The notes below the pieces were generated by a model. The model ran no database searches. It was given only the letters and a program-made list of their open reading frames with translations, and was not told the DNA's origin. A program made the translations under genes and the position numbers. From Thermococcus sp. (GTDB lineage Archaea > Methanobacteriota_B > Thermococci > Thermococcales > Thermococcaceae): a stretch of 33,397 bases of DNA. Each line of letters opens with the position of its first letter. The first letter of the stretch is position 1. Of this stretch, positions 1 through 33,397 are shown piece after piece. Location: the NCBI RefSeq assembly GCF_026988555.1, contig NZ_JALSLB010000064.1:1-33397 (forward strand). Reading direction: 5' to 3'.

Positions 1-85
1 CGCTCAGCTCGTCCATCTTGTAGTAGAGGAGGTTCGCGACCTTTCTGCAGTCCTTCTCCTCGATAGCCTTCAGTATCTCTTCCAT
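1..85 (-). CDS. Conserved hypothetical protein, N-terminal fragment
   Basis: The fragment runs off the left edge, so only the first 28 residues are visible. They start MEEILKAIEEKD and continue through a CRKVANLLYYKMDELS segment, which looks like a small, charged, all-helical protein. The ATG at 85 is preceded by GAGGTG (about 92-97), a good Shine-Dalgarno sequence, and by a TATA-like GTTAAATAC on the minus strand at 117-125, about 30 bases before a plausible transcript start. It is divergent from RNase Z. I do not recognise a function. A helical hypothetical protein is the most that can be said from the part present. Confidence 0.6.
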   Translation of the reverse strand, partial: MEEILKAIEEKDCRKVANLLYYKMDELS

Positions 86-116
86 CTCAAAACACCTCGG
101 AACAACTACCTCCCGT

Positions 117-125
117 GAGTATTTA
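117..125 (-). promoter_or_regulatory. TATA box for the left-edge gene
   Basis: Minus-strand GTTAAATAC lies about 32-40 bases before the ATG at 85. This fits a transcript start near 95 with the GAGGTG ribosome binding site at the very start of the message. Confidence 0.4.
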
Positions 126-210
126 ACGCTTTGGTTGGTTGGATTAAAGATTAAAAGAGACGGCTGCCCGTTGCTGGTTCATCCCTTTTGGGATACCAAT
201 ATCATGCGGG

Positions 211-221
211 AGATTTTTAAG
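211..221 (+). promoter_or_regulatory. TATA box for rnz, possibly a leaderless message
   Basis: AGATTTTTAAG is centred near 216, so transcription would begin at about 242, next to the ATG at 243. The message may therefore be leaderless or nearly so, even though GGAGATGAT lies upstream at 231-239. Confidence 0.4.
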
Positions 222-242
222 GGTCTTCCCGGAGATGATACC

Positions 243-1187
243 ATGCTTCAAGTGATTTTCCTCGGTACGGGCGGTATAATGCCCACCAGGGAGAGAAACG
301 TTCCGGCAATAGCGCTCCGCTACAAGGGCGAGATCGTACTCTTCGATGTCGGGGAAGGCACCATCAGGCAGATGAACACGGCAAAGCTCAGCCCTATGAA
401 GGTGGAGAAGATTTTCATCACCCACTTCCACGGCGACCACTACCTCGGCCTGGCTGCATTGATCCAGACGATGAACCTGTGGGATAGGGAAAAGCCCCTC
501 CACATCTACGGCCCCAAACACACCTTCGAGTTCGTCCAGCACTTCCTCAACAGCGGCTTCTTCAGGCCGGGCTTTGAGATACACGTCCACGAGCTGGGCG
601 AGACGAGGCTGAAGTTCGGTGACTATGAGATCTGGAGCTTCAAGGTCGAGCACGGGATTCCGGCCCTGGGCTACGTATTTAAGGAAAAAGACCGGCGCGG
701 GAAGTTCCTGCCGGAGAAGTTGATGGAATACGGCCTGAGCGAGGGCCCGATACTTGGGAAGCTTGAGCGTGAAGGTAAAATCGAGTGGAACGGGAAAACG
801 GTTTCCCTTGAAGACGTCACCGGGCCGAGAAGAAAGGGCGTCAAGGTCGTCTACACCGGCGACACCGAGCCCGCTGAAAGGGTCAGGCTCTTCGCCGAAA
901 ATGCCGACCTTCTAATCCATGAGGCCACCTACCTGGATCCAGCCCACAGGGGCGACAGCTACCACTCAACGGTGGGGGAAGCCTGTGAGGTCGCTAAGAG
1001 GGCCAAGGTGAAGCTTTTGGCATTATTCCACAGGGCCTTCCGCTACACCTACGACGAATACCTGAGCAGGGCCTCGCGGATATGCGGGGATTTTGGGGGG
1101 GATTTCATAGTTCCGAGGGACTTCGACGTCTTGACGTTTAAATCCGGCATATTCAGCGTGAGAAACCTTCTGGAGGGAAGGAGATGA
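243..1187 (+). CDS. rnz: Ribonuclease Z (tRNA 3' endonuclease)
   Basis: This is a 314-residue metallo-beta-lactamase-fold enzyme that removes the 3' trailer of precursor tRNAs. It shows the tRNase Z signature HFHGDHYLG (H61, H63, D65, H66), then VEHGIPALGY (H137), VYTGDTEP (D207), ADLLIHEATY and LFHRAFRY (H263), in the order expected for the two zinc sites. The length is typical of the short RNase Z form. I chose the ATG at 243 because the family begins just before the VIFLGTGG strand; the upstream in-frame extension is not protein-like. All tRNAs in this window encode CCA, so the enzyme's role is trailer removal rather than preparation for CCA addition. Its stop overlaps the start of the TraB-family gene as ATGA. 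Confidence 0.95.
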   Translation: MLQVIFLGTGGIMPTRERNVPAIALRYKGEIVLFDVGEGTIRQMNTAKLSPMKVEKIFITHFHGDHYLGLAALIQTMNLWDREKPLHIYGPKHTFEFVQHFLNSGFFRPGFEIHVHELGETRLKFGDYEIWSFKVEHGIPALGYVFKEKDRRGKFLPEKLMEYGLSEGPILGKLEREGKIEWNGKTVSLEDVTGPRRKGVKVVYTGDTEPAERVRLFAENADLLIHEATYLDPAHRGDSYHSTVGEACEVAKRAKVKLLALFHRAFRYTYDEYLSRASRICGDFGGDFIVPRDFDVLTFKSGIFSVRNLLEGRR

Positions 1188-1894
1188 GCTACCTGAGGTA
1201 CGTTAAGCTCATAGGCACGATGCATGTTTCACCGGAGAGTAGGGATGAAGTCGTTAGGACTATTCTATCGGAGAGGCCCCACGCGATAGCGATAGAGCTG
1301 GACAGGACGAGGTTCATGGCCATGAGCGGGGGCGAGAAACAGGGGCTGAGTCTGGGAGACTCCCTCAAGTACGGGAGAAGGGGCTTGGTTAATTATCTCC
1401 TCGCCAAACTCGAGGAGAAACTGGGTGAGGAATTCGGCATGGCACCTGGTGGTGAGATGATGGCCGCCATTGAGGCGTCCAGAGTGCTTGGGGTGCCCCT
1501 GTACCTTATCGACGAGGATATAAATTTCATCCTTGGTAGAATACTTGCAGCTCCGTTCAGGGAGAAGGCGCTTCTGGTGCTCGAAAGTCTGGCCGTTTTC
1601 CTTCCCCTCGGCGCGGGTGGAGGAACGGAGGAGAACTTGATGGAGGGCTACCGTACTATGATGCTCCAGTTCCGGAGACGTTATCCCTACCTCTACAGGG
1701 TGTTGGTGGATGAGAGGAACGAGGTAATGGCTAGGAATCTGATATCCATAGTCGATTCCCTGCTTGCGGTGGGTATTAAAAGGCCACGGGTGGTTGCGGT
1801 GGTCGGTCTCGGCCACAGAAACGGTATCGAACACATCTTGGATCGTCAAAGAGTGGTCACCGCGCCGGGAACCTCCATCAGAGGCCTCTTTTGA
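1184..1894 (+). CDS. TraB/PrgY family protein
   Basis: A 236-residue member of the TraB/PrgY (GumN-like) superfamily. Family marks are the N-terminal LIGTMHVSPES, then AIELDRTRF, a central LIDEDI segment and a C-terminal VVGLGHRNGI, which are the conserved His/Glu/His positions of this fold. Bacterial PrgY binds or degrades a peptide pheromone, but the archaeal substrate is unknown. Unlike longer archaeal TraB proteins there is no long C-terminal membrane domain; only a hydrophobic stretch around residues 128-145 is seen. It overlaps rnz by four bases and has a GGAGG site just upstream, so it is probably cotranscribed and translationally coupled with rnz. No functional link to RNase Z is implied by the sequence. 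Confidence 0.85.
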   Translation: MSYLRYVKLIGTMHVSPESRDEVVRTILSERPHAIAIELDRTRFMAMSGGEKQGLSLGDSLKYGRRGLVNYLLAKLEEKLGEEFGMAPGGEMMAAIEASRVLGVPLYLIDEDINFILGRILAAPFREKALLVLESLAVFLPLGAGGGTEENLMEGYRTMMLQFRRRYPYLYRVLVDERNEVMARNLISIVDSLLAVGIKRPRVVAVVGLGHRNGIEHILDRQRVVTAPGTSIRGLF

Positions 1895-1912
1895 AAACCT
1901 AAGTGTCGTTAC

Positions 1913-1921
1913 GTTTATATT
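1913..1921 (+). promoter_or_regulatory. TATA box for the KH mini-protein gene
   Basis: GTTTATATT, preceded by TAC, is centred about 26 bases before position 1943. A start there would place GGGGATT at the 5' end of the message, nine bases before the ATG at 1952. Confidence 0.5.
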
Positions 1922-1951
1922 TGGAAGCATCGAGAAAGTTTGGGGATTGCC

Positions 1952-2131
1952 ATGAAGGAAAGGCTGGAGAAGATGCTGAACGTTAAGGTCTTGGAGATCG
2001 AGGAGCAGGACGACAAAATAGTGGTGTACGTCCCTGAAGACCAGGTTAGAATTGCGGTAGGAAGTGGAGGAGCTGCGGTTAAGGCCGCCGAACTCGTCCT
2101 CGGCAAGAAGATTGAGGTGAAGGGTAGGTGA
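1952..2131 (+). CDS. Single KH-domain mini-protein (NusA-like)
   Basis: A 59-residue protein consisting of one small KH-like unit. The first part (MKERLEKMLNVKVLEIEE) gives a helix and strand, followed by DKIVVYVPED and a glycine-rich turn VGSGGAAVKAAE that resembles the GxGG loop of NusA KH domains, then a final strand. It probably binds RNA, but no target can be read from the sequence. The ATG at 1952 is preferred over the TTG at 1940 because the GGGGAT ribosome binding site and the predicted transcript start fit it. Its stop overlaps the GTG start of the M50 protease gene, so the two are translationally coupled. Confidence 0.75.
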   Translation: MKERLEKMLNVKVLEIEEQDDKIVVYVPEDQVRIAVGSGGAAVKAAELVLGKKIEVKGR

Positions 2132-2704
2132 GGTTCCGCAGGGGCGAGCTCGAAGACCTGGCGGTATCGTTCCTGGTTCTTGTCTTGCTATTTTCCAACT
2201 TTGAGCCCAGACTCTTTGGTTATGCGTCCATCGCAGTACTGACGGCTTTCGTGTTCCATGAGCTCGCCCACCGTCTCACCGCCAGGAGTTACGGCTACAC
2301 TGCGTTCTACAAACGATGGGACGCCGGAATCGTTCTGGCGCTTGCAGTGGGGATCCTCAGCCGGCTGGCAACGGGGACCACGTGGATATTCGCGGCGGTT
2401 GGCGCAGTTCAGGTGTACGCACCATACGCCTACGATGAACGTGGGGGTCTTCGGCAGAATAGCCATTGCAGGTCCAGCCACCAACGTTGCCGTTGGGGTG
2501 GTTGCCCTGCTTGCGGCAAGGATGCTCTCCCCCGCAACATTTCCCTGGCACGCCGCCAGGATAACGGCGTCCGTTAACCTGTGGCTGGCCCTCTTTAATC
2601 TCTTCCCGTTTCCTCCACTGGACGGCTGGAAGGTCTTCCACTGGAACGCCGGATACTGGGCCATTGCTGCCGGCCTGGCTTATTTTCTGTACACCCTAGT
2701 GTAA
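2128..2704 (+). pseudogene. M50 (site-2 type) membrane protease, broken by a one-base frameshift
   Basis: The first frame, from GTG at 2128, encodes a hydrophobic N-terminus, the zinc motif FHELAHR (H44, E45, H48) and further membrane segments up to YDERG. After position 2447 the homology continues in the next frame with FGRIAIAGPATNVAVG, more membrane segments and NLFPFPPLDGW, the second metal motif of the family, ending at the TAA at 2702. The shift falls in a run of five Gs (2443-2447); four would give a continuous reading frame of about 191 codons. Both halves look conserved, so this is either a very recent mutation or a sequencing error. The protein would be an intramembrane protease, and its partner gene is the KH mini-protein overlapping it. 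The substrate is unknown. Confidence 0.85.
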
Positions 2705-2718
2705 CACTCTTGGTGATA
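2702..2718 (+). promoter_or_regulatory. Thermococcales glycolytic motif (TGM) upstream of pgi
   Basis: TAACAC-TCTTG-GTGATA matches the known TGM consensus TATCAC-N5-GTGATA at 11 of 12 defined positions. It lies upstream of the pgi BRE/TATA (2725-2739) and overlaps the stop codon of the preceding gene. This element is the reported target of the TrmB-like regulator Tgr/TrmBL1; placement upstream of the core promoter is associated with activation under gluconeogenic conditions. Confidence 0.75.
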
Positions 2719-2724
2719 TAAACG

Positions 2725-2739
2725 GGAAAAGTTAAATAG
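2725..2739 (+). promoter_or_regulatory. BRE/TATA promoter of pgi
   Basis: A purine-rich BRE (GAAAAG) is followed by TTAAATA. The expected transcript start is near 2760, leaving a leader of about ten bases that holds the GGTGGT ribosome binding site. Confidence 0.65.
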
Positions 2740-2770
2740 GCCCGTACTCACTTCTATCATGGTGGTTCCG

Positions 2771-4772
<2,002 letters not shown>

Positions 4773-4773
4773 G

Positions 4774-4783
4774 CTTTCTTTTT
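4774..4783 (+). terminator. T-rich terminator after glucokinase
   Basis: CTTTCTTTTT follows the glk stop within three bases and precedes the promoter of the next gene. Confidence 0.4.
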
Positions 4784-4787
4784 GCAC

Positions 4788-4800
4788 CAAAGTTAAAAAT
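4788..4800 (+). promoter_or_regulatory. BRE/TATA promoter of the GDP-mannose genes
   Basis: CAAAGTTAAAAAT resembles a BRE followed by TATA. The expected start near 4822 leaves a leader of about 20 bases containing AGGTGG at 4831-4836. Confidence 0.5.
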
Positions 4801-4841
4801 GGATGCAACGAATTACGGACAGGAATCGAAAGGTGGTTAAC

Positions 4842-6248
4842 ATGAAGACGCTCGTTCTTGCCGGTGGAAAGGGAACCCGGCTCTGGCCGCTGAGCAGGGA
4901 GCTGATGCCAAAGCAGTTCGTCCGCTTCATTGATGGGGAGTCGCTCTTTCAGAAAACAGTTCGGAGGGCACTTCTCTTCTCCGAGCCGGAGGAGATTTTT
5001 ATAGTCACCAACAGGAATTACAAGTTCCGCGTCTTCGACGATCTTGGAGGGCTGGGCGTTGAGCTTCCAGAGGAGAACGTTCTGCTGGAGCCCATCGGCA
5101 GGAACACCCTTCCCGCTATATTCTGGGGAATAAAAACGATTCAGGAGCGGTTTGGGGACTCCATCGTCGCGGTTCTGCCGAGCGACCACCTCATCGAGGC
5201 GAACGACGACTACGTTGACGCATTCAAACGGGCGAGAATCCTAGCCGGGAACTACCTCGTAACCTTTGGAATAAAACCTATGAGGCCCCACACCGGCTAC
5301 GGTTACATAAAGCCGGGCGAGGCCTTGGGGGAGGATGACGAACTCCTCGGCCACTTGGTTGAGGAGTTCAAAGAGAAACCAGACTTTGAAACTGCTAAAA
5401 GATACGTTGAGGAGGGTTACTACTGGAACAGCGGGATGTTCGCCTTCTCAAGCTCGCTCTTCATAGGGGAGGTTAGGAAGCACGCACCCGAGCTCTATAC
5501 CGCCTTCGAGGACGCGGATACGGTGGAGGATGCGTATATCAACGCCCCGGAGGTCTCAATAGACTACGGCGTCATGGAGAAGACAAATAAAGCCGCAGTC
5601 GTTCCGCTCAACGTTTACTGGAATGACCTGGGAAGCTTTGATGCCATCTATGACGTCCTTGGTAAAGACGAGAGCGGCAACGCGATTCGTATGAGTGGCA
5701 AAAACGCCTACCACATAGGGATCAATTCGAGAAACAACCTCATAATGGCTGAGAGGCTCACCGTGACTGTTGGGGTGGAAGGCCTGATTATAATCGACAC
5801 CGATGATGCTCTGCTGATAGCCCACAGAGGAGAGAGTCAGAGGGTCAAGGAGGTCTACAGGCTTCTCAAAGAAAGGAACGATGAGCGTGTTATGGTCCAC
5901 CGTACCGCTTACCGGCCCTGGGGCAGCTACACCGTCCTTGAGGAGAACGACCGCTATAAGATAAAGCGCCTCACCGTCCTTCCAGGTAAGAAGCTCTCCC
6001 TCCAGATGCACTACCACAGGAGCGAGCACTGGGTCGTGGTGAGGGGAACGGCCAGGGTAACCGTCGGCGATAAGGAAGTACTCCTACGACCGGGGGAGAG
6101 CACCTTCATCCCCGCGGGGGTTAAACACCGTCTTGAGAACCCAGGGCGGGTGGTCCTTGAGGTCATAGAAACCCAGATAGGCGAGTACCTTGGTGAGGAC
6201 GATATAACCCGCTTTGATGATGATTTTGGAAGGTATGACAAGGAGTAG
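4842..6248 (+). CDS. manC: Mannose-1-phosphate guanylyltransferase / mannose-6-phosphate isomerase
   Basis: A bifunctional 468-residue protein. The N-terminal nucleotidyltransferase domain (about 1-290) shows the LAGGKGTRLWPLS signature (residues 6-18), LPSDH, the KP substrate strand (EEFKEKPDFE) and the YYWNSGMF segment. The C-terminal domain (about 345-468) is a type II isomerase cupin with QMHYHRSEHW (H390, H392, H396) and PAGVKHRLEN. Together the domains convert fructose 6-phosphate to mannose 6-phosphate and mannose 1-phosphate to GDP-mannose; the mutase between these steps is encoded by the next gene. The ATG at 4842 follows AGGTGG. GDP-mannose would feed protein and lipid glycosylation or mannosyl solutes. 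Confidence 0.93.
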   Translation: MKTLVLAGGKGTRLWPLSRELMPKQFVRFIDGESLFQKTVRRALLFSEPEEIFIVTNRNYKFRVFDDLGGLGVELPEENVLLEPIGRNTLPAIFWGIKTIQERFGDSIVAVLPSDHLIEANDDYVDAFKRARILAGNYLVTFGIKPMRPHTGYGYIKPGEALGEDDELLGHLVEEFKEKPDFETAKRYVEEGYYWNSGMFAFSSSLFIGEVRKHAPELYTAFEDADTVEDAYINAPEVSIDYGVMEKTNKAAVVPLNVYWNDLGSFDAIYDVLGKDESGNAIRMSGKNAYHIGINSRNNLIMAERLTVTVGVEGLIIIDTDDALLIAHRGESQRVKEVYRLLKERNDERVMVHRTAYRPWGSYTVLEENDRYKIKRLTVLPGKKLSLQMHYHRSEHWVVVRGTARVTVGDKEVLLRPGESTFIPAGVKHRLENPGRVVLEVIETQIGEYLGEDDITRFDDDFGRYDKE

Positions 6249-6281
6249 CGGTTAACGACGTGCTGATACGGGGTGAAGACA

Positions 6282-7655
6282 ATGGGAAGACTGTTTGGGA
6301 CGTTCGGTGTCAGGGGAATAGCGAACGAGATGATAACGCCTGAATTTGCGCTCAAGATGGGCATGGCCTTCGGGACGATGCTCAGAAGGGAGGGGAGGAA
6401 AAGCCCTCTTGTTGTCATAGGCAGGGACACGCGCGTTAGCGGGGAGATGCTGAAGAATGCTCTGATAAGTGGACTGCTCGGTGTCGGCTGTAACGTGGTG
6501 GACGTTGGAATTGCCCCCACCCCGGCGATACAATGGGCAACCGATCACTTCAACGCAGACGGCGGGGCGGTTATAACTGCCTCCCATAACCCTCCAGAGT
6601 ACAATGGCATAAAACTCTTAGAACCGAACGGTATGGGACTGAAGAAGGAGCGTGAGGCCGTTGTTGAGGACGTGTTCTTCAACGGGGACTTTGAGGGGGC
6701 AAGGTGGGATGAGATAGGCGAGGTCAGGGAGGAAGACGTTATCAAACCCTACATCGAGGCAATAAAGGCCCGTGTGGACGTTGAGGCTATTAAAAACCGG
6801 AGGCCCTTCGTGGTTGTGGATACTTCCAACGGTGCAGGCAGTCTGACACTCCCATACCTGCTCAGGGAGCTCGGCTGCAAGGTCGTCAGCGTCAACGCCC
6901 ATCCGGACGGCCACTTCCCGGCCAGAAATCCCGAGCCGAACGAGGAGAACCTGAGGGAGTTCAAGGAGATCGTGAAGGCCCTTGGAGCTGACTTCGGCGT
7001 TGCCCAGGACGGCGACGCCGACAGGGCGGTGTTCATAGACGAGAACGGCAGGTTCATCCAAGGCGACAAGACCTTCGCGCTCGTCGCCGATGCCGTTCTG
7101 AGGGAGAACGGCGGTGGGCTTCTCGTTACCACTATAGCCACGTCCAACCTTCTCAATGATATAGCGAAGAGGAACAACGCGGAAGTCATGAGAACCAAAG
7201 TCGGCGACCTCATCGTGGCGAGGGCTCTCCTCGAGCAGGACGGAACGATAGGGGGGGAGGAGAACGGCGGCGTTATCTTCCCGGACTTCGTCCTCGGAAG
7301 GGACGGGGCTATGACGACGGCAAAGATAGTCGAAATCTTCGCGAAATCTGGCAAGAGGTTCAGCGAGCTGATTGATGAGCTCCCGAGATATTATCAGTTC
7401 AAGACGAAGAGAAAGGTGAACGGAGACAGGAAGGCGACAGTCGCAAAGGTTGCCGAGCTTGCCAAAGCGAAAGGCTACAGTGTTGACACCACTGATGGAA
7501 CCAAGGTACTATTTCCGGATGGCTGGGTCCTTGTCAGGGCCAGTGGAACGGAGCCAATAATAAGGATATTCAGCGAGGCGAAGGAAGAAGGGAACGCACG
7601 GAGGTACCTGGAACTCGGACTCAAGCTTTTGATGGAAGGTGAAGCAGCAGGGTAA
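6282..7655 (+). CDS. manB: Phosphomannomutase / phosphohexomutase
   Basis: A 457-residue alpha-D-phosphohexomutase. All four family motifs are intact: the phosphoserine loop TASHNP (99-104, S101), the magnesium loop DGDADR (243-248), the sugar-binding GEENGG (325-330) and the phosphate-binding RASGTEP (419-425). GGGGTGA five bases before the ATG at 6282 supports this start over the GTG at 6273. It lies 33 bases after the guanylyltransferase/isomerase gene and completes the route from mannose 6-phosphate to mannose 1-phosphate. Archaeal members of this family often accept glucose or glucosamine phosphates too, so phosphoglucomutase or phosphoglucosamine mutase activity remains possible. Confidence 0.92.
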   Translation: MGRLFGTFGVRGIANEMITPEFALKMGMAFGTMLRREGRKSPLVVIGRDTRVSGEMLKNALISGLLGVGCNVVDVGIAPTPAIQWATDHFNADGGAVITASHNPPEYNGIKLLEPNGMGLKKEREAVVEDVFFNGDFEGARWDEIGEVREEDVIKPYIEAIKARVDVEAIKNRRPFVVVDTSNGAGSLTLPYLLRELGCKVVSVNAHPDGHFPARNPEPNEENLREFKEIVKALGADFGVAQDGDADRAVFIDENGRFIQGDKTFALVADAVLRENGGGLLVTTIATSNLLNDIAKRNNAEVMRTKVGDLIVARALLEQDGTIGGEENGGVIFPDFVLGRDGAMTTAKIVEIFAKSGKRFSELIDELPRYYQFKTKRKVNGDRKATVAKVAELAKAKGYSVDTTDGTKVLFPDGWVLVRASGTEPIIRIFSEAKEEGNARRYLELGLKLLMEGEAAG

Positions 7656-7685
7656 ATATTTCCCGTTTGTTACCCTTTGTAATTG

Positions 7686-7698
7686 ACTTTTTCTCTTC
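7686..7698 (+). terminator. T-rich terminator after the phosphohexomutase
   Basis: ACTTTTTCTCTTC lies about 30 bases after the stop at 7655, in an otherwise empty stretch. Confidence 0.35.
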
Positions 7699-7741
7699 TG
7701 GAAGTCTCACCGCTCACAGCTGGGATGCAATCAGTGATAGA

Positions 7742-8113
7742 ATGATGATAAAAAGGAAACTTGGTGTTGTGTTCGGGATTTTTATTGGACTTTTAATGGT
7801 AGGAGCGGTGGTAAGTGCAGCGCCCTACTACAAGAAGATATCTCAGTGCACTTGGTATGGGGAGGATTATGAGACCAAGTCGTTATCCCTCATGGGAGGG
7901 AGGGTGGGCGTACGCAGCGGCGTACTTGCATGTATGCACCCCCTGTTACTGGTATGATGGAACCAACAGGGGTGTGTTTTTGGGAATGCAGACTTGCTTG
8001 AGGTGATTCCTGAAAACACCTTGTGTTCCGTGGAAACCGTCACATATTTTGACGTGATGGGGGCCCTTATGAAGGCTTATGCCTCTGTCGGAGTCCCTCC
8101 AGGAAGTGTCTGA
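7742..8113 (+). pseudogene. Small secreted protein with cysteines, two compensating frameshifts
   Basis: Read across two shifts, this is a roughly 123-residue protein. It begins with MMIKRKLGVVFGIFIGLL and a signal peptide ending at VVSA-APYYKK. Next comes QCTWYGEDYETKS. After a +1 shift near 7880-7890 come PSWEGGWAYAAAYLHVCTPC and WYDGTNRGVF, and after a -1 shift in the T run at 7977-7981 GNADLLEVIPENTLCSVETV, ending VGVPPGSV and TGA at 8111. The three parts have similar composition and the last returns to the first frame, so they form one gene. Four cysteines lie in the mature part. I do not recognise the family. The gene is 15 bases upstream of the broken exporter operon and could encode its cargo, but that is an inference from position. 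Confidence 0.7.
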
Positions 8114-8128
8114 ACGCGGTGGTGCCGT

Positions 8129-9150
8129 ATGGGACGACGTCTGCTTTGGGTGTTTTTGTTTGCTTTCTTCCTTTTCTCTGGTTACGCCTCCGCATCCCCC
8201 TTTTGGTTTAAACCCGGCTCGGAAGTTCAGTACTATGCAAACGCCGCCACGTCACGGGCCATAAATGCATGGGGGGTTGTGTACTACCACTGGAGTAACT
8301 GCACCGCCAACGTGGGTTTTCAGAGAATCAAGCTGTCCTTTGATGTTATAAACGTCTCCGGAGAATGGGCCCTTGTAAGGATTCGTGTAGATCTTTACGG
8401 TGGTACCTCACTTAGATGGCCTTATTCTGACGTTTATGCATATTATCCCTCATTCTGTGTGCCCCCTTTTCCAAATCCGCTGAATGTGACGCCCTATCAT
8501 GCTGGGGATGTTCCCCTAAAATGGGCTGACTACGGCACGGAAGTGAATCTTACCGGTTACTACAGGATAAACCTCCCCTCGGGCTGGTTTACTCTACGAC
8601 TGGGGAGTCCTTCGGTCACACAGCCCTCTCTGGTCTTTATCCGGTAAACGGTTCCTACGTACTCCTGAATAGGAGGAGGATGATTCTGAGTGCCAAGGTT
8701 CTCAACTCCACAACCTACGTAACATATTACGGGAATTTCACCGGACCCAACGTTCTGGTGATGGGTGAACCGATAAACCTTACGGATCCCAGCGGGAGTA
8801 ATGCGTTTTTAAGGACATTGCTTGTCTATAACCCATCTTCCGACGTCTCCATAGGTCTGCTTGGAATAATCCCCGACCTTGAGGCCTCGTTAGGTATATA
8901 TGCCCTCGTTGTTTCGGATGATACCGGTAAGGGGTTTCAACCTGAGGTTATTGGTGGAGAGGTTAGGAGAGCAGTGGCACCAAGGGTGGTTCTCTATGAG
9001 TTGAGATACCCACGTAGTCCCCCTGACCTTAACCACCCATTACTGGCTTCATATAAACATCCAATCTCCAGTACATGGGTTCTGGCTGTTATCTGCCTGG
9101 TTGTGCTTGTTGTAGTGTTACTGTGGAGGTGGTTATGGAGTGAACTTTAA
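8129..9150 (+). pseudogene. Secreted, C-terminally membrane-anchored protein of an ABC export locus, frameshifted
   Basis: The ATG at 8129 follows GGTGGT. It opens a signal peptide (LLWVFLFAFFLFSGYASA) and an extracytoplasmic domain rich in Tyr, Ser, Asn and Val with several N-glycosylation-type NxS/T sites. After the T run at 8588-8590 the frame changes; one extra T would give GWFYSTTGESFGHTALSGL and a continuous protein through LYPVNGSYVLLN to a C-terminal membrane helix (WVLAVICLVVLVVVLL) and a short basic tail. Intact length would be about 340 residues. The function is unknown. Its end overlaps the start of the permease gene, a sign of one operon, so it is probably an accessory subunit of the transporter. 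Confidence 0.7.
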
Positions 9151-9909
9151 GAGTATCTTCCTCTGGGAATTTGGGGACATGCTCCGTCTAATGATCTTTC
9201 TTCTGGTGGTATTCTCACTGACGTATCTTCTGGGATGAGCTATCTCAGGCTCCAATGGGAGGTGGGAAGTTCCAACGCTTTACGTCCCCCTATTTATGGG
9301 AGGGGGAACCCTCTGGGTAGCATGACTGCTGAACATCTGTTTACCTACCCCTCGATGGCGATGGGGTTTTGGGTACTACTTGCCTTGGGGATCGCGATCT
9401 TTTCCATAATCGGTTTTAGATACGATCGTGAGAAGGGTTATGCACTTTCTGTTTATTCGCTCCCTTATTCAAAGCTGGAGATATTCTTGGGAAAGCTGCT
9501 CTCGATATTCCTCCTCTCGGTGATGGCTTTATACATTCCGATTTTGGTTATTGATATATTCCCAAACGTGGATACCCTTCACTTCATCGAGGCTATAATA
9601 CTTACAAGATTTTACTTCAACGCGCTTATTTTTGCACTGTATTTCGTGCTCTTTTCCATAGCAATCTCTACACTCTCTTCAGTGGTTCTGCAGGACATGT
9701 TCCTCGCGTTTATTGCATCGTTTTTTCTGCTTGTACTGCCGTTCTTTGCCGGCTTAGACTGGCCTCCTTTCTTTTTTATATTCATGATCCCTAAGTCTCT
9801 GGCTGGGATTTCGCCCTTTGAGGCGTTCTTCCTGTTCTGGGGTTTGGTTGCCCCCATTGTGCTTGTGTTACTCTCAGGTCTAATCTTCCTCAGGAGGGAT
9901 GTCTTGTGA
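9140..9909 (+). pseudogene. ABC-2 type membrane permease, frameshifted near the N-terminus
   Basis: A GTG at 9140, preceded by GGAGGTGG at 9125-9132, begins VNFKSIFLWEFGDMLR and a first membrane helix. That frame ends at TGA 9236-9238. The homologous reading continues in the overlapping frame from 9235 (MSYLRLQWEV) through at least five further membrane helices to LIFLRRDVL. One more G in the run at 9232-9234 would join them into a protein of about 256 residues. The layout (cytoplasmic amphipathic start, six helices, a large external loop after the first helix, FRYDREKGYALSVYSLPYSK between helices 2 and 3) is that of ABC-2 export permeases. A restart at the ATGA overlap is possible but would remove the first helix. 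Confidence 0.75.
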
Positions 9910-10349
9910 GGATGAGAATTGGTTTTATGCTATCTCTTGCGGTTCTGCTCTCATTGACTGGACTGTGGGGTACCTTCTTAACGGCTGGATCCACAACGGG
10001 GTACGTGGGTCCGGTTGTGCCCGCGACCTCCAGAGGGGATACCACATACCTGTCGTGCCATGCCCCTGGATAGATGGAAGTAAACGTATCGCTTAACGGC
10101 AACGGGAGATTCTTTGTGGTTGACCAGTTTTCCAACACAACAGTTTTCAGTGCACCCATTGGAGGGCATTTCAACGGGATTGTGGTGCTACCCAAGGAGG
10201 GGAGCTATGCAATCTACACATCTACCTCGTCCCTTACCTTCTCTGGACACTACAGGGGGATGTATCCAACCTTCAGGGTTCAGAGAGTTCTGTACCTCAC
10301 CATAGCCACGCTCTCAATCCTTTTTGCAGTTTGGAGGTGGTGGCGTTGA
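9906..10349 (+). pseudogene. Second membrane-anchored extracytoplasmic protein of the export locus, in-frame TAG
   Basis: A GTG at 9906 overlaps the permease stop and follows GGAGGGAT (9893-9900). The reading frame gives VRMRIGFMLSLAVLLSLTG, an export signal or anchor, then an extracytoplasmic part. It is interrupted by TAG at 10071-10073, after which the same frame continues MEVNVSLNGNGRFFVV, GHFNGIVVLPKEG and a C-terminal membrane helix ending AVWRWWR. Without the stop it would be 147 residues. The second half looks like a beta-rich domain. The stop appears to be a simple nonsense mutation, since the frame is the same on both sides. No known function; an accessory role in the exporter is inferred from the operon. 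Confidence 0.6.
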
Positions 10350-11011
10350 TTGAAGCTAAAAATCTCACTAAGAGATTTGGACGGACAGTGGCCCTGAACG
10401 GGATCACCGTTAAGATGTCCTATGGCATCAGCCTAATCCTCGGTCCTAACGGCGGGGGTAAGAGCACCTTCCTAAAGCTCGTTGCTGGTGTTTACAGACC
10501 AACCTCCGGAAAGGTCACTCTCTTTGGGGAGAACCCCTGGAGGAGTTCAGGGGTTAAGTATAGAATAGGAGTTGCCTACGATCCTGTCTCTTTTCCCCTT
10601 CAATTACCGGGAGGGAGTGGCTGGAGTCCATTGCTAGGTCCAAAGGTTACGGTGATGGGAGGTCGAGCGGATTGAAAAACTCTTTCACCTTGATTTCCTG
10701 GATAACCGAACCAGTAGTTACTCGGCCGGGATGATGAAAAAACTCGCCGTAGCGCAGGCTTTCATCGGCGAACCCGAGCTGATCATGATCGACGAGCCGT
10801 TCACCAGCGTGGATTTTAATACAATGGTAGAGTTTCTGAAACTGTTCAAGAGGCTCAGAGATGGAACAATTTTCTCCTGATAAGCCATATATGGGAGCCC
10901 CTAAGGTCCATTGTGGATAACGTCTATGTCATCTCCAACGGTAGCCTGATACTTCATGGAGAGGCAGCGGAGCACTGGGAAGAGATAGAAAAATTATTCA
11001 GACCTCTTTAG
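10346..11011 (+). pseudogene. ABC exporter ATPase, three frameshifts
   Basis: The TTG at 10346 overlaps the previous stop and follows GGAGGTGG (10333-10340), giving MIEAKNLTKRFGRTVALNG. Walker A is intact (GPNGGGKST). The frame is then lost at three places: near the T run 10591-10594 (after AYDPVS; the next part reads SPSITGREWLESIARSKGYG), at the G run 10657-10659 (next part EVERIEKLFHLDFLDNRTSS), and at 10871-10877 (next part LISHIWEPLRSIVDNV). The signature YSAGMMKKLAVAQAF and Walker B LIMIDEPF are present, and the last frame is the first one again, ending LFRPL and TAG. Each shift is equivalent to one missing base. Intact length would be about 222 residues. It would power the ABC-2 permease encoded just upstream. 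Its 3' end overlaps the convergent cbiO gene by 18 bases. Confidence 0.8.
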
Positions 11012-11812
11012 AATGAGCCTTTTCAGTATCTCCGCCGCCTCCTCGACGCTCATGGGGACCTCTTCATGTATGCCAAGGGTGTGGAAGAGCTTGACGATTT
11101 CGGGGGCATCTAAATTGGCCCTCTCTATCAGTTCCGGTCTGAGAAAGAGCTCACGGGGGCTCCCCTCGAAGATCACGGATCCGTCCAGCACGTAAACTCT
11201 GTCTGCGAGCCGGATCACCCTGAGGTCGTGGGTCACAACGATTACCGTTCTGCCCTCCTCTTTCCATCGGCGTATCATATCAAGGACGAAGTTCCTGTTT
11301 TTCAGGTCGAGGTCTCTGGTTGGTTCATCAAGCAGGAGAACCTCCGGTTCCGTGCTCAGCACCGCGGCTATCGAGGCCTTTTTCTTTTCCCCACCGCTGA
11401 GGTTGTATGGATGTCTATCGGCCAGCCTTTCAATCCCGAGTAACCTCAGAGCCTCAAAAGCTTTTTTAGTTCCCCCTTTCCCCCATATATGGAGCGGGCC
11501 GAATGCCACGTCATCCAGCACGGTCGCGCTGAAGAGCATAACATCAGGGTTCTGAAACAGAAAACCCACCTTTCTTCTGAAATTCCTGTCTGTCATCGTT
11601 TCCTCCGTCACTGGCTTCCCCTCAAAGAGAACCTCCCCCTCCGTCGGTAGCAGGATGGCATCCATTATCTTGAGGAGTGTTGTCTTCCCGGCCCCGTTCG
11701 GTCCGATTACCGCGAGGGTCTCTCCCTTCCTGACCTCGATGTTCACGCCCCTTAGGGCCCACTCACCGGTTGGGTACCTGTAACCAACGTTTCTAAGCTC
11801 GTAAATCTTCAC
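10994..11812 (-). CDS. cbiO: Energy-coupling ATPase of a nickel/cobalt transporter
   Basis: A 272-residue ABC ATPase of the ECF/CbiO type. It shows Walker A GPNGAGKTT, Q-loop FLFQNPDVMLF, signature LSGGEKKKAS, Walker B VLLLDEPT and H-loop VTHD, followed by an extra C-terminal helical part (about 220-272) usual for CbiO. The GTG at 11812 follows GGAGGTG and overlaps the cbiQ stop as GTGA, so the genes are coupled. It is the last gene of cbiM-N-Q-O. The FQNPD motif separates it from ordinary uptake ATPases. Metal choice (Ni or Co) cannot be read from this subunit. Its 3' end overlaps the convergent broken exporter ATPase. Confidence 0.93.
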   Translation of the reverse strand: MKIYELRNVGYRYPTGEWALRGVNIEVRKGETLAVIGPNGAGKTTLLKIMDAILLPTEGEVLFEGKPVTEETMTDRNFRRKVGFLFQNPDVMLFSATVLDDVAFGPLHIWGKGGTKKAFEALRLLGIERLADRHPYNLSGGEKKKASIAAVLSTEPEVLLLDEPTRDLDLKNRNFVLDMIRRWKEEGRTVIVVTHDLRVIRLADRVYVLDGSVIFEGSPRELFLRPELIERANLDAPEIVKLFHTLGIHEEVPMSVEEAAEILKRLILKRSE

Positions 11813-12630
11813 CTGAACACCTCCGTTGTCACGACCGCGAGTGCCAGGAGAATCAACGTAAACACTGCTAGGGCGTAGTCTGTTTTTCCTATCTTTAATT
11901 CCTCTGAACGCAGAGTATCGTTGGAGTAGCCTCTGGCCAGCATTGCGTAGTACACCTCCTCACCAAGGGAATTGGCTTTTATGAAAGTTGCCCCCATGTG
12001 CTTTCCTGCCTCTTTCCAGCTCTCCACGAGGCCCAGATTACCGGCCAGCCTTGAGCGTCTTGCATGCATTGAGTCCAGTAGGAGCTTCGCGAGGAGGAAG
12101 ATGTATCTGTACGCGAGGGTAGTTATGGTTATAACCGCTCCAGGAACCCTGAGGCTGGTTAGGGCGGATACGAAGTCCTTCCACCGAGTTGTCATTGTGA
12201 AGAGAATGGTGTATGAAACGGCCGTTGCGACCCTTAACGTGAAGAGGGCCGCCCACGTCAGCCCCTCCCAGCTTGCACTCCATTCCGTGAAGGGAAAGGT
12301 GAAAACGGGCCTTCCGGGGGTCATGAAGATAGATGGTACCGCTATCAGTCCGGTGAAGACAGGGATGAAGAACCATACCCTCTTTATAAAATACGAAATG
12401 CGAATGTGGGAGAGGAGTGCAAAGATCAGCGGAACGGTGTAAAAAAATAGAATAACGTAGATGTTCCGCAGGGAGACGACCACTGTTACGAGGATGAGGA
12501 GGGAGAGTAGCTTAACCCTTGGATCCGCCTGCTGGAGCAGGCCACTCTTCCTTGCGTACCTCTCGGAGAACACCGCCTCTGTGGTAAATTCAAGCACTTC
12601 CCTTGCCGTGCTCTCCAGGAGTCCCTCCAT
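11809..12630 (-). CDS. cbiQ: Transmembrane coupling subunit of a nickel/cobalt transporter
   Basis: A 273-residue CbiQ-family membrane protein, equivalent to the EcfT subunit. It begins MEGLLESTAREVLEF, has DPRVKLLSLLILV at the first helix, several further membrane helices, and the two short Ala-Arg-Gly type coupling motifs of the family (SMHARRSRL near residue 190 and AMLARGYSND near residue 230) that contact the ATPase. The ATG at 12630 is preferred since GGGTGA precedes it by five bases. It sits between the small CbiN-like gene and cbiO and overlaps cbiO by four bases. Confidence 0.92.
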   Translation of the reverse strand: MEGLLESTAREVLEFTTEAVFSERYARKSGLLQQADPRVKLLSLLILVTVVVSLRNIYVILFFYTVPLIFALLSHIRISYFIKRVWFFIPVFTGLIAVPSIFMTPGRPVFTFPFTEWSASWEGLTWAALFTLRVATAVSYTILFTMTTRWKDFVSALTSLRVPGAVITITTLAYRYIFLLAKLLLDSMHARRSRLAGNLGLVESWKEAGKHMGATFIKANSLGEEVYYAMLARGYSNDTLRSEELKIGKTDYALAVFTLILLALAVVTTEVFR

Positions 12631-12647
12631 CTCGTTCACCCGCGGGT

Positions 12648-12980
12648 TCAGCCTTTGACCCCTCCACCCGTCAGCTTCACCACCACGTAGTAGAATCCAA
12701 TGACCAGGGCAACGCCGACTATAGCGGAGAGGATGTATCCAGCCGATGCGTGGAGCTTGTCCTCCCACCCTGGAACGTTGTAGTCTGGGAGAACGGCATG
12801 ATTCCACACGTTGGACAGTTTTTCCATGCCCGGAAGCTTCTGACCAACCATGTGTTCAATCGTGCTGACATCCCACTCCCCCCAAGCATCCCCATAGTTC
12901 CACACGAGCAGTATTCCCAGCGGTGAAAGCACTACCATAACGGCGACCGCGGTTAGGAGGGCTTTTGTAAGGCGGTCCAT
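12648..12980 (-). CDS. cbiN: CbiN-like small membrane component (PDGLE type)
   Basis: A 110-residue protein with an N-terminal membrane helix (LLTAVAVMVVLSPLGILLVW), an extracytoplasmic loop that ends LPDYNVPGWEDKLHAS, and a second helix (AGYILSAIVGVALVIGFYYVV). The two-helix layout and the PDGLE-like motif match the small accessory component that associates with CbiM in many archaea and helps metal transport. GGGGTGA lies just before the ATG, overlapping the end of cbiM. Sequence is divergent, so the call rests as much on position between cbiM and cbiQ as on the motif. Confidence 0.82.
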   Translation of the reverse strand: MDRLTKALLTAVAVMVVLSPLGILLVWNYGDAWGEWDVSTIEHMVGQKLPGMEKLSNVWNHAVLPDYNVPGWEDKLHASAGYILSAIVGVALVIGFYYVVVKLTGGGVKG

Positions 12981-12984
12981 CGTT

Positions 12985-13652
12985 TCACCCCCTCGTCCGA
13001 AGTATCTTTCTCATCTCAAAGAGATCCGGCCGGCTCTTCCTTACGTACCACACAACCGCTCCAGTCACCACTGCGGCGGCAGGTCCCGCCGTCAGCAGGT
13101 GTGCAACGGCCATCGCCGGAACCGAGACACTCAGGGTATACGGGCAGTAACCGGGCTGTACGTATGGTTGTATCCCAAGTTCCGTCCCGGCCACCGTCGC
13201 CGCTGTGACTATACCGACGTAAGCACCGATACCAGCTGAGATGGCCTCGTCCAGCCCGACCCTCTTTGAGAGGAACCGATAAGTGTAGTACCCCACGAAT
13301 GGGAGGACGACACCCATGTTAAAGACGTTGGTGGCGTAACTCGTTATTCCCCCATCACCGAAGAAGAGGGCCTGTATTAGGAGAACTATCGTGAGCGAGA
13401 CCGTTGCTGCCCATGGATCGATCAGTATTGCTATTATGGTTCCCCCCACTATATGGGCCGTTGTCCCCCCCCCGGAACCGGCAGGTTGTACATCATCACC
13501 AGGAACGCAAAGGCCGTAAGCACTCCGAGGAGCGGAACCTGCTGGGGTTTCAATTCCTTCAACCATCTGAACGCTTTGTACCAGATGGGCACCATAACAA
13601 TGTAAAACAGCGCGCACGTGTAGGGACCCAAGTATCCATCCGGGATGTGCAT
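12985..13652 (-). pseudogene. cbiM: Nickel/cobalt-binding membrane component CbiM/NikM, frameshifted at a C9 tract
   Basis: The N-terminal frame begins MHIPDGYLGP, the hallmark of CbiM/NikM, where the amino group of Met1 and His2 help bind the metal. It runs through MMYNLPVPGG and is lost in a run of nine Cs (Gs in the coding strand) at 13465-13473. The rest follows in another frame as TTAHIVGGTIIA and about six membrane helices to KILRTRG. The usual family reading is PVPGGTTAHxVGG, which needs seven Gs; nine are present, a shift equal to +2 or -1. Corrected length is about 221 residues. Such a tract is prone to slippage, so the gene could be phase variable, mutated, or miscounted. It is the first gene of the operon. 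Confidence 0.85.
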
Positions 13653-13673
13653 GGTTCACCCTCCATCCTGTTG

Positions 13674-13701
13674 GTGTTATCCTTTTAGAGAATAGTAACA
13701 C
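13674..13701 (-). promoter_or_regulatory. NikR-like operator (inverted repeat) before cbiM
   Basis: GTGTTAT-N14-GTAACAC spans the region just downstream of the TATA box, over the predicted transcript start. As I recall it, a GTGTTAC-N13/14-GTAACAC consensus has been described for NikR, the nickel-responsive repressor, in some lineages. A third copy of the half site (GGTGTTATC, 13726-13734) lies upstream of the TATA box. This suggests nickel control of the operon. Confidence 0.6.
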
Positions 13702-13712
13702 TATATAAAAAC
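13702..13712 (-). promoter_or_regulatory. TATA box of the cbiMNQO operon
   Basis: Minus-strand GTTTTTATATAG region centred near 13707. A start about 26 bases downstream (near 13681) gives a leader of about 30 bases before the ATG at 13652. Confidence 0.6.
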
Positions 13713-13761
13713 GTTTTGGAAATCTGGTGTTATCAACTAAAGGTTTGAAAGCGGAGGATGT

Positions 13762-13767
13762 AAAAAA
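13762..13767 (-). terminator. T6 terminator after the PAC2 gene
   Basis: A run of six Ts in the minus strand (AAAAAA in the plus strand), ten bases after the stop of the PAC2-family gene. Confidence 0.4.
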
Positions 13768-13775
13768 GAGGATGG

Positions 13776-14576
13776 TTACAGGTAGTTTCTGTCCTCTTCC
13801 TCCTGGGTTCCGGGCATCCCCTGTTCGAGCATCGCCTTCTGCATCTCCTGGACCTTCTGGAGTATCTCTTCCGTTTCCTTGGCGCGCTCATCGAGGGCGC
13901 TCATGTCAATCTCCAGACCAAGTATTCTGGTCACGGCGCTTAGCACCGCCTTTGCCGCCTTGGGGTCAACGATGTAGCCAAGGCTCTCCCCTAACAGGCT
14001 GATCCCGTACATCGAGCGGAGTTTTCCGATTCCAAGGAGGAGTCCTGCGGCCCCCACTATGGCGCCTCCCTCGTCCTCCCTCCACAGGATTTCAGTGGAA
14101 CAACCCTCAAGCTTCTTCTTGTAGTGTTCGAGAAGTCTCTCGTGGGTTACTGCGGCCAGAACCCTTGGCTCCCCCTGAAGCTCGGGTACTTGGAATCCCC
14201 CCATGGTGATTATTTCTTTTGCTCCAAACTCGCTTGCAAAGTCGAGCATTTTGCCGACGACTTCGTAATGACCAGGACTGTCCGTTGGGGCCACCTGCTG
14301 GTCGCCGGTGATTATTATGAGGTCCCTACCCTTCTCGTCTGGATTTTTCCAGTAATAAAACTCGTTCTTCATCAGCTCTACTACAGCGTTTTTCCGTATA
14401 ATGACCTGATGCATGAAGTGAGGGGAGTACAGGTCGGCGAATTTCACCGCATTTAACTCCTGGATCATATGATCCGCCGCGAGCTTCCCCACGAGCCCTA
14501 TGCCCGGCAGTCCCTCCACAAAAATTGGATCCTTGAGCTCTGGTCTTTCGTACATATGAATGGTGGTCTCCCTCAT
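13776..14576 (-). CDS. PAC2 family protein (proteasome assembly chaperone-like)
   Basis: A 266-residue protein of the PAC2/PbaB superfamily. The N-terminal FVEGLPGIGLVGKLAADHMI is the characteristic glycine-rich loop; DLIIITGDQQ, EIITMGGFQVPE and GAAGLLLGIG complete the Rossmann-like core. The C-terminus (about 225-266) is a charged helix rich in Glu, Gln and Met that could form a coiled coil. Archaeal relatives act as proteasome assembly chaperones or bind other partners, but the activity of this member is unproven. GGGGTGA precedes the ATG at 14576. It is the last gene of the L44e-S27e-aIF2alpha-Nop10 operon, a common arrangement in Euryarchaeota. Confidence 0.88.
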   Translation of the reverse strand: MRETTIHMYERPELKDPIFVEGLPGIGLVGKLAADHMIQELNAVKFADLYSPHFMHQVIIRKNAVVELMKNEFYYWKNPDEKGRDLIIITGDQQVAPTDSPGHYEVVGKMLDFASEFGAKEIITMGGFQVPELQGEPRVLAAVTHERLLEHYKKKLEGCSTEILWREDEGGAIVGAAGLLLGIGKLRSMYGISLLGESLGYIVDPKAAKAVLSAVTRILGLEIDMSALDERAKETEEILQKVQEMQKAMLEQGMPGTQEEEDRNYL

Positions 14577-14580
14577 TTTT

Positions 14581-14757
14581 TCACCCCTTCTGGAGTCCCA
14601 GCTCCTCACGCTTCAGCCTGCGCCGGTACTCCCCGTACGGATCCTCGGGTGAGAACCTTGATGGATGCGCTACCTTGGTCTTTGTCCCGCATACGGGGCA
14701 GACCTCCCTCAGTGTGTACCTCCCACAGCTGGGACATTTTTTTATACGAAACCTCAT
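14581..14757 (-). CDS. nop10: H/ACA RNP protein Nop10
   Basis: A 58-residue protein: MRFRIKKCPSCGRYTLREVCPVCG gives two CxxC pairs that bind zinc, followed by a basic helical tail with PSRFSPEDPYGEYRR, the hallmark of Nop10. It is a core part of H/ACA ribonucleoproteins with Cbf5, Gar1 and L7Ae, which convert uridine to pseudouridine in rRNA. Size and motifs match the family fully. It starts ten bases after the aIF2-alpha stop and ends four bases before the PAC2 start, so it belongs to the same message. The ribosome binding site (AAGGGAT) is weaker than its neighbours'. Confidence 0.95.
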   Translation of the reverse strand: MRFRIKKCPSCGRYTLREVCPVCGTKTKVAHPSRFSPEDPYGEYRRRLKREELGLQKG

Positions 14758-14767
14758 GCCTATCCCT

Positions 14768-15595
14768 TCAGGCGCTTCTCTTTTTAACCTTCTTAATGCG
14801 TTTTTCCTTCCTGATAAGGGTGGCCTCGCCGCCCGCCTCCTTGATGACACGCAGTATCTCCTCGGCTATACTTTCGAGTACCTCCTCGGCCCTGTAGTAG
14901 TCCGGGGCGGTTATATCGATCCTGTACCTCGGTGCGCCCTGGTAGGAGAACTTAACGTCTATCTCCTTTTCCTCGTTCGCCCGGTCTCTGGCCCGTACAA
15001 GGGCCTCTTTTATTATTTCAATTCCGTTGGGTTTTGCGACGGTTATCTCGAATTCCGCGTCTATCGTGACCGTTGGGATCTCAACATAGGCCTCTATGAT
15101 GGGTTTGAGCGCCTCGATCCACTCATCGCTTACGATCCCCTTTAGGACGTCCGTTCCATTTTGGGCGGCGTCCTCAAAGGCGGTGTAGACCTCTCCATAC
15201 TCCTCTTCCAAAGGTACCCATACCTCTCTCCAGGTCCCGTCAAAGCTTTTTCCTGTTTTATCTGCGGCCATTTTGAGCAGGTTCTCGGCCTTCTGGGCGC
15301 GCTTGTATTCTTGGAGCTTGGCCTTTCTCTGCTGCTGGTTAACACGCTTGAGGCTGAGATCAACGTGTCCCTTCTCCCTGTCAATGCGAATTACCTTCAC
15401 GACTACTTTCTGGCCCTCCTTCACGTAGTCCCTGATGTTCTTGACCCAACTCGACGCAACCTCACTTATGTGCATGAACCCCTCCCTGCCCGGGTACTCG
15501 TCCAATCTGAGAAACGCGCCGTACGGATGAATGCTCTTGACGGTGGCTATAACAAACTCCCCCTCTTCAGGATAATCCTTAGCTTTTCTAGGCAT
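14768..15595 (-). CDS. eif2a: Translation initiation factor 2, alpha subunit
   Basis: A 275-residue alpha subunit of the archaeal aIF2 trimer that carries initiator Met-tRNA to the ribosome. It has an N-terminal S1 RNA-binding domain (about 1-85, with GEFVIATVKSIHPYGAF and GFMHISEVASSW), a helical middle domain and a C-terminal alpha-beta domain that binds the gamma subunit. The ATG at 15595 follows GAGGTGAT, the better match than the GTG at 15604. A TATA-like element at 15640-15652 suggests an internal promoter, so the factor may be expressed separately from L44e and S27e. Confidence 0.96.
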   Translation of the reverse strand: MPRKAKDYPEEGEFVIATVKSIHPYGAFLRLDEYPGREGFMHISEVASSWVKNIRDYVKEGQKVVVKVIRIDREKGHVDLSLKRVNQQQRKAKLQEYKRAQKAENLLKMAADKTGKSFDGTWREVWVPLEEEYGEVYTAFEDAAQNGTDVLKGIVSDEWIEALKPIIEAYVEIPTVTIDAEFEITVAKPNGIEIIKEALVRARDRANEEKEIDVKFSYQGAPRYRIDITAPDYYRAEEVLESIAEEILRVIKEAGGEATLIRKEKRIKKVKKRSA

Positions 15596-15639
15596 GAAAA
15601 TCACCTCTTTCCTTTACTTGAAGAATTTATGGAGGGAGG

Positions 15640-15652
15640 TTTTTAAAGTTTA
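15640..15652 (-). promoter_or_regulatory. Internal promoter before aIF2-alpha
   Basis: Minus-strand AAACTTTAAAAACC, with a predicted start near 15620 and a leader of about 25 bases, lies in the 93-base gap between the S27e stop and the aIF2-alpha start. Confidence 0.5.
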
Positions 15653-15688
15653 GGAGAACGACGAAAGGCAAAATATGGGGGAAAAGGT

Positions 15689-15886
15689 TCACTCAAGAAC
15701 CTCAAGAATCTTGGCCTTGATGATGCCCTTACCACCGGTAGGCTCGACAAGGGTGGCACCGCAGACGAGACAACGGACGGTTGTGGATGGGTTGCTGAAG
15801 ACTATCTGCTCGTTGCCGCAGTCGATGCACTTGACGCGGAGGAACCTGCTCCTCGGCATCGGTATAAGGTTCTTTGGGAGAGCCAT
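15689..15886 (-). CDS. rps27e: Small ribosomal subunit protein eS27
   Basis: A 65-residue zinc-ribbon ribosomal protein. [24 protein letters not shown] shows the two CxxC pairs of S27e, and the C-terminal [15 protein letters not shown] is typical. The ATG at 15886 is used with GGAGGTG placed five bases upstream; this ribosome binding site lies in the last codons of L44e, so the pair is translated from one message. Confidence 0.96.
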
Positions 15887-15888
15887 GT

Positions 15889-16173
15889 TCACACCTCCAC
15901 CAGCTCGAACTTCTTAACCCTGAATCCCTTTCCTCTGGTATGGGCCTTGCCGCAGACCGTACAGCGGAAGCGGAGGTCGAGCTTCTTGACCGGCTTCTCC
16001 CTTCCGGCCGGGTTCGGCCTTGGGAAACCGCGGTAACCTTTCATAATTCTTCTGAAGCGCCTCTGACCCTGGCTGAGCTCGCTTCTCGGTCTCTTCTTGA
16101 CCTTCTCGACCTTGTGGATAGTGTGCTTCTTACAGTACGGACAGTACGTCCTTATCTTCTTTGGATACTTCAT
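15889..16173 (-). CDS. rpl44e: Large ribosomal subunit protein eL42 (L44e)
   Basis: A 94-residue zinc-binding protein of the 50S subunit near the E site. It begins [20 protein letters not shown] and ends [23 protein letters not shown], so the CxxC pairs flank a long basic central region. Length matches the archaeal family. The start is preceded by GGAGGTGAG, which lies in the loop of a short hairpin (16175-16191). It is the first gene of a five-gene translation operon with a leader of about 85 bases. Confidence 0.96.
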
Positions 16174-16174
16174 T

Positions 16175-16191
16175 CTCTCACCTCCAGAGAG
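16175..16191 (-). promoter_or_regulatory. Small hairpin presenting the L44e ribosome binding site
   Basis: On the minus strand CTCTC and GAGAG can pair around a seven-base loop that holds GGAGGT, two bases before the L44e ATG. The site is exposed in the loop. At the growth temperature of this organism a five-pair stem would be weak, so a regulatory role is uncertain. Confidence 0.3.
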
Positions 16192-16278
16192 GGCCCGGTG
16201 GGCTCCTACTCGCTTCCGCCTTAGATACCCCCGAGCCGTGAGGCATGATAGTGCCTGCAGGCATCGGTAAGCTGGAGA

Positions 16279-16290
16279 CTTTAAAAAAGT
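16279..16290 (-). promoter_or_regulatory. TATA element of the L44e operon; also a T6 run after lysO
   Basis: Minus-strand AACTTTTTTAAAGT lies 9-20 bases after the end of the lysine exporter gene and about 85-110 bases before the L44e start. It can serve as a T6 terminator for lysO reading from the right only if transcription ran past the stop, and as the TATA box for L44e with a start near 16258. The overlap of the two roles is unusual but the sequence alone does not prove either. Confidence 0.45.
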
Positions 16291-16298
16291 TTTTGCCC

Positions 16299-16880
16299 TC
16301 AGAGCCCCAGGATGAGGGGCAGGATGAAGGGAATCACGGCCGTCAGCACGAACCCGTGGACGAATGCCATCACCGTGATGTCCCTTCCACCGAACTTCGT
16401 CATCACGGCCAGAGTTGTGTCCATAGTTGTGGCTCCCCCCATCGTGATGGCCTCCTCCTTGGGGATCCTGCGTGATACCGATGGGTATAATGTCACGGTC
16501 ATTACCTCCCTGATGAGGTTTGCCAGAAACCCCAGGGCACCATAGATTGCTGAGTACTGGCCTATAAGTGGCCCAGTAAGGGAATACCAGCCACAGCCGG
16601 CTGCTACCGCAAGCCCCCATTTCACACCCACACCCAGGAGGATTGACGCGGCAAATCCCCCAAGGAGAGAACCAACCATCGTCTCTGCCGGTAGGAGGAA
16701 GGCCCTCCGGCCGAGCCTTTTTAACTCGTGAGGCTTGAAATTGAGGCCGAGATCTATTCCGATGATGAGGATAAGGACGTATAGCATTATCTCGTAGAGG
16801 TTCCCAAAGTTTGGGGAGTAGAAGTGTCCGACGGCTATCCCCAGAATGAGAGAGGTGAGCACGTAAGTTACAAACCTCAC
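16299..16880 (-). CDS. lysO: LysO-family lysine exporter, C-terminal half
   Basis: A 193-residue membrane protein with about five to six helices that corresponds to the C-terminal part of LysO (Lys_export, PF03956). Family features are [10 protein letters not shown], a [10 protein letters not shown] loop, [17 protein letters not shown] and [17 protein letters not shown]. In many bacteria LysO is one chain of about 300 residues; here the N-terminal part is a separate 81-residue gene immediately upstream that overlaps by four bases (ATGA). The two products probably assemble into one transporter. Specificity for lysine is by family, not shown here. Confidence 0.85.
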
Positions 16881-17122
16881 CGGCTTCCCCCCAGTAGAAC
16901 CGCCATTCCGAGGCTCCCAGCTATTGTGAAGAGTGCGAAGAGGATGGACGAGCCGAGGAGCCAGCCGGCGTTTATGCTAACTTCTCCGGCGTTGATACCC
17001 ATGAAAAATATCATGAGGAGTAGCGCGGCGCTCATCGGAACGTCGACTTCGACCTTTCTTTTTCTGGTTCTGAGCGCGTACCCAATTAAGACACCGAGCA
17101 TTAATGGGATGAAGATGTTCAT
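16877..17122 (-). CDS. lysO: LysO-family exporter, N-terminal half
   Basis: An 81-residue protein with two to three membrane helices: [16 protein letters not shown], a basic loop ([11 protein letters not shown]), [18 protein letters not shown] and a final helix with [14 protein letters not shown]. It matches the N-terminal domain of LysO. Its stop overlaps the start of the C-terminal half as ATGA, so the two are translated together. The predicted transcript start is within a few bases of the ATG, so the message may be leaderless. Nothing suggests a recent frameshift: no homopolymer is at the junction and both parts have their own start. Confidence 0.83.
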
Positions 17123-17144
17123 GTATCGAGATGGCTCTTAAGGC

Positions 17145-17157
17145 TAATAAAATTATC
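17145..17157 (-). promoter_or_regulatory. TATA box of the lysO genes
   Basis: Minus-strand ATAATTTTATTAG centred near 17150, with a predicted start within a few bases of the ATG at 17122. It lies directly next to the 3' end of a candidate box C/D sRNA (17160-17224). Confidence 0.5.
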
Positions 17158-17159
17158 GA

Positions 17160-17224
17160 GGGCTCGGAGGGTGTTCACGTCATCATCTGTGAGCGTTCAG
17201 TTTGCTTGCTAATCGTCATCGCCC
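17160..17224 (-). ncRNA. Candidate box C/D guide sRNA
   Basis: Reading the minus strand from 17224: a GGGC stem half, C box ATGACGA (one base from consensus), 12-base guide, D' box CTGA (17197-17200), a ten-base linker, C' box ATGATGA (17180-17186), a 12-base guide, D box CCGA (one base from consensus, 17164-17167), and GCCC (17160-17163) that pairs exactly with GGGC. Both guides have the expected 12-base length. A minus-strand CTTTAAAAAG at 17242-17251 is centred about 26 bases before the predicted 5' end, giving it its own promoter. The linker is longer than the usual three to five bases, and two boxes are imperfect. It would guide 2'-O-methylation; I did not identify targets. Confidence 0.5.
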
Positions 17225-17240
17225 AGATTCCTTCGGGCGC

Positions 17241-17252
17241 CGCTTTTTAAAG
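17241..17252 (-). promoter_or_regulatory. TATA box for the candidate sRNA at 17160-17224
   Basis: GCTTTAAAAAGC on the minus strand is centred at 17246, so transcription would begin close to 17220, at the first base of the GGGC stem. Confidence 0.45.
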
Positions 17253-17275
17253 CTGTTCCCTGTTTTCGATGTGAA

Positions 17276-17284
17276 GGTTTTTAT
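17276..17284 (+). promoter_or_regulatory. TATA box for alanine aminotransferase
   Basis: AGGTTTTTATT on the plus strand is centred about 26 bases before 17306, so the leader would be about 10-15 bases and include GGTGAT before the ATG at 17318. Confidence 0.45.
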
Positions 17285-17317
17285 TGTGAAGACCATACCC
17301 TTAAAATGGTGATTGAA

Positions 17318-18517
17318 ATGATTCGTCCATCTGAAAGGGCCATGGGTATTGAGTACGCCATAAGGGACGTCGTTATTCCGGCCAGGGAGCTTGAGAAAAA
17401 GGGGATAAATGTCATAAGACTCAACATCGGTGATCCGGGCAAATACGACTTCCAGCCGCCGAAGCATATGAGGGACGCGTACTGCAAGGCCATCCAAGAC
17501 GGCCATAACTACTACGGCACAAGCGAGGGGCTTCCTGAGACCCGCGAAGCCATCGTCCAACGCGAGAAGAGAAAGAACGGCGTTGATATAACCTCAGACG
17601 ATGTCCGCGTCACTGCGGCGGTCACCGAGGCACTGCAGTTCATATTCGGTGCCCTCCTCAACCCTGGGGACAACATCCTCGTCCCGAGTCCAAGCTACCC
17701 CCCATACGTTGGCCTCGTCAAGTTCTACGGTGGAATCGCCAACGAGTACCTAACGGTTGAGGAGAACGGGTGGCAGCCAGACATAGACGACATGAGGAAA
17801 AAAATCAATGAGAGGACGAAGGCTATAGCGGTCATCAACCCCAACAACCCAACGGGAGCCCTCTACGAGAGAAAGACCGTGAGGGAGATACTGGATCTGG
17901 CGGGAGAATACGACCTTCCTGTCATCAGCGACGAGATATACGACCTCATGACCTACGAAGGAGAGCACGTCTCCCCCGGTTCTCTCACGAAGGATGTGCC
18001 TGTCATAGTCATGAACGGCATGTCCAAGGTCTACTTCGCCACCGGCTGGCGCCTCGGCTACTTCTATTACGTCGACCCGGAGGGCAAGCTCGATGAGGTG
18101 AGGGAGGCTATAGACAAAATGGCTAGGATAAGGATATGTCCGAGCACTCCCGCTCAGTTCGCGGCCGTTGCTGGCCTCACCGGTCCGATGGGCTACCTCG
18201 ATGAGTACATGGGCAAGCTCAAGGAGAGAAGGGACTATATATACAAGCGCCTCACGGAGATTCCGGGAATAAGCACCACCAAGCCTCAGGGAGCCTTCTA
18301 CATCTTCCCGAGAATAGAGGAGCGCTCTAAGTGGAAGAACGACTTTGAATTCGTTATGGATGTCCTTCACAAGGCCCACGTGCTCTTCGTCCACGGCTCC
18401 GGCTTCGGCTACGCTGGTGACTGGCACTTCAGGATAGTCTTTCTGCCGCCGGTTGAGACCCTTGAGGCTGCCATGAACAATTTTGAAGCCTTCATGAGAG
18501 AGAGGCTTGCGGAGTGA
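17318..18517 (+). CDS. alaT: Alanine aminotransferase
   Basis: A 399-residue class I aminotransferase. It has INPNNPTGALY, SDEIYDLM (D205, Y208) and MNGMSKVYFATGWRLGY with the pyridoxal phosphate lysine K237, and C-terminal FYIFPRIE and RIVFLPP. The sequence follows the Pyrococcus furiosus alanine aminotransferase closely from MIR at the start, which supports the ATG at 17318 with GGTGATT just upstream. The enzyme makes alanine from pyruvate and glutamate; in Thermococcales this is a major outlet for reducing power in fermentation, together with glutamate dehydrogenase. Not in an operon; T-rich sequence follows the stop. Confidence 0.95.
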   Translation: MIRPSERAMGIEYAIRDVVIPARELEKKGINVIRLNIGDPGKYDFQPPKHMRDAYCKAIQDGHNYYGTSEGLPETREAIVQREKRKNGVDITSDDVRVTAAVTEALQFIFGALLNPGDNILVPSPSYPPYVGLVKFYGGIANEYLTVEENGWQPDIDDMRKKINERTKAIAVINPNNPTGALYERKTVREILDLAGEYDLPVISDEIYDLMTYEGEHVSPGSLTKDVPVIVMNGMSKVYFATGWRLGYFYYVDPEGKLDEVREAIDKMARIRICPSTPAQFAAVAGLTGPMGYLDEYMGKLKERRDYIYKRLTEIPGISTTKPQGAFYIFPRIEERSKWKNDFEFVMDVLHKAHVLFVHGSGFGYAGDWHFRIVFLPPVETLEAAMNNFEAFMRERLAE

Positions 18518-18518
18518 A

Positions 18519-18541
18519 TTTTTGGTACCTCTTTTCTTTTT
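18519..18541 (+). terminator. T-rich terminator after alanine aminotransferase
   Basis: Two T-rich stretches (ATTTTT and CTTTTCTTTTT) directly follow the stop and face the convergent sulfur-carrier gene. Confidence 0.45.
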
Positions 18542-18555
18542 CCCTGGCGGTTATT

Positions 18556-18560
18556 AAAAA
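18556..18560 (-). terminator. T5 run after the sulfur-carrier gene
   Basis: Minus-strand TTTTT just past the stop at 18566, facing the convergent aminotransferase. Confidence 0.3.
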
Positions 18561-18565
18561 GAGGA

Positions 18566-18769
18566 TCAGCCGCCGGAAACTACCGGGATAATCTCAACGT
18601 AGTCTTCATTTTCCACTTTTTCATCTTCAAGGGCGATACGGCCGTTGAGCTTCGCTATCGCACTTTCTGTGTTGAAGCCAATCTCCCGGAGTACGTCGGC
18701 GACCTTCGTGCCCTTTTTCCACTCCATCTCCTTTTCTATTCCCCTTCCCAGGACCTTTACTCTGATCAT
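18566..18769 (-). CDS. Ubiquitin-like sulfur-carrier protein (MoaD/ThiS/SAMP family)
   Basis: A 67-residue beta-grasp protein. It starts MIRVKVLGRGIEKEMEW, contains KVADVLREIG and NEDYVEIIPVVSGG, and ends with the GG that E1-like enzymes activate. Such proteins carry sulfur to molybdopterin, thiamine or tRNA thiolation or, as SAMPs, are attached to other proteins. Archaeal ones cannot be separated into these roles by sequence alone. GGTGAGGA precedes the ATG. It stands alone between alanine aminotransferase and the tRNA genes, so no context helps. Confidence 0.85.
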   Translation of the reverse strand: MIRVKVLGRGIEKEMEWKKGTKVADVLREIGFNTESAIAKLNGRIALEDEKVENEDYVEIIPVVSGG

Positions 18770-18800
18770 TCCTCACCACCAAAGGCAATATTTTTCGTGA

Positions 18801-18810
18801 CGTTTATAAA
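18801..18810 (-). promoter_or_regulatory. TATA box of the sulfur-carrier gene
   Basis: Minus-strand TTTATAAACG is centred about 26 bases before 18780, giving a leader of about ten bases before the ATG at 18769. Confidence 0.55.
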
Positions 18811-18980
18811 CTCCACTGGCAATGCTTGAGAACGTTTCATACTTCGAGATGCCATTAATTGAGGATCAGCCCTCAAGGCTTTAAAACGTGGATTTGACTT
18901 TAAAAGCACTCTGAAGAGTTTGTAGGAAGCCTATCCAACAACACAACTCAAAGCAGAATCCCTCAGGCGAGAACATACTT

Positions 18981-18985
18981 AAAAA
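18981..18985 (-). terminator. T5 run after tRNA-Cys
   Basis: Minus-strand CTTTTTAAG lies about 12 bases beyond the encoded CCA of tRNA-Cys. The preceding stretch from 18811 to 18980 shows no gene that I can support. Confidence 0.4.
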
Positions 18986-18996
18986 GACGTTTGTTG

Positions 18997-19071
18997 TGGA
19001 GCCGGGAGGGGGATTTGAACCCCCGTAAAGCGGATCTGCAGTCCACCGCCTCGCCTCTAGGCTATCCCGGC
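18997..19071 (-). tRNA. tRNA-Cys (GCA)
   Basis: The minus strand folds into a cloverleaf with acceptor GCCGGGA/TCCCGGC, a TTCAAAT T loop and an anticodon loop reading CTGCAGA, anticodon GCA. Discriminator T is followed by an encoded CCA (18997-18999). It is 20 bases after tRNA-Ser and probably made from the same precursor. Confidence 0.96.
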
Positions 19072-19090
19072 ATTTGGACCCAAGAAGATT

Positions 19091-19176
19091 TGGCGCCGCG
19101 GAGGGGATTTGAACCCCTGTGGCCAGCGGCCACCGGCTTAGCAGGCCGGCGCCCTACCAGGCTAGGCTACCGCGGC
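19091..19176 (-). tRNA. tRNA-Ser (GCT)
   Basis: A type II cloverleaf with acceptor GCCGCGG/CCGCGGC, anticodon loop CTGCTAA (anticodon GCT) and a long variable arm with TGGCC/GGCCA pairing, as expected for serine. Discriminator G and CCA are encoded (19091-19094). Upstream of tRNA-Cys in one unit. Confidence 0.96.
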
Positions 19177-19207
19177 ACTCCAGTGCCCAGGTTATATGAG
19201 CCGGGGA

Positions 19208-19220
19208 GGGTTTTTAAGTT
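19208..19220 (-). promoter_or_regulatory. TATA box of the tRNA-Ser/tRNA-Cys unit
   Basis: Minus-strand AACTTAAAAACCC is centred about 26 bases before 19188, so the leader before tRNA-Ser (5' end 19176) would be about 12 bases. Confidence 0.5.
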
Positions 19221-19247
19221 TTTTGGAACCCTGTAGGATATTGGCAA

Positions 19248-19258
19248 ACCATAAATAC
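19248..19258 (+). promoter_or_regulatory. TATA box for nre, likely a leaderless message
   Basis: ACCATAAATAC is centred about 26 bases before 19280, one base ahead of the ATG at 19281. No ribosome binding site is present upstream, which fits a leaderless message. Confidence 0.55.
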
Positions 19259-19280
19259 CCCCACCCCTTATCTCCCTCCA

Positions 19281-20549
19281 ATGAATGCGTCCGTCTTCAA
19301 CTCAAGACTATGTGCCATCTGCAAGGGCAGAAAGCTCCTCTGCGGGAGGCCGACCTGCCCGATTCTTGAGAGGTTCAGGGTAGCCCGCACCGTCAAGAGA
19401 AAACTGAACAAACGCTACCTCTTCGGTTCCTCGCCTCCAAGCATCTTCGTTGGGGAGTATGGTTATCCGGAGGTTAGACTCGGCCCGCTTGTCCCTCCAA
19501 TTGAGGGGAAGACGGACTATCTCGACAGCCCTATGAAATGGGGAGACAAGACGATAAAGGACATCCTCTACTATCGTTCCCTGCTCGTCATGGGTGAGAC
19601 CAAGACCGATATCCACGTGAGAAAGAGCGCTAGGGTCCTGGGTGAGGTTCAGGAGCTGGCCATGTCTGTGAAGCCGGTGGATAGCGAGATTCTTCTCAAG
19701 AGGAAGCCCGTCCTGAAAGTCCTTCCGAGCGAGTTTGCACCACCGATAGGGCCGAAGGCCGAGCTCCTTGATTTTGAGCTCACGGAGAACCCGAAGATTC
19801 CGAGAAGAACTGACTACGTTGTCAGCGATGAGTTGAGGGCTGAAGGGGCCATAATGCGCCTCTATAACTGGGGCTTCGACGAGTACTACATCATAAGGCT
19901 CCTCTCTGCCGGACTCCTCGGTCTGGACAAGAGGCTCGTCCCAACGAGGTGGAGCATTACAGCCGTTCAGGACACCATAGGCAAAAACCTGCGGAGGGAA
20001 ATTCTCCACCATCCTCATATAAACGACTACGAGGTCTATTTCTACAGGTTCATGGGCAACCGCTACGCGGTTCTCCTGATGCCCACGAGCTATGCCTTCG
20101 AACTCCTTGAGGTCTGGCTTAAGGGCTCGCTCTTCGGTGCGAGCGAGCCGAGCGTGATCCACGACTACGAGGACTTCCATGGGAGAAAGGGATACGTCAA
20201 GGAGACTGCAGGTGCCTACCATGCCGCTCGCTTGAGCGTCCTTGAATCCCTTAGATCGCGGAGGAGGCAAGCGAGGGCCGTGGTCTTCCGTGAGGTCACT
20301 CCCGAGTACTACGCTCCCGTCGGCGTCTGGCAGATCCGCCTTGGCGTGAAGAAGGCGATGGGCAACTTGATCGGACGCTTCGAGACGCTCAACGAGGCGC
20401 TCGATGTTATAAAGAGGCGCCTTGAGCATCCCTTCGAGAGGTACATTGCGAGAAGCTACGTACTCGGAAGCCTCATGAGGCAAAAAACCTTGGATGGATG
20501 GCTCGGAAGGGATATATACCATCTGAACAGAGAAAGCTCGGGTGGATGA
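19281..20549 (+). CDS. nreA: Archaeal DNA repair protein Nre (NreA family)
   Basis: A 422-residue protein of the archaeal Nre family. The N-terminus has a zinc-binding set CAICKGRKLLCGRPTCP (C11, C14, C21, C26). The large central domain includes GPLVPPIEGKTDY, the MGETKTDI segment and RYAVLLMP. The C-terminus ends with RQKTLDGWLGRDIY (400-413), which fits a PCNA-interaction motif (Q401, L404, W407, L408). Nre proteins act with PCNA in repair of crosslinked DNA in halophilic archaea; the exact chemistry is not known. The start is the first codon after a TATA box at the right distance. A candidate C/D sRNA overlaps its last codons. Confidence 0.9.
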   Translation: MNASVFNSRLCAICKGRKLLCGRPTCPILERFRVARTVKRKLNKRYLFGSSPPSIFVGEYGYPEVRLGPLVPPIEGKTDYLDSPMKWGDKTIKDILYYRSLLVMGETKTDIHVRKSARVLGEVQELAMSVKPVDSEILLKRKPVLKVLPSEFAPPIGPKAELLDFELTENPKIPRRTDYVVSDELRAEGAIMRLYNWGFDEYYIIRLLSAGLLGLDKRLVPTRWSITAVQDTIGKNLRREILHHPHINDYEVYFYRFMGNRYAVLLMPTSYAFELLEVWLKGSLFGASEPSVIHDYEDFHGRKGYVKETAGAYHAARLSVLESLRSRRRQARAVVFREVTPEYYAPVGVWQIRLGVKKAMGNLIGRFETLNEALDVIKRRLEHPFERYIARSYVLGSLMRQKTLDGWLGRDIYHLNRESSGG

Positions 20550-20599
20550 TGATCACTCCATCCCGTTGAACGGTGATGAGTGCACGTCAGGCTGACACC
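20541..20599 (+). ncRNA. Box C/D guide sRNA overlapping the nre stop codon
   Basis: A complete box C/D layout in 59 bases. A GGTG stem half (20541-20544) is followed by C box ATGATGA (20546-20552), a 13-base guide, a D' box TTGA (20566-20569), a three-base linker, C' box GTGATGA (20573-20579), a 12-base guide and D box CTGA (20592-20595), then CACC (20596-20599), which pairs exactly with GGTG. All spacings are typical of archaeal C/D RNAs; only D' deviates by one base from CTGA. It starts eight bases before the end of nre and finishes before the ribosome binding site of the next gene (GGAGG at 20604). It would guide 2'-O-methylation by fibrillarin with Nop5 and L7Ae. Targets are not known. 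Confidence 0.75.
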
Positions 20600-20615
20600 A
20601 CTTGGAGGTTTCGAA

Positions 20616-21734
20616 ATGCGGAAGAAGCTCGCCCTCATAAGTCTCGACGGCTGCGGCGTTTACAACCTCAGGCACATGCCATTCCTAAGCGAACTGGCCG
20701 AAACAGGGGATTCTGAGGTAGTCGATTCCATCTTTCCGACGCTCACAGATCTAGTACACACAAGCGTTATGACAGGGGTGTGGCCGAAAGACCATGGGGT
20801 AGTCGAGAACGGCTATTACGACCGACTGAGTGATAGGAGGGTGAACTTTTACGACTATGAGGTGGCGTTTAATCTCCACAAGGTCATTAAGGCCCCAACC
20901 ATCGTTGACCTGTTGCGGCAGAAAGGTGTTAGAACCGCCAGTGTCTCCGGATACACAATGCCTCCCTTCAGCGGAACGGACGTCAGGATATTCCCTCCCT
21001 TCTTCGCAAGCGACAAGATGTACCGCAGTCACGGCCGTGACTGGAGAAAAGACCTCTGGGTTCTGAACTCTGCCCTCTACCTCCACGAGGAATGTGGGCC
21101 TGATTTGCTCCTCATCCACTTCGCCTCGATAGACGGCATGGGACACGACCACGGGCCACTGAGTGAGGGCGCGCTTAAAGCCGTTGAAACAGTTAATACC
21201 GCCGTTAGAACCCTCTGGGAAAGGCTGAAAGACGAATACGCCTTTGTAATCTTCGCGGACCACGGGCAGGAGGAGGTTCACACGTGGGTGAACCTGAAGA
21301 TATACCTCAGGAAGCACGGAATTGAGACACTCCGCGTTTCCTCCGGAGGAGGGGTTCATGTCTATCTGAGGGATCCAAACGAGGTCGAGGACGCCTTTGA
21401 GGTCCTTAGGCGGGCACCGGGCGTTGAGGGGGTATTCTTCCGTGAGGACTTACCTCACCTCAACACTCCAACGGGTGGCGAGCTGATAGTTTCTGCCAAG
21501 CCCGGTTACTGGTTCTGCTCACACCGAATGTGCAAGGGAATAAAGGGTGTGAGCCACTGGGTTAAGGGCATGCACGGTTCTATGAACAAGCCGGTTATGA
21601 AGGTCCCGCTGATTCTATGGGGCTTCGAAAGGGTTGGATTTGACGAGCCGAGCCTCATGGACATAGCGCCAACGGTTTTGAAGTTCTTTGGGATAGAAAA
21701 ACCGGGGAACATGGTGGGGAGGAGTTTGGTTTAG
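20616..21734 (+). CDS. Type I phosphodiesterase / nucleotide pyrophosphatase family enzyme
   Basis: A 372-residue soluble member of the alkaline phosphatase superfamily. Metal and nucleophile positions are visible in order: SLDGCG (D11), FPTLTD (T44, likely nucleophile), HFASIDGMGHDHG (D173, H177), FADHGQ (D215, H216) and a late MHGS (H320). No signal peptide or membrane helix is seen, so it is cytoplasmic. The ATG at 20616 follows GGAGG. This family hydrolyses phosphodiesters, nucleotides or phosphonates; the actual substrate is not evident. It starts shortly after a C/D sRNA and may share a transcript with nre. Confidence 0.85.
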   Translation: MRKKLALISLDGCGVYNLRHMPFLSELAETGDSEVVDSIFPTLTDLVHTSVMTGVWPKDHGVVENGYYDRLSDRRVNFYDYEVAFNLHKVIKAPTIVDLLRQKGVRTASVSGYTMPPFSGTDVRIFPPFFASDKMYRSHGRDWRKDLWVLNSALYLHEECGPDLLLIHFASIDGMGHDHGPLSEGALKAVETVNTAVRTLWERLKDEYAFVIFADHGQEEVHTWVNLKIYLRKHGIETLRVSSGGGVHVYLRDPNEVEDAFEVLRRAPGVEGVFFREDLPHLNTPTGGELIVSAKPGYWFCSHRMCKGIKGVSHWVKGMHGSMNKPVMKVPLILWGFERVGFDEPSLMDIAPTVLKFFGIEKPGNMVGRSLV

Positions 21735-21846
21735 TGGACACACGTTCACAGCTCACTTCTCAGAAGTTTTCCGTTTTGTCTTCAATCAGCTTGCCAATAT
21801 CCTTATCTGGCGAAGAGGTTAAATTGGAAGAGCAAAAGGCTGTCAT

Positions 21847-22013
21847 GTGTGGTATGGGGGGGTTGTTGGGTATATTTACGACGAGCACGGGAGGACTAAG
21901 GGTGTTATAATCCCCCCAGAACTATGGAGAAGTTCTTTGAGCCGTCGAAGTATTGCGGGATTTACAGAGGAAAGAAGTCCCTTGAAAATCTTACGAGAAA
22001 AGTGGAAGAGTGA
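21847..22013 (+). pseudogene. Antitoxin-like small protein remnant, frameshifted
   Basis: The first frame reads VVGYIYDEHGRTKGVIIPPELW and, after a shift at the GG of position 21926-21927, continues in another frame as EKFFEPSKYCGIYRGKKSL and ends NLTRKVEE with TGA at 22011. One additional G would make it a continuous protein of about 56 residues. The YIYDExGxxxGVIIPxELW pattern and charged C-terminus are like small DNA-binding antitoxins of PHD or VapB type, although I cannot place it with certainty. No toxin gene is beside it: the flanking genes are a phosphodiesterase and S7. A T6 run for the convergent S7 gene overlaps its end. Confidence 0.4.
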
Positions 22014-22018
22014 AAAAA
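22013..22018 (-). terminator. T6 terminator of the RNA polymerase-ribosomal operon
   Basis: Minus-strand GGTTTTTTC lies 11 bases after the S7 stop and would end the long rpoH to S7 transcript. Confidence 0.5.
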
Positions 22019-22028
22019 CCTCTAGTCC

Positions 22029-22676
22029 TCAGCGTGAGGACTGGGCAACCCTCTCAATCTCTTCCTTCTTGCTGTAGGCGAAGCTCTTCGGATCCCTGTT
22101 GGCGGCGGCTATTATCTCCTCCGCGAGGGCCTGAGCGTAGCTGGTCTTGTTCCTGTAGCACTTAGCTGAAGCGCCGAGGGCGATGTTCTTCAGGGCGATG
22201 TCGAGCCTCCTGAGTGGGGCAACGTCCACGGCCATGTGGTAGCGGATTCCACCGAACGCTATGGTTGTGGTGTCTTCCCTCGGTGAGGAGTTCTCGAGGG
22301 CCTGAACGAGAACCTGGATGGGGTTCTTCTTGGTCCTGCGCTCGATGATCATGAATGCCTCTTTGACGACCTCGTAGGCCTTCATCTTCTTGCTCATGAG
22401 GGAGCGGCTCTCACGCCTCATGAAGTGGCCGCCGACCTTGTGGCCGCTTGAACCGCTTCTCATGACCTTGTTCATGAGCCTTTCGACGATGTGAACACTG
22501 GCCTTCCCAAACGACTTCTTGGCGTGTCTCCCGTGGCTGTGGGGGAGGATCTTGGCGTCGAGGTTTATGTAGGGTCTGAGTGACGGGTCATTGACAACGA
22601 CGTCCTCAACGCTCCATCTTCCAAAGACCTTCGCCTCCTTCGGTACGAAGAACCTCTCACTGAGCTCCTTGGCCAT
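22029..22676 (-). CDS. rps7: Small ribosomal subunit protein uS7
   Basis: A 215-residue archaeal S7, which binds the 3' domain of 16S rRNA and starts assembly of the 30S head. It has the archaeal N-terminal extension ([21 protein letters not shown]), the conserved [10 protein letters not shown] and [17 protein letters not shown] regions, and a final basic stretch ending VAQSSR. ATG at 22676 follows GGAGGTGA, better placed than the GTG at 22685. It is the last gene of the rpo operon, right after S12, which it overlaps upstream by the spacing of its ribosome binding site. Confidence 0.97.
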
Positions 22677-22681
22677 TCCCT

Positions 22682-23125
22682 TCACCTCCTTGGCTTCTCC
22701 TTCCTTCCCTTGACGAGTTCGTTGAGGGACACCCTGTTGACCTTTATGACCTTGTACCTGATTCCCGGGATATCGCCGACTGAACCGCCCTTTGGACCGC
22801 CGATTCCCTCGATGATTACCTCGTCGTGCTCGTCTATATGGTTGATGGCACCATCACCTGGGGTGAAGGCCGTCACGACCTTACCGTTCTTGATTAGCTG
22901 GACGCGAACTGCCTTACGCATTCCAGAGTTCGGCTGCTTTGCCTCGACAGCTATCTTCTCAAGGACTATGCCCTTGGCCTGTGGGGCCCCACCGAGCGGG
23001 TCGCTCTTCTCCTTGAGTCGGAGCACTCTCCTCTTGTACCTTATGTCGCTCCAGCGGAACTTCTTTCTTTTGAGCTTGAGCTTTCTTCCGGCAAACTCTC
23101 CGTACGGAGCCTTCTTTCCAGCCAT
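22682..23125 (-). CDS. rps12: Small ribosomal subunit protein uS12
   Basis: A 147-residue S12, the protein at the decoding centre. It carries [18 protein letters not shown] and [14 protein letters not shown] and the archaeal [20 protein letters not shown] loop, with a basic start [17 protein letters not shown]. The ATG at 23125 follows GAGGTGAT. Placed as expected in the archaeal str-like order nusA-S12-S7. Confidence 0.97.
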
Positions 23126-23135
23126 GATCATCACC

Positions 23136-23573
23136 TCAGATTATCACCACATCGCTAATTCCGTGATGTCTCTCCATCAACTCCTTCACGAGGTTGATGT
23201 TCTGGCCGCCCTTTCCGATGGCGCGGGGCTTGTCACGCTGCCTGATATCCAGGAGGGCGACTTTTTTACCATCCCTCTTTTCAGTGATGTGGACTTTTTT
23301 AACCTTTACCCCCATGCTCTTATAAATGTTCCTCAGGAACTCCTCGGGGTTCTCTGAGTGTTCTATGAGCTCTATTTCCTTTCCAAGCATATCCTGAACG
23401 CGCTTGACGTTGGCGCCTTTCTTGCCGAGGGCCAGCCCCATCTCACCCTTCTTTACGATGAATATAAGCCGGTTCTTGGCCCTCTCGATCAGGCAGTCCA
23501 TAACCGTTGCTCCGGTCATGCTCTCGAAGAGTGCGATGAACTTGATCTGGTCAGTGTTGAGCTTGAGCGCCAT
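23136..23573 (-). CDS. nusA: NusA-like transcription factor (KH domains)
   Basis: A 145-residue protein with two KH domains, the archaeal NusA core without the bacterial N-terminal domain. The motifs are [15 protein letters not shown] in the first and [14 protein letters not shown] in the second. It is thought to act in transcription elongation or termination by binding nascent RNA. Its start overlaps the L30e stop by one base (TAATG), so the two are coupled. This position after L30e and before S12 is standard for archaea. Confidence 0.94.
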
Positions 23574-23875
23574 TACTCCTTACCCCCAAGGGCTAGGATT
23601 TTACTTTCGCCGGGGTCGACTATGGCAATGGCCGAAACCGTGTGGGGTCTTCCGAGTATGGTACCGAGTTCCACACTGCTGCCTTCGAATTCGTAGACAG
23701 ATATTCCGCTCAGCTTGGCGTAGTACTGGACGTCCTCTTTAACGTCCGCCCTTGCGTTCTTGGCGATGATGATGAGCTTTGCACCTCCCATCTTGGCGAG
23801 CCTGACTGCTTCCTTGGCGCCTTTGATAATCTTTCCGGTTTCATCAGCTTTTCTAAGCTCGAAAGCTAAATCCAT
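23573..23875 (-). CDS. rpl30e: Large ribosomal subunit protein eL30
   Basis: A 100-residue L7Ae-superfamily protein. It reads [31 protein letters not shown], then [10 protein letters not shown] and a C-terminal [19 protein letters not shown], all typical of archaeal eL30, which binds kink-turn RNA in the 50S subunit. Short gaps on both sides (3 bases to rpoA2, overlap with nusA) show it is in the same message. Confidence 0.95.
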
Positions 23876-23878
23876 CAG

Positions 23879-25063
23879 TCACACCTCCTTACTTCTTTTT
23901 GGTTTTATCGGCAGGTCCATTGCCAGTTTGACTATACCCGTTCCAACAGGGACGGGTTGTCCGATTAACACATTCTCAACGACACCGTTGAGGGGATCGC
24001 TTTCACCCCTCTCGGCCGCCTCAAACAGGTGTTGAGTTGTGATCTCGAAAGCTGCCCTGGCCAGTACACTGGCCTTCTCACCGACTATGCCGTGCCTGCC
24101 TATGGGCAGTATCACACCGTCCAGTGTCATCATGTCCGCGACGAGCATGATGTGCCTGACATCGACCTCAAGACCCTGCTCGCGCATCGTGTTTACTATC
24201 TCCTCGATGATGGCGTTTCTCGCGGCCTCTATTCCAAGCACCTCTGCTATCTCGTGAATGTTGTTTGTTCTTGTCCTCGTCGGGTCGACCCCCGGAACCT
24301 TCAGCACCTGCTTGAAGTTCGAGCCTTCTGTGTAGATGATGTATTCATCGCCCTCTTTTCTGATAACCGTCTTTCCGACGCCTGACAGACCCTTCAAGCG
24401 ATGCTTTTTAACCTTTTCGGCAAGCTTTCTGAGGTCGGAGAGTTTAGTGACCTTCTTGGGCCTCATTATGAGCGTGTAGCCCTCGGTCTCAAACTCGGCA
24501 CTCTTAAACGAGCCCTCCAACTTTTTCTGAATCCTCTCCATGTCAAGGCCGCTCTTCTCAAGCCTCTCTGGATCCACCTCCACGATGAACTCGAAGTTGA
24601 GGATGTCGATGCTCATCTCCCTGGCTAGATTCTCTATTGTCGTACCCTCAATACGTTTGGCAACTTCCATCGCCTTCTCCCTATCGTGGCGGTGCTTGTC
24701 GTCGAGGTAGACTGTCATGATGGGTGTTGAGGGGTTCTTCCTCGCATCAACGATCTCGATGATTCTCGGCAGACCAAGGGTGACGTTAATCTCGGCAACG
24801 CCAGCGTAGTGGAACGTGTTCAGGGTCATCTGAGTCGAGGGTTCTCCCATTGACTGAGCTGCAACGGTGCCTATTGCCTCTCCAGGTTCGATAAGGGCCT
24901 CTTCATACTCTCTTATGGCCTCGTCCACTACAGCCTGTACTTCCGCCTTTTTGAGCTTGTACTTCTTGTTGTACTCGAGCAGTTTGTTGTAGAGTTCCTC
25001 CCTGATGTTATCCGGGAGCCCTGACTTGTCGATAACACTCTTGATTGTCTTGGCGGTGACCAT
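23879..25063 (-). CDS. rpoA2: DNA-directed RNA polymerase subunit A''
   Basis: A 394-residue C-terminal half of the largest polymerase subunit, which archaea split in two. It includes the trigger-loop region [24 protein letters not shown] (about 66-89), [19 protein letters not shown] and the jaw and cleft parts, to the C-terminal [10 protein letters not shown]. The ATG at 25063 lies one base after the rpoA1 stop (TGAGATG) and follows GGGGTGAG; the upstream GTG at 25072 has a poorer fit. No intein is present. It is read from the same message as A'. Confidence 0.96.
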
Positions 25064-25064
25064 C

Positions 25065-27785
25065 TCACTCACCCCCTCCCCTGATCTTTACGAGGGTTCT
25101 CAGGATCACCCTGTCCACGTCCACGGTCTTACCTCCCCAGCTCCGCATTGGGTCCACTCCGTCTTCTCCGTATTTGAACTGGACGATTATTCCCGTTGGG
25201 TCCCTCACTGTTCCGTCGTAGTCCACCTTGAGGTCCTGGAGCGCGTTGATTAAACGGCGTTGCATGTAACCGCTCTGTGCTGTCCTGACCGCGGTGTCAA
25301 CCAGTCCCTCACGTCCACCCATGGCGTGGAAGAAGTACTCCTGGGGAGTTAGCCCGCTCTTGTACGAGTTGATGATGAATCCTTTGGCCCTTGCTCCGAG
25401 GTCTCCGGGCTTGAAATGCGTCAGGACTCTTCCATGGTAGCCGCGATAGAGGCGCTTTCCACGGATTGACTGCTGTCCGAGCATCGCCGCCATCTGAGTG
25501 ATGTTCAGGATCTTACCCCTCGCTCCCGTCTTGGCCATGATGACCGCGTGGTTGCCCATACCGAGGTACCTCTCCGCGACTTTACCCGCGTTATCACGGG
25601 CCTCGGCAAGAACGGCCATGATCTTGCTCTCAAGTGTCTCCTCCAGTGTTTTACCTGGCAGGGGTTCAAGCTCTCCGTTGTTGTAAGCGGTGATGAGTCT
25701 GTTCACCTTCTCGTCAGCTTCCCGGATTATCTCCTTGATCCTGTCCAGCGCTTCGGTCGGGAGATCCTCGTCGTCTATTGCTGTCGTGAATCCTTTGTGG
25801 GTTATCGTCCAGATGGCGAGTTTTGTGACCTGATCCAGGAACTTCCTGCCCCTGTCGGGCCCGTATTCCCTTACAATGATGTCCAGTACTCTTCCATCCT
25901 CCCTTCCGTATGCTTTTTTATCTATAGCACCGCTCAGCAGTTTGCCGTTGAGGATGTATGTGAAGCCGTCGTAGGCGAGCTTCTTGATCTCCTCCGGGTC
26001 CGGAACGAGTTTCTCTGTTATGAGCTTCTCAAGGGCCTCACAGCGTTCAGGCTCGTCGCAGAGCTTGTTTCTGTACCATATGGTTAATCCTCCGGGAAGC
26101 GCCAGGGAGAAGATTGTCTTTCCGCTCCACAGCTCTACGCCGTTTTCTATCCTGTCCGGCTTGGGGAGCTTATCCACCTCTATGCCGGCGAACATGAGCA
26201 TCTGCTCCACTTCACTGCGGGTGAAGTAGGCCCCCTCGCGCGTGAGCAGGTAGCCACCGGAGATGTGGTCCTGTATTCCGGCGATGAGCGGACCTCCATA
26301 CCTCGGCGAGATTATGTGGTTCTGCACCTCCATGAGTATCTTGGCCTCTGCCTGCGCCTCCTCCGTCTGTGGCACGTGGAGGTTCATCTCGTCACCGTCG
26401 AAGTCCGCGTTGTACGGCGGGCAGACAGAGAGGTTGAGGCGGAAGGTTCTGTACGGCATCACCCTGACGCGGTGGGCCATGATGGACATCCTGTGGAGTG
26501 AGGGCTGCCTGTTGAAGAGGACTACGTCGCCGTCGAGAAGGTGTCTCTCAACCGTCCATCCTAGATCAAGCATCTCGGCAACGTTCTCACGGTTGTTTTC
26601 CATGAGCCTTATTCTTCTTCCCTCTGGGTCTATAACGTAGTTTGCCCCGGGATAATTCTCAGGGCCGTTGAGAACCATCTTCCTGAGTTTTTCTATGTTG
26701 AACTCCGTAACCCTCTCGGGAACTGTCAGCTCCATGGCAACGGCCATCGGAACGCCGACCTCGTTGATGCTTATCATCGGGTCGGGGCTGATAACCGTAC
26801 GGGCCGAGAAGTTGACGCGCTTACCACTGAGGTTTCCACGGAAGCGGCCTTCCTTACCCTTGAGCCTCTGTGAGAGGGTCTTCAGGGGCCTTCCGCTCTT
26901 GTGCTTGGCTGGCGGGATTCCTGAGGTCTCGTTGTTGATGTATGTGGTAACGTGGTACTGGAGGAGGTCCCAGAGGTCTTCAATAATCAGCTGGGGTGCA
27001 CCGGCCTCGATGTTGGATTTGAGGCGGTTGTTGATGCGGATTATGTCCACCATTTTGTGGGTGAGATCATCCTCCGCCCTGATGCCGCTTTCTAGAGTTA
27101 TCGACGGCCTCATCGTAACGGGCGGAACCGGTAGAACCGTAAGAACCATCCACTCAGGCCTGGCCTTCTCAGGATGGAGGCCGAGAACAGGGAGGTCTTT
27201 GTCTGGTATCCTCTCAAGCCTGTCCCTTACCTCACTGGGCATCATCCTGTGCTTGTACTCGTTTCCTTCCTCATCCTTCCTGAGCTCCCAATACGTGAAC
27301 GGTCTCTCGAACTTTATCGGGAACTGAGGCGCTCCACAGTGCGGGCAGACCATCCTTTCTTTGGCCTTCTTGTGTATCTCCTTGATCAGTGCATCTTTTG
27401 CCTTCTTCCTATCCCCCACCACTTCAAATTTTTTCATGTACTCACCGATCTCTTCGTCCGTGAGCTTCACTCTTCCGCACTCGCGGCAGGTGCTCTCAAG
27501 AACCCTGTGGATGGTTTTGGCGAATCCTATGTGTATCACCGGCCTCGCGAGCTCGACATGGCCAAAGTGACCTGGACAGTCCCCAGAGCGCGCCCCGCAG
27601 GTCTCACAGCGCAGTCCTGGGTCGATAACGCCAAGGCGTTTGTCCATAAGACCCCCTTCGATTGGATAACCGTCATCGTCGTAGGTATCGGGAACGGTTA
27701 TCTCGGCCGCGCTCATCTTTCTGATCTCCTGCGGTGAGAGGATTCCAAACTCAATACTTCCAATAACCTTTTTCATGGATCCCAT
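25065..27785 (-). CDS. rpoA1: DNA-directed RNA polymerase subunit A'
   Basis: A 906-residue N-terminal half of the largest subunit. It has the clamp zinc set [11 protein letters not shown]...H (C60, C63, C70, H73) and CRECG and CPHCG, and the absolutely conserved active-site motif [10 protein letters not shown], where three Asp bind the catalytic magnesium. [14 protein letters not shown] and the bridge-helix region ([21 protein letters not shown]) are also present. The ATG at 27785 is taken since GGTGTGAT precedes it; a second ATG at 27776 is possible. It begins six bases after the rpoB stop. No intein interrupts it. Confidence 0.96.
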
Positions 27786-27790
27786 AGCTA

Positions 27791-30700
27791 TCACACCCTG
27801 TCCTTCAGCTTGAGGGAAGGCCTTATCACCATGGCCTTCAGCTCGTCCAGCAGCAGTTTGAAGGCGTAGCTCATTTCCACCCTGCTTATTCTCTCCTCTT
27901 CCCCGCACACCGGGCAGTAGACCTTACCCCTGCGTTTGTCTTCTATCGCTAGGTGGCCGCAGTTCTCGCAGACCCATACCTCTGACTTATCGCTCTCCTC
28001 TAGCAGTCTCTCAATGAGTAGCATCGCCGCCCCGTGGCCGATGAGAACATCGCGCTCCATCTCACCGAACCTGAGACCACCTTCCCTGGCCCTTCCCTCG
28101 GTCGGCTGCTTGGTGAGAACCTGCACCGGACCTCTGCTCCTCGCGTGCATCTTGTCGGCGACCATGTGGTGAAGCCTCTGGTAATAGATGACACCTACGA
28201 ACACATCGGCCTCAAGTCTCCTCCCGGTTATTCCGTCGTACATGACCTCCCTTCCGCTGTGCTTGAAGCCCAGCTCCTCAAGTTCCTTCCTGAGCATCTC
28301 CTCCGGCTCGCCAATGAAGGCGGTACCGTCAACGCGTCTGCCCTTGAGTGAGGCAACCTTTCCGCCTATGGCCTCTATGAGCTGTCCGACGGTCATACGG
28401 CTTGGAATACCGTGCGGGTTGACGATGAGATCGGGGACGATTCCATTCTCGGTCCATGGCATGTCTTCCTGAGGAACAATGAGACCCACGACACCCTTCT
28501 GCCCGTGCCTTGAGGCGAATTTGTCACCGAATTCCGGAATGCGTAGGTCTCTGGTGGTCACCTTAACGAGCTTCGTTCCGTCGCCGGTCTCGGTTATGAT
28601 GACCTTATCAACGATCCCGTGCTCGCTTGGTCTTACGGCTATACTGGTTTCCCTCCTCTCCTGCAGTATTATCCCGCCAAGGCCACTCTGTTCCTCAAGG
28701 AACCTAGGGGGGGAGGTTCTCCCTACTAGGACATCCTTACCTGTGACCTTTGACTCTGGAAAGATTATACCGTCCTCGTCAAGGTGCCTGTAATATTTCT
28801 CACCTAGGTAGCCCTGGATGGTCGGGTCTGGAACCTCAAAGCGGTCGGTCTGGCCGCCGAGGTATCGCTTCTCCTCGGCTTCGTAAGTTCTGAAGAACGT
28901 TGTCCTGCCGAGTCCGCGCTCTATGGATGCCTTGTTCATAATGATGGCATCCTCCATGTTGTACCCACCATAGCTCAGGACGGCAACGACGAAGTTCTGG
29001 CCGGCCGGCCTTTCCTCGAAGCCAACTGCCTTCATTATCCTTGAGTTAACGAGCGGAACCTGTGGGTAGTGCATGAGGTGACCGCGGGTATCAACGCGCA
29101 GGCGGAAGTTCGACCAGCCGAGACCGAGGCTCTGCTTGGCCATACCTGCACCGTAGGTGTTACGCGGTGCGGCGTTGTGTTCCGGGTAGGGAACGAGCGA
29201 AGCCGGAATACCGAGTATCGCGGCCGGCATGAGCTCAAGGTGGGTGTGCTCCTCCGTGACCTCCCAGGGCCAGGTTGCCACAAGGGCGTTCTCCTCCTCC
29301 TCGGCGTCGAGGTACTCGATGACGCCCATCTTGACAAGGTCACTCCAGGTGAGGGTGCCGTTTTTTATTCCCTCAATGTGCTCACGGGTGAGCTTTGGTT
29401 CCCCGTTTTCGACAATTATTAAAGGTCTTCTTACCCTGCCATCGTCACTGTTGACGTAGATTTCCTTGACCTCTTCATCCTCATACGCCGCGACGTTGAC
29501 GGCGTCGCTGATCCTGCCACTGCGCCTGTCCTCGCGTATCCTCTTTACGAGACTCCTGCCGTCCTCTACTGTTCCGATTAACACACCGTTCAGGTACACA
29601 CGCCAGAGTTCGGGGTTTGGCCTCCTTTCCTCGATTGGAATGACCCCCAGCACTCCCAGGTACTTTCTGGCTTCCTCCTCGGGGATCCCCGTGGTTATCT
29701 GGGACATCAGCGCCAGGTTCTTAACCAGACCACAGTTCGGGCCCTCCGGCGTCTCGGTCGGGCAGATCCTTCCCCAGTGAGTTCCGTGGAGGTCACGGGC
29801 CTCGAAATGGGGCTGCTCCCTGCTGAGGGGGGATGTCACGCGCCTTAGATGGGAGAGGGTTGACATGTAGTTGGTCCTGTCGAGCAGCTGGCTCACACCG
29901 GTTCTTCCGCCGGGCCATGCACCGGTCGCTAGGGCATGTTCGATCCTCTCGCTGAGGACGTCTGGCCTTATCGAGTTTCTCACGAAGCGCTGGACGTTCT
30001 CGAAGGTGTAGCGCTCACCCTTCCTCTGGTAGGTCTTGGTCATCTGGTACTGCATGTCCTTCACAAGCTGGCCGAAGGCAACACGGAAGAGGTCTTTTAG
30101 GAGATCTCCTGCCAGCTTAAGTCTCTTATTGGCGTAGTGATCCTTGTCGTCCTCGCCGCGGAGGCCGAGGGACAGCTCCAGAACCTTCAAGGCCATCATG
30201 CCAAGATAGTACGCCTTTGCCTTCCTGTCAGTTTCCTCAACCCCCATGTGCGGCAGGAGATTGTTGTCCACGATGTGTTCAGCCCTTCTGAGCCTGTACT
30301 CCTTTGGCTGGCCTGGGAGGGAGAGCTTTCCTATATAATCGAGTGCCTCTTCCTTGTTGTTTATATCGCCTGCATCCTCAAGGTTTTCGAACAGGACCTG
30401 CTGGATCCTTGGGTCGTCGCTGACAGCTTCGACTATCTCCTTATCGCTCTCAAGACCCAGCGCACGCATGACGTAGATAAACTTAACTGCCTTCGGAACG
30501 TTGGGGATGTTGACGTACAGGATACCGTCCTTTTTCCTTTCGACGGTTATGAGAGCACGATAACCGTGCCGGTATGAAAATACCTTGGCAACGACTTTGT
30601 TTTGTCTTTCATCCCTCTCCACAAGGGTCTTGTTGGGGGCCAGATCTTCAATGGATACGATAACCCTTTCAGAACCGTTTATGATGAAGTATCCACCTGG

Positions 30701-31153
30701 ATCCTTTGGGTCCTCCCCCATCTTTACTAGTTCCTCGTCGCTGAGGCCGTAGAGTCTGCACGCCTTTGATTTCAGCATTATGGGAAGCTCTCCAATGCGC
30801 GACTCCACCTTCTCCTGCTCAACGCCGTTTACAACAGGTATGAGCTCTAGGTACACGGGAGCCGAATAGGTGAGGTTCCTCATGCGGGCGTCCATGGGGT
30901 ACAGTGGCTTTCTCTGTCCCTGTGCCTCCTGGAATTCGGGTTCCCCCATTCGTATCTTTCCGAATCTAACCTCGAAGTCTGGGATATCCGGTTTAACACC
31001 GCCGAATTCGTTTATGACCTCCTGCAGGCCATGATCAATAAAAGCGTTGTAAGAGTCAAGGTGCTGCCGTACGAATCCTTTCTCCTTCCAGTACGCCTCC
31101 ATAACAACCCAGAGGTCATCTGGGCTAACGTCCACAACGGTCGGTCCCCTCAT
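27791..31153 (-). CDS. rpoB: DNA-directed RNA polymerase subunit B
   Basis: A 1120-residue second largest subunit, complete and not split into B' and B''. It shows the start [33 protein letters not shown], the active-site [11 protein letters not shown] and [13 protein letters not shown] segments and, near the C-terminus, the zinc set CENC...CPVC (C1062, C1065, C1080, C1083) in the [16 protein letters not shown] region. Length and order fit the Thermococcales protein closely. The frame is clean over 3.3 kb, which is a useful control for the frame lesions elsewhere in this window. Confidence 0.97.
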
Positions 31154-31168
31154 AATCTCACCCCAGAA

Positions 31169-31417
31169 TCAATCCTCCACGACAAGCCTGTAGTAGTAAT
31201 AGCTGCCTGCCGTTGGGCTCTTCCTCTTTATCCCTATAACATCACCGGGCTTTGCGCCAAGAGCAACAACCGCAGGGTCCGAGGCTTTGATCTGTGGGAG
31301 CTGGGATATCCTGATACGATAATTCCCGAGGAGCTCATCTTTCTCCTCCTCACTGAGAACCCTGTGCTCGGGAACTAGCTCATGATCAAATATGTTAAAC
31401 TCTTTTTTCGTCGCCAC
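31169..31417 (-). CDS. rpoH: DNA-directed RNA polymerase subunit H
   Basis: An 82-residue subunit homologous to the C-terminal domain of eukaryotic Rpb5. It includes [19 protein letters not shown], and ends [20 protein letters not shown] start it at the GTG at 31417 because this gives the usual family length, with GGGGG about ten bases upstream; the ATG at 31438 would add seven residues with no homology and no good binding site. It is the first gene of an operon of eight genes that runs to S7. Confidence 0.92.
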
Positions 31418-31481
31418 CGAGAATTGCCCCCTTAACATTTTTCAAGAACGATTACCACTACCTCCCACCTGCAAGTTTGGG

Positions 31482-31496
31482 TATATAAGCTTTTCG
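31482..31496 (-). promoter_or_regulatory. BRE/TATA promoter of the RNA polymerase operon
   Basis: Minus-strand GAAAAGCTTATATAC gives a BRE (GAAAAG) and a TATA box. A start near 31459 leaves a leader of about 42 bases before the GTG of rpoH. Confidence 0.65.
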
Positions 31497-31720
31497 AGTA
31501 GTATCTGGCCCACAGGGGTTTATATCGGTTGCGTAAAGTTTAAGAACCGATTTCAATGCCGAGAAGTTACCCTAATGTACTCATCTGTTCACACATCTCT
31601 GGAAAAGATTATAAGCAGCCCGTGATAGTTCGGGGTTCAAACTGGCCTTCCCATATGAGGGAGCAGAAATTAGCCGCGTACTAGAGAATCTGGATAATTT
31701 TAAGCAGGGTTTACTATAAA

Positions 31721-31835
31721 GGGAAACTTTTAAAGCAGTTTCAATTAACCATTGGCGCCCTTTGGGCACCTTCTGAGAGTGAAACACTCACCAAGCAAGC
31801 TTTGCTTGGCAAAGCCTGACCCAAAATGTTTTTAC
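31721..31835 (+). ncRNA. Candidate structured noncoding RNA with promoter and T5 end
   Basis: A purine-rich BRE (GGGAAA, 31721-31726) and TATA box (CTTTTAAAG, 31727-31735) predict a start near 31757. Three hairpins lie in a row around and after it: GCCC-TTT-GGGC (31757-31767, extendable across one mismatch to 31754-31770), GAGTG-AAA-CACTC (31777-31789) and CCAAGCAA-GCT-TTGCTTGG (31791-31809). A T5 run ends the element at about 31828-31834. No translation signal is seen. I know of no family with this layout, so this could be a new small RNA of about 75 bases, though a transposon remnant or a repeated DNA element is also possible. Confidence 0.45.
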
Positions 31836-32077
31836 TTATTGAAGTCCTGAAAAAACTTCGTGCACTTTAAAACGGGCGATTTTGTTGGAGGTTGCTCTTA
31901 TAATTATCCTCTTACGAGTGTTTTACTCTTCAAACTGCGTCCAAAGGATGCTAATAACAAGGCGGAAAACTGATTGAAGAGGATTATTTGATGGCCAAAC
32001 CCTCGTTGAGAACGGAGTTAAAATATCGCACGACCTTTAAGGACATGGCACCAAACACCGTTAGAACCTTTTAATGA

Positions 32078-32097
32078 AACTTTTCGCCAGAAAAGTT
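32078..32097 (-). repeat. Perfect hairpin after the tRNA cluster
   Basis: AACTTTTC and GAAAAGTT form an eight-pair stem with a four-base loop, six bases beyond the encoded CCA of the CAT-anticodon tRNA. It may protect or terminate the precursor; archaea do not usually need hairpin terminators. Confidence 0.5.
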
Positions 32098-32102
32098 CCC
32101 AA

Positions 32103-32180
32103 TGGTGGGCCCGGGGGGCTTCGAACCCCCGACCACGCGGTTATGAGCCGCGCGCTCTGACCAGGCTGAGCTACGGGCCC
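32103..32180 (-). tRNA. tRNA with CAT anticodon, likely tRNA-Ile2
   Basis: The minus strand gives acceptor GGGCCCG/CGGGCCC, anticodon loop CTCATAA (anticodon CAT) and a T arm with GTTCGAA. Discriminator A and CCA are encoded (32103-32106). The GGGCCCGTAGCTCA body is that of isoleucine tRNAs, so this is probably Ile2, whose C34 is changed to agmatidine to read AUA. It lacks the A1 and GGGATGGGG features of the initiator; elongator tRNA-Met cannot be excluded. Confidence 0.9.
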
Positions 32181-32185
32181 ATTGA

Positions 32186-32261
32186 TGGCGCCGCCGCCCG
32201 GACTCGAACCGGGGACCGCCGGATTAACAGTCCGGCGCTCTACCAACTAAGCTACGGCGGC
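32186..32261 (-). tRNA. tRNA-Asn (GTT)
   Basis: Acceptor GCCGCCG/CGGCGGC, anticodon loop CTGTTAA (anticodon GTT), T loop TTCGAGT, discriminator G and encoded CCA (32186-32188). It is five bases upstream of the CAT tRNA in the same unit, with a TATA box at 32291-32300. Confidence 0.96.
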
Positions 32262-32290
32262 ACGACCCAATGTAGGGAATACTGGGCGCG

Positions 32291-32300
32291 TTTATAAATC
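32291..32300 (-). promoter_or_regulatory. TATA box of the tRNA-Asn / CAT tRNA unit
   Basis: Minus-strand GATTTATAAA is centred about 26 bases before 32269, eight bases upstream of the tRNA-Asn 5' end. Confidence 0.6.
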
Positions 32301-32370
32301 TTACGGTGAGGATAGGGGGTGTGTGGGAAGTTTGACTCCCCGCCTGTTGGGCTAAGCCCTGAGACTGAAA

Positions 32371-32447
32371 TGGAGCCCCGGGCGGGATTTGAACCCGCGA
32401 CCGGCGGATTACAAGTCCGCCGCCCCGCCAGGCTAGGCTACCGGGGC
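32371..32447 (-). tRNA. tRNA-Thr (TGT)
   Basis: Acceptor GCCCCGG/CCGGGGC, anticodon loop CTTGTAA (anticodon TGT), T loop TTCAAAT, discriminator T, encoded CCA (32371-32373). A TATA box at 32471-32480 predicts a start at about 32449, two bases before the mature 5' end, so it has its own promoter. Confidence 0.96.
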
Positions 32448-32470
32448 ACGGTCTAAAAGCCGTGGGGTAG

Positions 32471-32480
32471 ATTATAAAGT
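32471..32480 (-). promoter_or_regulatory. TATA box of tRNA-Thr
   Basis: Minus-strand ACTTTATAAT is centred 26 bases before 32449, almost at the mature tRNA 5' end. Confidence 0.6.
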
Positions 32481-32520
32481 TTTCGTCGGGTCACGGCGAG
32501 AAATTATGAAGTAGGGGAAG

Positions 32521-33397
32521 TCAGTAATCGATCTCCCCCCTCTCCTGCAGTTCTCTGTACATACGCCAGGTTATAACGGGTTTTTTCACAGCTAGAACAT
32601 CATCCACCCGCTTGATCGTCGCGTTGTGCGGTGCGCCCTTGACGACCTCCGGGTTGCTGTAAGCCTCCTCGCTTATCCTCTTTAGAGCTTCAACGTACGC
32701 GTCGAGTTCCTCCCTGCTGACGGTCTCGGTGGGTTCTATCATGAGTGCCTCGTGGACTATCAGCGGGAAGTATATGGTCGGCGCGTGCATCCCGAAGTCA
32801 AGGAGCCTCTTCGCCACATCAAGGGCCTTAACCCCGGTCTCCTTCTTCATGGGCTCGGCGCTGAACACAACCTCGTGCTTCCTGAGCTCCTTATGGGGCA
32901 GCTCGTAGCCGCGCGTGCCCTTCAGTCTCTGGGCCAGGTAGTTGGCATTGAGAACCGCTATCTCGCTGGCCTCCCTGAGCCCGTCCCTGCCCATTATCTT
33001 GAGGTAAGTAAGGGCCCTGACCATCACCGCGAAGTTGCCGTAGAGCTCCTTCACCTTGCCTATGCTCTTGGGTACGTCGTAGTCGAGGTAGTAACGGTCG
33101 TTCTCTTCATCGTAGCCCACGAGCGGAACCGGCAGGTAGTCCTTGAGGAATTCCTTGACTCCGACCGGCCCGCTTCCTGGTCCGCCACCGCCATGCGGGG
33201 TCGAGAACGTCTTGTGAAGGTTGAGGTGGACGACGTCGAAGCCCATGTCTCCCGGCCTGACCTTTCCGAGGACAGCGTTGAGATTCGCACCGTCGTAGTA
33301 GAGAAGCCCCCCGGCTTTGTGGACTATCTCAGCTATCTCCAGTATCTCGTCCTCGAAGATGCCGAGGGTGTTGGGGTTGGTGAGCATCAAGCCGGCC
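32521..33397 (-). CDS. gcvPB: Glycine dehydrogenase (decarboxylating) subunit 2, C-terminal part
   Basis: About 292 residues of the second subunit of the split P protein of the glycine cleavage system; the N-terminal part lies beyond the right edge. The pyridoxal phosphate site is visible in [18 protein letters not shown] (lysine of LHKTF), with [14 protein letters not shown] before it and [22 protein letters not shown] after it. With subunit 1 it decarboxylates glycine and passes the aminomethyl group to the H protein. The GGGGPG loop and the C-terminal end match the two-subunit type seen in archaea. Its stop is 74 bases from tRNA-Thr. Confidence 0.95.

Follow-up and report, generated by a model that had tools for sequence, protein, structure and literature searches.

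The window, a stretch of 33,397 nucleotides from a Thermococcus sp., carries on its minus strand a promoter followed by cbiM, a PDGLE-domain gene, cbiQ and cbiO (Table 1; the start of cbiQ was placed from its relatives and is approximate). In the assembly the cbiM frame is broken at a run of nine C residues (13465-13473). A near relative (L098) has a shorter C run and an intact cbiM gene of 221 amino acids, and the frameshift is either a sequencing error or slippage. Apart from this frameshifted gene the NikMNQO composition is complete, with a CbiM-family S component, a PDGLE N subunit, Q and O.

Table 1. Genes and predicted promoter elements of the cbi locus (positions in the window).
Feature	Position	Strand	Basis or remark
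cbiO/nikO ATPase	10994..11812	-	
cbiQ/nikQ T-component	11809..12640 (ORF 11809-12807)	-	TIGR02454 E=5e-45
PDGLE-domain (NikN-type) small membrane subunit	12648..12980	-	Pfam PF13190 E=1.3e-10
cbiM/nikM S-component	12985..13652	-	frameshifted
NikR-type operator, inverted repeat of two half-sites, 21-bp offset	13674..13701	-	letters and published consensus; predicted
Start-codon-proximal half-site ATAACAC	13674..13680	-	
Promoter-proximal half-site GTGTTAC	13695..13701	-	
TATA box TTTTTATATA	13702..13711	-	sequence
BRE-like AAAACG	13712-13717		beside TATA box; sequence
Third NikR half-site ATAACAC (GTGTTAT on other strand)	13727..13733	-	offset 32 bp from promoter half-site; predicted
Exact long SurR motif GTTATCAACTAAAGGTT (GTTn3AACn5GTT)	13729..13745	+	overlaps third half-site; predicted SurR site

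Automatic annotation would make this operon a cobalt importer under a cobalt- or cobalamin-linked regulator, the NCBIfam name for CbiM being 'cobalt transporter', and the use of B12-dependent enzymes by Thermococcales (PMC2667541) also speaks for cobalt. An earlier sequence-only reading had favoured nickel while holding that nickel and cobalt carriers of this class are not easily told apart by sequence, but to a fair degree they can be separated. The small membrane subunit is of the PDGLE type, which we take to mark nickel-type transporters, and the second CbiM lineage of the Thermococcaceae likewise has a PDGLE protein gene next downstream. The intact CbiM of L098 scores 203 bits against PDB 4m58, presumably the nickel-specific NikM2, versus 46 bits against the CbiM of 5x3x, which we assume to be the cobalt CbiMQO complex. 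No CbiC was found in the source genome. NikN and CbiN are without significant similarity to each other, and B12 synthesis is absent from the Thermococcales (PMC2667541). Together with the NikR-type operator and the tie to the hydrogenase regulon described below, these features leave cobalt import highly improbable, and the identification of the operon as a nickel importer is well supported. It would assign nickel, not cobalt, to the 'cobalt transporter CbiM' annotations across the Thermococcaceae. With its M, N (PDGLE), Q and O components the system resembles the NikMNQO/CbiMNQO ECF transporters (PMC2667541), from which it differs in the frameshifted cbiM copy and in that its metal specificity is a prediction from sequence.

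The minus-strand sequence of the promoter is AACCTTTAGTTGATAACACCAGATTTCCAAAACGTTTTTATATAGTGTTACTATTCTCTAAAAGGATAACACCAACAGGATGGAGGGTGAACCATG, in which the TATA box is followed by GTGTTAC-N14-ATAACAC. This operator (GTGTTATCCTTTTAGAGAATAGTAACAC) lies directly 3' of the TATA box, overlaps the expected transcription start and ends about 21 bp ahead of the cbiM ATG (13652). In delta-proteobacteria the NikR signal is GTGTTAC-(N13/14)-GTAACAC, of which Desulfovibrio has GTGTTAt variants (Rodionov et al. 2004, PMC545781), and the site in the window has no mismatch to the GTGTTAt variant at a spacing of N14. The GTGTTAT-N14-GTAACAC repeat that the sequence-only reading had described after the TATA box is thus confirmed, and the operator type that it named was the correct one. 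A genome-wide pattern scan found no other exact copy in the 1.97-Mb genome, and since a loosened pattern (up to 2 mismatches, Y/R letters) gave 25 matches against 65 for the reversed control, only the exact copy stands out. The suggestion that the same repeat would precede other nickel genes was not confirmed, as the operator is unique in the genome, the genome-wide scan found none at the hydrogenase or hyp genes, and the only other gene at which relatives carry it is nikR (5/40).

The nikR gene on which the nickel interpretation depended is present in a single copy two genes from hypA (PF08753 E=1.6e-32; NF003381 228 bits). Its product matches NikR of P. horikoshii (E=6e-69) with the metal ligands H/H/H/C aligned, and several matches to large subunits of the [NiFe]-hydrogenase type occur in the genome. 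NikR is encoded in 91/94 Thermococcaceae genomes and CbiM in 65/94, and because NikR is near-universal its co-occurrence with the operator cannot serve as a test of the link between them. Most Thermococcaceae have one NikR copy and two genomes (G027, G069) have two each. About 29/94 genomes are without CbiM, yet nearly all of these have kept NikR, which must therefore have another target there; family scans found no alternative NikR target in the CbiM-lacking Thermococcaceae.

The spacing and orientation of the half-sites were compared in 59 Thermococcaceae cbiM promoters, one per genome (40 type-2, 19 PDGLE-type), by scoring pairs of GTGYTAY or RTARCAC in any orientation at offsets of 14-35. 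An offset of 21 was best, with a mean of 0.64 mismatches in 14 versus 1.9 or more elsewhere, and the next best offsets (31-32) correspond to the third half-site. Pairs at 21 bp in either orientation have at most 2 mismatches in 59/59 promoters, at most 1 in 53/59 and none in 27/59, while at most 1 mismatch was reached by 0.03% of simulated sequences and a perfect pair by none in 3000 simulations (either orientation). Inverted pairs with at most 1 mismatch occur in 30/40 type-2 and 7/19 PDGLE-type promoters, versus 0.07% of simulated 150-bp upstreams. About 40 of the 59 promoters carry inverted pairs, 16 direct pairs, and a few are unclear. Mapped onto the CbiM tree, the inverted/other label requires 8 changes, of which well-supported branches impose 5; in this count the Methanocaldococcus row (L015) and L086 had been set to 'inverted' by default, and their orientation is not valid. 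The well-supported sisters L069 and L072 differ in operator orientation. By this comparison of sequences, one half-site appears to have flipped repeatedly during the evolution of the family. Tolerance of such flips would be understandable if each half-site were bound by a symmetric ribbon-helix-helix dimer of the NikR tetramer, and the promoters, with their naturally occurring inverted and direct operators, lend themselves to testing DNA recognition by a ribbon-helix-helix tetramer.

CbiM falls into two extremely divergent lineages, of which each genome has one (L041-L103), and both stand behind promoters of the same layout. It looks as though the transporter was exchanged while its promoter stayed in place. 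In 5/40 genomes (L178, L190, L202, L204, L209) the nikR promoter has a direct-repeat operator between TATA box and ATG with 0-1 mismatch and the 21-bp offset, and nikR is possibly autoregulated in these five. Among bacterial PDGLE relatives (L016-L035) no clear operator was found, bar a site with 1 mismatch in a Hydrogenedentes contig (L030).

These half-sites at 21 bp could instead serve another regulator, such as a metal sensor of the DtxR or ArsR type. The literature searched contained no test of a thermococcal NikR operator, and the sites are absent from the other nickel genes of the source genome. Such a regulator is nevertheless a very unlikely reader of the sites, as their sequence and 28-bp architecture equal the delta-proteobacterial NikR consensus (PMC545781), some genomes carry the same site in their nikR promoter, and the free orientation fits a ribbon-helix-helix tetramer.

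The third half-site, which the sequence-only reading had listed as part of the NikR operator, is present, but it is not purely a NikR feature because it overlaps (GTTGATAACAC) an exact match to the long SurR motif (GTTn3AACn5GTT; PMC10025317, PMC8595942). Activating SurR sites lie upstream of BRE/TATA (PMC10025317, PMC12401011), and the SurR core at the cbi promoter ends 17 bp upstream of the TATA box, compared with about 17-20 bp at hypA, hypF, SH-I and mbhA, all of these distances being measured by eye. A surR gene is present (NF047699 384 bits; PDB 2qlz 2e-90). Genome-wide, the long motif has 38 matches versus 8 for a reversed control, the intergenic ones lying at surR/pdo, SH-I, mbhA, hypF, hypC, hypA, a hydrogenase large subunit and formate dehydrogenase (some of these gene names were assigned by eye from the sequences). 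Among the 59 cbiM promoters the motif is exact in 32 and has at most one mismatch in 58 (null 0.4% and 7%). The presence of this motif ahead of surR/pdo, mbh, SH-I, hypA, hypC and hypF makes nickel uptake a probable member of the SurR (hydrogen/sulfur) regulon. The hypA promoter, next to nikR, has a double SurR motif (L128 about 1501-1523; G000:C49:36867-36889), and with the exact long motifs at hypF and hypC the nickel-insertion pathway looks SurR-linked as well. An exact long motif also stands upstream of a gene for an Lrp-type regulator (L134).

Control by NikR alone would leave the SurR-like motif as a by-product of an extra NikR half-site in AT-rich sequence, and the overlap of the two motifs, some of the AAC belonging to the NikR half-site, speaks for this. 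The third half-site is kept as RTAAYAC in many Thermococcaceae cbiM promoters and lost in several genera. However, the AACn5GTT element lies outside the half-site, is kept where the third half-site has been lost (e.g. L052-L054), and is separated from the operator by 32-33 bp in 51/56 cbiM promoters. With the core-to-TATA spacing also equal to that at hypA, hypF and SH-I, sole control by NikR is unlikely.

We consider it likely that the promoter of this NikMNQO-type operon has two inputs, activation by SurR and repression by Ni-NikR, perhaps partly in competition. Without elemental sulfur, when [NiFe] hydrogenases are made, reduced SurR would bind its motif upstream of BRE/TATA and activate the operon, as the site, its position and the regulon suggest. 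When intracellular nickel is sufficient, the Ni-bound NikR tetramer would bind the half-sites spaced by 21 bp and block transcription. Repression is suggested by the identity of the site and the presence of nikR, and the two half-sites cover the region from TATA box to start codon. On weaker grounds, the third half-site within the SurR box might let NikR compete with SurR. The operon would be off whenever S0 is present or nickel suffices, and the supply of nickel would be tied to the sulfur/hydrogen switch under which the nickel enzymes are made. It is conceivable, though we hold this only tentatively, that NikR reads half-sites in any orientation given the 21-bp (two-turn) register and that Ni-NikR displaces SurR at the overlapping box, a gate that would allow nickel uptake solely without sulfur and when nickel is short. 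Against the two-input model count the lack of a NikR operator at the hydrogenase and hyp genes of the source genome, the loss of the third half-site in several genera and the frameshift in cbiM. Moreover, S0 increased nickel/cobalt transport in Palaeococcus pacificus (PMC6981617), opposite to what SurR control would predict; hypF and MBH1 rose too, and the SurR logic may therefore differ in Palaeococcus.

NikR control of NikMNQO is already known, and an earlier prediction that extends it to methanogens is cited in PMC10617489. The delta-proteobacterial nik(MN)QO operators (PMC545781) share the GTGTTAC/GTGTTAT half-site, the 27-28-bp inverted repeat and the location upstream of NikM/NikMN, but their spacing is mostly 13 instead of 14, whereas here the promoter is an archaeal TATA promoter, direct repeats are frequent in the Thermococcaceae and a SurR box overlaps the extra half-site. 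Flipped half-sites at constant spacing recall the everted NikR sites of Desulfotalea psychrophila (PMC545781), although the Thermococcaceae variants are mainly direct repeats, with several flips within one archaeal family. The SurR site is placed upstream of BRE/TATA as in the Pyrococcus/Thermococcus SurR regulon (PMC10025317, PMC8595942, PMC12162507; cf. mbh, SH), but the target here is a nickel importer, which the SurR papers searched do not list, and the site is combined with a NikR operator. Neither this combination nor half-sites flipping at fixed spacing was found in the literature searched, which covered part of the work on SurR and NikR.

Wider scans returned few further candidates. 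The exact inverted operator had only 6 matches in 94 genomes, and those in G019, G009 and G011 were rejected as lying inside ORFs. The direct-repeat scan found cbiM promoters, one nikR promoter (G018) and matches judged unrelated; those in G078, G082, G083 and G061 fall in coding sequence or a conserved coding end. In genus g3 the matches (L154, L155, L157, L174, L175) are a repeated AT-rich GTGTTAY-TTTTT...-GTGTTAT judged unrelated to nickel. This element lies beside what resemble CRISPR-type repeats and is apparently the leader of CRISPR-like arrays.
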